Source: Arenicella xantha
GTDB lineage: Bacteria; Pseudomonadota; Gammaproteobacteria; Arenicellales; Arenicellaceae
Reading direction: 5' to 3'
Length of the DNA: 64,000 nucleotides
Assembly (NCBI RefSeq): GCF_003315245.1
Contig: NZ_QNRT01000003.1
Coordinates: 248,947-312,946, forward strand
Of the stretch, positions 1-64,000 are shown piece by piece (the first letter of the stretch is position 1; the number at the start of each line of letters is the position of its first letter). A program made the position numbers and the translations under genes. The notes under the pieces were generated by a model. That model saw nothing but the letters and a program-made list of their open reading frames with translations, was not told where the DNA came from and did no database searches.

Positions 1-123
1 GACAACATCAAGATGCAAGTTGAGTTGATTGCTCCAATCGCGATGGAAGAAGGTCTTCGTTTTGCGATTCGTGAAGGTGGCCGTACTGTTGGTGCGGGTG
101 TTGTAGCGAAAATTACTGACTAA
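1..123 (+). CDS. tuf: Elongation factor Tu, C-terminal end (partial)
   Basis: The first 40 codons of the window read in frame into a TAA stop and match the end of EF-Tu domain 3 ([20 protein letters not shown], then [10 protein letters not shown] and a final KITD). EF-Tu carries aminoacyl-tRNA to the ribosomal A site as a GTP complex. The gene start lies outside the window. Placement just before rpsJ is the usual str-S10 junction in proteobacteria. The identification is secure even from this fragment. Confidence 0.95.
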
Positions 124-134
124 ATCTGGTAGGC

Positions 135-154
135 GCTCTCGGTTCGCTGAGAGC
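135..154 (+). other. Stem-loop between tuf and rpsJ
   Basis: GCTCTC (135-140) pairs with GAGAGC (149-154), and GG/CT can extend the stem around a TTCG loop. No T-run follows, so it is a poor candidate for an intrinsic terminator. It could be a processing or mRNA-stability element at the boundary of the str and S10 transcripts. About 6 nt further on, TTAAAA (160-165) and TATATT (183-188) are spaced by 17 nt and could be a weak S10 promoter. Confidence 0.4.
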
Positions 155-205
155 TCTGCTTAAAAGTCACTATAAGAATATTTATATTAAGGTTATAGGT
201 TAACT

Positions 206-523
206 ATGAGCGTCGAAAATCAAAAAATTCGGATTCGACTAAAGGCTTTTGATCACCGCATGATCGATCGCTCGGCACAGGAAATTGTGGAAACAGCTAA
301 GCGCACAGGCGCTATGGTGTGTGGCCCAATTCCATTGCCAACACGCATTGAGCGAATGACTCTCTTGCGTTCACCTCACGTGAACAAGAAAGCACGAGAC
401 CAGTTCGAAGTACGTACTCATAAGCGTATCGTCGATATCGTTGAGCCCACTGACAAAACTGTTGATGCGTTAATGCGTCTTGATTTGGCAGCCGGTGTAG
501 ACGTTGAAATTAAGGTTAACTAG
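206..523 (+). CDS. rpsJ: 30S ribosomal protein S10 (NusE)
   Basis: This 105-residue protein matches S10 over its whole length, including the N-terminal [14 protein letters not shown], the central GPIPLPTR and the [20 protein letters not shown] stretch. S10 sits in the head of the 30S subunit and, as NusE, joins the transcription antitermination complex with NusB. It opens the S10 operon. AAGGTTATAGG a few bases upstream of the ATG may serve as the ribosome binding site. The 82-nt gap after tuf is too short for a long L4-responsive leader like that of Escherichia coli. Confidence 0.98.
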
Positions 524-550
524 GACTTCAGTTTAGTCGCTGATAAGTCC
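523..550 (+). other. Stem-loop on the rpsJ stop codon
   Basis: GGACTT (523-528) pairs with AAGTCC (545-550), and CAG (529-531) with CTG (540-542), giving nine pairs with a 2-nt bulge and an 8-nt loop. The stem starts at the last base of the rpsJ stop codon. There is no T-run, so it is more likely an mRNA stability or translation-coupling element than a terminator. Confidence 0.4.
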
Positions 551-583
551 CTCTAACCAATCACTAATAGAGTTGATAGAAAA

Positions 584-1225
584 ATGTCACTTGGATTAAT
601 TGGACAAAAAATAGGTATGACGCGCGTCTTCCAAGAAGATGGTCGCTCAGTGCCTGTTACGGTAGTAGAAGTATCTACTAACCGTGTCACACAGGTTAAA
701 ACGGTCGAAACTGACGGTTATGAAGCTGTGCAAGTAGCAAGCGGTGAACGTCGTGCAAATCGCGTTCCAAAAGCGCTTGCTGGTCACTATGCTAAAGCTA
801 AAGTAGCACCAGGTACTCGACTTGTTGAGTTTCGTGTTAATGCGACTGAAGCTGAGCTCGAAATCGGGTCGGAAATCAAAGTCGATTTGTTTGAAGCAGG
901 CCAAAAGGTAGATGTGCAAGGCACAAGTATCGGTAAAGGTTTTGCTGGCGGTATTAAGCGATGGGGTTTTGGTGGTTTGCGTGCAACCCACGGTGTCTCC
1001 GTTTCTCACCGTTCACTCGGTTCGACTGGCCAATGTCAAGACCCAGGTAAGGTCTTCAAAGGCAAGAAAATGGCTGGTCACATGGGCGCACGTAAGCGTA
1101 CGCAGCAGGGCCTTGAAGTAGTTCGAGTTGATGCTGAGCGTAACGTCATTTTGGTGAAGGGTTCTGTGCCTGGATCAAAAGGTGGCAGCGTGATCATTAA
1201 GCCTTCTGTTAAAGCTAAGAAGTAG
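584..1225 (+). CDS. rplC: 50S ribosomal protein L3
   Basis: The 213-residue protein matches L3, an early assembly protein whose long loop reaches the peptidyl transferase centre. The family motif [14 protein letters not shown] lies near residues 155-168. The glutamine methylated by PrmB in relatives (Gln150 of E. coli L3) is present at residue 150 in a GQCQDPG context. It is the second gene of the S10 operon, 60 nt after rpsJ and 9 nt before rplD. Confidence 0.98.
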
Positions 1226-1234
1226 GTCACTATC

Positions 1235-1837
1235 ATGGAACTTAAACAACAAAATGGTTCGGCCCTAAAAGTCTCTGAGGCTGTTTTCGGCGCGGATTAT
1301 AACGAAGCATTGATTCATCAAGCAGTGGTGGCATATCAAGCCGGCGCGCGTCAAGGTACTCGTGGCCAGAAGAATCGTTCTGCGGTTTCTGGTGGCGGTG
1401 CTAAGCCTTGGCGTCAGAAAGGTACAGGCCGAGCGCGTGCTGGTACTTCTCGAAGCCCAATTTGGCGTGGTGGTGGTAAAACGTTTCCTGCTGGACCTCA
1501 AGACTTCTCACAGAAAATGAACCGCAAAGCATACCGTATTGCGATTCGTTCGATTCTTTCTGAGTTGGTTCGTCAAGACCGCTTGGTAGTCGCCGACGAT
1601 TTCGTCGTGACTGAGCCAAAGACTAAGCAATTAGTCGCCAAGATGAATGATTTCAAATTGGACGACGTGTTGATCGTAACGCATGAATTCGATGAGAACT
1701 TGATTCTAGCGTCGCGTAATTTGTACCACGTCGGAATTTTGGAAGCGCAGGAAATTAACCCTTTGAGCTTGATCGGTTTCGATAAGGTCTTAATGACGAC
1801 CGAAGCGATTAAGCAAATCGAGGAGAAATTAGCATGA
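1235..1837 (+). CDS. rplD: 50S ribosomal protein L4
   Basis: This 200-residue protein matches L4. The basic loop that lines the exit tunnel ([14 protein letters not shown], near residues 58-71) is intact. In enterics L4 also represses its own operon by acting on the S10 leader; I see no equivalent leader here. Its TGA stop overlaps the rplW ATG by four bases (ATGA), which points to translational coupling. Confidence 0.98.
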
Positions 1838-2148
1838 GTCAATCTAAGCTAAGCAAAGACGAATTATATAAGGTGATTATTTCACCAATCGTCACCGAGA
1901 AAAGCACTCGCGCAGCTGAGCATCACGGTCAAGCCGTGTTCCAAGTTGCAAATAGCGCTAATCGTCACGATGTTAAAGCAGCTGTTGAGCAAGCATTTGA
2001 CGTTGAAGTCGAATCAGTGAAGATCTTGAACGTGAAAGGTAAAACTAAGCGTTTTGGTAATGCTCTCGGTAAGCGTAACGATCGTAAAAAAGCATACATA
2101 CGTTTGAAAGACGGCAGTGATATTGATTTCACTGAGTTCCAAGCGTAA
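1834..2148 (+). CDS. rplW: 50S ribosomal protein L23
   Basis: The 104-residue protein matches L23, which borders the exit tunnel and docks trigger factor and SRP. Recognisable segments are [12 protein letters not shown] near the N-terminus and [14 protein letters not shown] in the middle. It overlaps rplD by four bases and sits 43 nt before rplB, the standard S10-operon order. Confidence 0.97.
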
Positions 2149-2191
2149 GTACGTCTAAAGACAAGTAGTTAAGAGAAAAGGTAATTAGAAA

Positions 2192-3016
2192 ATGGCATTG
2201 GTAAAGTTAAAACCTACCTCACCCGGTCGCCGCGGTACGGTTCGAGTTGTTAACTCGGATCTGCACAAAGGCGAAGGCTTTAAGCCTTTGTTGGAGTCCA
2301 AGCGTGCGATTAGTGGTCGTAATAACGTAGGTCGCATCACTGTCCGTCATCGTGGTGGCGGTCATAAGCGTAAATATCGTGTTATTGATTTTCGTCGTAA
2401 CAAAGACGCTATCCCTGCGAAAGTAGAGCGTTTGGAATATGACCCGAATCGTAGCGCTCATTTGGCACTGTTGTGTTATGCAGACGGCGAGCGTCGTTAC
2501 ATTTTGGCTCCGAAAGGCCTGAATGCTGGTGATTCGGTAATCTCTGGATTGGATGCTCCAATTGCAGTAGGTAATACCTTGCCGCTACGCAACATTCCTG
2601 TTGGTTCAGTAGTTCATAATGTTGAACTAAAGCCTGGTAAAGGCGGCCAGTTGGCTCGCTCTGCCGGTACCTCGATTCAGTTCGTTGGTAAAGAAGGTAA
2701 TTACGCTCAGATCAGAATGCGTTCTGGTGAGATGCGTAAAGTGCACTTAGAGTGTCGCGCTACCTTAGGTGAAGTAGGTAACTCAGAGCATTCATTGCGC
2801 AAATTGGGTAAAGCTGGTGCGAAGCGCTGGCGTGGTATTCGCCCAACCGTTCGCGGTGTGGCAATGAACCCGGTAGACCATCCGCATGGTGGTGGTGAAG
2901 GCCGTACCTCAGGTGGACGTCATCCAGTATCACCAACGGGTGTGCCAACCAAAGGTTACCGTACACGTAGCAACAAACGCAGCGATTCGATGATTATTCG
3001 TCGTCGCAAGAAATAA
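2192..3016 (+). CDS. rplB: 50S ribosomal protein L2
   Basis: At 274 residues this is a standard-length L2. It carries the RNA-binding segment [11 protein letters not shown] (near residue 55) and the C-terminal [14 protein letters not shown] motif (near residue 225) that contains the conserved histidine near the peptidyl transferase centre. L2 is needed for subunit association. It lies between rplW and rpsS in the S10 operon. Confidence 0.98.
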
Positions 3017-3040
3017 GGGATAGAGGTCTAGATAAATACT

Positions 3041-3313
3041 ATGGCACGTTCAATTAAAAAAGGTCCATTTGTAGACCATCACCTTTGGGCAAAGGTTGAG
3101 AAGGCCGCGGCAGCACATGACCGCAAGCCTATCAAAACTTGGTCACGTCGCAGCATGATTATGCCTGAATTTGTAGGCTTAACGATTGCGGTTCATAACG
3201 GCCGTCAGCATGTACCTGTGTTGATTTCCGAGAATATGGTTGGTCACAAGTTGGGCGAGTTTTCACCAACTCGTACCTTCAAAGGCCATATCGCTGATAA
3301 GAAAGGTCGATAG
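3041..3313 (+). CDS. rpsS: 30S ribosomal protein S19
   Basis: The 90-residue protein begins [15 protein letters not shown] and contains [11 protein letters not shown] and [12 protein letters not shown], all typical of S19. S19 pairs with S13 in the 30S head and contributes to the intersubunit bridge. It is 24 nt after rplB and 11 nt before rplV. Confidence 0.98.
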
Positions 3314-3324
3314 GAGCAATAGAT

Positions 3325-3672
3325 ATGCAAGTTAAAGCTACTGCAAAAAACGTACGTATCTCGCCACAAAAAGCGCGATTAGCTGTGGATCTGATTCGCG
3401 GTAAATCGGTTGCGCGTGCTCTTGAGATTCTTTCATTTAGTGAGACCAAAGCGTCTACGCTAGTTAAGAAAACGCTAGAGTCTGCGATCGCTAACGCGGA
3501 ACATAACGAAAGTGCTGACATCGATGAGTTGTTTGTTGCTAAATGTTTTGTTGACGAAGGTCCGACCATGAAGCGTATGCGTCCGCGTGCAAAAGGCCGC
3601 GCGTTCGGAATTTTAAAGCGTTCTAGTCACATTACAGTGGCCGTGAGCGATGATCTAGCAGGAGGCCAGTAA
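3325..3672 (+). CDS. rplV: 50S ribosomal protein L22
   Basis: This 115-residue protein matches L22. The N-terminal [17 protein letters not shown] and the C-terminal beta-hairpin region with [14 protein letters not shown] are present; the hairpin lines the exit tunnel and is where macrolide-resistance changes arise in relatives. Its TAA stop shares one base with the rpsC ATG (TAATG), so the two are probably translationally coupled. Confidence 0.97.
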
Positions 3673-4349
3673 TGGGTCAGAAAGTACATCCTAATGGAAT
3701 GCGTCTTGGCATTGTTAAAGACTTCAATGCTAAGTGGTATGCCGATAAGACCGACTATGCAAAGTTCTTGTTACAAGACTTGAAAGTTCGCGAGTTTCTA
3801 GAGAAGAAACTTAAGAATGCAGCGGTTAGCGAAATTACTATTGAGCGTCCTGCGCAAAATATCAATGTGATTATCCACACGGCTCGTCCAGGTATCGTAA
3901 TTGGTAAAAAAGGCGAAGATATTGACCGTATGCGTAAAGCAATTGCGGCCATGACTGGTCTGCCAACACAAGTGTCGGTAGAAGAGATTCGTAAGCCTGA
4001 AATTGATTCTCAATTAGTTGCTGATGGAATTTGTCAGCAGCTAGAGAAACGCGTAATGTTTCGTCGTGCGATGAAACGAGCGGTTCAGTCTGCAATGCGT
4101 GCTGGTGCTCAAGGTGTGAAAGTGATGATTTCTGGCCGTTTAAACGGTGCTGAAATTGCACGCTCGGAATGGTATCGCGAAGGTCGTGTGCCACTTCATA
4201 CACTACGTGCCGATATCGATTACGCCACTTCAGAAGCTCTTACTACTTACGGCATTATTGGCGTAAAAGTATGGATCTTCAAAGGTGAAGTGTTTCAAGC
4301 GCTGAATAGCGCGCCTGCAGAAGAAGCAAAACCTGCGGCGAAGTCTTAG
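3672..4349 (+). CDS. rpsC: 30S ribosomal protein S3
   Basis: The 225-residue protein opens [14 protein letters not shown] and contains a type II KH domain with the [12 protein letters not shown] loop near residue 75. S3 lies at the mRNA entry channel and contributes helicase activity with S4 and S5. The final residues are Ala/Glu/Lys-rich, as in other S3 tails. The start overlaps the rplV stop by one base. Confidence 0.98.
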
Positions 4350-4386
4350 ACTTCCCCGGTTGCGAAAAGTTTAGAGGTTAATAGAA

Positions 4387-4800
4387 ATGTTATTACCAAA
4401 GCGTACCAAATTCCGCAAAGCGCACAAAGGGCGTAATCGCGGATTGGCTCACACTGGAAACAAGGTGAGCTTCGGAGAATTCGGTTTACAGTCAACTACA
4501 CGTGGTCGAATGACTTCGCGTCAGATCGAAGCGGCTCGTCGAACTATTACACGTCACATTAAACGTGGCGGTCGAGTTTGGATTCGAGTGTTTCCAGATA
4601 AGCCAGTTTCTAAAAAACCATTAGAAGTTCGAATGGGTAAAGGTAAAGGTAACCCGGAATTTTGGGTTATGGAAGTTAAGCCAGGTCAGATGTTGTACGA
4701 ATTGCAAGGCGTTAGCGAAGAACTCGCACGCGAAGCTTTCGAACTGGCAGCAGCTAAGCTTCCATTCAAATGTAAATTTGTTAAGCGTCAAGTCGGATAA
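4387..4800 (+). CDS. rplP: 50S ribosomal protein L16
   Basis: This 137-residue protein begins [17 protein letters not shown] and contains [13 protein letters not shown] and [11 protein letters not shown], the diagnostic L16 segments. L16 organises helices near the A site and the peptidyl transferase centre. It sits between rpsC and rpmC in the canonical order. Confidence 0.98.
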
Positions 4801-4817
4801 GGCTGGGAACATTAGAT

Positions 4818-5027
4818 ATGGCTACTGAATCAAGAGCAGCTGAATTGCGAGCTAAATCGGCTACTGAGTTGAAAGACGAATTGGTTGAATTACGTAAAGA
4901 AGAATTCGGCCTTCGCATGAAAAGAGGGACTGGTCAATTGGCAGACACCGCGCGTTTCAAAAAGATTCGCCGCGACGTGGCTCGCATCAAGACCATCCTT
5001 AACGAACAAGCTAAAACAGCTTCCTAA
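4818..5027 (+). CDS. rpmC: 50S ribosomal protein L29
   Basis: The 69-residue protein has the helical hairpin of L29 ([20 protein letters not shown], then [11 protein letters not shown]). L29 lies beside L23 at the exit tunnel and helps dock nascent-chain factors. It is slightly longer than the 63-residue E. coli form because of an N-terminal and C-terminal extension of a few residues. Confidence 0.96.
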
Positions 5028-5044
5028 GGTTAGAGAGAATCAAG

Positions 5045-5308
5045 ATGACTGAGAACACTGGTGCCCGTACTGTTGAAGGCAAAGTGGTGAGCAACAAGGC
5101 TGAAAAAACTATTTCAGTATTAGTTGAGCGCCGCGAAAAGCATCCTTTGTATGGCAAGTATATTCGCAAATCGACAAAATTCCTCGCACACGATGAAGCC
5201 AATGAATGCGGTGAAGGCGACAAAGTGCTGATCGAAGAGTGTCGCCCATTGTCAAAGCACAAGACTTGGCGTTTGGTTAAAGTGATCGAAAAAGCAGTAA
5301 TTGTTTAA
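5045..5308 (+). CDS. rpsQ: 30S ribosomal protein S17
   Basis: This 87-residue OB-fold protein matches S17, with [18 protein letters not shown] and the [14 protein letters not shown] segment. S17 binds 16S rRNA early in 30S assembly. It ends the S10 block; the following 66-nt gap to rplN is where the spc operon begins in enterics. I find no well-spaced promoter in that gap. Confidence 0.97.
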
Positions 5309-5374
5309 TCGAACACTCGAAGTCAAACTAAGTCGAATTGAATTTAACGCACTGAATAGAATTGGAGTAACCCC

Positions 5375-5743
5375 ATGATTCAAATGCAAAGTATTTTAGA
5401 TGTAGCTGATAACAGTGGTGCACGCAAAGTTATGTGTATCAAAGTATTGGGCGGGTCTAAACGTCGTTACGCCGGAATCGGTGACGTGATCAAAGTCAGC
5501 GTAAAAGAAGCGCTACCCAATTCTCGTGTGAAGAAAGGTGGTGTTTATGATGCGGTTATCGTACGCACCCGTAAGGGCGTACGTCGCCCAGACGGATCAG
5601 TCATCCGCTTTGATAAAAACGCTGCGGTTATTTTAAACGCTTCTCGTCAGCCAATGGGCACTCGTATCTTTGGGCCTGTGACTCGTGAGTTGCGTGGCGA
5701 TAACTTTATGAAAATCGTTTCTCTAGCGCCAGAAGTGCTTTAG
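5375..5743 (+). CDS. rplN: 50S ribosomal protein L14
   Basis: The 122-residue protein starts [20 protein letters not shown] and contains the [15 protein letters not shown] signature of L14. L14 forms part of intersubunit bridges and interacts with L19. A GGAG ribosome binding site lies just upstream of the ATG. It is the first gene of the spc block. Confidence 0.98.
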
Positions 5744-5772
5744 ACGATTATTCAAAATAGGCAGAGAACAAG

Positions 5773-6087
5773 ATGAATAAGATTAAAAAAGACGACACCG
5801 TAATTGTGATCAGCGGTCGCGATAAAGGCAAAACTGGCAAAGTACTCCAGATTTTGGAAGACGGACGTGCGTTGGTAAACGATATAAACCTCGTTAAGAA
5901 ACACACGAAAGCAAACCCGATGGCTGGTGTAACCGGCGGCATTCTGTCAAAAGAAGCCCCGATTCAATTGTCTAATGTTGCGATTTTGAATCCTAAGACT
6001 AACAAGGCGGATAAAGTTCGCATTGAAGGCGAAGGCAAAGACAAGCATCGTGTATTTAAATCGGATGGCAGCAAGGTTGACGCGTAA
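5773..6087 (+). CDS. rplX: 50S ribosomal protein L24
   Basis: This 104-residue protein contains a KOW motif ([20 protein letters not shown], near residues 6-25) and matches L24, an initiator of 50S assembly at the exit-tunnel rim. It lies 29 nt after rplN and 35 nt before rplE. Confidence 0.97.
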
Positions 6088-6122
6088 GCGCCAAACCCTC
6101 CATCTACGACAGGTATAGAACA

Positions 6123-6665
6123 ATGACTAGATTGCAAGAACATTACGTAAAGAATGTGGTTCCTCAATTGCAAGAGAAATTTCAATTTTCGAGCGCGATG
6201 CAAATTCCTCGCATCACCATGGTCTCCATTAATATGGGTCTAGGTGAAGCCGTTGGTAACAAGAAAATTATCGAGAGTGCGGTTGCCGATCTTGAAGCGA
6301 TTACTGGTCAGAAACCAGTAGTGACTTTGGCCCGTAAATCAGTTGCTGGATTCAAAATTCGTGACGGTTGGCCGATTGGTGCGAAGGTAAATCTTCGTCG
6401 TGATCGTATGTATGAATTTTTGGATCGCTTGATTTCAATTGCGATCCCACGAATTCGTGACTTTCGCGGTTTAAATTTGAAGTCGTTTGACGGTCGCGGA
6501 AACTATACGTTCGGTTTGAAAGAACAGATCGTGTTCCCTGAGATCGATTATGACAAAGTAGACTCACTACGTGGTATGGATGTAACCATTACTACTAGCG
6601 CTGCTACTAATGAGGAAGCTGAGGCACTATTACGTGGCTTCAACTTCCCACTGAAGACCAAATAA
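6123..6665 (+). CDS. rplE: 50S ribosomal protein L5
   Basis: The 180-residue protein matches L5, which binds 5S rRNA and contacts S13 and the P-site tRNA. Visible family segments are [27 protein letters not shown] and [20 protein letters not shown]. In E. coli the S8 repressor acts near the start of this gene; I did not identify an S8-like fold by eye. Confidence 0.98.
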
Positions 6666-6714
6666 TTACAACGCCTTCGGTTAGTCCGGGGTTTATAGAG
6701 TTAGAGACACAGCT

Positions 6715-7020
6715 ATGGCTAAAAAATCAATGATCGCTCGCGAAACGAAGCGTACCAAACTGAACAACCGCTTTGATGCGCGTCGTGAAGAGTTGAAAGC
6801 AGTCGTCAGCAATGAAGATGCTGACTACGATTCAAAATGGGACGCGATGATGGCTTTGCAGAAGTTGCCACGCGATTCAAGTAAAGCACGTCAGCGTAAC
6901 CGCTGCGGTTTGACTGGACGCCCACACGGCTACTATCGCAAGTTCGGCCTAAGCCGTAACAAGCTTCGTGAAATCATTTTAAAAGGCCAAGCGCCGGGTG
7001 TTGTGAAAGCGAGTTGGTAA
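6715..7020 (+). CDS. rpsN: 30S ribosomal protein S14, zinc-independent form
   Basis: At 101 residues this is the long S14 without the CxxC zinc pairs of the short form; only one cysteine is seen, in [21 protein letters not shown]14 belongs to the 30S head. The long form is usual for gammaproteobacteria and does not need zinc. Confidence 0.97.
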
Positions 7021-7073
7021 CAGCAAACGCCTAACAACGATCCAAATAACAGAGATAGAAACGGTACAGCACC

Positions 7074-7466
7074 ATGATGACAGACCCAATCGCGGATCTA
7101 CTAACGCGTATCCGCAACGCGCACCATGCTGAAAAAATTTCTTTGACCATGCCTGGTTCAAAGATCAAATCAGCAATTGCGAAGGTGTTACAAGACGAAG
7201 GTTACATCGAAGGCTTTGAAGCTGCTTCAGAGGACGGTAAACCTACGTTGACAATCAAATTGAAGTACTACGAAGGTGAGCCCGTTATCGAGCAAATCCA
7301 GCGTATCAGCAAGCCTGGTCTTCGCGTTTATAAAAGCGCTGAAGAGCTTCCGAAAGTAAATGGTGGCTTAGGTATTGCTATCGTTTCAACTAGTAAAGGC
7401 ATTATGACTGACCGCGCGGCTCGTACCGCTGGTGTTGGTGGTGAAGTGCTTTGCTCCGTTAGCTAA
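7074..7466 (+). CDS. rpsH: 30S ribosomal protein S8
   Basis: This 130-residue protein begins [16 protein letters not shown] and ends in the RNA-binding [13 protein letters not shown] segment of S8. S8 binds the central domain of 16S rRNA and, in enterics, represses the spc operon. Its stop codon lies inside a small inverted repeat at 7460-7477. Confidence 0.98.
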
Positions 7467-7477
7467 TTTATTAGCTA
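7460..7477 (+). other. Inverted repeat on the rpsH stop codon
   Basis: TAGCTAA (7460-7466) pairs perfectly with TTAGCTA (7471-7477) around a TTTA loop, so the stop codon is inside a 7-bp hairpin. It is A+T-rich and has no T-run after it. A role in protecting the upstream mRNA or coupling to rplF is possible, but it could also be chance. Confidence 0.3.
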
Positions 7478-7538
7478 GTTTATTAAGTAAGCTGAGGCGC
7501 AAAGTCGTCAATAAGCTGCATTAATCGAGAATTTAGAC

Positions 7539-8072
7539 ATGTCTAGAATTGCAAATGCACCTGTCAGTATACCAAGCGGCGTTGAAGTGACGCTTGATGG
7601 TCAATTGGTTAAGGTGAAGGGATCGAAAGGTCAACTCGAGTGGAATGTCCATGAGTTGGTCACTGTCAAACAGGAAGATACTGACATAAAAGTATCGGCC
7701 AATCGAGACAGTAAAGAAGCCGTTGCGTTGGCTGGTACCACACGCGCGTTGGTCAATAATATGGTAACTGGCGTTAGCGCTGGTTTTCAGAAAAAGCTAA
7801 CAATTATAGGTGTTGGTTATCGTGCACAAGCACAAGGTCAAACATTGAATTTGACGTTGGGTTTTTCACACCCAGTTGCTTACGCCATTCCAGAAGGTAT
7901 CAAGGTTGAAACGCCAAGTAACACCGAGATCGTTGTTTCCGGTGTTGATAAGCAAGCCGTTGGCCAAGTAGCAGCAGAGATTCGCGCCTATCGTAAACCT
8001 GAGCCTTATAAAGGTAAGGGTGTTCGGTACGCTGATGAATATGTATTGCGTAAGCAAGCTAAGAAGAAGTAA
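7539..8072 (+). CDS. rplF: 50S ribosomal protein L6
   Basis: The 177-residue protein has the two-domain L6 pattern with [21 protein letters not shown] near the N-terminus and the C-terminal signature [15 protein letters not shown]6 lies near the sarcin-ricin loop where translation GTPases bind. It follows rpsH by 72 nt and precedes rplR by 14 nt. Confidence 0.98.
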
Positions 8073-8086
8073 TCGGGGAGTTAGAC

Positions 8087-8443
8087 ATGAAAGATAAAAA
8101 ATTAGCACGTCTGCGTCGGGCTCGTAAGCTCCGCGGAAAAATCGCCCGACAAGGTGTTTCTCGTTTGAGTATTCACCGTACTTCACAGCATATTTATGCG
8201 CAGGTGATTGATGAAACAGGCAGCCGCGTACTCGCTGCTACATCAACGTTGAGCCCTAGCATTAAGAAAGAAGCCAAGAACACTGGCAACTGCGAAGCCG
8301 CAGCGTTAGTGGGCAAAGAAATTGCTGAGTTAGCGAAACAAGCTGGCGTTGAGTCAGTTGCCTTCGATCGATCTGGTTTTCGTTACCATGGTCGCGTTAA
8401 AGCACTGGCTGAAGCGGCTCGCGAAGCTGGCTTGCAGCTGTAA
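8087..8443 (+). CDS. rplR: 50S ribosomal protein L18
   Basis: This 118-residue protein matches L18, the 5S rRNA binder of the central protuberance. [20 protein letters not shown] near the start and [23 protein letters not shown] at the end are typical; the latter is the most conserved part of the family. A GGGGAG ribosome binding site precedes the ATG. Confidence 0.98.
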
Positions 8444-8463
8444 TACATACCAGGAGATTAATT

Positions 8464-8982
8464 ATGGCTGGTCCAAAAAGAAATTCACGTAACGATCGTG
8501 AGCCTGTAGATGAGAGCTTAGAGCAACTTATCAACGTACGTCGTGTAGCGAAAGTTGTAAAAGGTGGTCGAATTTTCGGTTTCTCGGCTTTGACAGTAGT
8601 CGGAGACGGTAACGGTAGCATCGGCATTGGTCGTGGTAAGTCGAAAGAGGTTCCTCTTGCTGTGTCTAAAGCGATGGATTCAGGTCGCCGCGATATGAAA
8701 AAAGTACATTTGGTAGGTGGCACACTACAGTATCCTGTAGTTGCAACTCACGCCGGATCTACCGTTGTCATGCGCCCGGCTTCACCGGGTACCGGCATCA
8801 TTGCTGGTGGCACCATGCGCGCAGTATTCGAAGCGGCCGGCGTTAAAGACGTTTTGGCTAAGTGTATTGGTTCTACTAATCCGGTAAACGTTGTTCGTGC
8901 GACTCTAAAAGGTTTGCGATCAATTAATAGTCCTGAATCTGTAGCGGCTAAGCGCGGCAAATCAGTAAAAGACATCTTATAA
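8464..8982 (+). CDS. rpsE: 30S ribosomal protein S5
   Basis: The 172-residue protein contains the S5 dsRBD-like N-terminal domain ([21 protein letters not shown], with [10 protein letters not shown]) and the C-terminal [18 protein letters not shown] region. S5 acts in decoding fidelity and mRNA unwinding. An unusually long 161-nt gap to rpmD follows and contains a structured inverted-repeat element. Confidence 0.98.
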
Positions 8983-9000
8983 GGTTAGGGCGATAGCGTA

Positions 9001-9088
9001 AGTAACGATAGCGGTCAGTCATGACGAAGGTTTATTCGTCGTGGACAGTGTAGAAATAGCACTGTTTACTGACCTCGCTAAGATTACT
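9001..9088 (+). promoter_or_regulatory. Candidate three-way-junction RNA element between rpsE and rpmD
   Basis: A compact fold can be drawn from the bases alone. The outer helix pairs 9001-9005 with 9084-9088; after a 3x3 internal loop, 9009-9013 pairs with 9076-9080, and after a 2-nt bulge 9014-9019 pairs with 9068-9073. Inside are two hairpins: 9020-9028 with 9035-9043 (nine pairs, one wobble, hexaloop), and 9045-9050 with 9060-9065, whose loop can close further as TA/TA around a GAAA tetraloop. The junction has almost no unpaired bases. It lies inside the spc operon, and rpmD after it lacks a strong Shine-Dalgarno site. It could be a cis-regulatory RNA, an RNase target or a mobile palindromic repeat; I do not recognise a named family. 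Confidence 0.55.
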
Positions 9089-9143
9089 GGCAAATTGACT
9101 CCTTTATAAGAAGCGTTCAAATTCAAACTTTCGGTATAGACAA

Positions 9144-9332
9144 ATGGCTAACGAAAAGAAAATTAAAGTGACTCTAGTCAAGAGCATGTTTGGTCGTGGT
9201 GCGAAGCACATGGCCTGTGTTAAAGGCTTAGGTTTACGTCGCATGCACCATTCGGTTGAGGTGATTGATACACCTGAAAACCGTGGCATGATTAACAAAG
9301 TTTCTTACCTTCTAAAAACGGAAGAGGTATAA
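9144..9332 (+). CDS. rpmD: 50S ribosomal protein L30
   Basis: This 62-residue protein matches bacterial L30: [16 protein letters not shown], then [22 protein letters not shown]. It sits between rpsE and rplO as expected. The bases before the ATG (GGTATAGACAA) give only a weak ribosome binding site, and a structured element lies about 55 nt upstream, so its translation may depend on upstream RNA structure. It ends 4 nt before rplO. Confidence 0.97.
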
Positions 9333-9336
9333 GACG

Positions 9337-9771
9337 ATGCGTTTAAATACTATTAAACCAGCTGAAGGTGCTAAGCACGCTCGTAAGCGTGTTGGTCGCG
9401 GTATTGGTTCTGGGACTGGAAAGACTGCGGGTCGTGGTCATAAAGGCCAAAAGTCGCGTACTGGCGGCAAAGTGCAAATCGGTTTTGAAGGTGGTCAAAT
9501 GCCAATTCAACGTCGCTTGCCAAAACGTGGTTTTCGTTCAGTAACGGCTAAAAATATGGCAGAGATTCGCTTGCATGAGTTGAATCTAGTTGAAGGTGAG
9601 GTCGTTGATTTGGCATCACTACGGTCAGCTGGCCTATTAAATGCTAGTCACCTTCGTGCCAAAGTGGTGTTGTCAGGTGAGCTGAATAAGGCAGTAACGC
9701 TAATGGGTATCGGAGCTACGGCTGGCGCTAAAGCGGCAATCGAAGCTGCCGGTGGCAAAGTAGAAGGCTAA
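9337..9771 (+). CDS. rplO: 50S ribosomal protein L15
   Basis: The 144-residue protein has the glycine- and basic-rich N-terminal extension of L15 ([20 protein letters not shown], near residues 18-37) that penetrates 23S rRNA, and the folded C-terminal domain ending [14 protein letters not shown]. It follows rpmD by 4 nt, so coupling is likely, and precedes secY. Confidence 0.98.
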
Positions 9772-9779
9772 TCCTCGGA

Positions 9780-9836
9780 TTAGTCTTTTATGATTTAAGT
9801 TTGCCCCGATAAAGCTATTACTACTAATAAGACTAA
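9780..9836 (+). other. Inverted repeat in the rplO-secY gap
   Basis: TTAGTCTT (9780-9787) is perfectly complementary to AAGACTAA (9829-9836), enclosing 41 nt. The closing stem would sit about 25 nt upstream of the secY ATG. No T-run follows. It may separate ribosomal-protein translation from secY expression, but the long loop keeps confidence low. Confidence 0.3.
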
Positions 9837-9861
9837 CGAAGATTAAAGCTTAGGTTTCAGT

Positions 9862-11223
9862 ATGGCACGTGAACAAGCCGCAGCCCTCGCAGGGTCTGGC
9901 AAATTACAAGAACTTTGGTCGCGAATTTTATTCGTGCTTGGTGCGTTTATCGTTTACCGAATAGGTACGCATATTCCGGTGCCTGGTGTGGATCCTATCG
10001 CAATTGCCGCTCTCTTTGAGCAAAGCCGCGGGTCGATTCTTGACGTACTCAACATGTTCTCTGGTGGAGCATTAAGTCGTTTGTCGATCTTGGCGCTTGG
10101 TGTCATGCCATACATTTCTGCATCGATTATCATGCAAATGTTGACCGCTGTAGAGCCGCGCATGAAGCAGGTGAAGCAAGAAGGTGAGGCTGGTCGTCGT
10201 AAGATACAAAAGTGGACTCGATATGCCGCGGTTGTTCTAGCGACATTTCAAGCCTTCGGTGTTGCAAGCACAGTTCAAGGTCAGGATGTTGGTGGTTCAC
10301 CGGTAACGCTGATTGGTGGCTTTCAGTTCACCATTGTGTGCGTATTGGCATTGGTCGCTGGCACCATGTTTCTAGTGTGGTTAGGTGAACAAATTACTGA
10401 TCGTGGTATCGGTAATGGTATGTCGCTAATCATTTTCGCTGGTATCGTCGCTGGTCTGCCAAGCGCGATAGCTGGGACTATTGAGCTAGCGAGCAGTGGC
10501 GAGTTCTCACCGATTTTTGTGGTCTTTTTACTGGTTGCTGTCGTAGTCGTAACCGCATTTGTGGTGTTTGTTGAGCGCGGACAACGTCGCTTAACGGTTA
10601 ATTACGCTCGACAACAGCGTGGCAACAAGTTGATGCAAGCGCCGAGTAGCTATTTTCCACTTAAAATGAATATGGCTGGCGTGATTCCGCCGATCTTTGC
10701 GTCTAGTATTATTTTGTTTCCAGCGAGTTTGGTGGGTTTTTTCGGTAGTGATTCAGCCACAGGTGTGGCGGGAGTGCTGCGCGATATCTCAACCAAAATG
10801 CAACCGGGTGAATTGATTTACACGGTAATGTATATCGGTATGATCTTGTTTTTCGCATTTTTCTATACTGCGTTGACATTTGACCCGAAAGAGATTGCCG
10901 AAAATTTGAAGAAACAAGGCGCGTTCGTTCCCGGTATTCGACCTGGTCAGCAAACGGCACGTTACATTGATGGCGTGGTATCAAAGTTAACCTTAGTTGG
11001 TGCTTTGTATCTTGCTGTAGTGTGTTTGCTCCCAGAGCTGCTAATTGTTAATTACAATGTGCCATTTTATTTTGGTGGTACGTCGCTGCTGATTATTGTT
11101 GTAGTAATCATGGATTTGATGGGCCAAGTGCAATCACATCTCATGTCACAGCAATATGAAAGCTTAATGAAAAAAACCAACCTCACCGGTAAGTCAACTG
11201 GCGGTAGAAAGCGTCGTAAATAG
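9862..11223 (+). CDS. secY: Protein translocase channel subunit SecY
   Basis: SecY is the central pore of the SecYEG inner-membrane translocon that works with SecA (also encoded in this window) and the ribosome. The 453-residue protein has about ten hydrophobic segments. Family signatures include [13 protein letters not shown] near residue 33, the [18 protein letters not shown] segment near residue 72, and a basic C-terminal tail ending GGRKRRK. Placement between rplO and rpmJ is standard for the spc operon. Confidence 0.98.
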
Positions 11224-11327
11224 TTGATGACTTGTGGGGCGATTGTTACTAGGTAGTATTTGGGTAATGATCAATTTGGCTGTAAAGACAGCGCGTTATA
11301 GCGTTAAAGAAAGTTTCGAGGAATATT

Positions 11328-11441
11328 ATGAAAGTTCGTGCATCAGTAAAGAAAATTTGCCGTAACTGTAAAGTTGTACGTCGCAAGCGTGTGGTTCGGG
11401 TTATTTGTAGCGATCCGCGTCACAAGCAACGTCAGGGCTAG
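11328..11441 (+). CDS. rpmJ: 50S ribosomal protein L36, zinc-binding form
   Basis: A 37-codon frame from ATG 11328 to TAG 11439 encodes [20 protein letters not shown] followed by a short basic tail. It carries the zinc ribbon ligands Cys11, Cys14, Cys27 and His32, so it is the C+ form that needs zinc. GAGGAA upstream is a good ribosome binding site. It lies between secY and rpsM as in other gammaproteobacteria. Confidence 0.96.
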
Positions 11442-11501
11442 TCAGTTAGCATAAGACGGCATAAATTGTCTAGAAAACTCCGCATATCAACAAGTATTCG
11501 G

Positions 11502-11530
11502 TTGATTTTTTAGATTCTAAACAGTATCCT
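11502..11530 (+). promoter_or_regulatory. Candidate promoter of the alpha (rpsM) operon
   Basis: TTGATT (11502-11507) and TATCCT (11525-11530) are separated by exactly 17 nt, a good sigma-70-type arrangement. It lies in the 193-nt gap between rpmJ and rpsM, where enterics also start the alpha transcript. It would leave a 5' leader of about 100 nt. A 6-bp inverted repeat CCTAGC/GCTAGG (11528-11533 and 11551-11556) overlaps the -10 region and could be an operator or, on read-through RNA, a hairpin. Confidence 0.5.
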
Positions 11531-11569
11531 AGCGCGCCTTTCGCAGGTCGGCTAGGGCGATAAGAAATT

Positions 11570-11597
11570 GTCTGGCGACATTTGGAACTATCCAGAC
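11570..11597 (+). promoter_or_regulatory. Stem-loop in the rpsM leader
   Basis: GTCTGG (11570-11575) pairs with CCAGAC (11592-11597) around a 16-nt loop, about 37 nt upstream of the rpsM GTG. In enterics, S4 represses the alpha operon by binding a pseudoknot at this position. The GTG start in a CATAGTGGC context also recalls that system, but I cannot show a matching pseudoknot by eye. Confidence 0.35.
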
Positions 11598-11634
11598 TCG
11601 CTGGTTATTATTAAGAAGCATCCGGAGACACATA

Positions 11635-11991
11635 GTGGCACGTATTGCAGGTATTAACTTACCATCACACAAACATGTTGAAATCGCGTTAACGTCGATT
11701 TACGGCATAGGTAAAACTCGTTCGCAAAAGATTTGTGACGCGGCTGGCATTGAAGGCTCTACGAAAGTAAGTGCCCTTAGCGAACCAGATGCAGAAAAAT
11801 TGCGTTCCGAAGTTGCGAAATTCGAAGTTGAAGGTGATCTCCGCCGCGAAGTATCCATGAACATCAAGCGATTGATGGATCTAGGCTGCTATCGTGGTCT
11901 CCGTCACCGCCGCGGTCTGCCTTTGCGCGGCCAACGTACTAAAACTAATGCACGTACCCGTAAAGGTCCGCGTAAACCTATCAAGCGCTAA
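11635..11991 (+). CDS. rpsM: 30S ribosomal protein S13
   Basis: The 118-residue protein begins [20 protein letters not shown] from a GTG codon and ends with the basic tail [19 protein letters not shown]13 bridges the 30S head to L5 and contacts the P-site tRNA. The GTG start is supported by a GGAG site 8 nt upstream and by the family N-terminus. It is the first gene of the alpha block. Confidence 0.97.
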
Positions 11992-12037
11992 GCGCCAGCT
12001 TTTAATCCGTTAAAAGATCTGTTTTTGAGAGTTTAAA

Positions 12038-12427
12038 ATGGCTAAATCACCTAGCAAATCGAAGAAGAAAGTTAAAAAGCATATTGTGGATGGCATTGCG
12101 CACATCCAAGCTTCTTTCAACAATACCATCGTTACTATTAGCGACCGTCACGGCAACGCCCTATGTTGGGCTACTGCTGGTGGATCAGGTTTTCGTGGTT
12201 CACGAAAAAGTACTCCATTCGCTGCTCAGGTTGCAGCTGACCGCTGTGGCAAGATGGCCCAAGAATTCGGCATGAAAAATTTGGAAGTTCGCGTTAAGGG
12301 CCCTGGTCCTGGTCGTGAATCTGCTGTTCGTGCATTGAATAACTGCGGGTTCGAAGTGACTCAGATTACTGATGTTACTCCAATCCCACATAATGGTTGT
12401 CGCCCTTCTAAGAAGCGTCGCGTATAA
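12038..12427 (+). CDS. rpsK: 30S ribosomal protein S11
   Basis: This 129-residue protein matches S11, with [19 protein letters not shown] near residue 22 and the C-terminal [20 protein letters not shown] signature. S11 lines the 30S platform near the mRNA exit. It follows rpsM by 46 nt. Confidence 0.98.
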
Positions 12428-12453
12428 CCCGTTCGATTCGGTGACTTTTTGAG

Positions 12454-12476
12454 TTTAATTTTCTTCGAAAATTAAA
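12454..12476 (+). other. Perfect 10-bp hairpin between rpsK and rpsD
   Basis: TTTAATTTTC (12454-12463) and GAAAATTAAA (12467-12476) are perfect inverted repeats with a TTC loop. It lies 27 nt after the rpsK stop inside a 147-nt gap. No T-run follows on the + strand, so it is more likely an RNA processing or stability element than a terminator. Confidence 0.5.
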
Positions 12477-12574
12477 GGCCGCAGGCGCTAAGTTAGTTTT
12501 AGTGATTCTTGCTTAAAGGCTTAAAAAGTACGTCACACCGGTCGAGAGCAACTTTAAAGACAGAGAAAACAATA

Positions 12575-13198
12575 ATGGCAAGATATATAGGCCCAACTTG
12601 TAAGTTGGCGCGTCGTGAAGGCACGGATTTATTCCTTAAGAGCCCAGCACGTTCGCTTGAATCAAAGTGTAAGATTGATAAGGTACCTGGAGCGAACGCA
12701 CAGTCGCGTCGTCCACGTACTACTGTTTACGGTACTCAGCTCCGTGAAAAACAGAAAATGCGTCGAATCTACGGTGTATTAGAAAAGAAATTCCGTGCTT
12801 ATTATGCTGAAGCAGCTCGGGTAAAAGGATCAACTGGTGAAAACCTATTAACGTTGTTGGAGTCTCGACTTGATAACGTTGTTTACCGTATGGGTTTTGC
12901 TGTAACACGTGCAGAAGCACGTCAACTGGTCAGCCATAAATCAATCAAAGTGAATGGGCAGATCGTGAACATTCCTTCGTTTCATGTGAACCCTGGTGAC
13001 GAAATCGAAATTCGTGAGAAAGCCAAGAAGCAGCTTAGAATCAGTGCTGCGCTTGAAATTGCAGAGCAAATCGGCATCGCTGATTGGGTAAGCGTAGATT
13101 CTTCAGCGAAGAAAGGCGTTTTCCGAGCAGCTCCTGAACGAAACGAGTTGTCTGCAGGTATTGACGAGTCACTCGTAGTAGCACTTTACTCTAAGTAA
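12575..13198 (+). CDS. rpsD: 30S ribosomal protein S4
   Basis: From the ATG at 12575 the protein is 207 residues and begins [20 protein letters not shown], the family N-terminus; upstream in-frame codons are not S4-like. It has the S4 RNA-binding domain near residues 97-157 ([20 protein letters not shown], then [14 protein letters not shown]). S4 starts 30S assembly and in enterics represses the alpha operon. The segment after CKIDKVPG differs from the GQHGARK seen in E. coli S4. Confidence 0.97.
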
Positions 13199-13205
13199 GT
13201 TAGTT

Positions 13206-13236
13206 GGTCTTAAACGACGTTAAGTTGTTTAAGACC
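13206..13236 (+). other. Strong hairpin between rpsD and rpoA
   Basis: GGTCTTAAAC (13206-13215) and GTTTAAGACC (13227-13236) are perfect inverted repeats. GAC/GTT (one wobble) extends the stem to 13 pairs with a GTTAA loop. It starts 8 nt after the rpsD stop and has no T-run. A second small hairpin (13278-13282 with 13289-13293) lies just before the rpoA ribosome binding site. Together they could set the ratio of rpoA to ribosomal-protein mRNA. Confidence 0.5.
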
Positions 13237-13316
13237 GCTGTTACTTAGACGAAATAATATTCTAAACATTGACCTGCGCTCCGCCAGAGGAGCTGGGTAA
13301 ATAACGGAGATTTTCC

Positions 13317-14309
13317 ATGTCAGAAACAATTGAACAGCTGCTTACCCCGCGTTTCGTTGATGTAAATACCGAGGACGGAGTACGTTCAAAAGTAGTGATC
13401 GAACCTTTAGAGCGCGGTTTTGGTTACACGTTAGGTAATGCTTTGCGTCGAATTTTGTTGTCTTGTATTCCAGGCGCAGCAATTACCGATGTAAAGATCG
13501 ATGGTGTTTTACACGAGTACTCTTCAATCGAGGGCGTTCAAGAAGATGTCATTGACATTTTGTTGAACCTTAAAGGCGTTGCGATTAAGAAAGAGTTTGA
13601 TGAGCCAGTTACATTAACGCTGACGTCGACAGGCGAAGGTGTGTTGACTGCAGGCGACATACAGACCGTTTCTGACGTTGAGATCGCTAATCCTGAGCAC
13701 GTAATTGCTCATCTTTCTAAAGATGCTAAGTTTCATGCTGAGTTAACGGTGCGAAGTGGTCGCGGTTATCAAGTCTCTGAAGCTCGTAAGAGTGAGACTG
13801 AAGATAAAGAGATTGGCTTGATGCAACTCGATGCTACCTATAGTCCAGTGCTTAAGGTATCTTATTCAGTTGATGATGCTCGCGTAGAGCAACGTACCGA
13901 CCTTGATAAGTTAACGCTTAATATCGAGACTAACGGCACGATCGATCCTGAAGACGCAATTCGCAAGGCAGCCACTGCGCTGAGCCAACAGATTCAGGTT
14001 TTTGTTAATCTGGAAGAAATTGCTGCTGTTGCGCACGAAGAGAAAGAGCCGGAAGTAGATCCTGTATTGCTTCGTCCGGTTGATGAGTTAGAGCTGACAG
14101 TTCGATCTGCGAACTGCTTGAAAGCCGAGAGCATTTACTACATCGGCGACTTGGTTCTACGCTCAGAGGTTGAGTTGATGAAAACTCCAAACTTGGGCAA
14201 GAAATCGCTCACCGAGATCAAAGATGTTCTAGCACAACGTGGACTTTCTTTGGGAATGCAATTACAAAATTGGCCGCCAGCTGCACTTCGTGTAGACAGC
14301 GATCGATAA
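13317..14309 (+). CDS. rpoA: DNA-directed RNA polymerase subunit alpha
   Basis: The 330-residue protein matches RpoA. The N-terminal dimerisation domain contains [20 protein letters not shown] near residue 28, and the C-terminal domain that contacts UP elements and activators has [14 protein letters not shown] and [14 protein letters not shown] near residues 258-305. A GGAG site lies 7 nt before the ATG. It sits between rpsD and rplQ, the universal proteobacterial order. Confidence 0.98.
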
Positions 14310-14339
14310 GAATTAAACAATAGGACAGAGGTTTCTATC

Positions 14340-14759
14340 ATGAGACATAGAAAATCAGGTCGTCAGTTCAACCGTAACTCCAGTCACCGCCAAGCGATGT
14401 TTCGCAATATGATGGTGTCTTTGTTGAAGCACGAGCAAATTAAAACCACAGTGGCTAAAGCCAAAGAACTGCGTATGTTTGTTGAGCCAGTCATTACCTT
14501 AGGTAAAGACGCTACGCTTGCGAATAAACGTAGTGCGTTTGCTAAGCTTCGCGATCGCGATATCGTTGCGAAATTGTTCGATAATATCGGCGAGCGTATG
14601 AAAGATCGTCCCGGTGGCTATACTCGTATTTTGAAATGCGGCAATCGCGCCGGCGATAATGCACCGATGGCGTATATTCAGTTGGTGGACTTCGATTTAG
14701 AAGCTCACGCTGCATTATTTGTGGATGACGAAGAAGAGTTCGAAGAGAACGCTGCTTAG
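14340..14759 (+). CDS. rplQ: 50S ribosomal protein L17
   Basis: This protein starts [20 protein letters not shown], diagnostic of L17, and contains [20 protein letters not shown]. At 139 residues it has an acidic C-terminal tail ([11 protein letters not shown]) beyond the core. It is the last gene of the superoperon and is followed by an intrinsic terminator. Confidence 0.98.
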
Positions 14760-14782
14760 TAACTGCAAGCGCAGAATGTTTT

Positions 14783-14813
14783 AAAAAGGGTCTACTTTGG
14801 TAGGCCCTTTTTT
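14783..14813 (+). terminator. Rho-independent terminator of the ribosomal superoperon
   Basis: AAAGGGTCTAC pairs with GTAGGCCCTTT (one G-T wobble) around a short TTTG loop, and the 3' arm runs into a T-tract ending at 14813. It lies 24 nt after the rplQ stop and is the first clear intrinsic terminator after tuf. Confidence 0.85.
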
Positions 14814-14995
14814 GATGTGTCGAGGGAATTGAAGGAGTGGTAGGGAACGGTAGCTAACACCATCGCTTTTGATTAGTGGGGCTGCATTTAATTAGTAGTT
14901 TTGTAGCAGATAGAAATGTTGGGAAATTCTGGAGTCATGCCTTACTATGGTTGGTATTCCAATCATGACCTGTGTTTAAAAAGCGCGATTATATT

Positions 14996-16495
14996 ATGAG
15001 TAGCATAGCCGGCTTCGCAAGTTCTTTTATCACCTTCACCGTCGTCTTATTTGTTTTTCTAGTTGGTGTTTTGTTCGTTTATTTGATCGCGATTTACTTT
15101 ATCGATAGAACTCAAACAGAGCATACAGTGCGGCGGAATTACCCGGTTATTGGTCGGTTTCGCTACATCTTCGAGCATTTAGGGGAGTTTTTTAGACAGT
15201 ATTTCTTTGCAATGGATCGCGAAGAGATGCCCTTTAATCGAGCTCAAAGGTCTTGGGTTTACCGTGCCGCTAAGGATATAGATAGCACCGTGGCGTTCGG
15301 CTCGACTCGTGACCTGCGCCCAGAGGGCACGGTGATGTTTGTTAATTCTGCGTTTCCGCCGTTAACCGATGAGTCTTTGCCGCCGAAGCCTATAGTCGTA
15401 GGTGATGGGTTTTGTGCCAACCCTTTTACCAGCAGTGCCTTGGTGAATATATCCGGCATGAGTTTCGGGGCGATATCAAAGCCTGCTGTTTTGGCTCTTT
15501 CACATGGAGCAAAAAAAGCGGGATGTTGGATGAATACCGGCGAAGGCGGCTTGTCTCAGTATCACTTAGAAGGCGGTTGCGACATTGTCTTTCAGATTGG
15601 CACCGGTAAATTTGGTGTTCGCGACGAGTTTGGCGGGCTAAGCGAAGAGAAGCTTAAGGGTATCGCGGGGCATGACGTGGTTAAGATGTTTGAAATCAAA
15701 TTAAGCCAGGGCGCTAAGCCTGGTAAAGGCGGCATGTTGCCAGGTGCCAAAGTGACTAAGGAGATTGCGAACATAAGAGGATTGGAGGTCGGGCAAGATG
15801 CGATTAGTCCAAACCGCCACCATGAATTAGAGAATAACGAGGATTTGCTCAACATGATTCAGCGAGTACGTCGAGTAACTGATAAACCGACCGGTTTTAA
15901 AGCGGTGATCTCCTCAATGGCTTGGTTGGATGACCTTTTTGAACTAATCAATCGACGTGGTTTAGATGCTGCGCCTGATTTTATTACCGTAGATAGTTGT
16001 GATGGCGGCACCGGGGCGGCACCTATGTCGTTAATGGATGACATGGGTTTGCCGGTCAAGGAAAGTCTGCCAATGTTGATTGATAAACTAAACGAGTATG
16101 GCCTTCGCGAGCGTATTAAAGTTAATGTCTCGGGTAAGATGATTAACCCAACTGAAGTCGCTTGGGCGCTGTGTATGGGAACTGATTTTGTATCGACAGC
16201 ACGCGGTCCGATGTTCGCTTTGGGTTGTATTCAGGCATTGCAATGTAATAAAAACACCTGTCCAACCGGCATTACCACGCACGATAAAGATTTGCAAAAA
16301 GGCTTGGTCGTCGCGAGTAAGCAGAAGCGAGTTGCCAACTATATTAAGAACTTAGAGAAGGAAATTCGTATTATTGCGAATTCGTGTGGGGTTCGGCGAC
16401 CACGCGACCTAAATCGAACACACGCACGAGTAGTGGTATCGCATGGGCGATCGAAAACGCTAGCGGAGCTGTACCCCGAAATTTCTAAAGACTAA
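14996..16495 (+). CDS. Membrane-anchored FMN-binding glutamate-synthase-family protein
   Basis: This protein of about 500 residues has one or two N-terminal membrane segments (residues 4-37), then a domain like the FMN-binding region of glutamate synthase large subunit: ISGMSFGAISKPAVLALSHG, GEGGLSQYH, KPGKGGMLPGAKVT, DSCDGGTGAAP and a cysteine-containing CIQALQCNKNTCPTG. It lacks the glutamine amidotransferase domain, so it is not a complete GltB. These stand-alone proteins are widespread but their reaction is poorly known. I chose ATG 14996; GTG 14972 would add eight residues, and neither has a clear ribosome binding site. Confidence 0.85.
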   Translation: MSSIAGFASSFITFTVVLFVFLVGVLFVYLIAIYFIDRTQTEHTVRRNYPVIGRFRYIFEHLGEFFRQYFFAMDREEMPFNRAQRSWVYRAAKDIDSTVAFGSTRDLRPEGTVMFVNSAFPPLTDESLPPKPIVVGDGFCANPFTSSALVNISGMSFGAISKPAVLALSHGAKKAGCWMNTGEGGLSQYHLEGGCDIVFQIGTGKFGVRDEFGGLSEEKLKGIAGHDVVKMFEIKLSQGAKPGKGGMLPGAKVTKEIANIRGLEVGQDAISPNRHHELENNEDLLNMIQRVRRVTDKPTGFKAVISSMAWLDDLFELINRRGLDAAPDFITVDSCDGGTGAAPMSLMDDMGLPVKESLPMLIDKLNEYGLRERIKVNVSGKMINPTEVAWALCMGTDFVSTARGPMFALGCIQALQCNKNTCPTGITTHDKDLQKGLVVASKQKRVANYIKNLEKEIRIIANSCGVRRPRDLNRTHARVVVSHGRSKTLAELYPEISKD

Positions 16496-16559
16496 TGACG
16501 CTAATTCGTTTGCTGCAATAGACGTGATTTTGCGTGTTCGCTTAGGCGCCGGCATTTTA

Positions 16560-17585
16560 TCAAAATGCGCGATTAACTGAAAATTCAGCTAAATCAATCA
16601 ATGCGGTTTTATGTGGCGACTCCGGTAGAATTTTAAGAGCGGTTTGCGCAAGGTCGGCTTGTTCGCGAGCCACTCGAGCCGTATAAGCCAACGAACCGGT
16701 TCGTTCGATAATGGCTAGCACCGCATCCAAATTCTCTCGACTGGCGTTCGTGATGGCTTCAACTAACAGCTTACGGTCATTGCCGGTTGAACGCTCAATG
16801 GCATTGATCAAAGGTAGTGTTGGTTTGCCTTCAGCTAAATCATCTCCGACATTTTTCCCCATAGCTTCCGCGTTAGCGGTGTAGTCCATAATGTCGTCCA
16901 TCAATTGAAACGCTGTACCAAGGTGCAAGCCGTAGGCTGCCATTGCTTCTTCAACGGGTCTGGATTGGTGTGTAATAACCGCGCCTAGTTGAGTTGCGGC
17001 TTCGAACAAAATTGCCGTTTTAGACTGAATTGTTTCCATGTATTGCGCTTCGGTGGTATCTGCCGAACCGCAATTAATCAGTTGCATCACCTCGCCTTCT
17101 GCGATTTGATTGGTGGTGCGCGACAAGATTTCCATGACACGCATGCTGCCGACCTCTACCATCATTTGAAAGGCCCGTGAATAGAGATAATCACCAACCA
17201 GAACACTGGCCGCGTTACCGAATAATTCATTCGCTGTCTCACGACCGCGACGTAGCGCGGATTCGTCGACGACGTCGTCATGCAGAAGCGTTGCTGTATG
17301 GATAAACTCCACAATGGCCGCTAGTAGAGTTTGTTCAGCAGTGGTAGTAGTTAGTTCGGGATTGCTCGCCTTTGCTGCGAGTAGCAATGATACCGGCCGT
17401 AGACGCTTGCCACCGGCTTGAATAATGTAAGCACCTAACTGATTAATTAGCGCAACCTCGCTGTTGAGGTTATCGATAATGGTGCGATTAACCAGAGCCA
17501 TATCGTCCTTGACTAGATCAATAATGACTTTGATATCTATGCTTGGTGACGCGATGTCACTAATGGGTGAGCGTTTTAGGGTCAT
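16560..17585 (-). CDS. ispB: Octaprenyl diphosphate synthase
   Basis: This trans-type polyprenyl synthase makes the C40 side chain of ubiquinone by adding isopentenyl units to farnesyl diphosphate. The 341-residue protein has both aspartate-rich motifs: DDVVD within HTATLLHDDVVDE (first) and DDIMD within LGTAFQLMDDIMDY (second), plus GGKRLRP near residue 59. It is about 18 residues longer than E. coli IspB at the N-terminus. A TATAAT on the minus strand (17599-17594) lies only 8 nt before the ATG, so the transcript may be nearly leaderless or the real start may be internal. It is divergent from rplU, as in many gammaproteobacteria. Confidence 0.93.
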   Translation of the reverse strand: MTLKRSPISDIASPSIDIKVIIDLVKDDMALVNRTIIDNLNSEVALINQLGAYIIQAGGKRLRPVSLLLAAKASNPELTTTTAEQTLLAAIVEFIHTATLLHDDVVDESALRRGRETANELFGNAASVLVGDYLYSRAFQMMVEVGSMRVMEILSRTTNQIAEGEVMQLINCGSADTTEAQYMETIQSKTAILFEAATQLGAVITHQSRPVEEAMAAYGLHLGTAFQLMDDIMDYTANAEAMGKNVGDDLAEGKPTLPLINAIERSTGNDRKLLVEAITNASRENLDAVLAIIERTGSLAYTARVAREQADLAQTALKILPESPHKTALIDLAEFSVNRAF

Positions 17586-17689
17586 AGGTCGAGATTATAG
17601 CCTAGTCGAATGAAAATCCTTCTATTTTGAGTCAAATCTCGTGCCAAACTAAGCGTTGAGCAAAAGCTAACTAAATTGCGGTTAGTTGG

Positions 17690-17718
17690 TTGACCTTGAT
17701 GTGTAGAGGAACTAGAAT
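17690..17718 (+). promoter_or_regulatory. Promoter of rplU-rpmA
   Basis: TTGACC (17690-17695) and TAGAAT (17713-17718) are separated by 17 nt, close to the sigma-70 consensus. The predicted start near 17725 gives a leader of about 97 nt before the rplU ATG. I see no strong hairpin in that leader. Confidence 0.7.
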
Positions 17719-17821
17719 TCGCCTCCTGTTCGCTGGGTCCGTTAAAAGGAAGAAAGTTGCGGTAGCGGTTGTTACCAATCCCCTTCAGAACGCCAAATGG
17801 TCGAAAGATCGGAGAATCATT

Positions 17822-18430
17822 ATGTACGCGGTAATTAAAACCGGCGGTAAGCAATACCGTGTCGCTGTAGGCGACAAACTGAAAGTTGAGTCGCTTAATG
17901 CAGAAGAAGGCGACAAAATCACTTTAGATCATGTTCTTATGATTGGTGATGGTGAAACTGTCGAAGTCGGCACACCAACACTAGATAAGTCTGTTGAGGC
18001 AGTCGTAGTTGGCAACGGTCGTGGTAAGAAACTACGAGTTGTTAAGTTTCGCCGCAGACAGAATTCACGTACCCGTACTGGGCATCGTCAAAATTTCACC
18101 GAGCTAGAAATCACCGCTATTGGTGGTAAGGCCGCGGCTAAGAAGCCAGCAGCGAAAAAGGCTGTAGCAGCTAAGAAAGATGACGCCCCTAAAAAAGCAG
18201 CGCCAAAAAAGGCGGCTAAAGCAGATTCAAGCGCTGATGATTTGAGTAAAATCTCTGGTGTTGGTCCTGTGATCGTCGGTAAATTGGCTGGTCTTGGTAT
18301 TACGACTTTCCAACAAATCGCTGATTTTACTGCTGAAGACGTCGCACGCATCGATGATGAGTTAAACTTCAAAGGTCGAATTGAGCGTGATGAGTGGATT
18401 AAGCAAGCTAAAGAATTCCTAAAAGGTTAA
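17822..18430 (+). CDS. rplU: 50S ribosomal protein L21 with a C-terminal helix-hairpin-helix extension
   Basis: From ATG 17822 the protein is 202 residues, about twice the usual 103. Residues 1-101 are a normal L21 ([40 protein letters not shown]). Residues 102-136 form a Lys/Ala/Pro-rich linker. Residues 139-202 read [20 protein letters not shown] and continue with [18 protein letters not shown], a helix-hairpin-helix pattern as seen in DNA/RNA-binding proteins. The reading frame is open throughout and rpmA follows normally, so the extension is not a sequencing read-through. What the extra domain binds is unknown; rRNA, another ribosomal protein or DNA are all possible. GGAG lies upstream of the ATG. 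Confidence 0.95.
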
Positions 18431-18484
18431 TTTCTCGTCTCTAGTCAATAGAGCAAGAAATAATCAGAAAACGAGGCATATAGA

Positions 18485-18742
18485 ATGGCACATAAAAAAG
18501 CAGGCGGTAGTTCAAGGAACGGTCGCGATTCAAATTCAAAACGTTTAGGCGTAAAGCGCTATGCAGGTCAATTGATCAATGCTGGCACTATTATTATTCG
18601 TCAACGTGGTAGTGAGTTCCATCCTGGCGACAATGTCGGTATGGGGCGTGACTTCACATTGTTTGCTCTGCAAACAGGCGTAGTAAAGTTCGAAAAGAAG
18701 GGTCCTAAAAACCGTCGACACGTTAGTGTTGTTGCTGCGTAA
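18485..18742 (+). CDS. rpmA: 50S ribosomal protein L27
   Basis: This 85-residue protein begins [20 protein letters not shown], the conserved N-terminal tail that reaches the peptidyl transferase centre, with no removable N-terminal extension of the Firmicutes type. It follows rplU by 54 nt and ends the two-gene operon before a strong terminator. The GTPase gene obgE, often next, is not here. Confidence 0.98.
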
Positions 18743-18774
18743 TTTGGACTCCGTAGCACATTAGTGCTGCCAGT

Positions 18775-18803
18775 AAAAAAGCCCCGCTTAGCGGGGCTTT
18801 TTT
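18775..18803 (+). terminator. Rho-independent terminator after rpmA
   Basis: GCCCCGC (18781-18787) and GCGGGGC (18791-18797) form a perfect G+C-rich stem with a TTA loop, followed by TTTTTT and preceded by AAAAAA. The A/T flanks make it potentially bidirectional, but the minus-strand gene nearest to it reads away. Confidence 0.93.
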
Positions 18804-18856
18804 GTGTCTGGTGCTTCGGTAAGGCGGTAGTCTTTTAATTTGGCCATGCTGTATAG

Positions 18857-19543
18857 CTAAGAGCCAGCCAATAACCTTACGGCCAGAATCAATGCGTCAT
18901 TGAAATCCCGCACTTGCATTTTTGCATAGAGCGCGCGGAGGTGGGATCGAACGGTATGAACTGAGATGTTGGTGGTATAGGCAATTTGTTTTGGTTTTTG
19001 GCCTTGAACCATTAATGCGATTACTCGTGTTTCACATTTTGACAGGGCGAATGTTTTCGCGAACTGCTGCATTCTTTTGCATGGTATTCGTTGGTCTGAA
19101 TCGATGCCTAGGTCGCCAGCTATACTTATCAGAAAGTGGCTGTCATCTATGTCTGTTTTGGCGACGGTGACGGTTCGAAGCCCAGTGCTGTTCAAATCTA
19201 AGTACAGTTGCTCAGTTACTGGGCTGCTGGTATTGGCTGGGCTGATTGGCGCCGCCATTCGCTGTGCGGCAAATTTTATTTGTTGCGTGCTGGCGCTGTC
19301 TCCAATCTGCAGCGTGGATCCGCTTAATGAAACGATATTGTGATCGAGCAAGCGTTGTGCTGCGCGGTTGCTAGCTATCACTAATAAGCTTAGGTCAACC
19401 AGAAAGCTTGGTGTTGGTAAGTGCTCAATCTCGTTTAAATTGTTGTGATTTTTGAGTCTTTGATGGGTAGGCGGCAACGGCATTAAGGATGGGTTGCGTC
19501 TCGAAAAACTCACTACACTATTTAACTGGGTATTCATCATCAC
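18857..19543 (-). CDS. LuxR-type transcriptional regulator with a PAS-like N-terminal region
   Basis: The 228-residue protein ends in a GerE/LuxR helix-turn-helix near residues 165-225 (LSKCETRVIALMVQGQKPKQ, then SVHTVRSHLRALYAKM). The central region (LPTPSFLVDLSLLVIASNRA) resembles the start of a PAS fold. There is no receiver domain with a phosphorylatable aspartate pattern and no recognisable acyl-homoserine-lactone domain, so the signal is unknown. It is a single-gene unit, divergent from an uncharacterised secreted protein, which may be its target; that link is inference. Confidence 0.8.
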   Translation of the reverse strand: MMMNTQLNSVVSFSRRNPSLMPLPPTHQRLKNHNNLNEIEHLPTPSFLVDLSLLVIASNRAAQRLLDHNIVSLSGSTLQIGDSASTQQIKFAAQRMAAPISPANTSSPVTEQLYLDLNSTGLRTVTVAKTDIDDSHFLISIAGDLGIDSDQRIPCKRMQQFAKTFALSKCETRVIALMVQGQKPKQIAYTTNISVHTVRSHLRALYAKMQVRDFNDALILAVRLLAGS

Positions 19544-19737
19544 TCCAAAATATATCGCTCGCTGACTAGGTAAAAGCTGGTTGCCGCCGTTCGGTGCGGT
19601 AGTCGCTTGTCTATTTGAATACGCGCTTGAGCTTAGGCCTACTAGGCGGGGCGTTAACGGTATTTAAATTGTTAGTGCATGTGATGTGACTTATCTCCCA
19701 CCTTTTGAGAATGGGGCTAAACAGGTACACTCGAGAA

Positions 19738-20592
19738 ATGCGATTATCTATGTCTATTCTTCTTTTTATTGTTCAGCTTGGTTTGTCAAATCGCTTAGCT
19801 GCCATTGAGATAGACCAGTTAAGCCATTGTGCGCCAACAGCTACCAGCGATTCGTCAGTTGCTGTGCTGGATTCATCCCATACTGACATGCAAGCATGGA
19901 GTCATGTTGGTGCGTATTTGACTGGCGACGGAAGTCTAGCCCCGCTCCAAAAGCGTGTTGGCTTGATCGGGCCTGACAAAGTGCCGGGCGCGCAATGTCG
20001 TGATTGTTGGCCGTTTAGAGGGGCGCTGGTCGTCAAGCTAAGTGATTGGACTCAGCAACATGTGAATGGCTTGGAGGTGAAGAACTTCTCTGAGCCGGTT
20101 GTGTTTGGCGATCTAAAGGGTGTCGAAATTGAACTAAAGTTTCATTCTCAACGCAGCCAAATACTAGACCAATCAGAACTGACTGTGCGTTACCGGCAAC
20201 AGGTGTCACCGGGGGCGCTTAGTTTGGTTGATCATGGCAATGCTAACCTCGGAATTACGCTATTCGGTGGTCGACCAAGGAGTGATTCGGCGGCGACGTT
20301 AAATGCCGAAATAATTATTGGTCAAGACGCAAGCTTAGTGGCTGATCGCTGGTTACGTGTATTTATCCCGATCGACGAATTCGCCACGTACTTAGAGCAG
20401 GACTATCAACGTCAGCCTGCGCAGTTGCTTAGCAACCATGAGCAGCCAGTGTTGGGCCTGCGTTTGGTAGCTGAAACAGAGAGTGGTCAACAGTTGCGCA
20501 ATGTACTCGGCGATGCGTGGCATGCGGCGTTGCCCGAAACGTTTAAAGTTCTGGACATGAGTCTGTGTCGGATTCGTTTGCTTAAGCACTGA
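19738..20592 (+). CDS. Predicted secreted protein of unknown function
   Basis: From ATG 19738 this is a 284-residue protein with a probable signal peptide (MRLSMSILLFIVQLGLSNRL, cleavage near AAIE). I do not recognise the family. The mature part contains several alternating hydrophobic/polar stretches that suggest beta structure, and a CRDC pair. Earlier in-frame starts (TTG 19705, ATG 19711) would give a less typical signal peptide. It is divergent from the LuxR-type gene across 194 nt and convergent with cysG, so it is probably transcribed alone. Confidence 0.7.
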   Translation: MRLSMSILLFIVQLGLSNRLAAIEIDQLSHCAPTATSDSSVAVLDSSHTDMQAWSHVGAYLTGDGSLAPLQKRVGLIGPDKVPGAQCRDCWPFRGALVVKLSDWTQQHVNGLEVKNFSEPVVFGDLKGVEIELKFHSQRSQILDQSELTVRYRQQVSPGALSLVDHGNANLGITLFGGRPRSDSAATLNAEIIIGQDASLVADRWLRVFIPIDEFATYLEQDYQRQPAQLLSNHEQPVLGLRLVAETESGQQLRNVLGDAWHAALPETFKVLDMSLCRIRLLKH

Positions 20593-20660
20593 GCCTATTA
20601 ACTCTAGCCGTTAAACTTGTTGTTATTAAACAGCCTTGCCGGCAGAATTTGGAGCGTCGC

Positions 20661-22085
20661 TTAGTCGCTAGTGGTTTTCGCAAAGATACTAGCGTCGTCG
20701 CCGCCATCAAACCAAGCGAGTTGATCGCGCAATGAAACTACTGTGCCGATAATAATGAGGGTCGGAGCTTTGACTGATTGGCCTTCGATAATGCCAGCCA
20801 TTGTTGCCAAGGTGCCGGTATATACTTTTTGCGATGAAGTGGTACCTTGTTCTATTAGCGCTATTGGCATGTCTTCGGAAACGCCATGAAGAATCAATTG
20901 TTGGCAGATGATGGGTAAACCCACTAACCCCATGTAAACCACAACCGTTTGATTGGGTGTTGCCAATAATGGCCAATTTAGATCAACCGACCCGTTTTTT
21001 AAATGACCGGTTACAAATAGACAGGATTGTGAATGGTCTCGATGGGTTAATGGAATGCCTGCGTAGGTCGCGCAACCGCTTGCTGCGGTAATCCCCGGAA
21101 CAATTTGGAATGGGACGCCAGACTGTGCCAGCAGAGCAATTTCTTCACCGCCGCGACCAAAGATAAATGGGTCACCTCCCTTGAGGCGAACGACACTTTT
21201 CCCCTGTTTTGCGAGGTCAACCAGCAGCTGGTTAATTTCGGATTGGGGAACAGCGTGATCAGAGCGGGCTTTACCTACGTAGATGCGGTCTGCGTCGCGG
21301 CGAGTTAGGTTTAGAATCGCTGGGCTTACCAAGCGGTCATAGAGCACAACATCGGCTTGTTGCATAAGCCTGAGGGCTCTAAACGTCAATAAGTCAGGGT
21401 CTCCAGGTCCAGCTCCGATTAACCATACTTCGCCCTCAGACGTGTGCTTTGGATCGTTGAGTGCGTCAATCGCAGCCTCGAGCTGAGCTTCCGCTTGATC
21501 TTCCCTGCCGGAGAAAAATAATTCCGCAATTGGGCCTTGAATGACCCGTTCCCAGAAGCGACGACGTTCTCGTTCGCTGTGGACTACGCCTTTAAGCTTA
21601 TCGCGAAAGCGACCCATTGCCGCCGCTAAAGTGCCATAGCTGGCAGGTATGAAGGTCTCTAATCGCGTTCTGAGCATGCGCGCGAGCACCGGCGCATCGC
21701 CGCCTGTTGATATGGCGATCAAAACTGGTGATCGGTCAACTATTGATGGCGTAATAAAGCTACAGAGCTCAGGTTGGTCAACCACATTCACTGGAATGTT
21801 TGCCTGCTGTGCGAGTTCGGATACAAGTCGGTTGACCGACGGAATATTGGTGGCGGCGGTAATAAGTCGATAACCGTGAATGTCGCTAGCTTCGAATGGT
21901 CTTGCTAGATGGGTGATTTCAGCGCCAAATTCTTCGGTAAGCTCCGTGCATAGCGCCGGTGCAACCACCGTGATTTCGGCTCCAGCAGAGCGCATCAAGC
22001 GTATCTTTCTGAGCGCAACCGGGCCACCACCTACGACTAAGCAAGGTTGCTGCGTGAGATTGATGAAAATTGGATAATTTTGCAT
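20661..22085 (-). CDS. cysG: Siroheme synthase, trifunctional
   Basis: CysG converts uroporphyrinogen III to siroheme, the cofactor of sulfite and nitrite reductases. The N-terminal half (residues 1-205) is the NAD-dependent dehydrogenase/ferrochelatase, with GGGPVALRK near residue 18 and STGGDAPVLARMLR near residue 125. The C-terminal half (about 215-460) is the SAM-dependent methyltransferase, with VWLIGAGPGDPDLLT and RLKGGDPFIFGRGGEE. At 474 residues it is full length. It is divergent from ybiB with only 46 nt between the chosen starts. Confidence 0.96.
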   Translation of the reverse strand: MQNYPIFINLTQQPCLVVGGGPVALRKIRLMRSAGAEITVVAPALCTELTEEFGAEITHLARPFEASDIHGYRLITAATNIPSVNRLVSELAQQANIPVNVVDQPELCSFITPSIVDRSPVLIAISTGGDAPVLARMLRTRLETFIPASYGTLAAAMGRFRDKLKGVVHSERERRRFWERVIQGPIAELFFSGREDQAEAQLEAAIDALNDPKHTSEGEVWLIGAGPGDPDLLTFRALRLMQQADVVLYDRLVSPAILNLTRRDADRIYVGKARSDHAVPQSEINQLLVDLAKQGKSVVRLKGGDPFIFGRGGEEIALLAQSGVPFQIVPGITAASGCATYAGIPLTHRDHSQSCLFVTGHLKNGSVDLNWPLLATPNQTVVVYMGLVGLPIICQQLILHGVSEDMPIALIEQGTTSSQKVYTGTLATMAGIIEGQSVKAPTLIIIGTVVSLRDQLAWFDGGDDASIFAKTTSD

Positions 22086-22131
22086 AACGGTATTTTAGCC
22101 TACCTGACATTGATTGTGGCATCATCCGATC

Positions 22132-23217
22132 ATGCAAGAAAAAAATTACACTAACGAAAGTGCTATCCGTGAAGCGATACAAAGTATCGCCGTTGGTCCT
22201 GATCGCGGTCGCGATATTTCACGTGAGCTAGCCAGCCAAGTGATGCGAGCAATTTTACGCTCGGACGTCGACGACGTGCAGGCCGCAATTTTTTTGATCG
22301 CGTTGCGCATGAAGCGAGAGTCGATGGACGAGTTTGCTGGCATTTTCGATGCGCTTGCTGATCAAGTTGTCCCCATTACGGCTTCCGTCGATCGTGTCGT
22401 TTGTTTGGCTGACCCGTTTGACGGGTATGTTCGCTCGGTGCCTATGACGCCCTTTTTGCCGGCCGTGTTGGCAGCGCTTGGTGTGTCGGCCGTATTGCAC
22501 GGCGTTGAAAGTGTGGGGCCAAAGCATGGTGTAACCGCGCACAAAGTATATCGCTTAGCCGGTATGAATCCCTTGCAGTCGGTTGCGCAGGCCGCCGCGC
22601 AGTTGGACAGCGTGGGTTGGGCTTATGTGGACCAGCAAGTCTACGCGCAACAATTGGCGTCGCTTGCCGTTTTAAGAGATAAGATGATTAAGCGCACGGC
22701 TGTTACCACCTTGGAACGCTTATTGATGCCGATTCGTGGACGTCGGACAACCCATATGGTTCTTGGTTACGTGCATAGCGCTTACCCGGAAATCTATGCG
22801 CGTATCGCTCGACAAGCGGGTTATGACTCGGTGTTGCTGGCAAAAGGCGTTGAAGGTGGCTTGGCGCCAGCCTTAAATAAGCCGTTGCGTCGTTTTTTCT
22901 TTGAGTCGGATATTCCGTTTGATGCGTCGAGTTCTAAAGAAATTATCGCCGCCGAGCGTCTGTTTGATGCGAAACAGGCGGCGTTGCCGGCGTCGAATGC
23001 TGAGTCACCGGTGGCAGAGTGTCTGGATGTTGGTCTCAAAGTGCTTGATGGGGCGTCAGGTATGGCGCGAGATAGTCTATGTCTTGCCGCCGGTCAGATC
23101 ATATTCGCACATCAGCCTAGCTTGACTCTCACGCAAGCTGTTGAAAATGTTCGAGACTGCTTGGATAATGGCACGGCGAAAGCCCGTTTTTATGCGATGA
23201 TTGAACAAGCTAGATAG
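22132..23217 (+). CDS. ybiB: YbiB/TrpD2-family protein (anthranilate phosphoribosyltransferase fold)
   Basis: The 361-residue protein has the glycosyltransferase family 3 layout: an N-terminal helical domain (DDVQAAIFLIALRMKRES) and a catalytic-fold domain with HGVESVGPKHGVTAHKVY. It is not a biosynthetic TrpD, because no other trp gene is near and the phosphoribosyl-pyrophosphate loop is altered. E. coli YbiB of this family binds nucleic acids. I use ATG 22132; a TTG at 22114 would add six residues. Neighbouring cysG is a common partner in related genomes. Confidence 0.8.
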   Translation: MQEKNYTNESAIREAIQSIAVGPDRGRDISRELASQVMRAILRSDVDDVQAAIFLIALRMKRESMDEFAGIFDALADQVVPITASVDRVVCLADPFDGYVRSVPMTPFLPAVLAALGVSAVLHGVESVGPKHGVTAHKVYRLAGMNPLQSVAQAAAQLDSVGWAYVDQQVYAQQLASLAVLRDKMIKRTAVTTLERLLMPIRGRRTTHMVLGYVHSAYPEIYARIARQAGYDSVLLAKGVEGGLAPALNKPLRRFFFESDIPFDASSSKEIIAAERLFDAKQAALPASNAESPVAECLDVGLKVLDGASGMARDSLCLAAGQIIFAHQPSLTLTQAVENVRDCLDNGTAKARFYAMIEQAR

Positions 23218-23380
23218 TGCTCGATTTAAGCATTGTCCTAAACATGTTAAAACGCTATGAGTCCTTTGCACGGTACTGAACCTGTGCAGGAGTTTGTCAG
23301 CGCAGTACAATTCAGGGTATGCCGGACGATGTTTGGCTCACGCTGACCGTCGGCCTAACCTATTAATTGAGTGACACGCT

Positions 23381-24514
23381 ATGTCTTCCAAATCAAATCA
23401 TCTCACCGCACAACTGCCCGATACCCCGCAAGTCAAGGAAGCAGTCGAATTCTTAACCAGTATTGTGGGTTCGGCGGTTAAATTTAAGGCTTCCGATATC
23501 CATATCCGAGCTAATCATCAAATTATGATGCGTCTCGATGGTCGAATTCGGCAGGTGAAGGGTTCCCCTGAAATGACCGACGAGATGATCGAACGGCTGA
23601 TTTTTCCGATGATGTCTAAGTATCATCTATCCATATTTAAGGAAAATAATCAGGTCGATTTGGCACTTACGGACAACGAGGGTAACCGTGTTCGAGTCAA
23701 TATGTTTCGTCAGCTTGGTCAGTTGGCAGTGGTGATGCGAGTAATCGAAAATGTTATTCCTGACCCCGATGCGTTAGGTTTACCCGAACAAGTGCGGACA
23801 ATTGCCCGCATGCGTCAAGGCTTAGTAATATTTTCCGGTGCGACCGGCTCGGGTAAGTCGACGTCGATGGCGTCGTTGCTAAACGAAATCAATCGTGAAC
23901 GTTACCTGCATATTTTGACGATTGAAGATCCCGTTGAATATGTCTTTACTGAGCATCGGTCGGTGATTTCACAACGGCAGGTGGGAATCGATGTGCCGGA
24001 CTTTGCGTTAGCCATGAAGGCCGCGCTGCGTGAAGATCCTGATGTTATTTTGATGGGCGAGATGCGTGACCCCGAAAGTATTGAAATTGCGTTGACCGCA
24101 GCTGAAACCGGTCACTTAGTATTCAGTACGCTGCACGCGCCAAACTCGGCGGATGCGATTACACGAATGGTGTCGAGTTTTGGTGGTGATGAGCAGGCGA
24201 CAATTCGGGCTAAGTTAGCGTCCAATCTGAGAGCTATTGTGACGCAACGATTACTTCCCAAAAAAGAGGGCGCTGGCCGAACCGTGGCTTGTGAAGTATT
24301 AACCGTCACGCCGTTAGCACGAGAGCTAATTGTCGATCCGATGCGGATTAAAGAGATCAAAGATTTGATTAAAGGCGGCGATAAAGTAGAAGGCATGCTC
24401 GCGTTTGATGAGCATTTATTGCAACTGGTTCGTGATGATGTAATCACCGATGAAATCGCACTTACCAGTGCCTCAAGCTCCACTGACTTGGCGTTGAAAC
24501 TGAAAGGTTTCTAG
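23381..24514 (+). CDS. PilT/PilU-family type IV pilus ATPase
   Basis: The 377-residue protein is a pilus retraction-type hexameric ATPase. It has a PAS-like N-terminal domain (FKASDIHIRANHQIMMRLDG), Walker A GATGSGKST near residue 154, an aspartate box and Walker B region with REDPDVILMGEMRD near residue 225, and the His box TAAETGHLVFSTLH. The GEMRD motif is PilT-like, while the C-terminus ending DLALKLKGF is closer to PilU, so I do not choose between them. No other pilus gene is adjacent; pilD lies about 39 kb further on. Confidence 0.88.
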   Translation: MSSKSNHLTAQLPDTPQVKEAVEFLTSIVGSAVKFKASDIHIRANHQIMMRLDGRIRQVKGSPEMTDEMIERLIFPMMSKYHLSIFKENNQVDLALTDNEGNRVRVNMFRQLGQLAVVMRVIENVIPDPDALGLPEQVRTIARMRQGLVIFSGATGSGKSTSMASLLNEINRERYLHILTIEDPVEYVFTEHRSVISQRQVGIDVPDFALAMKAALREDPDVILMGEMRDPESIEIALTAAETGHLVFSTLHAPNSADAITRMVSSFGGDEQATIRAKLASNLRAIVTQRLLPKKEGAGRTVACEVLTVTPLARELIVDPMRIKEIKDLIKGGDKVEGMLAFDEHLLQLVRDDVITDEIALTSASSSTDLALKLKGF

Positions 24515-24752
24515 CGCGCAGATCGTGTTGTTTCTTCGCGTCAGTGGTGATGCGTTGTATTGCTGAAGAAAGTGAACTGAGTGGGGTCGTAAGGCTTTGC
24601 TTAGCTATAGGCTTACTCCAAAAGAGTGCAATCTAGTAATGTGGAAGTGGCTGGCGACGGCGTTGGTTGTCGCAATGATGACTCGCCGAAGTTGACGAAG
24701 CGGGAGTTGAGCGGACTTACGTGTAGAGTTACTTCGTTTTCTCTCTAACGGA

Positions 24753-24778
24753 GTCAGCTGGCACACAGCCAGCTTGAC
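24753..24778. other. Inverted repeat in the pilus ATPase-bcp convergent gap
   Basis: AGCTGGC and GCCAGCT form a perfect 7-bp stem with an ACACA loop; GTC and GAC flank it with one unpaired T, for ten pairs in total. It is in the 295-nt space between two convergent genes, where a bidirectional terminator would be expected, but there is no T-run on either side. I see nothing else in the gap. Confidence 0.4.
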
Positions 24779-24809
24779 CCTCGTCCTAAAGATCCTATAG
24801 CGCTTTGTG

Positions 24810-25274
24810 TTAAAGAGCCTTCACTAAGGCTAATACTTCGTCAACGTGACCTTTGACTTTTACCTTGCGAATCTCATGTCGAAGCGTACCTTCGGCATCA
24901 AAAATAAACGTACTACGTTCAATTCCCATGTAATTTTTGCCGTACATGTTTTTTTCTTTGATGACTTCCATTGCGTTGCAAAGTTCTTCCTCTGGGTCGG
25001 AGATCAAATCAAAGGGGAATTCATGTTTGTTAATGAAGTTTTGATGTGAGCGAATGCTCTCGCGCGAGACGCCTAAAATCTCAGTATTGGCACTTTGAAA
25101 CTCTTTGTATGCGTCACGGAAATTTTGTCCTTCAGTGGTGCAACCTGGTGTGTTGTCTTTGGGGTAAAAGAACATTACGAGATTCTTGCCCTTCAAACTT
25201 TGTAGTTCCAGCGACTCATTTTGGGTTGTCGCCACGGTTAAGTCCGGAATTTGGTCGCCAATAGAATATGTCAT
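24810..25274 (-). CDS. bcp: Peroxiredoxin of the Bcp/PrxQ family, lacking the usual resolving cysteine
   Basis: From ATG 25274 the 154-residue protein begins MTYSIGDQIPDL. It reduces peroxides through peroxidatic Cys45 in YPKDNTPGCTTEGQ. The resolving Cys50 of E. coli Bcp is a glutamine here; the only other cysteine is Cys99. It may therefore act as a 1-Cys enzyme or use another partner. An upstream TTG/ATG in frame would run into the neighbouring HAD gene and give no family-like N-terminus. Confidence 0.92.
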   Translation of the reverse strand: MTYSIGDQIPDLTVATTQNESLELQSLKGKNLVMFFYPKDNTPGCTTEGQNFRDAYKEFQSANTEILGVSRESIRSHQNFINKHEFPFDLISDPEEELCNAMEVIKEKNMYGKNYMGIERSTFIFDAEGTLRHEIRKVKVKGHVDEVLALVKAL

Positions 25275-25314
25275 GGTAAATGCTGTCGGGTTGATAGTTG
25301 GTTGGATTATAGGT

Positions 25315-25962
25315 TTAGTCGATGATTTGCCAGTGAAGTGACTGCGCATGCTGTCTTAGTCGGTCATCGGGAGTTACCGCAATCGGTGTGTCCACTTGTT
25401 CGAGTAAGGGGAGGTCATTAATTGAGTCACTGTAGAAAGTGCAGTGATCGGGCTCGATATTTTGCGCTTTGAGCCACTGTTGTAGTCGTGTGACCTTGCC
25501 TTCGCGAAAGCACGGAACACCGGCAATTTTTCCGGTGTAATGCCCATCGACAAATTCAGCGCGTGTGGCTAATAGATGTTCTACGCCCAATAGGTCGGCA
25601 ATTGGCCGTGTGACAAAATCGTTGGTTGCGGTAATGATAACAATTTGGTCACCGGCATCGCGGTGCGAATCCAATAAGTGTGGCTTACCGTTTGCAATCA
25701 TCGGTTTGATGGTAGATTTAATGAAGTCGTCACGCCACTGATATAGCTGATCAAGTGGATGCTGTGTGAGTGGTTGAAATTGATATTCACAAAAAGCCAC
25801 GATATCGAGAACACCGTCGACGTATTGTTGGTAGAAGAAATCTTGTTTTTGCTGTTGCTCTACTGGGTCTACGGCACCAACTTGTGCCAAATACATGCCC
25901 CAACCATGGTCGCTGTCGCCATTTAATAGAGTGTTGTCCAGATCAAATAATGCGAGCGCCAC
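25315..25962 (-). CDS. HAD-superfamily phosphatase (SerB-like subfamily IB)
   Basis: The protein of about 215 residues has the HAD motif I DLDNTLL with nucleophile Asp, motif II IITATND, and motif III/IV KVTRL with FYSDSINDLPLLE. The cap is small and helical, as in subfamily IB enzymes related to phosphoserine phosphatase; such proteins are often annotated as histidinol-phosphatase or SerB-like. The substrate is not evident. I chose GTG 25962 because GGAG lies 6 nt upstream; the TTG at 25974 overlaps that site. Confidence 0.83.
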   Translation of the reverse strand: MALALFDLDNTLLNGDSDHGWGMYLAQVGAVDPVEQQQKQDFFYQQYVDGVLDIVAFCEYQFQPLTQHPLDQLYQWRDDFIKSTIKPMIANGKPHLLDSHRDAGDQIVIITATNDFVTRPIADLLGVEHLLATRAEFVDGHYTGKIAGVPCFREGKVTRLQQWLKAQNIEPDHCTFYSDSINDLPLLEQVDTPIAVTPDDRLRQHAQSLHWQIID

Positions 25963-26008
25963 GAAAGTCTCCAAAATAAGGTTGAATTGCAGAATACTGA
26001 TTTAGTAA

Positions 26009-26037
26009 TGCACAAACTGCGGGGAGTTGATTATAAT
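26009..26037 (+). promoter_or_regulatory. Candidate rppH promoter
   Basis: A perfect TATAAT (26032-26037) lies 50 nt before the rppH ATG. TGCACA (26009-26014), 17 nt upstream, is a four-of-six match to the -35 consensus. The HAD gene is divergent, so this gap must carry start signals in both directions. Confidence 0.5.
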
Positions 26038-26087
26038 GATCCGATTGAGTCTGGCAAAGCGCCGATATTATTTAATTCAACAGAGGC

Positions 26088-26615
26088 ATGCAGAACTTCG
26101 AACCAATCTTTGCGAACGATGGATATCGACCGAATGTCGGGATCATTATTTGCAACAATCAAGGACAGTTGTTTTGGGCTCGACGAGTCAATCAAGACGG
26201 CTGGCAATTTCCTCAAGGCGGCGTCAGCCGAAATGAGTCTCTGGTCGAGGCCATGTATCGAGAGCTGCAAGAAGAAACTGGCTTGCAAAAAGAACAAGTC
26301 CGCTTAGTTGCCCATACTAAAGAATGGCTGCGTTACGACCTGCCCAGACGTTTATTGCGTAACCAGCGCCGTCGTGCGCAAAGCACCGGCCGACGACGAG
26401 TTAATTTCCGAGGGCAAAAGCAAGTTTGGTTTTTGATCGAGCTGATTGAAGACGATTCAGTGGTTGATCTTGCCGCCGGGCTTGAAACGCCGGAGTTTGA
26501 CAGTTGGCGTTGGGTCGACATGCATCATGCCATTGATAATATTGTTGAATTTAAAAAAACGGTCTATCAACGTGCTTTGTCGGAGCTCCATGAATTTCTC
26601 CCCACTAATAACTAA
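26088..26615 (+). CDS. rppH: RNA pyrophosphohydrolase
   Basis: RppH removes pyrophosphate from mRNA 5' ends and so triggers RNase E decay. The 175-residue protein has GYRPNVGIIICNNQGQ and WQFPQGGVSRNES leading into the Nudix box (GGVSRNESLVEAMYRELQEE then TGL). Its N-terminus (MQNFEPIFAND) is about nine residues longer than that of E. coli, but there is no later ATG before the conserved block. An AGAGG sequence lies directly before the ATG at unusually short spacing. Confidence 0.93.
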   Translation: MQNFEPIFANDGYRPNVGIIICNNQGQLFWARRVNQDGWQFPQGGVSRNESLVEAMYRELQEETGLQKEQVRLVAHTKEWLRYDLPRRLLRNQRRRAQSTGRRRVNFRGQKQVWFLIELIEDDSVVDLAAGLETPEFDSWRWVDMHHAIDNIVEFKKTVYQRALSELHEFLPTNN

Positions 26616-26633
26616 CGTCCTACGTATTCATTG

Positions 26634-27898
26634 ATGACTTTGCTACCCCGCGCTAAGAATTCTCGGTTTGTGTTTAATGTTGCAGCCGTGGCCGCATTGG
26701 TGTTGTCACTAAGCTCGCCAGCACTCGCGCAACAAAAAAGCTCAGCTTGGACCGAGAGGCGGTGGCCGATGCGGTGACAGCACATGCCCTTAATAGTCGG
26801 TTCCCGACTAGGATGGAGTTTAAGGGCGAACAAGGCCAGCCCATCGCGGGATTGGTCAATTACACATTCGATGAGACAGTGCACGATGATATGGCGGACG
26901 TGTACTTACGTTACCAGCCTGACTATGCCTGTTTCGTCGCGATTGATGTTGAAACCGGCGCCATTCTCAACATAACAAGCTTCATTAAAGCCGATGAGAA
27001 GTGGGATAATCTTGTGATGCGTTCGGATTATCCGGCGGCCTCGGTTTTTAAAATGGTGACAGCTGCGGCGGGTCTTGATTTAGGTAAGGTAACGCCTAGC
27101 AGCGTTATTCCATTCAATGGCAAGTCGACCACCTTATATAAAAAGCAAGTTCTTAGCCATGAGAAGACAAAATGGACTCGCTCTCCGACCTTTAAAGAGT
27201 CATTTGCGAAATCGGTTAACCCCGTATTTGGTCGCTTGGGGGTAAAGCAAATAGGGGCTGATAATTTACGACTTTATGCTCATAAGTTCGGTTTTGGCGA
27301 AGCATTGCAAAGCGATTTTCATTTGCCGCCTAGCACGCTTGGGTTGGCGATGGAAGACGAGTGGGAAGTGGCTGAAGCCGCATCGGGTTACACTCGAGAC
27401 ATTACTTTAAGTCCGATTCATGCTGCACAAATTGCTGCCATTGTCGCGAATGATGGAAAAATGGTGACGCCATACATGGTTGATTCAGTGGTAAGTAATG
27501 ATGGGCATGTGCTCTACCGAGCGCAGCACCAGAATAGCTCAACGCCGGTAATCACTGAGAAGACGGCTGCGTCTTTGCGTAGCCTGATGACTGAGACTAC
27601 GCGTATTGGTTCAGCTCGCAAGTCGTTTCGCGGTCTAGATCGCTACAAAGTTTACAATAATATGGAAATCGGTGGTAAAACCGGTTCGCTCACTGGTTTG
27701 TCTCCTCGCGGACGGCATGATTGGTTTGTTGGCTATGCCGAAAAGGACGGTCGGCGCGTAGCGTACGCTTCACTCATCGTTAACAAAGAGAAGTGGTATG
27801 TGCGCAGTGCCTATGTGGCCAGACAGTTTATCTACCACTATTTTACCGAGCGTATGCAAGATGATGTCGAGATGGCTTCCGCGGCCGCTGCCGAATAG
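26634..27898 (+). pseudogene. Penicillin-binding-type transpeptidase, signal peptide and catalytic domain in different frames
   Basis: ATG 26634 opens a frame with a textbook signal peptide (core FNVAAVAALVLSLSSPALA, then QQ) that stops at 26772. The catalytic domain continues in the -1 frame up to 27898, with SxxK (SVFK, near 27041), SxN (SVN, near 27212) and KTGS (near 27677). The switch maps to AAAAAA at 26734-26739; one extra A (or two fewer) joins QQK to LSLDREAVADAV cleanly. The downstream frame alone has only a TTG start and no export signal, so it would be inactive in the cytoplasm. This is either a true frameshift, phase variation or a homopolymer error. It resembles the transpeptidase part of class B PBPs but is short. 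Confidence 0.75.
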
Positions 27899-27946
27899 TT
27901 GATTTGAGACGTTGGTTTGGTTAACCGCGTGATTGTCTTTTTGACA

Positions 27947-28441
27947 CTAACCGCCGGAGCGTATTTTTTTTAACAGTGCGGTGGTTGAGCGCTCAAACTG
28001 AAACGCGATTGAATGCACTTGGCCGCCATGCGCCGTAACAATGTCGCCACCAACAATATCCTTCGGTAGCCAGTCTCCGCCTTTAACTAAGTGATCGGGT
28101 AATATTTGCTGGATTAATAGAAAGGGCGTGTCTTCGTCAAAGCTCACTACCGCACCGACACACTCAAGGCTGGCCAATACCGACATGCGGTCTTCGAGAC
28201 AGTTGACTGGGCGATCATCGCCTTTCCCCTGCCGTTTTACCGAAGCGTCACTATTCACTCCGACGATCAGTGCCGAACCCAAATTACGCGCTTGTTCAAG
28301 GTAAGTGGCATGACCGCGATGTAAAATGTCAAAACAGCCGTTGGTGAACACTAAAGGGCGCGGTAATGCGCTGACCATTGCATCTATGGATGCAATGTCA
28401 GCGTTTGCCGGAATCACCTTTCTCTGTGTGTTTAGCATCAT
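27947..28441 (-). CDS. rfaE2: D-glycero-beta-D-manno-heptose 1-phosphate adenylyltransferase
   Basis: The 164-residue protein matches the adenylyltransferase half of HldE as a stand-alone enzyme; it makes ADP-heptose for the LPS core. The nucleotidyltransferase motif [20 protein letters not shown] (with HxGH) is at residues 32-51, and KGGDW lies near residue 120. The kinase half (RfaE1) is not nearby. It is the last gene of the lpoA-yraN-gmhA-dolP operon, 15 nt after dolP, and gmhA in the same operon catalyses an earlier step. Confidence 0.9.
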
Positions 28442-28456
28442 TGGATAGTCCGGCGG

Positions 28457-29083
28457 TTAACCTTCTTGGTACTCAAATACTTTTACAACTCGCTCAACAC
28501 CGCGAACCGTGCGAGCATACTCAACTGCATCGGTTGCTTCGTCAAGCGTTACGATACCCATCAAGTAAACGCTACCACGAGTCGTGACTACTTTTACGCG
28601 ATTAGCATCAAGCCCAGTTTTTAGTAACAATCTACTTTTTACTTTTCCGCTAATCCACGCATCGTTAGTTCGTACACCAATTCGAGTTTTATCAGTGATA
28701 GTGGTTTCGTCGACGACTTGTCGTACTCCTTGAATTTCGCCAAATTGGCTAACTACGTTGCGTTTTACCGCCTCGTTATCGATTTCGCCGGTTACCAACA
28801 AAATGCCGTTCCATGAAACAGGTTTGACGTGCGCTGCTTCGCGAATTTCATTGGTTGATACCAAAATATTGCGGGCTTTAATTTCAATTGCGCTGTCATC
28901 AATATACTCGCCAACGGTGCGGCGGTCGTGAATAATGTCTACGGTAGCAATGACTGCGCCGGCTACTAGTGCGGTTACGCAAGCACTCAAGCTGGCCGCA
29001 ACGCCTAGTGCTAACCATAGCATTCGAGTCCGGATGGCAAATTGTTTTACCGACGAAGAAAACTTAAGCGTTGTGGTGGGCAT
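28457..29083 (-). CDS. dolP: BON-domain outer-membrane lipoprotein DolP
   Basis: From ATG 29083 this is a 208-residue lipoprotein. The signal peptide ends in a lipobox ASLSAC, and two BON domains follow: SAIEIKARNILVSTNEIR leading to LLVTGEIDNE, and VKSRLLLKTGLDANRVKVVT leading to VYLMGIVTLDEA. E. coli DolP (YraP) binds anionic phospholipids at division sites and supports envelope integrity. It is between gmhA and rfaE2, in the order lpoA-yraN-gmhA-dolP known from many gammaproteobacteria. ATG 29116 would add eleven residues ahead of a normal signal peptide. Confidence 0.92.
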   Translation of the reverse strand: MPTTTLKFSSSVKQFAIRTRMLWLALGVAASLSACVTALVAGAVIATVDIIHDRRTVGEYIDDSAIEIKARNILVSTNEIREAAHVKPVSWNGILLVTGEIDNEAVKRNVVSQFGEIQGVRQVVDETTITDKTRIGVRTNDAWISGKVKSRLLLKTGLDANRVKVVTTRGSVYLMGIVTLDEATDAVEYARTVRGVERVVKVFEYQEG

Positions 29084-29175
29084 ACAAGCTCCAATTAGAG
29101 AGTGATTCGAGCGCAAAATTGAGTTGGTGCGCTTTCGGTGCAGCGAAACTTCAGTGCTGCCTAATCCGGTTTATA

Positions 29176-30172
<997 letters not shown>

Positions 30173-32278
30173 TGTAAGTTCCTTTTACATTTGAATTTGG
30201 TAGCTGACTGCCATTAAGCGCGTCAAGGGGGGCAATGTCAATGCCGTAGGACTCGTCGACCACCGCTTCACCGTTTTCAAACCGTGCCCAAGCCGGTTGA
30301 TAAATCGCTTCGCCGTAATTGTTGATGGTTATTTGCCCTGTCTTGCCGTTCAACGCTAAGTCGTTATTGACCAAAGAAGCGTAGTTACCAGCAATCTCAT
30401 AGGCATCACCGCCCATCGCAAACAGCATATTTAATTGTCCGGCATAGGGCGACACATTCGCTGATTTTAATACCCAAGGCATTACCGGGAATAGGGTGTT
30501 GTCTAAGTCGATATTGTTAACGCTATCTTGAATGCCATTGAATATGGCAGACGTTGAATACACTGGAATGCGCGACCCGCTAAAGAAGTTTATTTGTGGA
30601 CGCACTAGGCGCCCAGTGTCGTTGTCGGCAATCATGAAGATGAAGTCAATATCTTGTCGCTGGTATGCGGCGAACTCGGGTCGATAGCCGAGCACTTTAC
30701 GTAGCTGTGAATTGCGGTATTCGCTTTGATTGATATCAAATAATTGCTTGAGCTCGATGCTGTGGTCAAACTGCTTGGGTGAGTAGTTGACCACCGCGCT
30801 GATCTTTCCTCCAAGCGATAGCCAGCGTTGGCTGAAGGCATCAACGGTGCGCTGACTTTGAGAATCTGTCGGCACCATCAGCGCGGCGCTAAGGTGTCCG
30901 TCCTTCCATGCTTTTTCTGCGACATGTTGACCTTCTAGTTCTGGGCCCATGGCAAAGCGTGACACTGCGCCAGCAAGGGGAGCTTCGCCACCTAGTAATA
31001 ATGACGGGATATTGGTATTGGCATAGCTGTTTACTTGGTCGGCGTAGTCTTTACCTAATGGGCCAATAATGAAATCCGCTCCTGCTTGCACTGCGGCAGC
31101 GTAATACTGCGGCGCTTGGCTCGGGATGTCGCCGATATCATAGAATCTTACTTCTGGGCGAAACGGCGAGTAATTTTGCTCGTGTTGGTAGCGTATGCCG
31201 TCTTTTACGGCATTAGCGGCTTTGCTGAAACGCGAGCTCAATGGCAACAATACGGCAACGCTGGTGGGCGAACTCTGAGACCAGTTGGCGTTAATGGTTT
31301 TTTTGCTGCTTTCTAATGGTTCGTTGCGCCAGCGGTTAAACTGCTGTGGTTCCAAGCTGGCATCGCCCACTTGGGTGCCAAGGCTTTGTTCAACGCGATT
31401 GCGCACTAGGGAGTATTCTGTATTCTCTATAATAAGTTGTCGTTCTTCTGCGGGAATAGCATTGATTACTTGCCAAATGTAGCGCGTTGTTTCACTCCGT
31501 GCAGCACCAACCAGCGCGCTCTCACGTTGTATCAATGCTTGTACTGAGGCGTCTAGCTGGCCAAGTTTTTCATAGGCAAATGAAATTAATAAAAGCGCGT
31601 CAACTTGTTGGGTGCTCACCGGTGGTTTCGCGGGTATGACTACTGGTTGAGGCTCATCATCCTCAAGTACTTCCGGTTCTGGTGCGCTTAAAAAGTCTTC
31701 TGGGACGTAGTTTATTAACGGTGTTAGCAGGTCGATAGTTTGGTAATAGTCGCCTCGGTGAAAAGCGATATACGCCTGAACAACGCGCCGTCTGTGGCCT
31801 TGAGTGATATCTGTTGGTAGCCCTAGCAGCTCTCCCAAAGTTCGTTCTGCGCTGTCAAAGTCGTTCGCTTGCACGTAATACTCTGCGGCGCTGAGTACGG
31901 CGTTCACTTTGTCTTCGGGTGCTTGTTGGTCGGCTTGTTGTTCAAAGTAGCGTGCGCGTTCGGTGTTGCGAGCCGCTTCTAGTTCTTCGACTTGTAAGCC
32001 GCCGGTTCTAAAATCGGGATATGCCGTGCCAGGTTGGATCGGTGATGCAAATGGCTCATCTAAGACGATGTCGCGAGCTTCAACCTGAGCAGGTGGGTAG
32101 ACAGGAGACGAGGCGCAGCTAGCGAGCAGAAAAATGCTGCCGACAAGTGCGAGTCGATATGAACAGCGGTGTAATTGATGATGCATTATGATCGTATTCC
32201 GATTATTCTCAAAACCTTGTATCTGCTTGCCAAATCAGCAGAACCGATTTCGATCTATTCCAACGCGAAGTATACCGA

Positions 32279-33178
32279 GTGAGTGACCCAATTAGCAAAG
32301 AGACCGAATCAGACAGTCATCAATTAAGTACGGCTGATCGTGGACATCTGTATATTGTGGCGACCCCTATTGGCAATCTTGCCGATATTAGTCAGCGTGC
32401 GCTGGATACATTAAAGGCGGTTGACATTATCTTGGCAGAAGATACGCGTCATAGTAAACGTTTGTTAAATCATTACGGGGTCAATCGCCCGCTGCGCTCA
32501 TGTCATGAGCATAATGAGCAAAGCATGGTCGATTGGGTTGCCGAGCAATTGTCACAAGGTCAAAATCTGGCGTTAATCAGCGATGCCGGTACGCCACTAA
32601 TAAGTGATCCTGGTTTCGTGTTAGTGAGGGCGTTGCGAGACTTGGGGCATTCGGTGTTGACTATCCCCGGACCGAGTTCGATTATTGCGGCGCTATCAAT
32701 TGCCGGTTTACCGACCGACGGATTTATTTATGATGGCTTCTTGCCGGCCAAGTCGAGTGCACGAAAGACGGCGTTAAGTGCTTACCTTGCACAGCCTCGG
32801 ACCGTTGTGTTGCTTGAGTCATCGCATCGCATCGAGGCTTGTCTTCGAGATGTTGTCGAGGTGCTAGGTGCGGTGCGCCAAGTCGTCTTGGCTCGCGAAT
32901 TGACCAAGCGCTTTGAAACTGTCTTGACAGGGAGTGCAGAGCAAGTGTTGGCGACGCTTGAAGCGGATTCTGATCAAACTCGAGGCGAGTTCGTGTTAAT
33001 GCTGGCAGGGCAGAAGCTTGTGTCAGAATCCGATGCCGATATTAGCGCTATGCTGCGTGTTATGTTGACTGAATTACCGGTTAAGCAGGCCGTTGGTTTA
33101 GTGGCCAAGTTAACCAATAAACGTAAAAATGAGGTCTACCAGCTGGCGCTGGATTTAAAAAATGAGATGCCTAACTAG
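32279..33178 (+). CDS. rsmI: 16S rRNA 2'-O-ribose methyltransferase (C1402)
   Basis: RsmI methylates the ribose of C1402 in the 30S P site using SAM. The 299-residue protein has the tetrapyrrole-methylase-like fold with LYIVATPIGNLADISQRALD near the N-terminus, AEDTRHSKRLLNHYG, and LISDAGTPLISDPGF. The start is a GTG; the first 15 residues are polar and precede the conserved block. Its end overlaps dacB by 17 nt. It is divergent from lpoA, a conserved arrangement. Confidence 0.95.
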   Translation: MSDPISKETESDSHQLSTADRGHLYIVATPIGNLADISQRALDTLKAVDIILAEDTRHSKRLLNHYGVNRPLRSCHEHNEQSMVDWVAEQLSQGQNLALISDAGTPLISDPGFVLVRALRDLGHSVLTIPGPSSIIAALSIAGLPTDGFIYDGFLPAKSSARKTALSAYLAQPRTVVLLESSHRIEACLRDVVEVLGAVRQVVLARELTKRFETVLTGSAEQVLATLEADSDQTRGEFVLMLAGQKLVSESDADISAMLRVMLTELPVKQAVGLVAKLTNKRKNEVYQLALDLKNEMPN

Positions 33179-34382
33179 CCTTTTAATCGCCAGCATGCTT
33201 ATCGCTTTCAGCTCGGCGAGCATTGCCGGAGCCTCTTTCTTGCAAGAGAATTTGTCCGTTAATGATGCGGTTTATGTTGTCGATCATGCCGGTAAGGAAA
33301 TTTTTAATTGGCAAGCGGATAAGCCGCTCGTGCCTGCATCATTAACGAAGCTAGCTACGGCCTATTTGGCGCTGGAGAAATGGGGTGGTGAGCACCACTT
33401 CACGACGGACTTTTACCTCGCCGGCGACACTTTATGGGTCAAAGGTTATGGCGATCCGTTTTTGATCTCGGAAGAGCTAGAGCTGATTGCGCAGCGTTTG
33501 TCTATGCTCGGTTTGTCGACGGTACGAGAACTAAAGATCGATAATACTTTTTTTTCGATTACTAAAGTTCCAGGACGCAGTCAGGTAAGTGACCCGTATA
33601 ATGCGCCGATGTCGGCGGTTGCGGCGAACTTCAATACCGCCATGTTGCGCCAGCATGAAGGGCGACTCGTGAGCGCTGAACCGCAAACCCCGCTAACCAA
33701 AACCGCGCAACGAGTGGCGCAGGGTATTGGTGTTCGAGCGACTCGAGTGAACCTTCGTAACGCGATCAATGCGCAACAGAATTTTGCTGAATTGTTAGTC
33801 GCTAAATGTGGTTGGAAAGATGTTCGGATCTCGGTAGGTCAGCAAGTTCCAACTGATGTGCCGCGTTTATTCAGCTACCAAAATTCGCGCTCCTTAGCCG
33901 AGGTGTTGCGCGGTGCTCTAGAATATTCCAATAACTTCATCGCTAATCAGGTGTTTTTGAAGCTTGCCGAGCAGTCGCAGGGCAACTCAGTAACGTTTGA
34001 GGCTGCCAGCGCGTATGCCCGAGCGGTATTGGAAGCGGATTTTTCTTGGCAAGGTGCTGTATTGCAAGACGGTGCCGGTTTGACTCGCGATAATAGGCTT
34101 TCTGCGTATCAGTTAGATGACCTGCTTAAGGCGTTGACTCCAAACAAACGATTGCTTAAGGAGTACTTGATTGATCGTGATGACGTAAATGTGTTTGCCA
34201 AAACCGGAACCTTGAATGCGGTGCATAGTTTTGCTGGCTACATCGAGTTTCCGGCTCATAGCTTTCGCTTTGTTTTCAATTTCAATCGCACGGTTCCCTA
34301 TCAGTATCGCATTCGCTTGCTCGATAAATTAGTTATGGATCTGAAGCAGCAAATAGCCGCAACATCCGGAGACCTGCAATGA
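33162..34382 (+). CDS. dacB: D-alanyl-D-alanine carboxypeptidase/endopeptidase, PBP4 type
   Basis: This peptidase S13 protein of 406 residues has a signal peptide (MRCLTSLLIASMLIAFSSAS) and the three active-site motifs: SLTK at residue 60, SNN at 256 and KTGT at 347. It trims or cleaves peptidoglycan peptides in the periplasm. It is shorter than E. coli PBP4 (477 residues); the stretch between SxxK and SxN is reduced, so one of the inserted accessory domains is probably missing or small. It overlaps rsmI by 17 nt and the ABC exporter gene by 4 nt. Confidence 0.88.
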   Translation: MRCLTSLLIASMLIAFSSASIAGASFLQENLSVNDAVYVVDHAGKEIFNWQADKPLVPASLTKLATAYLALEKWGGEHHFTTDFYLAGDTLWVKGYGDPFLISEELELIAQRLSMLGLSTVRELKIDNTFFSITKVPGRSQVSDPYNAPMSAVAANFNTAMLRQHEGRLVSAEPQTPLTKTAQRVAQGIGVRATRVNLRNAINAQQNFAELLVAKCGWKDVRISVGQQVPTDVPRLFSYQNSRSLAEVLRGALEYSNNFIANQVFLKLAEQSQGNSVTFEAASAYARAVLEADFSWQGAVLQDGAGLTRDNRLSAYQLDDLLKALTPNKRLLKEYLIDRDDVNVFAKTGTLNAVHSFAGYIEFPAHSFRFVFNFNRTVPYQYRIRLLDKLVMDLKQQIAATSGDLQ

Positions 34383-36151
34383 GAGGCATGCGACAGAGTG
34401 CGGCAACGGATCAGCGCGTCGACTGGTCAAGCCTGAAGCAGTTGCTGCCTTATTTGATGGAGTTTAAGGGGAGAATCGGCCTCGCCTTGCTGTGCCTAAT
34501 TGGCGCTAAGCTTGCTAGTGTCGGCTTGCCGTTCATCCTCAAGCACATCGTCGACCAACTTAACGCTGATACTTCGTTGATTGTGGTGCCGATGGCGTTA
34601 TTGATTGCCTATGGTTTGGTGCGATTCTCCAATGTGTTATTTGGGGAGTTGCGAGATACTTTATTTGGACGAGTCACCGAGCGCGCCATGCGCCGGGTGG
34701 GTCATCGCGTATTTCAACACTTGCACTCACTAGATTTAGCGTATCACTTGAACCGCCGCACAGGTGGGGTGTCACGTGATATTGAGCGTGGTGTCTCAGG
34801 TATCAGCTTCCTGATGCGTTTTATGGTATTCAATATCGTGCCTACGTTTATCGAAATTGGCATGATTGCGGTGTTGCTGTTTTGGAATTATTCGTTTTGG
34901 TTCGCGCTTATTGTGGTTGTGTCGGTATCGGCCTATGTCGGATTTTCGGTGGTTGCCACCGAATGGCGTACTGCCACGGTACGTGCGATGAATAAGGCCG
35001 AGAGTCAATCGAGTACCCGAGCCGTTGACAGTTTATTGAATTTCGAAACGGTTAAGTATTTTAATAACGAAAATTTTGAGGCAGACCGGTATGACGTCGA
35101 TTTGGCGGCTTGGGAAGCTGCGCGGCGTAAAAATCGACTAACCTTGTTTGGCTTGAATGGTGGTCAATCGCTAATTATTGCTACGGCCGCAACAGCGGCC
35201 ATGGTATTGGCTGCCAGTCAGGTTGCCTCGCAGGCCATGACCATCGGCGACTTTGTGTTGATTAATGCGTTGATGATGCAGATATTTATGCCGCTTAATT
35301 TTCTCGGTTTTGTTTATCGGGAAATGAAAGGCTCGATGGCTAATATTGATGCGATGTTTGCATTGCTAAGAGTGCAGCCGGCAATTAAAGATCGAGAGCG
35401 AGCGAGGCCATTGGTGTTGGGTCAGGGTAAAATCAGCTTTCATGACGTTGGCTTTTATTATCATGCTGATCGGCAGATTTTGCAGGGTGTGAGCTTTACC
35501 GTCCCGGCTAAGCAAAAGGTGGCTATCGTGGGTGGTAGCGGGTCAGGGAAATCGACCATCATGAAGCTATTGTTCCGATTTTACGATGTGACCAGCGGGC
35601 AAATTCAAATTGATGGTCAAAATATTGCTGATGTTACACAGCAGAGTTTGCGTCGTGCGATCAGTGTGGTGCCGCAAGATACGGTGCTATTTAACGCTAG
35701 CATTTATGACAACATTCAATATGGGAACGTTAATGCGACAGCGGAGGAAGTCAATGAAGCGATCAGAATGGCATATCTTGATGATTTCATTCGCCAGTTA
35801 CCTGACGGTGGCGACACGCAGGTGGGCGAGCGTGGACTCAAGTTGTCTGGTGGTGAAAAGCAACGAGTCGCGATTGCTCGCGCCATTCTGAAGAAACCTA
35901 AAATTCTGGTGTTTGACGAGGCGACGTCGTCGTTAGATAGCCAAGCAGAGCAGCGTATTTTGGCGGCGATGGAGCGAGTTCGAGGTAATTATACTAGCGT
36001 AGTTATTGCGCACCGCTTGTCCACTATTGTCGATGCTGATTTAATCTTGGTGCTTGATCAAGGCTTAATTGTTGAGCAGGGAACGCATCAAGAGTTGTTA
36101 CAGCACGGCCAGCATTATGCTGCTGCGTGGCGGTTGCAGAATAGCGATTAA
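34379..36151 (+). CDS. ABC transporter, fused permease and ATPase (ATM1/HMT type)
   Basis: The 590-residue half-transporter has a six-helix membrane domain (about residues 20-325) and a C-terminal ATPase with Walker A GGSGSGKST near 384, signature LSGGEKQR near 490 and Walker B ILVFDEATSSLD near 509. The sequence NRRTGGVSRDIERG and LNFETVKYFNNE fit the ATM1/HMT1 group, which exports glutathione-linked compounds or metals in characterised members. The substrate here is unknown. It is the third gene of the rsmI-dacB transcript (ATGA overlap). Confidence 0.88.
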   Translation: MRGMRQSAATDQRVDWSSLKQLLPYLMEFKGRIGLALLCLIGAKLASVGLPFILKHIVDQLNADTSLIVVPMALLIAYGLVRFSNVLFGELRDTLFGRVTERAMRRVGHRVFQHLHSLDLAYHLNRRTGGVSRDIERGVSGISFLMRFMVFNIVPTFIEIGMIAVLLFWNYSFWFALIVVVSVSAYVGFSVVATEWRTATVRAMNKAESQSSTRAVDSLLNFETVKYFNNENFEADRYDVDLAAWEAARRKNRLTLFGLNGGQSLIIATAATAAMVLAASQVASQAMTIGDFVLINALMMQIFMPLNFLGFVYREMKGSMANIDAMFALLRVQPAIKDRERARPLVLGQGKISFHDVGFYYHADRQILQGVSFTVPAKQKVAIVGGSGSGKSTIMKLLFRFYDVTSGQIQIDGQNIADVTQQSLRRAISVVPQDTVLFNASIYDNIQYGNVNATAEEVNEAIRMAYLDDFIRQLPDGGDTQVGERGLKLSGGEKQRVAIARAILKKPKILVFDEATSSLDSQAEQRILAAMERVRGNYTSVVIAHRLSTIVDADLILVLDQGLIVEQGTHQELLQHGQHYAAAWRLQNSD

Positions 36152-36191
36152 GTTAGTGTTGTAGTCTCGCTCTTAGGTATGAGTCTACGAT

Positions 36192-37316
36192 ATGATCCAG
36201 ACCATGTTTAGTTTCTCGTCAGATCTTATGTATTCTTTCGCTCGCCCCATTTTATTTAAGCTTGACCCTGAGTATGCGCATGACTTAACGCTGTCCAAGC
36301 TTGCAATGGCATCAAAGTCGCCATTCTTAACCGGCCAAATTCAAAAGTGGTTTGGCAACCGAGTGAACGATTTACCGATTAAGTGTATGGGTATCGATTT
36401 CCGGCATCCAGTTGGCTTAGCGGCAGGTTTAGATAAGAATGCTCGAGCTTTGCCGGCATTCTCAGCTCTCGGTTTTAGTGGGGTCGAACTCGGGACGGTC
36501 ACTCCGAAGCCTCAGCCGGGCAATGATAAACCAAGAATGTTTAGGCTTGAGGATGATGAGGCGCTGATTAACCGCATGGGTTTTAACAGTGGTGGCGTTG
36601 AGCTATTTGTTGAGAATATTAAGAAAACTCAGCGCACCGCGGTGGCGGGGATCAATATTGGTAAGAACGCCATTACGCCGATTGCGGATGCACATTTTGA
36701 CTACGTGTCGGCGATGCAGCGTGTCTATGCGCATGCTGATTACATTACGGTGAACATCTCATCACCGAATACTAAGTCACTAAGAGATTTGCAGAACGAG
36801 TCGTTTCTGGATCACTTATTGCAGCAGATAAAGCAGGCGCAGGTAAAGTGCCAAAAAGTCCATAAGCGATCAGTGCCGATCGCGCTGAAAGTGGCGCCGG
36901 ATTTGACCCCTGATGAAATTGAAATAATCGCGGAGTTGTTGATTTCGCATCAGTTTGATGCGTTGATTGCGACCAACACCACTGTGGCTCGGCCTAGTTC
37001 GCTTAAGAGTCAACACGCCAGTGAAGGTGGCGGTTTGAGTGGTGCGCCAGTTAAAGAAATGTCGACTGATTGTATTCGTCAATTTTACCCCTTGTTAAAG
37101 GGTCGAGTTCAGATTATTGGCGTTGGTGGTATTAAAACAGTCGATGATGCCTGGGAAAAACTGTTGGCGGGCGCTGACTATTTGCAAATATATACGCAAT
37201 TTATCTATCAAGGCCCAGCGATGATTAAGGACATTGTTCACGGTCTGCAGGCTAAAGTGCAGTCGCATGGGTTTAGCGATCTCGGAGAGGCCCTCGCGCA
37301 GCTACGCAAGGAATAA
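36192..37316 (+). CDS. pyrD: Dihydroorotate dehydrogenase (quinone), class 2
   Basis: PyrD oxidises dihydroorotate to orotate at the inner membrane, passing electrons to quinone. The protein has the class 2 N-terminal helix (MYSFARPILFKLDPEYAHDL), AAGLDKNARALPAF, NRMGFNSGGV and NISSPNTKSLRDLQ with the catalytic serine. The start is uncertain: ATG 36192, 36204 and 36228 are in frame, and E. coli PyrD aligns best with 36228, which gives a 362-residue protein. No start has a strong ribosome binding site. Confidence 0.94.
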   Translation: MIQTMFSFSSDLMYSFARPILFKLDPEYAHDLTLSKLAMASKSPFLTGQIQKWFGNRVNDLPIKCMGIDFRHPVGLAAGLDKNARALPAFSALGFSGVELGTVTPKPQPGNDKPRMFRLEDDEALINRMGFNSGGVELFVENIKKTQRTAVAGINIGKNAITPIADAHFDYVSAMQRVYAHADYITVNISSPNTKSLRDLQNESFLDHLLQQIKQAQVKCQKVHKRSVPIALKVAPDLTPDEIEIIAELLISHQFDALIATNTTVARPSSLKSQHASEGGGLSGAPVKEMSTDCIRQFYPLLKGRVQIIGVGGIKTVDDAWEKLLAGADYLQIYTQFIYQGPAMIKDIVHGLQAKVQSHGFSDLGEALAQLRKE

Positions 37317-37349
37317 TTGGCTTAGCGCGAGCATTCTTCGGAATAGGCT

Positions 37350-37378
37350 TTGCTAAGGTCTAGGTTATTGGGTAGACT
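37350..37378 (+). promoter_or_regulatory. rnpB promoter
   Basis: TTGCTA (37350-37355) and TAGACT (37373-37378) are separated by 17 nt. The mature RNase P RNA would begin 7 nt after the -10 element, with a G+C-rich CGCGGC discriminator between, like stable-RNA promoters under growth-rate control. Confidence 0.75.
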
Positions 37379-37384
37379 CGCGGC

Positions 37385-37726
37385 GAAGTCAGCCAGACAG
37401 TCGCCGCTCGTTAATTCGGGGGGAGGAAAGTCCGGGCTCCATAGGGCAGGGTGCCAGATAACGTCTGGGCGGCGTAAGCCGACGGCCAGTGCAGCAGAAA
37501 GATACCGCTTCTTCTTCGGAGGGAGTAAGGGTGAAATGGTGCGGTAAGAGCGCACCGCGTTAGTGGTAACACGAGCGGCTAGGTAAACCCCACTCGGAGC
37601 AAGACCAAATAGGTGTTCATATGGCGCGGCCCGCGTTGAACACGGGTAGGTTGCTTGAGGCGTATAGCGATGTGCGCCCTAGATGAATGACTGTCTACGA
37701 CAGAACCCGGCTTATCGGCTGACTTC
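37385..37726 (+). ncRNA. rnpB: RNase P RNA (type A)
   Basis: The catalytic RNA that matures tRNA 5' ends. Diagnostic conserved blocks are all present in order: GAGGAAAGTCCGGGCTCCAT, GGTGCGGTAAGAGCGCACCG, GGAGCAAGACCAAATAGG and ACAGAACCCGGCTTATCGG. The 5' GAAGTCAGCC pairs with 3' GGCTGACTTC to form P1, which sets both ends. A T6 run follows at 37728-37733. At about 342 nt it is shorter than E. coli M1 RNA (377 nt); most of the difference is a reduced P3 hairpin just before the first conserved block. Confidence 0.97.
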
Positions 37727-37948
37727 CTTTTTTCCAGTTTTCAGAATGTTAATTATATCTGGAGGCTGCGCTAACCCTCTGAGTAAGGCGCATTGCAATA
37801 TTGGGTTTTATCGCTGGGTGGCGAGTGTCAGTGGCATCATTGAGCGCTGTTTCGGTATATCTCGCGAGAATGATGCGGTCAGGCAATTATTGTTTTTCCT
37901 TAAGATATTGCTGGTTTGATAGTATGTATGTCTTACCGAAGATTAATC

Positions 37949-37957
37949 TGTGGATAA
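37949..37957 (-). promoter_or_regulatory. Perfect DnaA box (distal)
   Basis: The + strand reads TGTGGATAA, the exact complement of the consensus TTATCCACA. A single perfect 9-mer can occur by chance, but a second copy lies 211 nt away at 38160-38168, and the two flank an A+T-rich stretch upstream of mraZ. Confidence 0.5.
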
Positions 37958-38011
37958 GTCTGCGGTAGTGCTTAAAATTTAATCAATTAAAAATATAATC
38001 TTGTGTTCGAT

Positions 38012-38032
38012 AGTTAAAGTAATACTTTAACT
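38012..38032. promoter_or_regulatory. Perfect 9-bp palindrome upstream of mraZ
   Basis: AGTTAAAGT and ACTTTAACT are perfect inverted repeats separated by AAT. The symmetry and short spacer suit a dimeric transcription factor operator about 70 nt upstream of the mraZ -35 element, or a small hairpin. The protein that might bind is not evident. Confidence 0.45.
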
Positions 38033-38103
38033 TGAGTGGTTAAGTTGCAATGGAATGTGCGCTAAGCTACTGAAAGAAAAAGGTTTTCCCTTCTAATAAA
38101 CCC

Positions 38104-38132
38104 TTGACAGTCATGCCTGCGTCGTAGATAGT
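38104..38132 (+). promoter_or_regulatory. mraZ (dcw) promoter
   Basis: A perfect TTGACA (38104-38109) is followed after 17 nt by GATAGT (38127-38132); TAGATA at 38125 with 15-nt spacing is an alternative -10. The MraZ-type repeats start at the -10 element, placing the repressor array at the transcription start, as in other bacteria. Confidence 0.7.
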
Positions 38133-38170
38133 GGCGAAATGTGGGTAATTGTGGGAATTTGTGGATAATT
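38131..38170 (+). promoter_or_regulatory. MraZ-binding repeat array
   Basis: Four tandem 10-nt units, each beginning GTGG, start at 38131, 38141, 38151 and 38161; the two central ones are GTGGG. MraZ is known to bind TGGGN direct repeats spaced by 5 nt between its own promoter and start codon, so this is very probably its autoregulatory site. The last unit also contains a perfect DnaA box (38160-38168). Confidence 0.8.
38160..38168 (-). promoter_or_regulatory. Perfect DnaA box inside the MraZ array
   Basis: TGTGGATAA on the + strand is the complement of the consensus TTATCCACA and coincides with the fourth MraZ repeat. DnaA and MraZ could compete here. The partial identity of the two motifs (both contain TGTGG) means the match could be a by-product of the repeat. 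Confidence 0.45.
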
Positions 38171-38240
38171 TATCCCAATTCCTGCAGCCCTAACCAGAAA
38201 AACCGAACCACAATCCAGTAACTACAGGACGAGCATCGTC

Positions 38241-38696
38241 GTGGCCAGAGGCAGTAACCATTTAAATCTAGACGCGAAGGGGCGGATGTCAATTCCGACC
38301 CGGCATCGTGACGCCTTAAAAGGGGAGTCCGAGGGTGCGCTGGTGGTGACTATTAGCCCAAGTGATCGTTGTTTATTGCTGTATCGACTAGAGGATTGGG
38401 AGCAGGTAGAGAAGAAGCTAACCGCGTTGCCGACGTTGAACGCACAGACTCGACAGTTGAAACGGATGCTGATTGGGCACGCGGATGATTGTGTTATGGA
38501 TGGTAGTGGGCGAATTCTGGTGCCGACTCCGTTGCGTGAATTTGCTGGTATTGATCGAAAAGCGGTCTTGGTAGGGCAAGGCGACAAGTATGAAATATGG
38601 AGCGAAGCGCAATGGGTTGCGCAGCGCGATTCCATGTTGTCAGTAGAGCTCGATGAGTCGGCGTTGCCGAGCGAGCTCGAATCTCTCTCTTTTTAG
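38241..38696 (+). CDS. mraZ: Transcriptional regulator MraZ
   Basis: The 151-residue protein has two AbrB/SpoVT-like half-domains, each with the DAKGRMSIPTRHRD and DGSGRILVPTPLREFAG motif. MraZ forms a ring and represses the dcw promoter. The start is a GTG (MARGSNHLNLDAKGR), supported by the family N-terminus and an AGGA site upstream. It heads the dcw cluster; rsmH follows after 8 nt. Confidence 0.96.
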   Translation: MARGSNHLNLDAKGRMSIPTRHRDALKGESEGALVVTISPSDRCLLLYRLEDWEQVEKKLTALPTLNAQTRQLKRMLIGHADDCVMDGSGRILVPTPLREFAGIDRKAVLVGQGDKYEIWSEAQWVAQRDSMLSVELDESALPSELESLSF

Positions 38697-38704
38697 AGGG
38701 CGCC

Positions 38705-39667
38705 ATGGAAATTGTTGAGCAACACATTCCTGTCCTGAAGCGAGAGGCTCTCGACGCGTTGAATATTCGTTCGGATGGCGTCTACGTAGACGCTACCTTG
38801 GGTCGAGCAGGTCATGCGCGAGCGATTCTTGAGCGATTGGGCGACAATGGTCGTCTGATTGGTTTTGATCGTGATCCGCGTGCGATTGAGCTAGCTAGCG
38901 CCATTTTTGCCGAAGAGCCTCGTGTGCAAATCATTCACTCGGACTTTGCGCGCATGGCTGAGAAGCTGCATGCGGTGGCTCAGCTCGAATCAGTGGATGG
39001 TGTGTTCATGGACCTAGGAGTTTCGTCACCGCAACTGGACCAAGCTGAGCGCGGCTTTAGTTTTATGCGTGACGGTGCGCTGGATATGCGTATGGATACG
39101 ACTCAAGGTGAGTCCGCGGCGCAATGGCTGGCAAGCGTTGACGAGCGCGATCTGATGATGGTGCTGTTTGACTTGGGCGAAGAGAAGTTCGCGCGTCGAA
39201 TAGCGCGTGCCATTGTGTTGGAGCGTGACGAGTCAGCGATTCAGACTACCTTGCATCTGGCGCGTATCGTCGAAGAAGCCACACCTAAAAAAGACAAGCA
39301 TAAGCATCCTGCGACGCGTACGTTTCAGGCTATTCGTTTGCATGTGAATCAAGAGTTGAGTCAGGTTTCAGAGGCATTGCCTCAGGCTGTTAGCCTGCTC
39401 AATGAGGGAGGGCGTTTAGCTGTCATCAGTTTTCATTCTCTGGAAGACAGAATTGTAAAACGCTTTATTCGGGACCTGTCTACGCCGAATTTGCCGCCGA
39501 AAAATATCCCGGTGACAAGCGATATGTATCTAACGCCGCTCAAGCCAATTGGCAAAGCGATTAAGCCGACTGCGGATGAGGTTCGCGAAAATCCGCGTGC
39601 TCGTAGCTCGGTTTTGCGAATCGCTGAACGTACTGCTGTACCTTATTTGGGAGGTAAGCATGCGTGA
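38705..39667 (+). CDS. rsmH: 16S rRNA (cytosine-1402 N4) methyltransferase
   Basis: RsmH (MraW) methylates N4 of C1402, the same nucleotide that RsmI (also in this window) modifies on the ribose. The 320-residue protein begins HIPVLKREALDALN and has DATLGRAGHARAILERLG, FDRDPRAIELA, DGVFMDLGVSSPQLD and VISFHSLEDRIVK, all typical. An AGAGGG site lies just before the ATG. It overlaps ftsL by 8 nt. Confidence 0.97.
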   Translation: MEIVEQHIPVLKREALDALNIRSDGVYVDATLGRAGHARAILERLGDNGRLIGFDRDPRAIELASAIFAEEPRVQIIHSDFARMAEKLHAVAQLESVDGVFMDLGVSSPQLDQAERGFSFMRDGALDMRMDTTQGESAAQWLASVDERDLMMVLFDLGEEKFARRIARAIVLERDESAIQTTLHLARIVEEATPKKDKHKHPATRTFQAIRLHVNQELSQVSEALPQAVSLLNEGGRLAVISFHSLEDRIVKRFIRDLSTPNLPPKNIPVTSDMYLTPLKPIGKAIKPTADEVRENPRARSSVLRIAERTAVPYLGGKHA

Positions 39668-39962
39668 TAGCGTGATGTGGTTTTTAGTTACGAGCGTAGT
39701 TATCAGCGCGCTGGCGGTGGTGAATGTGCGCCATGAGCATCGTATTGCGTACCTGGCATTTCAAACCGAGCAAGATCGGCGCGATGCTTTGGATGATGAA
39801 TGGGGGCAGCTATTAGTTGAGGAAAGTCTATGGGCGTTTCCGCATCGTATTGAAAAGGATGCAACCAAGCTTCTCTCGATGCGCGCACCTAAAAAAGAAG
39901 ATATAAAATTTGTTGGAATGGATCAGCGGTTAACCGGTGAGGTCAGTGATGGCACGCGGTAA
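39660..39962 (+). CDS. ftsL: Cell division protein FtsL
   Basis: This 100-residue bitopic protein starts at ATG 39660 (MRDSVMWFLVTSVVISALAV) behind a GGGAGG site that lies within the rsmH end. It has a short cytoplasmic tail, one membrane helix, and a periplasmic coiled-coil region (HRIAYLAFQTEQDRRDALDD). It forms the FtsQLB complex that signals to FtsWI. Sequence conservation is low in this family; length, topology and position between rsmH and ftsI decide the call. Confidence 0.92.
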   Translation: MRDSVMWFLVTSVVISALAVVNVRHEHRIAYLAFQTEQDRRDALDDEWGQLLVEESLWAFPHRIEKDATKLLSMRAPKKEDIKFVGMDQRLTGEVSDGTR

Positions 39963-41730
39963 ACCTATTGTGACAGCGACCAAGCGCAAGACCCAAAAAG
40001 AAGTGGTTGTGCCAGTTGCGTCGTGGCGCTATAAGATGATCGGCGGCATTTTCGGGCTGATTTTTATCGGACTCATTGTGCGAGCCGTGCACTTGCAAAT
40101 TATTGATAACGATTACTTGCAGTCGCAAGGTGATGCTCGATATTTGCGTGTGCAAAAAGAGGAGCCTACGCGCGGCATGATTGTTGACCGAAATCATCAG
40201 CCGCTGGCGATTAGCACACCGGTTGACTCGATTTGGATGCATCCTGCTACTATTTTGCGGCAACAGAATGAATACTCCTATGAGCAATTGACGGGGTTGC
40301 TGGGAATGACTCGTGCGGAGTTGTTGGCCAAAGCCGAAAAGGCTAAGGCGAAGGAGTTTAGTTACTTAAAGCGTCAGTTGTCACCGCATCTAGCAAATAA
40401 AATTTTGTCGTTGGATGTGCCTGGAATCAATTCGGTACGTGAGTACAAGCGTTATTACCCTGCGGGTCCAGTGTTGGGGCATGTGCTGGGGTTTACCAAT
40501 ATCGATAACGAAGGTCAGGAAGGTTTGGAATTGGCCTTCAATAAGTCACTTAAGGGCTTGCCGGGTCGGACTCAGGTATTGCGTGACCGTTTTGGCCACG
40601 TGGTTGAATATGTTGAGCAGTTGAGCCAAGTGGAGCACGGTCAGGATATTACGTTGAGTCTAGATGCTCGAATTCAGTATCTTGCGTATCGGCACCTGCA
40701 GGCTGCAGTTAAAAAACATCAGGCTAGTTCGGCTTCATTGGTGGCGTTAGATGCCAAAACCGGAGAGGTTTTAGCCATGGTTAGCATGCCGGATTTTAAT
40801 CCAAATGATCGCTCCGACCTAATCAGTGCTCAGTTTCGCAATCGCTCTATTGCCGATTCGTTTGAGCCTGGGTCTACGGTAAAACCGATTACCATTGCGA
40901 TGGCTTTAGAGGAAGGTGTGATAACGCCAGACACTATCATAGATGCCGAGAAAGGCTTTTTCTATATTGGGCGAAGTCGTATTTCCGATACAAAATCACT
41001 CGGCGAAATTACTGTAACGGATGTGATAAAGCGCTCGAGTAATATCGGCGCAGCGAAGATTGCGATGATGATGTCAGCACGGGATCTTTATGACACTTAT
41101 CGCTTGGTAGGCTTTGGTAGTACCAATGATCTGAAGATGCCTGGCGAGCAGCGCGGCATTCTTGCGAAACGTAAGAAGTGGCGGCCAATTGAGCACGCTA
41201 CGCTTTCTTATGGTTACGGTTTGTCGGTTAATACCTTGCAGCTAGCGCGTGCTTATCAGGCATTGGCAAACGACGGAGTGCTTTTGCCGATTAGTATTCA
41301 TCCGGTGACTGACGTGCCCGAAGGCAAGCGTGTGTTTAGTAAAACCGTAACAGATCAAGTGGCGCTGATGCTAGAAGCTGCGGTCAGCGATGAAGGGACT
41401 GCGCCTCGTGCACAGGTAGACCAGTATCGTGTCGGCGGCAAAACGGGTACCGCACATAAAGTATTAGATGGTCGGTATCAAGACGACGCGTATATGTCGA
41501 TTTTTGCTGGATTCGCGCCGATCAGTGATCCTGAGATTGTGCTAGTCGTGTCGGTTGATGATCCCAAGGGCGTTGATTATTACGGCGGATTAGTGGCTGC
41601 GCCGGTCTTTTCCGAAGTTATGGCCGGAGCTTTGCGGTTTCGCAATGTGGCACCGGACGCTTTGGAGTCTGACGCTAAACCGGAACTTAAATTAATGATT
41701 GCACGCCCCAGAGCGACGGAGGCCGGCTAA
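39949..41730 (+). CDS. ftsI: Septal peptidoglycan transpeptidase FtsI (PBP3)
   Basis: FtsI cross-links septal peptidoglycan with FtsW. From ATG 39949 it is 593 residues, preceded by GAGGT at 5-nt spacing. It has one membrane helix (about residues 31-48), a dimerisation/pedestal domain beginning TRGMIVDRNHQPLA, and the transpeptidase motifs STVK near 309, SSN near 363 and KTGT near 498. It overlaps the end of ftsL by 14 nt and shares one base with murE (TAATG). Confidence 0.97.
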   Translation: MARGKPIVTATKRKTQKEVVVPVASWRYKMIGGIFGLIFIGLIVRAVHLQIIDNDYLQSQGDARYLRVQKEEPTRGMIVDRNHQPLAISTPVDSIWMHPATILRQQNEYSYEQLTGLLGMTRAELLAKAEKAKAKEFSYLKRQLSPHLANKILSLDVPGINSVREYKRYYPAGPVLGHVLGFTNIDNEGQEGLELAFNKSLKGLPGRTQVLRDRFGHVVEYVEQLSQVEHGQDITLSLDARIQYLAYRHLQAAVKKHQASSASLVALDAKTGEVLAMVSMPDFNPNDRSDLISAQFRNRSIADSFEPGSTVKPITIAMALEEGVITPDTIIDAEKGFFYIGRSRISDTKSLGEITVTDVIKRSSNIGAAKIAMMMSARDLYDTYRLVGFGSTNDLKMPGEQRGILAKRKKWRPIEHATLSYGYGLSVNTLQLARAYQALANDGVLLPISIHPVTDVPEGKRVFSKTVTDQVALMLEAAVSDEGTAPRAQVDQYRVGGKTGTAHKVLDGRYQDDAYMSIFAGFAPISDPEIVLVVSVDDPKGVDYYGGLVAAPVFSEVMAGALRFRNVAPDALESDAKPELKLMIARPRATEAG

Positions 41731-43184
41731 TGTCTTATTCATTACCGCTTGCTGAGTTGTTGGCGCTATTGGGTGTGGAGTCTAGTGAAACGCTCGAAAT
41801 AACCGCACTTAGTCTGGATAGTCGGCAGATTGCAGCCGGTTCGTTGTTTCTGGCCTACCCAGGGGCGAACTCGGACGGCCGAGATTTTATGTTGCAAGCG
41901 CAAGCGGCCGGCGCGAGTGCGATCATCTATGATGAGCGTGATTACTCGCTGCCAGATGCTATTGCCATTCCTAGTTTCGCAGTTGCTAACCTGCAGGCGC
42001 AAGTTGGTGTATTAGCGGATGCCTTTTACGCCAAACCGTCTGCTGAATTGCAGGTGTTTGGTGTCACAGGCACCAATGGCAAAACGACCTGCTGTTACTT
42101 GCTGACCCAAGCATTGACCCAATTAGGTTTGCAGGCGGCGATGATTGGAACCATTGGCGTTGGTCGCCTTGATGCTCTGCAAAAAGCTGGGCATACCACA
42201 CCTGACCCAATTTCACTGCACCGGCAGCTAGCCGAGTTTCGTGATCAGGGAATTACCCAGGTGTGTATGGAGGTTTCTTCTCATGCATTGGACCAAGGAC
42301 GTGTGAGTGGCGTTCGGTTTTTCTGCGCGCTATTCACCAATCTGAGTCATGACCATTTGGATTACCACGGTGACATGGCCTCTTATGGTCGCGCAAAGCA
42401 GCGCTTGTTTACGCAGTTTCATAGCGAGTTGGCGATCATCAATGTGGCGGATTCATTCGGCGCTCAGCTTCGCGAGCTTGGCGGCGCTGAATTCTCCGTA
42501 GGTTATGGTGCTGGTGGTGATGTTTATCTTGATGATCTTGAGATGAACTCGTCGGGCATGCAGTTTGTGGTTGAAGGGAGTGGCGTTGAATTCGCGGCCG
42601 AGACGCCGCTTATCGGGCAAGTAAACGTGCCCAATATAGAGTTGCTAGTTGCTACGTTGCTGGGATTGAGTACGCCGATAGAGGACATTCAATCTATTTT
42701 AAGGTCCTTGCGTCCCGCGCCCGGGCGCATGGAGCTGTACCGCCACGGTTTGTCGCCTCATGTGGTGGTCGATTATGCACACACGCCAGACGCTCTCGAA
42801 AAAGCGTTATTGTCGGTCAAGCGACATTGCGAAGGAGACGTTTGGTGTGTGTTCGGGTGTGGCGGAGATCGTGATCGAGCTAAGCGGGCGGTGATGGGGG
42901 CAGCAGCAGATCAATATGCTGAGCATGTCATTATCACTAATGATAACCCGCGCTCAGAAGCCGGTGATGCTATCGCCGCTGATATTGCTAAAGGCATTCA
43001 CGGTTCTTATGTCGTGGTACTGGATCGTGCCACGGCTATCGCGCAGGCAATCGAGTCAGCGGCGCCTGAAGATTGGGTGTTGGTGGCCGGTAAGGGTCAT
43101 GAAGCTACGCAACAAGTCGGTAATGATTTCCTAGAGTTCTCTGATCGCGAGCAGGTTTCACGCTTACTTGAGGTGGATGCATGA
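41730..43184 (+). CDS. murE: UDP-MurNAc-L-Ala-D-Glu:meso-diaminopimelate ligase
   Basis: MurE adds the third residue of the stem peptide. The 484-residue protein has the ATP-binding GVTGTNGKTTCCY near residue 110 and the DNPRSE motif near residue 405, which marks meso-diaminopimelate, not lysine, as substrate, as expected for a Gram-negative cell. The start shares a base with the ftsI stop, and the end overlaps murF by four bases. Confidence 0.97.
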   Translation: MSYSLPLAELLALLGVESSETLEITALSLDSRQIAAGSLFLAYPGANSDGRDFMLQAQAAGASAIIYDERDYSLPDAIAIPSFAVANLQAQVGVLADAFYAKPSAELQVFGVTGTNGKTTCCYLLTQALTQLGLQAAMIGTIGVGRLDALQKAGHTTPDPISLHRQLAEFRDQGITQVCMEVSSHALDQGRVSGVRFFCALFTNLSHDHLDYHGDMASYGRAKQRLFTQFHSELAIINVADSFGAQLRELGGAEFSVGYGAGGDVYLDDLEMNSSGMQFVVEGSGVEFAAETPLIGQVNVPNIELLVATLLGLSTPIEDIQSILRSLRPAPGRMELYRHGLSPHVVVDYAHTPDALEKALLSVKRHCEGDVWCVFGCGGDRDRAKRAVMGAAADQYAEHVIITNDNPRSEAGDAIAADIAKGIHGSYVVVLDRATAIAQAIESAAPEDWVLVAGKGHEATQQVGNDFLEFSDREQVSRLLEVDA

Positions 43185-44560
43185 TTCAGTTATCACAAGC
43201 TTGCCAAGTGGTCGACGGTGTTTTGCGCGGCGCCGATGTGTTGTTCCACAACGTGAGTATCAATACTCGTGATGTGTGTGAAGGGCGATTGTTTGTCGCG
43301 CTTAAAGGTGAGCAGTTCGATGCGCATGATTATGTGGCGCAAGCCGCGACAGCCGGAGCGGTGGCCTTGTTGGTTGAGCAAGATGTGTCTTCAGTATTGC
43401 CAGTGGTTAAGGTTGATAGCACTCATCAGGCGCTTAAAGATTTGGCGGCATGGTGGCGTACGCAGTTGGTGTTACCCGTAATCGGGATCACCGGCAGCGT
43501 TGGTAAAACCACAGTCAAAGAAATGGCTGGCGCGATTTTTTCTCAATTGGGGCAAGGCGTAGTAACTCATGGCAACCTAAATAATGAAATCGGTGTGCCA
43601 TTAACATTGATGCGTTTAAGTGAAAATGATCGATTTGCGATTGTCGAAATGGGTATGAATCATGCTGGTGAGATTCAACGTCTGACCCAGGTTGCGCAGC
43701 CGACCATTGCGTTGATCACGAATGCTGGCGAAGCGCACCTAGAGCATCTTGGCTCAGTGGCGGCGGTGGCTAAGGCGAAAGGTGAAATATTTGCGGGACT
43801 TACTCCTGACGGCACAGCGGTTATCAACGCCGACGATGCGTTTGCTTCAGAGTGGCAGCAAAGTACTGCTGGGCGACGTGTTGTCTCCTTTGGTTTAACT
43901 AATGCGGCAGATATTACCGCCACGTATCGACAACATCGTGGCGCGTTAGAGATACAAATTTCGACGCCCGATGCCACATTTGAGATTCGTTTAAAGGCTC
44001 TTGGTGAGCATAGTGTGCGTAACGCTTTGGCGGCAACCGCTTTGGCGATCGCAGCGAATGTGCCGATTGACTATATTCAACGCGGTCTCGCTGAGTACCG
44101 TTCTCCGGCTGGGCGATTGCAGGTGAGTCAAATTGGTGAAAACACATTAATTGATGATACCTACAATGCCAACCCTACTTCGATGGCTGCGGCTGTTGAG
44201 GTGTTAGCAGGTTTTGCACAGTCCACTCTAATAGTTGGTGATATGGCTGAGTTGGGCGAACACGCGGAGTCTGCGCATCGACAGCTTGGGGTTTTAGCTC
44301 GCGCGAATGGGATCGATAAAGTCTTAGCCTGTGGCCGGTATGCCGAACTGGTAGTAAACGAGTTTGGAGCCGACGGCCACTGTTTTGTAACACAGGCTGA
44401 GTTGATTGAGTTCGTTTTGTCCGCACCACTGAGTGGTGCCATTCTGGTTAAAGGCTCTAGGTCCGCAGCAATGGAAAATGTGGTGCGAGCGTTAGGTCAA
44501 TATTTTGACGGCAGTCAAACCAGCAATAACACAAAAAAACACGGGGAAGGCGCATGTTAG
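43181..44560 (+). CDS. murF: UDP-MurNAc-tripeptide:D-Ala-D-Ala ligase
   Basis: MurF completes the UDP-MurNAc-pentapeptide. The 459-residue protein has the Mur ligase P-loop [14 protein letters not shown] near residue 103, [15 protein letters not shown], and [14 protein letters not shown] near residue 325. It overlaps murE by 4 nt (ATGA) and mraY by 7 nt. Confidence 0.97.
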
Positions 44561-45636
44561 TCGCACTATTTGGATGGCTCGCGGAGCAACACAGTTTTTT
44601 TAATGTCTTCCAGTATCTAACGCTGCGAGCTATTTGCGCGGTGCTTACGGCTCTCATTCTGTCGTTAGTCATGGGGCCGGTGATGATACGTAAATTACGT
44701 TTTCATCAAATTGGGCAAACTGTGCGTCAAGATGGGCCGCCTACTCATTTTGATAAAGTCGGAACGCCGACGATGGGCGGCTTGTTGATTCTGGCGTCAG
44801 TCTTGTTAGCGACTCTGTTATGGGCGGATTTGACCAATCGCTATGTGCTAATCACTATTTTTGTGTGCTTTTTCTTTGGCGTCATCGGTTGGTACGACGA
44901 CTATCAAAAGCTAATTAATAAAGATCCAAAAGGCATGGGGTCGCGCAATAAGTTTTTGGGGCAAAGTGTGGTGGCGACGATTGCCGCATTATTTCTCTAT
45001 TACACCGCTCAAACGCCGATTGAGACATCGTTGATCATTCCATTTTTTAAGGACGTGGTGTGGCAGCTCGGCATTTTGTTTATACCGTTGACCTATTTTG
45101 TGATTGTCGGAACCAGTAATGCGGTTAATTTGACAGATGGCTTGGACGGTTTGGCTATTGTGCCTACTGCTATGGTGGCCGGTGCTTTAGCAGTTTTTTG
45201 TTACCTTTCTGGCAACGTGATCTTCTCCGACTATTTACAGATTCCGCAAATTGCTGGTGCCGGCGAAGTGGCGATATTTTGCGCGGCCTTGGTCGGCGCT
45301 GGGCTTGGGTTTCTTTGGTTTAATACCTACCCCGCACAAGTCTTCATGGGCGATATTGGCTCGTTGTCGCTGGGTGCGTCGTTAGGTGTGGTGGCTGTAA
45401 TCGTTCGACAAGAGTTAGTGCTATTCATTATGGGCGGCATCTTCGTGCTGGAAACGGTATCCGTCATTCTGCAGGTCTTTAGTTACAAAATGTTTGGCAA
45501 ACGAATCTTTCGTATGGCGCCGATTCATCACCATTTTGAACTAAAAGGGTGGCCAGAGCCTCGTGTGATTGTTCGATTTTGGATTATTAGTTTGGTGTTA
45601 GTACTCATCGGTCTTGCGACCTTGAAGGTTAGATAA
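44554..45636 (+). CDS. mraY: Phospho-N-acetylmuramoyl-pentapeptide transferase MraY
   Basis: MraY transfers phospho-MurNAc-pentapeptide to undecaprenyl phosphate to make lipid I in the inner membrane. The 360-residue protein has about ten membrane segments and the active-site motifs [42 protein letters not shown] and the HHH-containing [16 protein letters not shown]. It overlaps the end of murF and precedes murD by 5 nt. Confidence 0.97.
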
Positions 45637-45641
45637 GAATA

Positions 45642-47024
45642 ATGACGTCCCCTCGCCGAAATTTAACTACCAAGCTGATTGAGCAATATCAGCGCGCCGC
45701 TGTCGTGGGCCTCGGTATTAGTGGCTTGAGTGTCGTACGCTACTTGCGTTCGCACTCGATAGAGGTGATTGCGCTGGATTCCAGAAGTGTGCCGCCAGCT
45801 GCACAAGCATTGCAGGCTGTCTGTCCTGAAGTCAAAACAGTGTTTGGCGCGTTTGATGCAGAGCATCTTGATGGTGCGGAGCTGATTGTGGTGAGTCCGG
45901 GCGTTTCTATTAAAGAACCGATGCTGGTGCAAGCGCGACGACGAGGCGCAAAGATTGTTGGTGACATAGAGCTCTTCTTGCAAGTCAACCAGAAGCCTCT
46001 TATAGCCATTACTGGATCCAACGGTAAGAGCACGGTAACCGCGCTAGTTGGTGAGATGGTTTGTGCTGGCGGAATGGTTCCGTTAGTGGCAGGAAATATT
46101 GGTAAGCCAGTTCTTGATGCATTAACAGATAATGAGCCCTATGACGTGGCAGTGTTAGAGCTTTCTAGTTTTCAGCTTGAAACAACCAATCAGGTTCCCG
46201 CGGATGCGGCTGCTATTCTTAATATCAGCCCGGATCATTTAGATCGATATGACTCAATGGGCGACTACGTACTAGCCAAGAGCCGAATTTTACGCGGTGC
46301 GCAAAGAGCGGTCTTGCCGCGTCATGATGATCAGTTTACGATGATTACGCAAACCGGTGACGTGTTGAGTTTCGAGCTTGATGAGCCTCATCAAGCTAAT
46401 GAATTTGGGGTTAAGAAGCGCTCGTCGGGGCGTTGGCTCATGCATGGTAAAACGCCACTGATGAGGCTTAGTGATATTGGTTTGCTCGGGCTGCATAACG
46501 TGAAAAACGTAGTGAGTGCGTTTGCGCTGACAGATTTTCTTGGCCTGACATTAGAGTCGCAGGTTGCCGCGGTTAAAGCATTTACTGGCTTACCGCATCG
46601 GATGCAAACCGTTGCTTCAGATGGCGGAGTGATATGGGTTAATGATTCAAAAGCGACGAATGTTGGCGCGACGATTACCGCGCTACGTAACTTGGAGTCG
46701 CCAGTAGTTTGGATTGCTGGCGGGCAAGGCAAGGGGGCGGATTTTGCTGATTTAGCCGATGCCATCACCGATGATGTGCGTGTGCTAATTTTATTGGGCG
46801 AGGATGCTGACAAGATCGATCAAGCGTTACGTTCTAAAGTGAAAATTGAACGCGTTAAGGATATGGAAGCTGCGGTTGTGAAAGCCGCTGAATACGCTCG
46901 GCCTGATGACGTTGTTTTGTTATCACCAGCTTGCGCTAGCTTTGATATGTTTACTGGTTTTGAGCATCGGGGAGCGGTTTTCATCGCTTGTGTAGAGCGA
47001 CTGCTCCAGCGAGGTGCCGCGTGA
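45642..47024 (+). CDS. murD: UDP-MurNAc-L-alanine:D-glutamate ligase
   Basis: MurD adds D-glutamate to UDP-MurNAc-L-alanine. The 460-residue protein has an N-terminal Rossmann motif (AAVVGLGISGLSVVRYL), the ATP site AITGSNGKSTVTAL near residue 124, and NDSKATNVGAT near residue 330. The C-terminus carries LSPACASFDMFTGFEHRG. It overlaps ftsW by four bases (GTGA). Confidence 0.97.
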   Translation: MTSPRRNLTTKLIEQYQRAAVVGLGISGLSVVRYLRSHSIEVIALDSRSVPPAAQALQAVCPEVKTVFGAFDAEHLDGAELIVVSPGVSIKEPMLVQARRRGAKIVGDIELFLQVNQKPLIAITGSNGKSTVTALVGEMVCAGGMVPLVAGNIGKPVLDALTDNEPYDVAVLELSSFQLETTNQVPADAAAILNISPDHLDRYDSMGDYVLAKSRILRGAQRAVLPRHDDQFTMITQTGDVLSFELDEPHQANEFGVKKRSSGRWLMHGKTPLMRLSDIGLLGLHNVKNVVSAFALTDFLGLTLESQVAAVKAFTGLPHRMQTVASDGGVIWVNDSKATNVGATITALRNLESPVVWIAGGQGKGADFADLADAITDDVRVLILLGEDADKIDQALRSKVKIERVKDMEAAVVKAAEYARPDDVVLLSPACASFDMFTGFEHRGAVFIACVERLLQRGAA

Positions 47025-48187
47025 GTAATACCGCACTACAAGCCACGCGTTTTGCCCCGCAAGATAATTCAGCCGGTGTCGATTCAGTGTTGCTAGGTAG
47101 TTTTATCTCGCTATTAATGCTTGGATTGATCATGGTTTTTTCTTCCACCATAGCCATGGGCGACCAGGATCTAAGCACTAATACCGCGCATTTTTGGCGT
47201 CAACTTGTGCATGTGGTGATTGGCGTAAGTTTAACCGTCGCCGTGGCCTGTGTGCCCGTGTGGTTATGGAAGAAGCTTAGCTTGCCATTATTGGCGGTGG
47301 CCATTGTGTTATTGCTGGTGCTCATCTTTGTCGGTATCGAAGTGAATGGGTCTACCCGCTGGTTTTCTGTTGCTGGATTTCGCTTTCAGCCGGCTGAATT
47401 CGCCAAAATTGCGATCGTGCTGTACACCGCAAGCTATTTGACACGTAGGCAAGCTGAGATTAAAAAATTCTCTAAAGGCATTGTCAATATTGCCATCGTC
47501 GTCGCCGTTATAGGCTGCTTGCTGTTGATGCAGCCGGACTTTGGTAGCTTTGTGGTGATGACCGCCACGGTCGGGCTGATGATGTTTCTTGGAGGCATTC
47601 GTGTTTCGCATACGTTGCTGTGTTTAGCCGTGGTTGGTATAGCGATGTTTTTTATGATTAGCCTGTCGCCATATCGAATGGAACGCTTCATCGCGTATCT
47701 GGATCCGTGGGCTGATCCTTATGGAGCTGGTTTCCAATTGACGCAAGCGTTAATAGCGGTCGGTCGTGGTGAGATTTTTGGTGTCGGGCTCGGAGCGAGC
47801 ATTCAAAAGCTCTACTATTTGCCACATGCGAATAACGATTTTATTCTGGCGGTGATAGCCGAAGAGCTGGGATTAGTCGGGATTATTTTAGTGGTCGGCT
47901 TGTACGGTGTACTGTTGCAACGGGCTTTAATGATTTCGCGGGTTGCCGAATTAGTGGGCCGAGTCTACGCCGCGCGACTGGCGCAAGGTGTCGGCTTTTT
48001 GTTGGTCTTTCAAGCAGTAATTAATATTGGTGTGAACTTAGGCGTGTTACCGACTAAGGGGCTGACCTTGCCGTTTATTAGTTACGGTGGCAGCAGCATG
48101 TTGGTGTGTTGCATTGCTATGGGGCTTCTCTTTGGTGTCGATCGACAGAATCGTACCGGCGAGTTGAAAAAGGGCGGTGTCCAATGA
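47021..48187 (+). CDS. ftsW: Septal peptidoglycan polymerase FtsW
   Basis: FtsW is the SEDS-family glycosyltransferase that polymerises lipid II at the septum with FtsI. I chose GTG 47021, which has a GAGGT site 6 nt upstream and overlaps the murD stop, giving 388 residues; a TTG at 46988 would add eleven unlikely residues. Ten membrane segments are evident. SEDS motifs include NGSTRWFSVAGFRFQPAEFAK and the C-terminal LPTKGLTLPFISYGGSSM. Confidence 0.97.
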   Translation: MSNTALQATRFAPQDNSAGVDSVLLGSFISLLMLGLIMVFSSTIAMGDQDLSTNTAHFWRQLVHVVIGVSLTVAVACVPVWLWKKLSLPLLAVAIVLLLVLIFVGIEVNGSTRWFSVAGFRFQPAEFAKIAIVLYTASYLTRRQAEIKKFSKGIVNIAIVVAVIGCLLLMQPDFGSFVVMTATVGLMMFLGGIRVSHTLLCLAVVGIAMFFMISLSPYRMERFIAYLDPWADPYGAGFQLTQALIAVGRGEIFGVGLGASIQKLYYLPHANNDFILAVIAEELGLVGIILVVGLYGVLLQRALMISRVAELVGRVYAARLAQGVGFLLVFQAVINIGVNLGVLPTKGLTLPFISYGGSSMLVCCIAMGLLFGVDRQNRTGELKKGGVQ

Positions 48188-49257
48188 TGCGCGCTCCGAG
48201 ATTATTGGTTATGGCTGGCGGTACGGGTGGACATGTTTATCCAGCGCTGGCGGTTGCGAATACGTTGCGTGAAACGGGCGTAGATGTGACTTGGCTAGGT
48301 ACCCGTCTAGGTCTAGAGGCGAAAGTAATACCGGAAAATGCGATCCCGATTGAATGGATTAGCGTTGAGGGCCTGCGTGGTCGCCGTACGCTGAGTCTGG
48401 TGTTGGCACCGTTTAAACTGTTGCGTGCTATGTGGCAAAGTATGCGTGTAATTCGCCGAGTAGAGCCTGATTGTATTTTGGGAATGGGCGGATTTGTGTC
48501 AGGTCCCGGCGGTATTGTCGCGCGACTTATGCGAAAGCCATTAGTGGTTCATGAGCAAAACGCGGTGGCTGGATTGACCAATAAGTATTTGGCTAAGGTA
48601 GCGTCGCGCGTCATAACCGGTTTTCCGAATGTGGCTGGCTTGCCTGCTGGCGCGTTGTGGGTCGGTAATCCAGTTCGTAAAGAGATAGAGCGCGCGACTA
48701 TCGAAACGCGTAGTGACGCTGAGCCGTTGCGCGTATTGATTATTGGCGGTAGCCAAGGGGCGCATACCTTTAATACCAAACTACCGGAGGTTTTCACTAA
48801 GCTCGATGGTGCGGTGGTGGAGATCTGGCACCAGACAGGTCGCGATCAAGGTGACGCCGTTGAAAAGCGCTATCGTGAGTTCGGCGTGCATGTAAAAGTA
48901 ACGGAGTTTATCGATGATATGGCTGCCGCGTATCAATGGAGTGATCTGTTGATATGCCGAGCTGGTGCGATGACGATTGCCGAGTGCTGTGCCGCAGGGA
49001 GGCCCGCGCTATTGATTCCCTATCCATTTTCAGCTGGCGACCACCAGCGTAAAAATGCCGAAGCTATGGTAGCTGTCGGTGGTGCAAAGGTGCTGGATAA
49101 TCAGCAGGTTGAGCAAGCCATTATGGTGTCTGAGTTAAATTCAATGTTAGCCGATAAAGCGCAGTTGCATGCGATGGGCGAGCGTGCGCGCAAATTACAC
49201 AAGCCCAATGCCTTGAACGATGTGGCCGATGTCTGTCGGGAGTATCTAAATGCGTGA
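48184..49257 (+). CDS. murG: UDP-GlcNAc:lipid I N-acetylglucosaminyltransferase MurG
   Basis: MurG converts lipid I to lipid II on the cytoplasmic face of the membrane. From ATG 48184 it is 357 residues, with the N-terminal glycine-rich MAGGTGGHVYPALAVA, GMGGFVSGPGG, HEQNAVAGLTN, and the UDP-GlcNAc site ICRAGAMTIAECCAAGRPAL. The start overlaps the ftsW stop (ATGA); a second ATG follows directly. Confidence 0.97.
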   Translation: MMRAPRLLVMAGGTGGHVYPALAVANTLRETGVDVTWLGTRLGLEAKVIPENAIPIEWISVEGLRGRRTLSLVLAPFKLLRAMWQSMRVIRRVEPDCILGMGGFVSGPGGIVARLMRKPLVVHEQNAVAGLTNKYLAKVASRVITGFPNVAGLPAGALWVGNPVRKEIERATIETRSDAEPLRVLIIGGSQGAHTFNTKLPEVFTKLDGAVVEIWHQTGRDQGDAVEKRYREFGVHVKVTEFIDDMAAAYQWSDLLICRAGAMTIAECCAAGRPALLIPYPFSAGDHQRKNAEAMVAVGGAKVLDNQQVEQAIMVSELNSMLADKAQLHAMGERARKLHKPNALNDVADVCREYLNA

Positions 49258-50653
49258 TCGGGTAAAAAACATTCATTTTGTTGGTGTTGGTGGCAGCGGC
49301 ATGTCGGGTATTGCCGAGGTGCTGGTTAACTCTGGGTATCACGTAAGTGGTTCCGATATCGTCGATGGTCCGGTCGCTCAGCGCTTGCGCAGTGCGGGAA
49401 TCGAGGTAGTAATTGGGCATCACGTTGACAACATTAAGCAGCGCGACGTGGTGGTGGTGTCATCCGCAATTGATCCGACTAATCCTGAGGTAAGTGGTGC
49501 CATTAAAGCAGGTATACCGGTGATCCCTCGCGCCGAGATGCTGGGCGAGTTGATGCGATTTCAACAAGGAATCGCGGTGGCCGGAACGCATGGTAAGACC
49601 ACCACGACCAGCTTGGTTTCGGCAATTTTGGTTGCCGGCGGTTTAGATCCTACCTTTGTTGTCGGTGGTTTGATTAATAGTGCTGGCGTGAATGCCAAAC
49701 TAGGGCAAGGCGACTATTTGGTGGCCGAAGCAGATGAAAGTGATGCGTCCTTTTTGAACTTGAAACCGCAGATGGCCATCGTTACCAATATTGATGAAGA
49801 TCATATGGTGACCTATCAAGGTGAATTGGAGACACTGAAGAAAACGTTCGTGACGTTTTTGCAGAATTTGCCATTTTATGGCCTTGCCGTGTTATGTGAG
49901 GATGACGCAAATGTGCGATCTATCCGCGCGCAAATTCACAAGCCAATGGTGTCTTATGGGTTTGATGAAAATAGCGATTATCGAGCCTACGATGTGACTC
50001 AAGATGGCACGTTTATGCAATTCAAGGTTGCACGCCCGAATAATCCGCATGATCTCGCCATTAAGCTTTCAATTCCAGGCAACCACAACGTTCTCAACGC
50101 AACAGCGGCCATTGTTATTGCCAGCCATCTAGGCGTGAGTGATGAGGCAATTCAAGCTGGGTTAGAGGGCTTCCAAGGTGTTGGGAGACGGTTTCAAATT
50201 TTTGGTGACGTTGATGTTCAAGGTAAAGCGATTACTTTGGTGGACGACTATGCTCATCATCCGGTTGAACTTGCCGCAACGTTATCCGCTGCACGCGGCT
50301 GTTGGCCCGATCGACGCATAATTGCGGTGTTTCAGCCGCACCGATATAGCCGTACTAACGACTTGTTCGATGACTTTGTGACGGTGTTAGCTGAGCAGCC
50401 AGATCTATTGATTTGTGAGGTTTACCCTGCTGGTGAACAGCCTATCAGTGGGGCAACCGGCCAGGCTTTGTGCCAAGCGATACGGATTCGAGGCGCGAGC
50501 CATCCGATTTTTGTCGCGAACATTGATGACCTGCAACATGTTCTAGCGCCGATCGTGAAACACAATGATGTGGTGTTGACGATGGGCGCTGGCACTATTG
50601 GTAAGGCCTCTCGACAGCTATTTGATGCCTTGCAGGAAGAGGTAAGCTCATGA
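49250..50653 (+). CDS. murC: UDP-MurNAc:L-alanine ligase
   Basis: MurC starts stem-peptide synthesis. The 467-residue protein has HFVGVGGSGMSGIAEVL at the N-terminus, the P-loop AGTHGKTTTTSLV near residue 112, DESDASFLNLKP and VDDYAHHPVELAATL near residue 330. It overlaps murG by 8 nt and ddlB by 4 nt. Confidence 0.97.
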   Translation: MRDRVKNIHFVGVGGSGMSGIAEVLVNSGYHVSGSDIVDGPVAQRLRSAGIEVVIGHHVDNIKQRDVVVVSSAIDPTNPEVSGAIKAGIPVIPRAEMLGELMRFQQGIAVAGTHGKTTTTSLVSAILVAGGLDPTFVVGGLINSAGVNAKLGQGDYLVAEADESDASFLNLKPQMAIVTNIDEDHMVTYQGELETLKKTFVTFLQNLPFYGLAVLCEDDANVRSIRAQIHKPMVSYGFDENSDYRAYDVTQDGTFMQFKVARPNNPHDLAIKLSIPGNHNVLNATAAIVIASHLGVSDEAIQAGLEGFQGVGRRFQIFGDVDVQGKAITLVDDYAHHPVELAATLSAARGCWPDRRIIAVFQPHRYSRTNDLFDDFVTVLAEQPDLLICEVYPAGEQPISGATGQALCQAIRIRGASHPIFVANIDDLQHVLAPIVKHNDVVLTMGAGTIGKASRQLFDALQEEVSS

Positions 50654-51588
50654 TCAATAATGCACAAAAATTCGGTAAAGTCGCCGTTCTATTGGGCGGT
50701 GTGTCGGCTGAGCGAGAAGTGTCATTAATGAGTGGTGCGGCGGTGCTCGAGGGTCTGTTGCGTCAAGGTGTGGATGCTCACGCGGTTGATGTTGGGCCGC
50801 ACAATATTGATAGCTTAACGGCTCAAGGCTTTGATCGTGCATTTATCGCACTGCACGGCCGTTGGGGCGAAGACGGCGTTGTGCAAGGAGCGCTGGAATC
50901 AATTGCTATGCCGTATACCGGTAGTGGTGTGTTGGGTTGCGCGCTAGCGATGGACAAAGTCCGTAGTAAGCAAATTTGGCAGACCTTGGGTCTGCCGACG
51001 GCGGCCTACCGAGTGTTGCGTGACGAATCAGATCTAGACGGCCTAATTGATGAGCTCGGCTTGCCATTGTTTCTCAAGCCGGCTCGCGAAGGGTCTAGCG
51101 TCGGGATCGGAAAAGTAATTACCGCCGATCAGCTGTTAGCCGCCTACCAAGCTGCAGCGAAGGTTGGAGATGATGTGCTCGCCGAGCAGTTTATACCTGG
51201 TGCTGAATTAACTGTTGCGATTCTTAATCAGCAGGCGTTGCCAATTGTCCAGATGACGACTGATCACGAGTTCTATGATTACGATGCAAAGTACCTTGCT
51301 GACGATACTCAATACGTGTGCCCAGCCGAAATTGACGTCGAATTGTCGAATTCAATTAGCCAATTGGCTTTGCGAGCATTTGCGGCTCTGGATTGCCGAG
51401 TTTGGGGGCGAGTCGACATCATGTTGGACGCTAATCAGCAGCCGATTTTACTCGAAGCCAATACTGTGCCAGGCATGACTAGTCACAGCTTAGTACCGAT
51501 GGCCGCCGCCGCGCGTGGTATTTCGTTCGATCAATTGGTACTTACTATACTGCAAACGACTTTAGATGACGGAGGGCGCCATGAATAA
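50650..51588 (+). CDS. ddlB: D-alanine:D-alanine ligase
   Basis: Ddl makes the D-Ala-D-Ala dipeptide used by MurF. The 312-residue ATP-grasp protein has LLGGVSAEREVSLMSG, ALHGRWGEDGVVQG, KPAREGSSVGIGK and the metal-binding ILLEANTVPGMTSHSL near residue 275. It overlaps murC by 4 nt and ftsQ by 8 nt. Confidence 0.96.
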   Translation: MINNAQKFGKVAVLLGGVSAEREVSLMSGAAVLEGLLRQGVDAHAVDVGPHNIDSLTAQGFDRAFIALHGRWGEDGVVQGALESIAMPYTGSGVLGCALAMDKVRSKQIWQTLGLPTAAYRVLRDESDLDGLIDELGLPLFLKPAREGSSVGIGKVITADQLLAAYQAAAKVGDDVLAEQFIPGAELTVAILNQQALPIVQMTTDHEFYDYDAKYLADDTQYVCPAEIDVELSNSISQLALRAFAALDCRVWGRVDIMLDANQQPILLEANTVPGMTSHSLVPMAAAARGISFDQLVLTILQTTLDDGGRHE

Positions 51589-52390
51589 ACAGCGAGCCTT
51601 TGCATCGCAAGAGAAAGAATTTCAGGCTCAGCGTTTCACGCGCGTCATGCGAGCTTTGTTATTGACAATAGCAACACTATTGACCTTTGTGACTGTGGGC
51701 TTATTGGCTGCAGATCAACTGTATAGGCCTGACACCTTTGTGATAAGCCAACTCAAGATAAAAGGTACGTTTCGCCATCTCGAGCCAGAACAAGTGCGCG
51801 AAACTTTGACTGAAGGTGAGTTGGGTAATTTCTTTTCAGTTGATTTGCCGGCGATTAAACAAAAAGTTGAGAGCATCCCTTGGGTGCAGCGTGTTGACGT
51901 TCGTAGAGAGTGGCCAAACACACTCGAGTTATTTGTTGTGGAGCACCGCCCTGTGATGCGCTGGGGGCGCGATAAGTGGGTAAGTTCTGCTGGTGAGGTA
52001 ATTGCATTGCCGGCGTCGATTGAGTTGGACAAGGCGATTGAATTGAACGGTCAAGAGGCTGACGCAAAACGCTTGTTACAAGCAGCGTTTAATTGGCGAA
52101 AACGACTAGCAAAAAGCGATTTGGTGCTGTCTTCAGTAAGCCTGAGTGCTAGCCAAGCCTGGAGCTTAGGTATCTATTTTCCTGAACGTGACAATACGTT
52201 TGAGTTGCGACTTGGGCGTCGTGATATCGAGCTTCGTTTGGCACGTTTTGAAAGTCTTTTTGCACAGCAATTTAGACACGCAGACTCTCTTTTGGAACGC
52301 GTCGACGCACGTTATCCAAACGGTTTGGCGGTGCTTGCTAAGAATACGCCGCAAGTTTCCGTTTCGAGCGTCGCTGCGGTCACTCACTGA
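51581..52390 (+). CDS. ftsQ: Cell division protein FtsQ
   Basis: FtsQ is the bitopic scaffold of the FtsQLB complex. From ATG 51581 it is 269 residues; GGAGGG lies 4-5 nt upstream, inside the ddlB end, while ATG 51566 has no such site. It has a cytoplasmic tail, one membrane helix (about residues 23-45), a POTRA domain (FVISQLKIKGTFRHLEPEQV) and a beta domain. It lies 20 nt before ftsA. Confidence 0.94.
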   Translation: MNKQRAFASQEKEFQAQRFTRVMRALLLTIATLLTFVTVGLLAADQLYRPDTFVISQLKIKGTFRHLEPEQVRETLTEGELGNFFSVDLPAIKQKVESIPWVQRVDVRREWPNTLELFVVEHRPVMRWGRDKWVSSAGEVIALPASIELDKAIELNGQEADAKRLLQAAFNWRKRLAKSDLVLSSVSLSASQAWSLGIYFPERDNTFELRLGRRDIELRLARFESLFAQQFRHADSLLERVDARYPNGLAVLAKNTPQVSVSSVAAVTH

Positions 52391-52410
52391 ATGCCAAAGG
52401 TAGAACAGTA

Positions 52411-53646
52411 ATGAGCAAGAAAAACGAAAGCAAATTGATTGTCGGTTTGGATATAGGCACCTCCAAAGTGTTGGCAATTGTTGGTGAAGTTAATGCAGCC
52501 GGAGATGTCGAGATAATTGGCTACGGGCACCATCCTGCCACCGGTATGCGAAAAGGTGTGGTGGCCAATATCGAAGAAACCGTAACGGCGATTCAGCGTG
52601 CAGTTGAAGAGGCCGAGTTGATGGCTGGCTGCCAAATATATTCTGTGTATGCAGGAATCGCTGGAGCACATATTAATAGCTTTAATTCGCACGGCGTCGT
52701 AGCGGTGCGTGATAGTGAGGTCGATGCTAATGATGTTGAGCGGGTAATCGAATCAGCAAAAGCGGTCGCTATTCCCAATGATCAATCGATTCTGCATGTA
52801 CTGCCGCAAGAATTCATTATTGATGGTCAAGAAGGGATACGGCACCCGATTGGCATGAACGGTATTCGACTCGAAGCCAATTTACATATGGTGACGGCAT
52901 CTGTTAGCTCTGAGAAAAATATTGAAAAGTGTATCCGCCGCTGCGGTCTTGAAGTGGATGACATCATTCTTGAGCAATTAGCGTCGTGTGAATCGGTGCT
53001 TACCAACGACGAGAAAGAGTTAGGTGTTTGCCTAGTCGATATTGGCGGTGGTACCACCGATATTGCGGTCTATGCTGAAGGCGCGGTGCGACATACGGCG
53101 GTAATCCCGGTGGCTGGTGATCAGATCACTAATGACATCGCGATTGCTTTAAGAACGCCGACCGCCTCAGCTGAAGACCTTAAGCGGCGTTATGCCTGCG
53201 CATTACGTCAGCTTGCACCGTCGGATGAAAGCATTGAAGTGCAAACCGTTGGTGATCGGCCTGCTCGAAAATTGTCTAAGCAAACTCTTGCTGAGGTGGT
53301 TGAACCGCGCGTCGAAGAGCTATTTGAGTTGATCAAAGTCGACCTGCGTCGCAATGGCTTTGAGCACATGATCCGATCTGGTGTGGTATTGACCGGAGGA
53401 AGTTCGAAGATGGAAGGCATGATCGAGTTGGCGGAAGAAATTTTTCACTTGCCGGTCCGTTTGGGCACGCCGAAATACTTAGGTGGCTTAAGTGAGGTGG
53501 TTAAGAATCCAATTTATTCGACTGGAGTGGGGCTAGTTTTATTTGGTCATCGCAACCAGTCTGAGCCGAAAAAAACGGCCAAATCTGAATCTAAAGTCAG
53601 TGTTTTGACAGAACGTGTCAAGCATTGGTTTCAAGGTAATTTTTAA
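52411..53646 (+). CDS. ftsA: Cell division protein FtsA
   Basis: FtsA is the actin-like protein that anchors FtsZ to the membrane. The 411-residue protein has the nucleotide-binding LIVGLDIGTSKVLAIVGEV, CLVDIGGGTTDIAVY near residue 207 and VLTGGSSKMEGM near residue 328, and a C-terminal amphipathic helix (VLTERVKHWFQGNF) for membrane binding. It follows ftsQ by 20 nt. Confidence 0.97.
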   Translation: MSKKNESKLIVGLDIGTSKVLAIVGEVNAAGDVEIIGYGHHPATGMRKGVVANIEETVTAIQRAVEEAELMAGCQIYSVYAGIAGAHINSFNSHGVVAVRDSEVDANDVERVIESAKAVAIPNDQSILHVLPQEFIIDGQEGIRHPIGMNGIRLEANLHMVTASVSSEKNIEKCIRRCGLEVDDIILEQLASCESVLTNDEKELGVCLVDIGGGTTDIAVYAEGAVRHTAVIPVAGDQITNDIAIALRTPTASAEDLKRRYACALRQLAPSDESIEVQTVGDRPARKLSKQTLAEVVEPRVEELFELIKVDLRRNGFEHMIRSGVVLTGGSSKMEGMIELAEEIFHLPVRLGTPKYLGGLSEVVKNPIYSTGVGLVLFGHRNQSEPKKTAKSESKVSVLTERVKHWFQGNF

Positions 53647-53671
53647 GTGAAGTAGTTGGAAAAAAATGCGG

Positions 53672-53708
53672 TAGTGATCAGCCGTCAACCATGTTGCTGA
53701 TCTTACTA
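53672..53708 (+). other. Stem-loop between ftsA and ftsZ
   Basis: GATCAGC (53676-53682) and GCTGATC (53696-53702) are perfect inverted repeats; TAGT (53672-53675) and ACTA (53705-53708) extend the stem past a 2-nt bulge, for eleven pairs. It lies 25 nt after the ftsA stop with no T-run. In relatives this gap contains promoters and processing sites that raise FtsZ over FtsA. Confidence 0.45.
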
Positions 53709-53743
53709 ACTTGATTTCTATATTTTAATAACGGGAGTAACAC

Positions 53744-54916
53744 ATGTTTGAATTATTAGACACCGTAGACCAGCAGGCGATTATTAAAGTCGTCGGCGTT
53801 GGTGGTGGTGGCGGAAACGCCGTAAATTATATGCAGCAAGCCAACATTGAAGGCGTTGAGTTTATTAACGCCAATACCGATGTACAGGCATTGCAGGGCT
53901 CAGAGTGCGGAACCATTTTGCAGTTGGGCGCGAACCTAACTAAAGGTTTGGGTGCTGGTGCGGATCCTGATGTCGGTCGTCAAGCGGCGATCGAAGATCG
54001 TGATCGCATTGCCGAATCATTGGCAGGAGCTGATATGGTGTTTATCACCGCCGGTATGGGTGGCGGCACGGGTACCGGAGCCGCACCTGTGATTGCTGAA
54101 ATAGCTCGAGATATCGGTGCGCTGACGGTTGCCGTCGTGACGCGACCATTTGGGTTTGAAGGTCAGCGGCGATCTAAGTTAGCGGATCAAGGTCTTAAGT
54201 TGCTTAAGGATTCTGTTGACTCGTTGATCACTATTCCGAATGAGAAACTGTTAGAAGTGATGGGCAAAGAAGCCTCTTTGCAAGATGCCTTTGCGATGGC
54301 CAATGATGTCTTGCGTAACGCAGTACAAGGTATCTCTGAACTGATCACTAGCCCTGGTTTAATTAACGTCGACTTTGCTGACGTCAAAACTGTGATGTCC
54401 GAGATGGGGCAGGCGATGATGGGGTCGGCTTCGGCAAGTGGTGCGACTCGTGCTTCTGAAGCCGCTCGTAATGCGTTGTCTAGCCCACTGTTAGAAGATA
54501 CGAATATCCGTGGTGCGAAAGGCATTTTGGTTAACGTAACCGCTGGGCCGAACTTGTCGATTGGTGAGTTTGGGGAAGTTGGTGCAATGATTCGCGATAT
54601 GGCGTCGGATGATGCAACTGTGGTGATTGGTACCTCTATTGACCCAGAAATGAAGGACGAATTGCGTGTAACCATGGTGGCAACCGGTATTCTAGACGGG
54701 TCTGCGCAAGTTTCTAATCGTAAAATGGAAGTCGTTGAGCCTATTGCCAGAGCTGTTGGAAGTAGTTATGAGCAAGTGCACGAGCATGATTCTCAAGCAG
54801 AACCGCAATTGGTAACGCGACGTCGAGGCCTTGGTTCAAGTGAGTTGCCGCTGTTTGATACTGAAGGTGAGTCAGGCCTCGATGTGCCGACTTTTCTACG
54901 ACGTCAAGCTGACTAA
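53744..54916 (+). CDS. ftsZ: Cell division protein FtsZ
   Basis: FtsZ is the tubulin-like GTPase that forms the division ring. The 390-residue protein has [16 protein letters not shown], the GTP-binding signature [16 protein letters not shown] near residue 105, and the C-terminal peptide [11 protein letters not shown] that binds FtsA and ZipA. The linker before it is short. A GGGAG site precedes the ATG. It is the last dcw gene before lpxC. Confidence 0.98.
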
Positions 54917-55327
54917 TTTTGGTTCATTTGTAGCCAAAGCTGAGAGCGATGTTAGTTGAGTACGATGCTGGTGGCCTAAGGGGCGCATTAGTTGAGCAAC
55001 TGAGCGTAAGATTGGGCGCATTAATACTGTGTCGCAAACCTACACAATTTCTCCCGTTTCGTGTAGGATTTGCGGCTTGGTTGATTTATGCTGGACTTTA
55101 GGCTCTTAAATGCGTTTAAATCCAAATTATTTGCATATTTATGACCACCATAATGACTCAAAAATTTGCGCATCAGTCTTTGTTGATTTGAATAATTGCC
55201 GCTAGAGACATGCAGTTTTGTTGAAACTCGATAGTTTTGATTCTCTTGTTCTCGGTGGCTCGTTTGAATATTAACTTGGGTAGCTAATTAAATGACGGAC
55301 GCAGGTAAATGAAAAACGACATAAAGC
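54917..55327. other. Gene-free gap between ftsZ and lpxC with one stem-loop
   Basis: These 411 bases contain no convincing reading frame. The clearest feature is an inverted repeat: CGCAAACCTACAC (55033-55045) pairs with GTGTAGGATTTGCG (55061-55074) with one bulged base, enclosing a 15-nt loop. It has no T-run and is not a standard terminator. The right side is A+T-rich and probably holds an lpxC promoter, but I cannot pick a clear one. Confidence 0.5.
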
Positions 55328-56236
55328 ATGATCAATCAACGTACTCTTAAAAACGTTATCCGGGCAACTGGTGTGGGGTTGCACACTGGTGAAAAGGTAT
55401 ATTTAACCTTACGGCCTGCAGCAGTAGACACCGGAATTGTTTTCCGACGCGTGGATTTAGATCCCGTGGTTGAACTGCACGCTAAGCCGAATAAAGTTGG
55501 CGATACGCGTCTCTCAACGGCACTAACGGAGGGCGGTGCAACGGTTTCTACTGTTGAGCACCTGATGTCTGCGTTGGCCGGTTTAGGTATCGATAATGTG
55601 TACGTCGAGCTCACCTCTCCCGAAGTGCCGATTATGGATGGCAGTGCGGCTCCCTTTGTATTCCTGATCCAGTCCGCTGGTGTTGTCGAACAAAGTGCTG
55701 CTAAGAAGTTCATCCGTGTTAAGAAGCCAATAATGGTTGAAGACGGAGACAAGTGGGCTAAATTTGAGCCGTTCGAAGGCTTCAAAGTGTCTTTTTCCAT
55801 CAATTTTGATCATCCAATCTTCGCCAAGTCCCCGCAGCAAGCCACCGTCGATTTTTCCACGACATCATTCGTTAAAGAAGTAAGCCGAGCGCGAACTTTT
55901 GGGTTTATGCATGAAGTTGAGGCGTTGCGAGAAGCTGGCTTGGCGCTGGGCGGTAGTCATGACAATGCAATTGTCATGGACTCCTATACCATCTTAAACG
56001 ACGACGGTCTTCGATACGAAGATGAATTCGTCAAACATAAAATTCTCGATGCAATTGGCGATCTCTATTTGTTAGGGCACCAATTGGTCGGTGAATTCAG
56101 CGCGTATAAATCAGGTCATGCGCTGAATAATAAATTAGTCTGTGCGTTAATGGCTCAACCAGATGCATGGGAATTGGTCACGTATGATGACCCGGCCGAG
56201 GCTCCAATTGCATTTATGCATTTGGCCAACGCTTGA
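55328..56236 (+). CDS. lpxC: UDP-3-O-acyl-N-acetylglucosamine deacetylase
   Basis: LpxC catalyses the committed, zinc-dependent step of lipid A synthesis. The 302-residue protein begins [20 protein letters not shown] and has the zinc ligand His in [12 protein letters not shown] near residue 79 and [14 protein letters not shown] near residue 238 with the other His and Asp ligands. In E. coli its level is set by FtsH proteolysis through the C-terminal end. It is 411 nt after ftsZ and convergent with dciA. Confidence 0.97.
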
Positions 56237-56347
56237 TAAATAGCTAAATAATAATAAAAAGAAGAGAATTGACGGTAATCTGGCGTCATTTGAACCGATT
56301 CAGGCATTGGTGTCTGATCACTCTATGGTTGGTACTTTGATTTGAAG

Positions 56348-56911
56348 CTATTGCTTCTTCAGTGTGTCGGCTAGTCGCGCTAGCGCTGCTGAGAGTGGTT
56401 CGTGTTTGATACGACGTTGGACTGACTCGATCGAATCGATAGAGGCCGTTTGCGGTTTTTCACGGTAAGTAAGTTTTTGGCTTAGGATCGGAATCTGGGA
56501 GTTTGTCTCATCTGTTGCGAGAGAGCTGTCCAGTTGTGGTTTTGGCGCCATACGTACTCGGATTTGACGAAGTTGATTGAATCCGGCGCGATGCAGTGTT
56601 TCTAAGAGACTCACTCGTTGGTGTTTCAGTAAGGTAGCTGTGTTCAAGTTACCGCACATTAACACCAAGATGTCGTGGTCTTGTATGGAAAGCTCGGTAT
56701 CTTGTGCGGCTGAAAAATGGCGACTGCCCTTTTGTGAACGCTGTTGTTCACACCATTCAAACCAGACTGGTGTGAGTTTGAGGGTAAGCTGCTGTGATGC
56801 ATTAAGTTGGCGGTGAAACGGCAGCTTTTGCACGATTGACGCAAGATTCAAAGAGCGGTGTTGAGTGCCGGTTCGGTTTGATTTGCTTGATGGTGGCTTT
56901 GGTTTAGTCAT
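56348..56911 (-). CDS. dciA: DciA-family protein (DUF721), likely DnaB helicase loader/operator
   Basis: This 187-residue basic protein matches the position and general features of DUF721/DciA: a short N-terminal tail, a region with LVLMCGNLNTATLLKHQRVS that fits the conserved core, LNQLRQIRVR-like spacing after GFNQLRQIRVRMAP, and a polar C-terminus. DciA proteins interact with the replicative helicase in bacteria without DnaC. The call rests mainly on the core motif and on synteny: lpxC-dciA-M23-secA is a conserved order, with SecM in this place in enterics. Confidence 0.78.
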   Translation of the reverse strand: MTKPKPPSSKSNRTGTQHRSLNLASIVQKLPFHRQLNASQQLTLKLTPVWFEWCEQQRSQKGSRHFSAAQDTELSIQDHDILVLMCGNLNTATLLKHQRVSLLETLHRAGFNQLRQIRVRMAPKPQLDSSLATDETNSQIPILSQKLTYREKPQTASIDSIESVQRRIKHEPLSAALARLADTLKKQ

Positions 56912-57022
56912 GACGTGAGTTTAGCGGCTTTACGGAGTTGATGTTGCGGGTTTTTCGGTGCGGCGGCAGGTTTGTCCACTCCTAGAAACAGCCATATACA
57001 GTTAAATATTATTGGGTTTATT

Positions 57023-57955
57023 TTGAAAGTAATTTTAATCAAAGATGACGCTGGACGAAATGGTGCGGTGTGTTGGTCGGGCCAAAGACTTCTGCTACTG
57101 GGCGCTCTGCTGATGGTGGCATTGCCGATCGGATTGGGGCTAGGTAGCTATTTGATCGTTTCCAAAATCGACCGCTCGTTGAATCCTTTTGTCGACCCCG
57201 AGTATCGCATTGCGGTCGAAAGTCGAGTTAATGAACAGCAGGAAGAAATGCTTAAAACGCGTGAATATGTTCGCCAACATATGGACGTTCTAGGTAGTCG
57301 AATTGGTAGTTTGCAGGCTCAAGTGTCTAGAATTAAAGCCGTTGAAATGCGGATATCTGAAGTCTCAGGTATCAATTTAAACGACTTTGAGTTCGAGCAA
57401 GATCCGCCAATTGGTGGTGCTCAAGCGGTTGAAACCGACTCAGAAGAAGTGGATATCGAGAATGCTATAGAGGAAATAGAAAAAGAGTTGGCCATTCGTG
57501 AATCGGAAATTGCGGCGGTTGACTTTTTGTTGTCTCGAAATACGCTCGAGTCGCAGCAAACCCCAGCTGGTTGGCCAGTTGAGGGGGGATGGATTTCATC
57601 GAACTTTGGTTCTCGCATGCATCCTATGACTGGCAAGAAGCAATTTCATCGAGGAGTGGATATTCCTGGTAAGTTAGGCGCTAAAATTGTCGCCGTTGCT
57701 GATGGTGTTGTTACTCGCTCAGAGAAAAATGGAAATTACGGATGGATGGTCGAAGTTGATCACGGCGACAGTTACACCACTTTATACGGCCACAACCGTA
57801 AGAATCTTGTTAAGACTGGTGAGACTGTGGTCAAAGGTCAAGAGATCGCCGAAATAGGCTCGACTGGCCGCTCGACAGGACCACACGTGCATTTTGAAGT
57901 GGCAAAAAGTAATCAAAATATAAATCCGGTTAAGTACTTGTATAAAAAGTCTTAA
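57023..57955 (+). CDS. M23-family peptidoglycan endopeptidase, membrane-anchored
   Basis: From TTG 57023 (MKVILIKDDAGRNGAVCW) this is a 310-residue protein with one membrane segment (about residues 23-48), a coiled-coil region and a C-terminal LytM domain. The zinc motifs are complete: HxxxD (FHRGVDIPGK) and HxH (GPHVHFEV), plus LYGHNRK. TTG 56972 would add 17 residues of unusual sequence. Such genes lie next to secA in pseudomonads. It may cleave peptide cross-links or act as a regulator of hydrolases. Confidence 0.88.
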   Translation: MKVILIKDDAGRNGAVCWSGQRLLLLGALLMVALPIGLGLGSYLIVSKIDRSLNPFVDPEYRIAVESRVNEQQEEMLKTREYVRQHMDVLGSRIGSLQAQVSRIKAVEMRISEVSGINLNDFEFEQDPPIGGAQAVETDSEEVDIENAIEEIEKELAIRESEIAAVDFLLSRNTLESQQTPAGWPVEGGWISSNFGSRMHPMTGKKQFHRGVDIPGKLGAKIVAVADGVVTRSEKNGNYGWMVEVDHGDSYTTLYGHNRKNLVKTGETVVKGQEIAEIGSTGRSTGPHVHFEVAKSNQNINPVKYLYKKS

Positions 57956-57972
57956 GATCAATCGTTGCTTGA

Positions 57973-58007
57973 TTTGGCGGCTATGTCGCCAAACTACGGC
58001 GATTTTT
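57973..58007 (+). terminator. Overlapping hairpins after the M23 gene, one with a T-run
   Basis: Two stems share bases. TTTGGCG (57973-57979) pairs with CGCCAAA (57987-57993); TCGCC (57986-57990) can instead pair with GGCGA (57998-58002), followed by TTTTT (58003-58007). The second is a short intrinsic-terminator shape, and the first would prevent it. It could be a simple weak terminator or an attenuator-like switch ahead of secA. Confidence 0.45.
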
Positions 58008-58054
58008 AGACTCTTGTTTAGTAAGGTTTGCTCAAGCCTTCGGCACGTAACGTT

Positions 58055-58060
58055 TATAAT
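58055..58060 (+). promoter_or_regulatory. Candidate -10 element of secA
   Basis: A perfect TATAAT lies about 160 nt before the secA start. I find no good -35 at 16-18 nt, although TTGCTC lies 21 nt upstream. If used, it gives a leader of about 150 nt that includes the hairpin at 58072-58093. Confidence 0.4.
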
Positions 58061-58071
58061 TAGGTAAAACC

Positions 58072-58093
58072 CGCAAAATCATCAGATTTTGCG
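58072..58093 (+). promoter_or_regulatory. Perfect 9-bp hairpin in the secA leader
   Basis: CGCAAAATC (58072-58080) and GATTTTGCG (58085-58093) are perfect inverted repeats with an ATCA loop. The hairpin would lie near the 5' end of a transcript starting downstream of the TATAAT at 58055. A G-poor loop and no T-run argue against a terminator. It could protect the mRNA end or be a protein-binding site. Confidence 0.5.
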
Positions 58094-58219
58094 TCTTGGA
58101 ATTTTGCTTTAAAACCTTATACTTGTTAACTACCAAGCGCACTAGCGCGTTCACCACGAATTTTGTGTCAAGCTCAGTACCTATCACAAACTTAAAAACA
58201 ATCACCTAGGTTCCCTCCT

Positions 58220-60898
58220 GTGTTAAAGAAAATATTCGGCAGCCGCAACGATCGGCTGGTTCGACAAATGTCGAAACGCGTTAAGAAAATCAATGATTTA
58301 GAGCCAGAGGTGCAAGCGCTAAGCGACGAGCAATTAAAGTCAAAAACTCAAGAGTTCCGTGATCGCTTAAGTGCTGGCGAGACCTTGGATGACTTGCTGA
58401 ATGAAGCGTTTGCGGTGGTTCGTGAGGCGTCGGTCCGTGCGCTGGGTATGCGTCACTATGATGTTCAGATGATCGGCGGTATGGTGCTGCACGAAGGCCG
58501 TATTTCTGAGATGCGCACTGGTGAGGGTAAGACTTTAATGGCTACCTTGGCTGCGTATTTGAACGCGCTTAGTGGCAGTGTGCATGTGGTTACTGTTAAC
58601 GATTACCTTGCTGCTCGAGACGCTGAGTGGATGGCTAAGGTTTATAATTACATGGGGCTTACAGTCGGTGTAATTCGTTCAGGCCAGGCAACCGCCGAAA
58701 AACGCGAAGCGTATGCAAATGACATTGTGTACGGAACCAATAATGAATTTGGCTTCGATTATTTGCGCGACAATATGGCGTTTTCTGCCGATCAAAAAAC
58801 ACAAGGGGATCTTAGCTTTGCGATTGTCGATGAAGTCGACTCGATTCTCATCGATGAAGCTAGAACACCGCTGATTATCTCTGGCCCAGCTGATACGGCC
58901 GCTGAGGTTTACAGTAAGATCGATGTAATTGTGCCTCAGTTGGTTCGCCAAGAGGAAGAAGATGGCGCTGGCGACTACACCGTTGATGAGAAGTCTAAGC
59001 AGGCTTACTTAACCGAAGCAGGTCATGAAAAAGCTGAGCAGCTGATGGTTCGTATCGGTTTGCTAGACGAAGATTCGAGTCTTTATGACATTGGCAGTAT
59101 TTCGTTATTGCACCACCTTTATGCCGCAATTCGCGCGCACACCTTGTTCAACCGCGATGTTGACTACGTTTTAGAAGACAATCAAATCGTAATTGTTGAC
59201 GAATTTACCGGTCGTAAAATGCCGGGTCGTCGTTGGTCTGATGGCCTACATCAGGCGATTGAGGCAAAAGAAAAAGTGGCTATTCAGCGCGAGAATCAAA
59301 CTCTCGCGTCGATCACCTTTCAGAACTACTTCCGCTTATACAATAAATTATCGGGTATGACTGGTACCGCTGATACTGAAGCGGTCGAATTTATGGAGAT
59401 TTATGGCCTTGAAGTCGTGGTCATTCCAACTCATAAGGAAATGGTGCGTTTGGATCAACCTGACGTCATTTTTCGCACGATGCAAGAAAAATTTAATTCG
59501 ATTGTGGAAGATGTCCGTGAGCGAAATGCCGCAGAACAACCGGTTTTGCTCGGCACGGCATCGATCGAAGTGTCTGAATTACTGTCTCGTGAATTTACTA
59601 AACACAAGATAAAGCATGAAGTGCTCAACGCTAAGCAGCATGAGCGTGAAGCGACAATTATCGCCACCGCAGGACGACCTGGCGCGGTTACCATTGCTAC
59701 TAATATGGCGGGTCGCGGCACGGATATTGTGTTGGGCGGCAATCTTGAACTGCGTCTCGAGGGAATTACCGATCCAGCGCAGATAGAGCAGATTAAGCAA
59801 GATTGGCAGAAGGATCATCAGAAAGTGCTGGATAAAGGTGGTCTATATGTCATCGGTACCGAGCGACACGAATCACGACGCATCGATAACCAGTTGCGAG
59901 GCCGCTCGGGTCGACAAGGAGATGCGGGCGAAACTCGCTTCTACTTGTCAATGGATGATTCTCTGATGCGGATTTTTGGTTCGGAACGAATCTCAAATAT
60001 GATGCAGCGTGTTGGCATGGAAGAAGGCGAGGCGATTGAAAGCCGTTTGGTGTCACGGGTTATCGAAAATGCTCAGCGGAAGGTCGAAGGTCACAACTTT
60101 GATATTCGTAAGCAATTACTCGAATACGATGATGTATCAAACGAGCAACGTAAACTGGTTTACTCTGAACGTAATGAGTTGATGGAAACCGAAGACGTAT
60201 CGGACAATATTCAAGCTATGCGTGAGGAAGTGGTAGACCTTGTGGTGGATCGAAGTATTCCTCCACAAAGCCTGCCAGAACAGTGGGACATCGATCAATT
60301 AGAGGATGACCTGCGACTGGAATTTGGCGTAACTTTGCCAGTTTCAACTTGGTTGGAAGAAGATAAGCGTTTGTATGAAGAGACGTTGCGCGATCGCATT
60401 TTAGAGAACGTTGAAAAGGCATACCAAGAAAAAGAAACCCAGTATGGGCCTGAAATCATCCGTCATCTAGAGAAGGTGATCATGCTTCAGACGCTCGATA
60501 CGCAGTGGAAAGAGCATCTTGCTGAGATGGATTACTTGCGCCAGGGTATCGGTTTACGTGGTTATGCCCAGAAGAACCCAAAGCAGGAATATAAGCGAGA
60601 AGCTTTCGAAATGTTCACGGCGATGTTGGACCGCGTGAAGATGGAGGTCGTGACTATTTTAGCCAAAGTGCAATTGCGCGAAGAGTCTGAGGTCGGTGAA
60701 CTCGAACGGCGTCAGCAAGAGGCGTCACAGCGCGATCTCGAAATGCGCCATGCAGATGCGTCTGCGCCAGAGGCTGAAGCTGATCCAGCAGCCGAGTCCG
60801 CGCCGTTTATCCGCCAACAACCAAAAGTTGGTCGAAATGAGCCATGTCCCTGTGGGTCTGGCAAAAAATACAAACAATGTCATGGCAAGCTTAGTTAG
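58220..60898 (+). CDS. secA: Protein translocase ATPase SecA
   Basis: SecA drives preproteins through SecYEG. The 892-residue protein starts at GTG 58220 ([13 protein letters not shown]) and has Walker [21 protein letters not shown] near residue 105, the [16 protein letters not shown] motor region near 210, [13 protein letters not shown], and the C-terminal zinc motif [16 protein letters not shown] that binds SecB. The bases before the start include CCCTCCT, an anti-Shine-Dalgarno-like sequence, and only a weak AGG site. No SecM-like arrest peptide gene precedes it. Confidence 0.98.
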
Positions 60899-60925
60899 TT
60901 GCGTGCACCTATAAGAGATTAGATC

Positions 60926-62143
60926 ATGGCTGTAGGTTTAAGCCCGCCGGGCAAATTGTTCCCAGTTTCAGGTGTTACTTTGGGCGTCGTGTCCGCGGGT
61001 ATTCGTTATCAAAATCGGAATGATCTGTTATTGATTGAGGTAAACGAAGGCACTACTGCGGCGGCGGTATTTACCCAGAATAAGTGTTGCGCTGCGCCGG
61101 TTTTGGTGGCTCAGCAGCATATGCAGCAGGCACCGGTTCGAGCGTTGTTGATCAACTCTGGCAATGCCAATGCTGTTACCGGAGAGCTTGGTGTAAATAA
61201 TGCGGTTGGCAGTTGCGCCGCAGTAGCTGAACAGCTAGGTGTGGATGCCAATCAGGTCTTGCCATTCTCTACTGGTGTGATTGGTGAGCAGCTCAATATG
61301 ACTGCGTTGTATGATGGAATTAAGTCGGTTGTTAGCGACATGCAGGAAGACAATTGGTTGGTCGCCGCTGAAGCGATTATGACAACCGATACTGTCGCTA
61401 AAGCGACATCACGTAGAATTGAAGTGGATGGCCAGCAAATAACGATTACCGGAATTGCCAAGGGGTCAGGCATGATTTGCCCCAATATGGCGACCATGCT
61501 GGCGTATGTTGCGACCGATGCTGGTATTGATCAGGCGGTGTTGGAGTCCTTCACACGACGTGCTGTGGCAGCGAGTTTTAATCGTATTACCGTGGATAGT
61601 GACACATCGACCAACGACGCGCTTGCGGTGTTAGCGACGGGTCGTTCTTCTTTGCAGATAAATGCGGTTGATGATGCTGCCGCCGAGCCATTCTATTGCG
61701 CGCTGGAGTCAGTGCTCATTGAACTGGCAACCGCGATCATTCGCGATGGTGAAGGCGCTACTAAATTTGTGCGTATTAATGTTACTGGCGCCTATTCTGA
61801 AAAGGATGCCCGCGCGGTCGCATTGTCAATTGCTCATTCGCCGTTAGTTAAAACGGCGTTGTTTGCCAGTGACCCTAATTGGGGGCGAATTTTAATGGCC
61901 TTAGGGAAGTCGCCAATCGGTCGATTAGATATGTCGAAAGTGGACATCAATATTGGTGGTGTGTCATTGATTGAGCAAGGCGAGCCAGCCCAGAGCTACA
62001 CGGAGTCGCAAGGTAAAGCTGTATTTGAGCAGCCGGAAATTACGATTACTATCGACCTCAATGCTGGGGATGTGGATGACCATGTCTGGACCACCGATTT
62101 GTCACATGATTATGTGTCTATTAATGCGGACTATCGTAGCTAG
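60926..62143 (+). CDS. argJ: Bifunctional glutamate N-acetyltransferase/ornithine acetyltransferase
   Basis: ArgJ recycles the acetyl group in arginine synthesis, making N-acetylglutamate and ornithine. The 405-residue protein is made as a precursor that cleaves itself before the Thr of PNMATMLAYVATDAG (near residue 190). LLINSGNANAVTG near residue 72 and ASDPNWGRILMALG near the end are also typical. It lies 27 nt after secA and 8 nt before mutT, so it may be co-transcribed. Confidence 0.97.
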   Translation: MAVGLSPPGKLFPVSGVTLGVVSAGIRYQNRNDLLLIEVNEGTTAAAVFTQNKCCAAPVLVAQQHMQQAPVRALLINSGNANAVTGELGVNNAVGSCAAVAEQLGVDANQVLPFSTGVIGEQLNMTALYDGIKSVVSDMQEDNWLVAAEAIMTTDTVAKATSRRIEVDGQQITITGIAKGSGMICPNMATMLAYVATDAGIDQAVLESFTRRAVAASFNRITVDSDTSTNDALAVLATGRSSLQINAVDDAAAEPFYCALESVLIELATAIIRDGEGATKFVRINVTGAYSEKDARAVALSIAHSPLVKTALFASDPNWGRILMALGKSPIGRLDMSKVDINIGGVSLIEQGEPAQSYTESQGKAVFEQPEITITIDLNAGDVDDHVWTTDLSHDYVSINADYRS

Positions 62144-62151
62144 TCAGTGCT

Positions 62152-62541
62152 ATGAATCGTATTGTCGTTGCTGTTGGAATCGTTTATGACGAGCTAGGCC
62201 GATTGCTCGTAGGTCAACGAGTGGTGCGCGACCGGTACTTCAATAAATGGGAGTTTCCTGGTGGCAAGCTCGAGGACGGTGAGTCGGTGGAGCAAGCTCT
62301 TGTCAGGGAGTTTCAAGAAGAGGTCGGAATCCAAATAACGGCCAGCGAGCCGCTGATTGAAGTTAACCATGAATACCCCGACCGCAGCGTTAGATTGTTA
62401 GTTCGGACCGTTTTATCATATCAAGGGCAAGTTCGCTCGTTGGAAGGGCAGGCGCTTGCATGGGTTACCTTGGATGAGCTTGATGAGCTCGATTTTTTAC
62501 AAGGCAATCAAGCGATTATTGATGCCTTACGCGGCGTCTGA
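62152..62541 (+). CDS. mutT: 8-oxo-dGTP diphosphatase MutT
   Basis: MutT removes oxidised dGTP from the nucleotide pool. The 129-residue protein begins with VVAVGIVYDELGRLLVGQR, has KWEFPGGKLEDGESVEQALV leading into the Nudix box end REFQEEVGI, and NHEYPDRSVRL. It is 8 nt after argJ and convergent with coaE, whose stop lies 6 nt away. Confidence 0.94.
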   Translation: MNRIVVAVGIVYDELGRLLVGQRVVRDRYFNKWEFPGGKLEDGESVEQALVREFQEEVGIQITASEPLIEVNHEYPDRSVRLLVRTVLSYQGQVRSLEGQALAWVTLDELDELDFLQGNQAIIDALRGV

Positions 62542-62547
62542 GCTAAT

Positions 62548-63180
62548 CTAAAGGCGCTTGGTGTCGTTCTGTTGGCTCAGCGTTAGATACTGATGGTGAA
62601 GCCGCTCTGTGGCTTGTCTTGCTGCAGCAAGGGTTGAGTTATTCTCGATCACATCATCGGCAAAGGCGAGTCGCTCAGTGTCAGACAGTTGGCTCGCCAT
62701 AATTCGTTCAATTTCTTCGTGAGATAAGCCGCTGCGCGACTGTACTCGCCGAATCTTCGTTTCGTGGTCAGCGGTGACTACTAACACTCTGTTCATAATC
62801 TTGCCAAATTCAGATGTGCTGGTGAGTAACGGCACCACAACGACACAATACGAGAATTCGACCAACTGTATTTCTTGTAGCGTCGCGATGCGAATCGCCG
62901 GATGTGTGATCGCGTCTAGTTTGGCTTTGGTTTGGTCAGACTTGAAAGCTCGTTGACGTAGTTCGTTGCGGTTTAGTGAGCCATCTTCGAGCAGGATTTC
63001 ATTACCAAAAAACTCCACTAGCGCGGAAAGGGCGGGCTGCCCGGGCTGAACTACTTGTCGAGCAATTACATCCGTGTCGATAATTGGTACGCCTAGGCTG
63101 CCTAAGTGGTCTGAAACCACCGTTTTGCCGCTTCCTATGCCACCAGTGAGTCCAACGGTGTAGATCGCCTGCTTGCTCAA
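62548..63180 (-). CDS. coaE: Dephospho-CoA kinase
   Basis: CoaE performs the last step of coenzyme A synthesis. The 210-residue protein has the P-loop GLTGGIGSGKTVVSDHL near residue 10, IIDTDVIARQVV near residue 35 and HPAIR near residue 92. The start is a TTG (63180) overlapping the pilD stop; there is no in-frame ATG before the P-loop. The usual downstream gene yacG is absent here. Confidence 0.95.
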   Translation of the reverse strand: MSKQAIYTVGLTGGIGSGKTVVSDHLGSLGVPIIDTDVIARQVVQPGQPALSALVEFFGNEILLEDGSLNRNELRQRAFKSDQTKAKLDAITHPAIRIATLQEIQLVEFSYCVVVVPLLTSTSEFGKIMNRVLVVTADHETKIRRVQSRSGLSHEEIERIMASQLSDTERLAFADDVIENNSTLAAARQATERLHHQYLTLSQQNDTKRL

Positions 63181-64000
63181 GATAGGCCGCTTATGCGTAG
63201 ATATAGATTATTTAATTGGTCGCCCCAAAGTAACGCGATCCATCCTGCTATGGCGATGTATGGGCCAAAAGGGATAGCGAGCTCGCCGTTCTCCTTTTTG
63301 GCAATCATGATCATGACACCGAAAATGCTTCCGAGTAAGGCGGAGATAAGAATGATCTGCGGCAAATATTGCCAGCCGAGCCAAGCACCGAGCATGGCCA
63401 TCAACTTAAAGTCTCCAAAGCCCATACCTTCTTTGCCGGTTAGGCGCAGGAATACTTGGAACACGATCCAGAAACATAAGTATCCGGCGATAGCGCCGAT
63501 TACAGCATCACTTGTTTGGCTGAAAACTGGCCATAGACTTAGTCCTAGGCCAAGCCATAAACTGGGTAGCACAATGTCATCGGGCAGTAGTTTGTGGTCG
63601 AAGTCGATAAATGATAGTGCGACCAATATCCAGGTCAATAGAACACCGAATGCGGCTTGAACGGACCATCCGAAATGGTATACCACTGCGGCGCTAAGCA
63701 GCCCCGTGAGCAACTCAACTAAGGGGTACCGAAGGCTGATGCTGACGCCGCACTGAGCGCACTTGCCGCGTAGCAGTAGGTAGCTGATTAGCGGGATATT
63801 CTGCCAAGGTTTAATCGGGGTCTTGCAATGCCCGCAATGTGATGCGGGCTTTGACAGTGTGGCTGGTTCAATTGCATCGTCGGGCGGTAGTTCAAGCCAT
63901 TCTCTCGACTGCACAGTCCACTGGTATTTCATCATATTCGGCAAGCGATAGATGACAACGTTTAGAAAGCTACCAACCAATAGCCCAAACAATAGGCCGA
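63177..64000 (-). CDS. pilD: Type IV prepilin peptidase/N-methylase (5' end outside the window)
   Basis: PilD cleaves leader peptides of type IV pilins and type II secretion pseudopilins and methylates the new N-terminus. The visible part of about 274 residues has two CxxC pairs (HCGHCKTPI and KCAQCGVSIS) of the zinc/methylase region, and the catalytic aspartates in FIDFDHKLLPDD and the GMGFGDFKLM motif, with several membrane helices. The frame is open to the window edge upstream of GSFLNVVIYRLP, so the start is missing. It overlaps coaE by 4 nt. Confidence 0.95.
   Translation of the reverse strand, partial: GLLFGLLVGSFLNVVIYRLPNMMKYQWTVQSREWLELPPDDAIEPATLSKPASHCGHCKTPIKPWQNIPLISYLLLRGKCAQCGVSISLRYPLVELLTGLLSAAVVYHFGWSVQAAFGVLLTWILVALSFIDFDHKLLPDDIVLPSLWLGLGLSLWPVFSQTSDAVIGAIAGYLCFWIVFQVFLRLTGKEGMGFGDFKLMAMLGAWLGWQYLPQIILISALLGSIFGVMIMIAKKENGELAIPFGPYIAIAGWIALLWGDQLNNLYLRISGLS

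Follow-up and report, generated by a model that had tools for sequence, protein, structure and literature searches.

The window analyzed here is a 64,000-nt stretch of the Arenicella xantha genome. Within it, rpsE (ribosomal protein S5, 8464-8982, plus strand) precedes rpmD (ribosomal protein L30, 9144-9332, plus strand). The rpsE stop codon lies at 8980-8982 and the rpmD ATG at 9144, and the gap between them (8983-9143) has the 161 nt given in an earlier sequence-only reading of this DNA. That reading called the gap long for the operon. It is long for this junction, where E. coli has 3 nt and the congeners have 19-76 nt, but gaps elsewhere in the operon reach 384 nt within the genus (between rpsH and rplF). 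In three related congeners (L137, L139 and L140) the rpsH-rplF gap measures 315-384 nt and is predicted to fold very strongly (z to -7.8).

The computed minimum free energy (MFE) fold of 9001-9088 agrees pair for pair with the three-way junction that had been drawn from the letters. The three outer helices have their 5′ sides at 9001-9019 (AGTAA, TAGC, and GGTCAGT, plus strand) and their 3′ sides at 9068-9088 (ACTGACC, GCTA, and TTACT, plus strand), which gives 5+4+7 = 16 pairs, the number proposed. They enclose the expected 9-bp hairpin at 9020-9043 (plus strand, CATGACGAA-loop-TTCGTCGTG) and an 8-bp hairpin at 9044-9066 (plus strand, GACAGTGT-loop-GCACTGTT), and exactly one junction base stays unpaired, where about one had been predicted. 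The second hairpin had been placed at 9045-9065 with 6-8 pairs and a possible GAAA tetraloop; the 8 pairs form, but the MFE fold has a 7-base loop (9052-9058). These helices and hairpins come from the MFE fold and pair probabilities.

All fold energies are predictions on isolated RNA. For 9001-9088 the MFE is -36.0 kcal/mol, compared with -18.7 ± 2.75 for shuffled sequences (z -6.29), and none of 200 shuffles equals it. The probabilities of the key pairs stay at about 0.8-1.0 when the context is widened to 310 nt. Because these 88 nt were picked for folding, the z of the whole gap (-2.8 to about -4) is the fairer figure. As background we took same-strand gaps of 30-260 nt from 464 kb of sampled genome stretches, with genes called roughly by a simple script; 7% of these 144 gaps have z below -4, so the fold, though strong, is not unique. 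Some of the strongly folding background gaps resemble terminators or integron sites by look.

The three-way junction forms the top of a larger predicted structure of 137 nt (8975-9111). The span 9001-9088 is thus right for the junction but stops short of the whole, since 8975-8984 (TCTTATAAGG, plus strand) pairs with 9102-9111 (CTTTATAAGA, plus strand) in a basal stem with a mean pairing probability of 0.98. The 5′ arm of this stem consists of the last rpsE codons and includes the stop TAA. Between stem and junction, a lower inner stem with bulges (8988-8997 with 9090-9101, plus strand) appears in the MFE fold, without comparative support. Behind the hairpin, the linker (9112-9143, plus strand) is predicted to be largely unpaired (mean 0.27); the start region of rpmD is predicted to be partly unpaired (0.44). 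In the linker are two matches to the RNase E-like motif RN|WUU (9119 AAATT and 9127 ACTTT; motif from PMC5927463), which are degenerate, may be chance matches, and carry little weight. The sequence TTCGGTATAGACAA before rpmD (9130-9143, plus strand) is identical or nearly so in most congeners despite its weak Shine-Dalgarno match; a weak ribosome binding site had been noted here earlier. We found no Rfam covariance-model match for the structure, even at E 5, in line with the earlier statement that no described regulatory RNA is known at this position. Short repeats (CGATAGCG and TCAGTAAA/TTTACTGA) lie inside and adjoining the gap, and 9077-9110 has a possible partial resemblance to the rpsE tail (GCTAAG..GGCAAAT..TTATAAG).

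We read the rpsE-rpmD junction in 14 congeners and in two members of a sister genus; three congeners had no usable locus and some genomes are incomplete. The three-way junction is absent from all congeners read. Its covariance model, run on 41 genomes, recovers its own locus and one chance-level match, and nothing in the 40 relatives. A hairpin with the rpsE stop codon in its 5′ arm is present in A. xantha and nine congeners, and these ten carriers form one clade in a tree built from eleven genes of the operon. Most of them have no more than 7-12 pairs, and three of the ten are near-identical in gap sequence. The plus strand folds better than the minus strand in seven of the ten and worse in one. 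In the nearest relative (G015, 82% identity over the operon genes), the basal stem TTTTGTAA/TTACAAAA is topped by a simple 12-bp hairpin.

The two arms of the basal stem change together. We aligned them by hand, as MAFFT gave no useful alignment of the gap arms. Over the ten species 94% of cells are paired, 6 of 11 pairs have double changes, and the covariation score is 0.384 against a shuffle mean of 0.112 (reached in none of 500 shuffles), a result biased towards structure because the alignment was made with pairing in view. With the register slid, the score is no more than about 0.13. A permutation test with less bias, which compares stop-arm pairing with that in shuffled gaps, gives a Fisher p of 0.005 over 17 species, only a guide since the species are related and not independent; three single species fall below 0.05. 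The rpsE tail reads Leu-stop in A. xantha and G015 and Met-Glu-stop in the other carriers, and the non-coding arm differs to match. Arm swaps agree most clearly in A. xantha and G015, where the native arm scores 17 and every foreign arm scores less (at most 13.5 and 12).

In this ten-species branch, then, the last rpsE codons pair with sequence behind the gene, and the arms change together. In A. xantha the predicted fold carries an enlarged hairpin top, the three-way junction, and leaves the linker behind the hairpin mostly open. Covariation in relatives, which the sequence-only reading had named as a check, is found in the stop-containing basal stem, outside the 88 nt that it had delimited; no homologue of the three-way junction turned up in the relatives searched. 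The comparative case is good for the basal stem, and the junction has none: only the stem is kept across species, by a hand-built alignment and more weakly in the less biased test.

The structure is specific to certain operon junctions. With a fixed 55-nt window at each of twelve operon stop codons in the ten-species group, rpsE-rpmD has a mean z of -3.16 (8 of 10 species below -2) and rplO-secY a mean z of -2.08 (6 of 10), while at the remaining ten junctions 0-2 of the 10 species fall below -2. Congeners outside the clade have no such structure at either place in this fixed window. At rplO-secY, a 14-bp hairpin (9760-9791, plus strand) takes in the rplO stop codon and is a sister element. 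A look-alike at rpsD-rpoA (13190-13249, plus strand) has the rpsD stop in its basal stem. The sequences of both differ between congeners. That hairpins stand at these places with unrelated sequences speaks for selection acting on local structure and not on a sequence. Genome-wide, stop-arm pairing in same-strand gaps is no more frequent than pairing of a control arm, in A. xantha or in G015.

The rpsE-rpmD hairpin is most likely a barrier between neighboring genes rather than a new type of regulatory switch. It is a stable predicted hairpin close behind the upstream gene and between two genes that are co-transcribed, as assumed from the operon. Our preferred explanation, to which we give close to an even chance, is that this hairpin, anchored on the rpsE stop, would shield the end of the upstream message and separate rpsE from rpmD. 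Ribosomes ending rpsE translation would melt the base of the hairpin, which would refold after they pass. Following cleavage in the unpaired linker, the refolded hairpin would stop 3′-to-5′ exonucleases and so protect the upstream message, as the malE-malF and galE hairpins of E. coli block exonucleases (PMC5927463, PMC11925234, PMC9239205). The branched top would be just a more stable barrier. Initiation of rpmD-rplO would also be kept apart from rpsE termination. In the gene pairs that have been tested, termination-reinitiation is almost lost once stop and start lie about 20 nt or more apart (PMC10666635). Against this limit the 161-nt gap suggests that rpmD probably initiates on its own, from its conserved weak site. 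An RNase-related role was one of three proposals made from the sequence, and it comes close to this barrier reading.

For the apical part, the chief rival is neutral or near-neutral palindrome turnover, with hairpins arising by template switching or local inverted duplication in gaps of this genus that are under weak constraint. The three-way junction would then be a jobless relic, even if the basal stem has a function. We consider this unlikely but a serious alternative: the apical part is unique to A. xantha, gaps in the genus expand and contract, strong folds are as common among same-strand gaps as given above (about 7%), and the short repeats lie in and beside the gap. Set against it are the covariation of the arms with the coding tail and the confinement of stop-proximal structure to particular junctions and one clade, with no genome-wide enrichment.

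A wider proposal is that the stop-codon stems at rpsE-rpmD, rplO-secY, and perhaps rpsD-rpoA form a coordinated, ribosome-operated set. In this clade they would split the two operons, spc and alpha, into segments that decay or are translated separately, and the three-way junction would be the most elaborate member, possibly with its own ligand or protein. We regard this as rather improbable. Processing of the spc transcript at a site between rpsE and rpmD, by RNase III or another endonuclease, is slightly less probable still. Long stacked helices would suit it, but they occur in one species, and most carriers have pairings that are short for RNase III (7-12 pairs); the unpaired linker behind the hairpin is consistent with it.

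An autoregulatory element that mimics rRNA and binds S5, L30, or S8 is suggested by the location within a ribosomal-protein operon, and had been proposed before, but we judge it very unlikely. E. coli rRNA served as the reference because no rRNA gene was found in the A. xantha assembly. A 16S match (TACTGGCAA..TTGACTC, at 9085-9101) is chance-like, as 161 of 300 shuffles reach its local alignment score; for the 23S match (TAAGTAACGAT..AGCGG) 12 of 300 do, before multiple-test correction. Sequence support for mimicry of the E. coli rRNAs is therefore absent. What looked like a match to the S8/S15 region of 16S rRNA scores no better than shuffles. A ribosomal-protein leader also keeps structure and sequence at the gene it regulates, and here the junction is absent from 40 relatives, the apical domain is unconserved, and the basal stem keeps its pairing and not its sequence, unlike a protein site. 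The main text of a survey of such leaders (r-leaders) does not mention rpmD, rplF, or rpsE (PMC7247131).

A mobile palindromic repeat (REP, MITE, or ERIC-like) or an integron attC site inserted in the gap is largely refuted, and we give it hardly any credence. The genome does contain Y1_Tnp matches and two integron integrases above the cut-off (L210 and L211), and TTATAAG flanks the putative insert. However, REP and MITE elements have several genomic copies, and BLAST against the whole genome and a single-sequence covariance search both give one copy (weak matches at E 0.002-5 are chance-like), so that the dispersed palindromic repeat suggested earlier is not supported. The junction was not found in phages or plasmids by BLAST, or in two exact scans of viral contigs. 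The end boxes of attC sites (RYYYAAC and GTTRRRY) are absent on either strand. We rejected TTATAAG as a target-site duplication, as its two copies are the two arms of the basal stem. Gaps at about 4393-6540 of L151 (contig C3 of genome G000) resemble integron attC sites; the integrases L210 and L211 are on other contigs. Least probable of all is a transcription attenuator or pause hairpin, since, although the hairpin stands ahead of downstream genes, 8850-9250 has no terminator-like or promoter-like site and the linker behind the hairpin is without a run of T.

Two other elements in the window are better candidates for true leader RNAs than the rpsE-rpmD structure. Directly before rplF (7483-7540, plus strand) is TTAAGTAAGC, followed by a variable hairpin and GCTGCATTAAT(A/C/T)GAGA. 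The flanks are almost invariant in the genus and the inner hairpin varies. This element occurs in 14 genomes of the genus and, across 80 genomes, in no other genus; it is not in Rfam and is a candidate ribosomal-protein leader. Directly before rpoA (13266-13319, plus strand) is a hairpin with the invariant sequence CCGCCAGAGG. Its stem covaries (8 of 12 pairs changed on both sides; none of 500 shuffles reaches the score), and its strong matches are in 12 genomes, all of the genus; it too is not in Rfam. The window also contains a class A RNase P RNA (RF00010, 37385-37730, plus strand).

If the barrier reading is true, the locus holds a hairpin whose protein-coding 5′ arm includes the stop codon and which is kept by matched changes while sequence and shape turn over within a genus. 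Running from 7-bp stems to a branched structure of 137 nt, the carriers would then form a natural series in which to test how mRNA hairpins tune expression inside a ribosome-building operon. Should the apical part prove neutral instead, it would warn against inferring function from a striking fold in a single genome.

Several known systems resemble the rpsE-rpmD structure in part. In E. coli, the S8 site is in this same spc operon but at a different place, near rplX-rplE, and the rpsE-rpmD gap is the 3 nt given above; the site is reportedly the subject of Merianos 2004. REP and MITE repeats and attC sites share nested inverted repeats in a gap, but the structure here is single-copy, lacks attC boxes, and has no relatives that we found. 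The r-leaders are likewise structured RNAs inside ribosomal-protein operons (PMC7247131); unlike them, this one keeps pairing rather than sequence, and its rRNA similarity is not beyond chance. Closest in arrangement are the protective hairpins of malE-malF and other differentially decaying operons (PMC5927463) and of galE (PMC11925234, PMC9239205), where the upstream cistron has a stable hairpin at its 3′ end or behind it and the next gene follows. The galE hairpin is about 110-130 nt behind its stop, whereas the rpsE-rpmD stem holds the stop codon inside. Unlike these, the structure here is in a ribosomal-protein operon, has a stem that covaries within one clade, and has a branched version in one species; its block to exonucleases is a proposed one.
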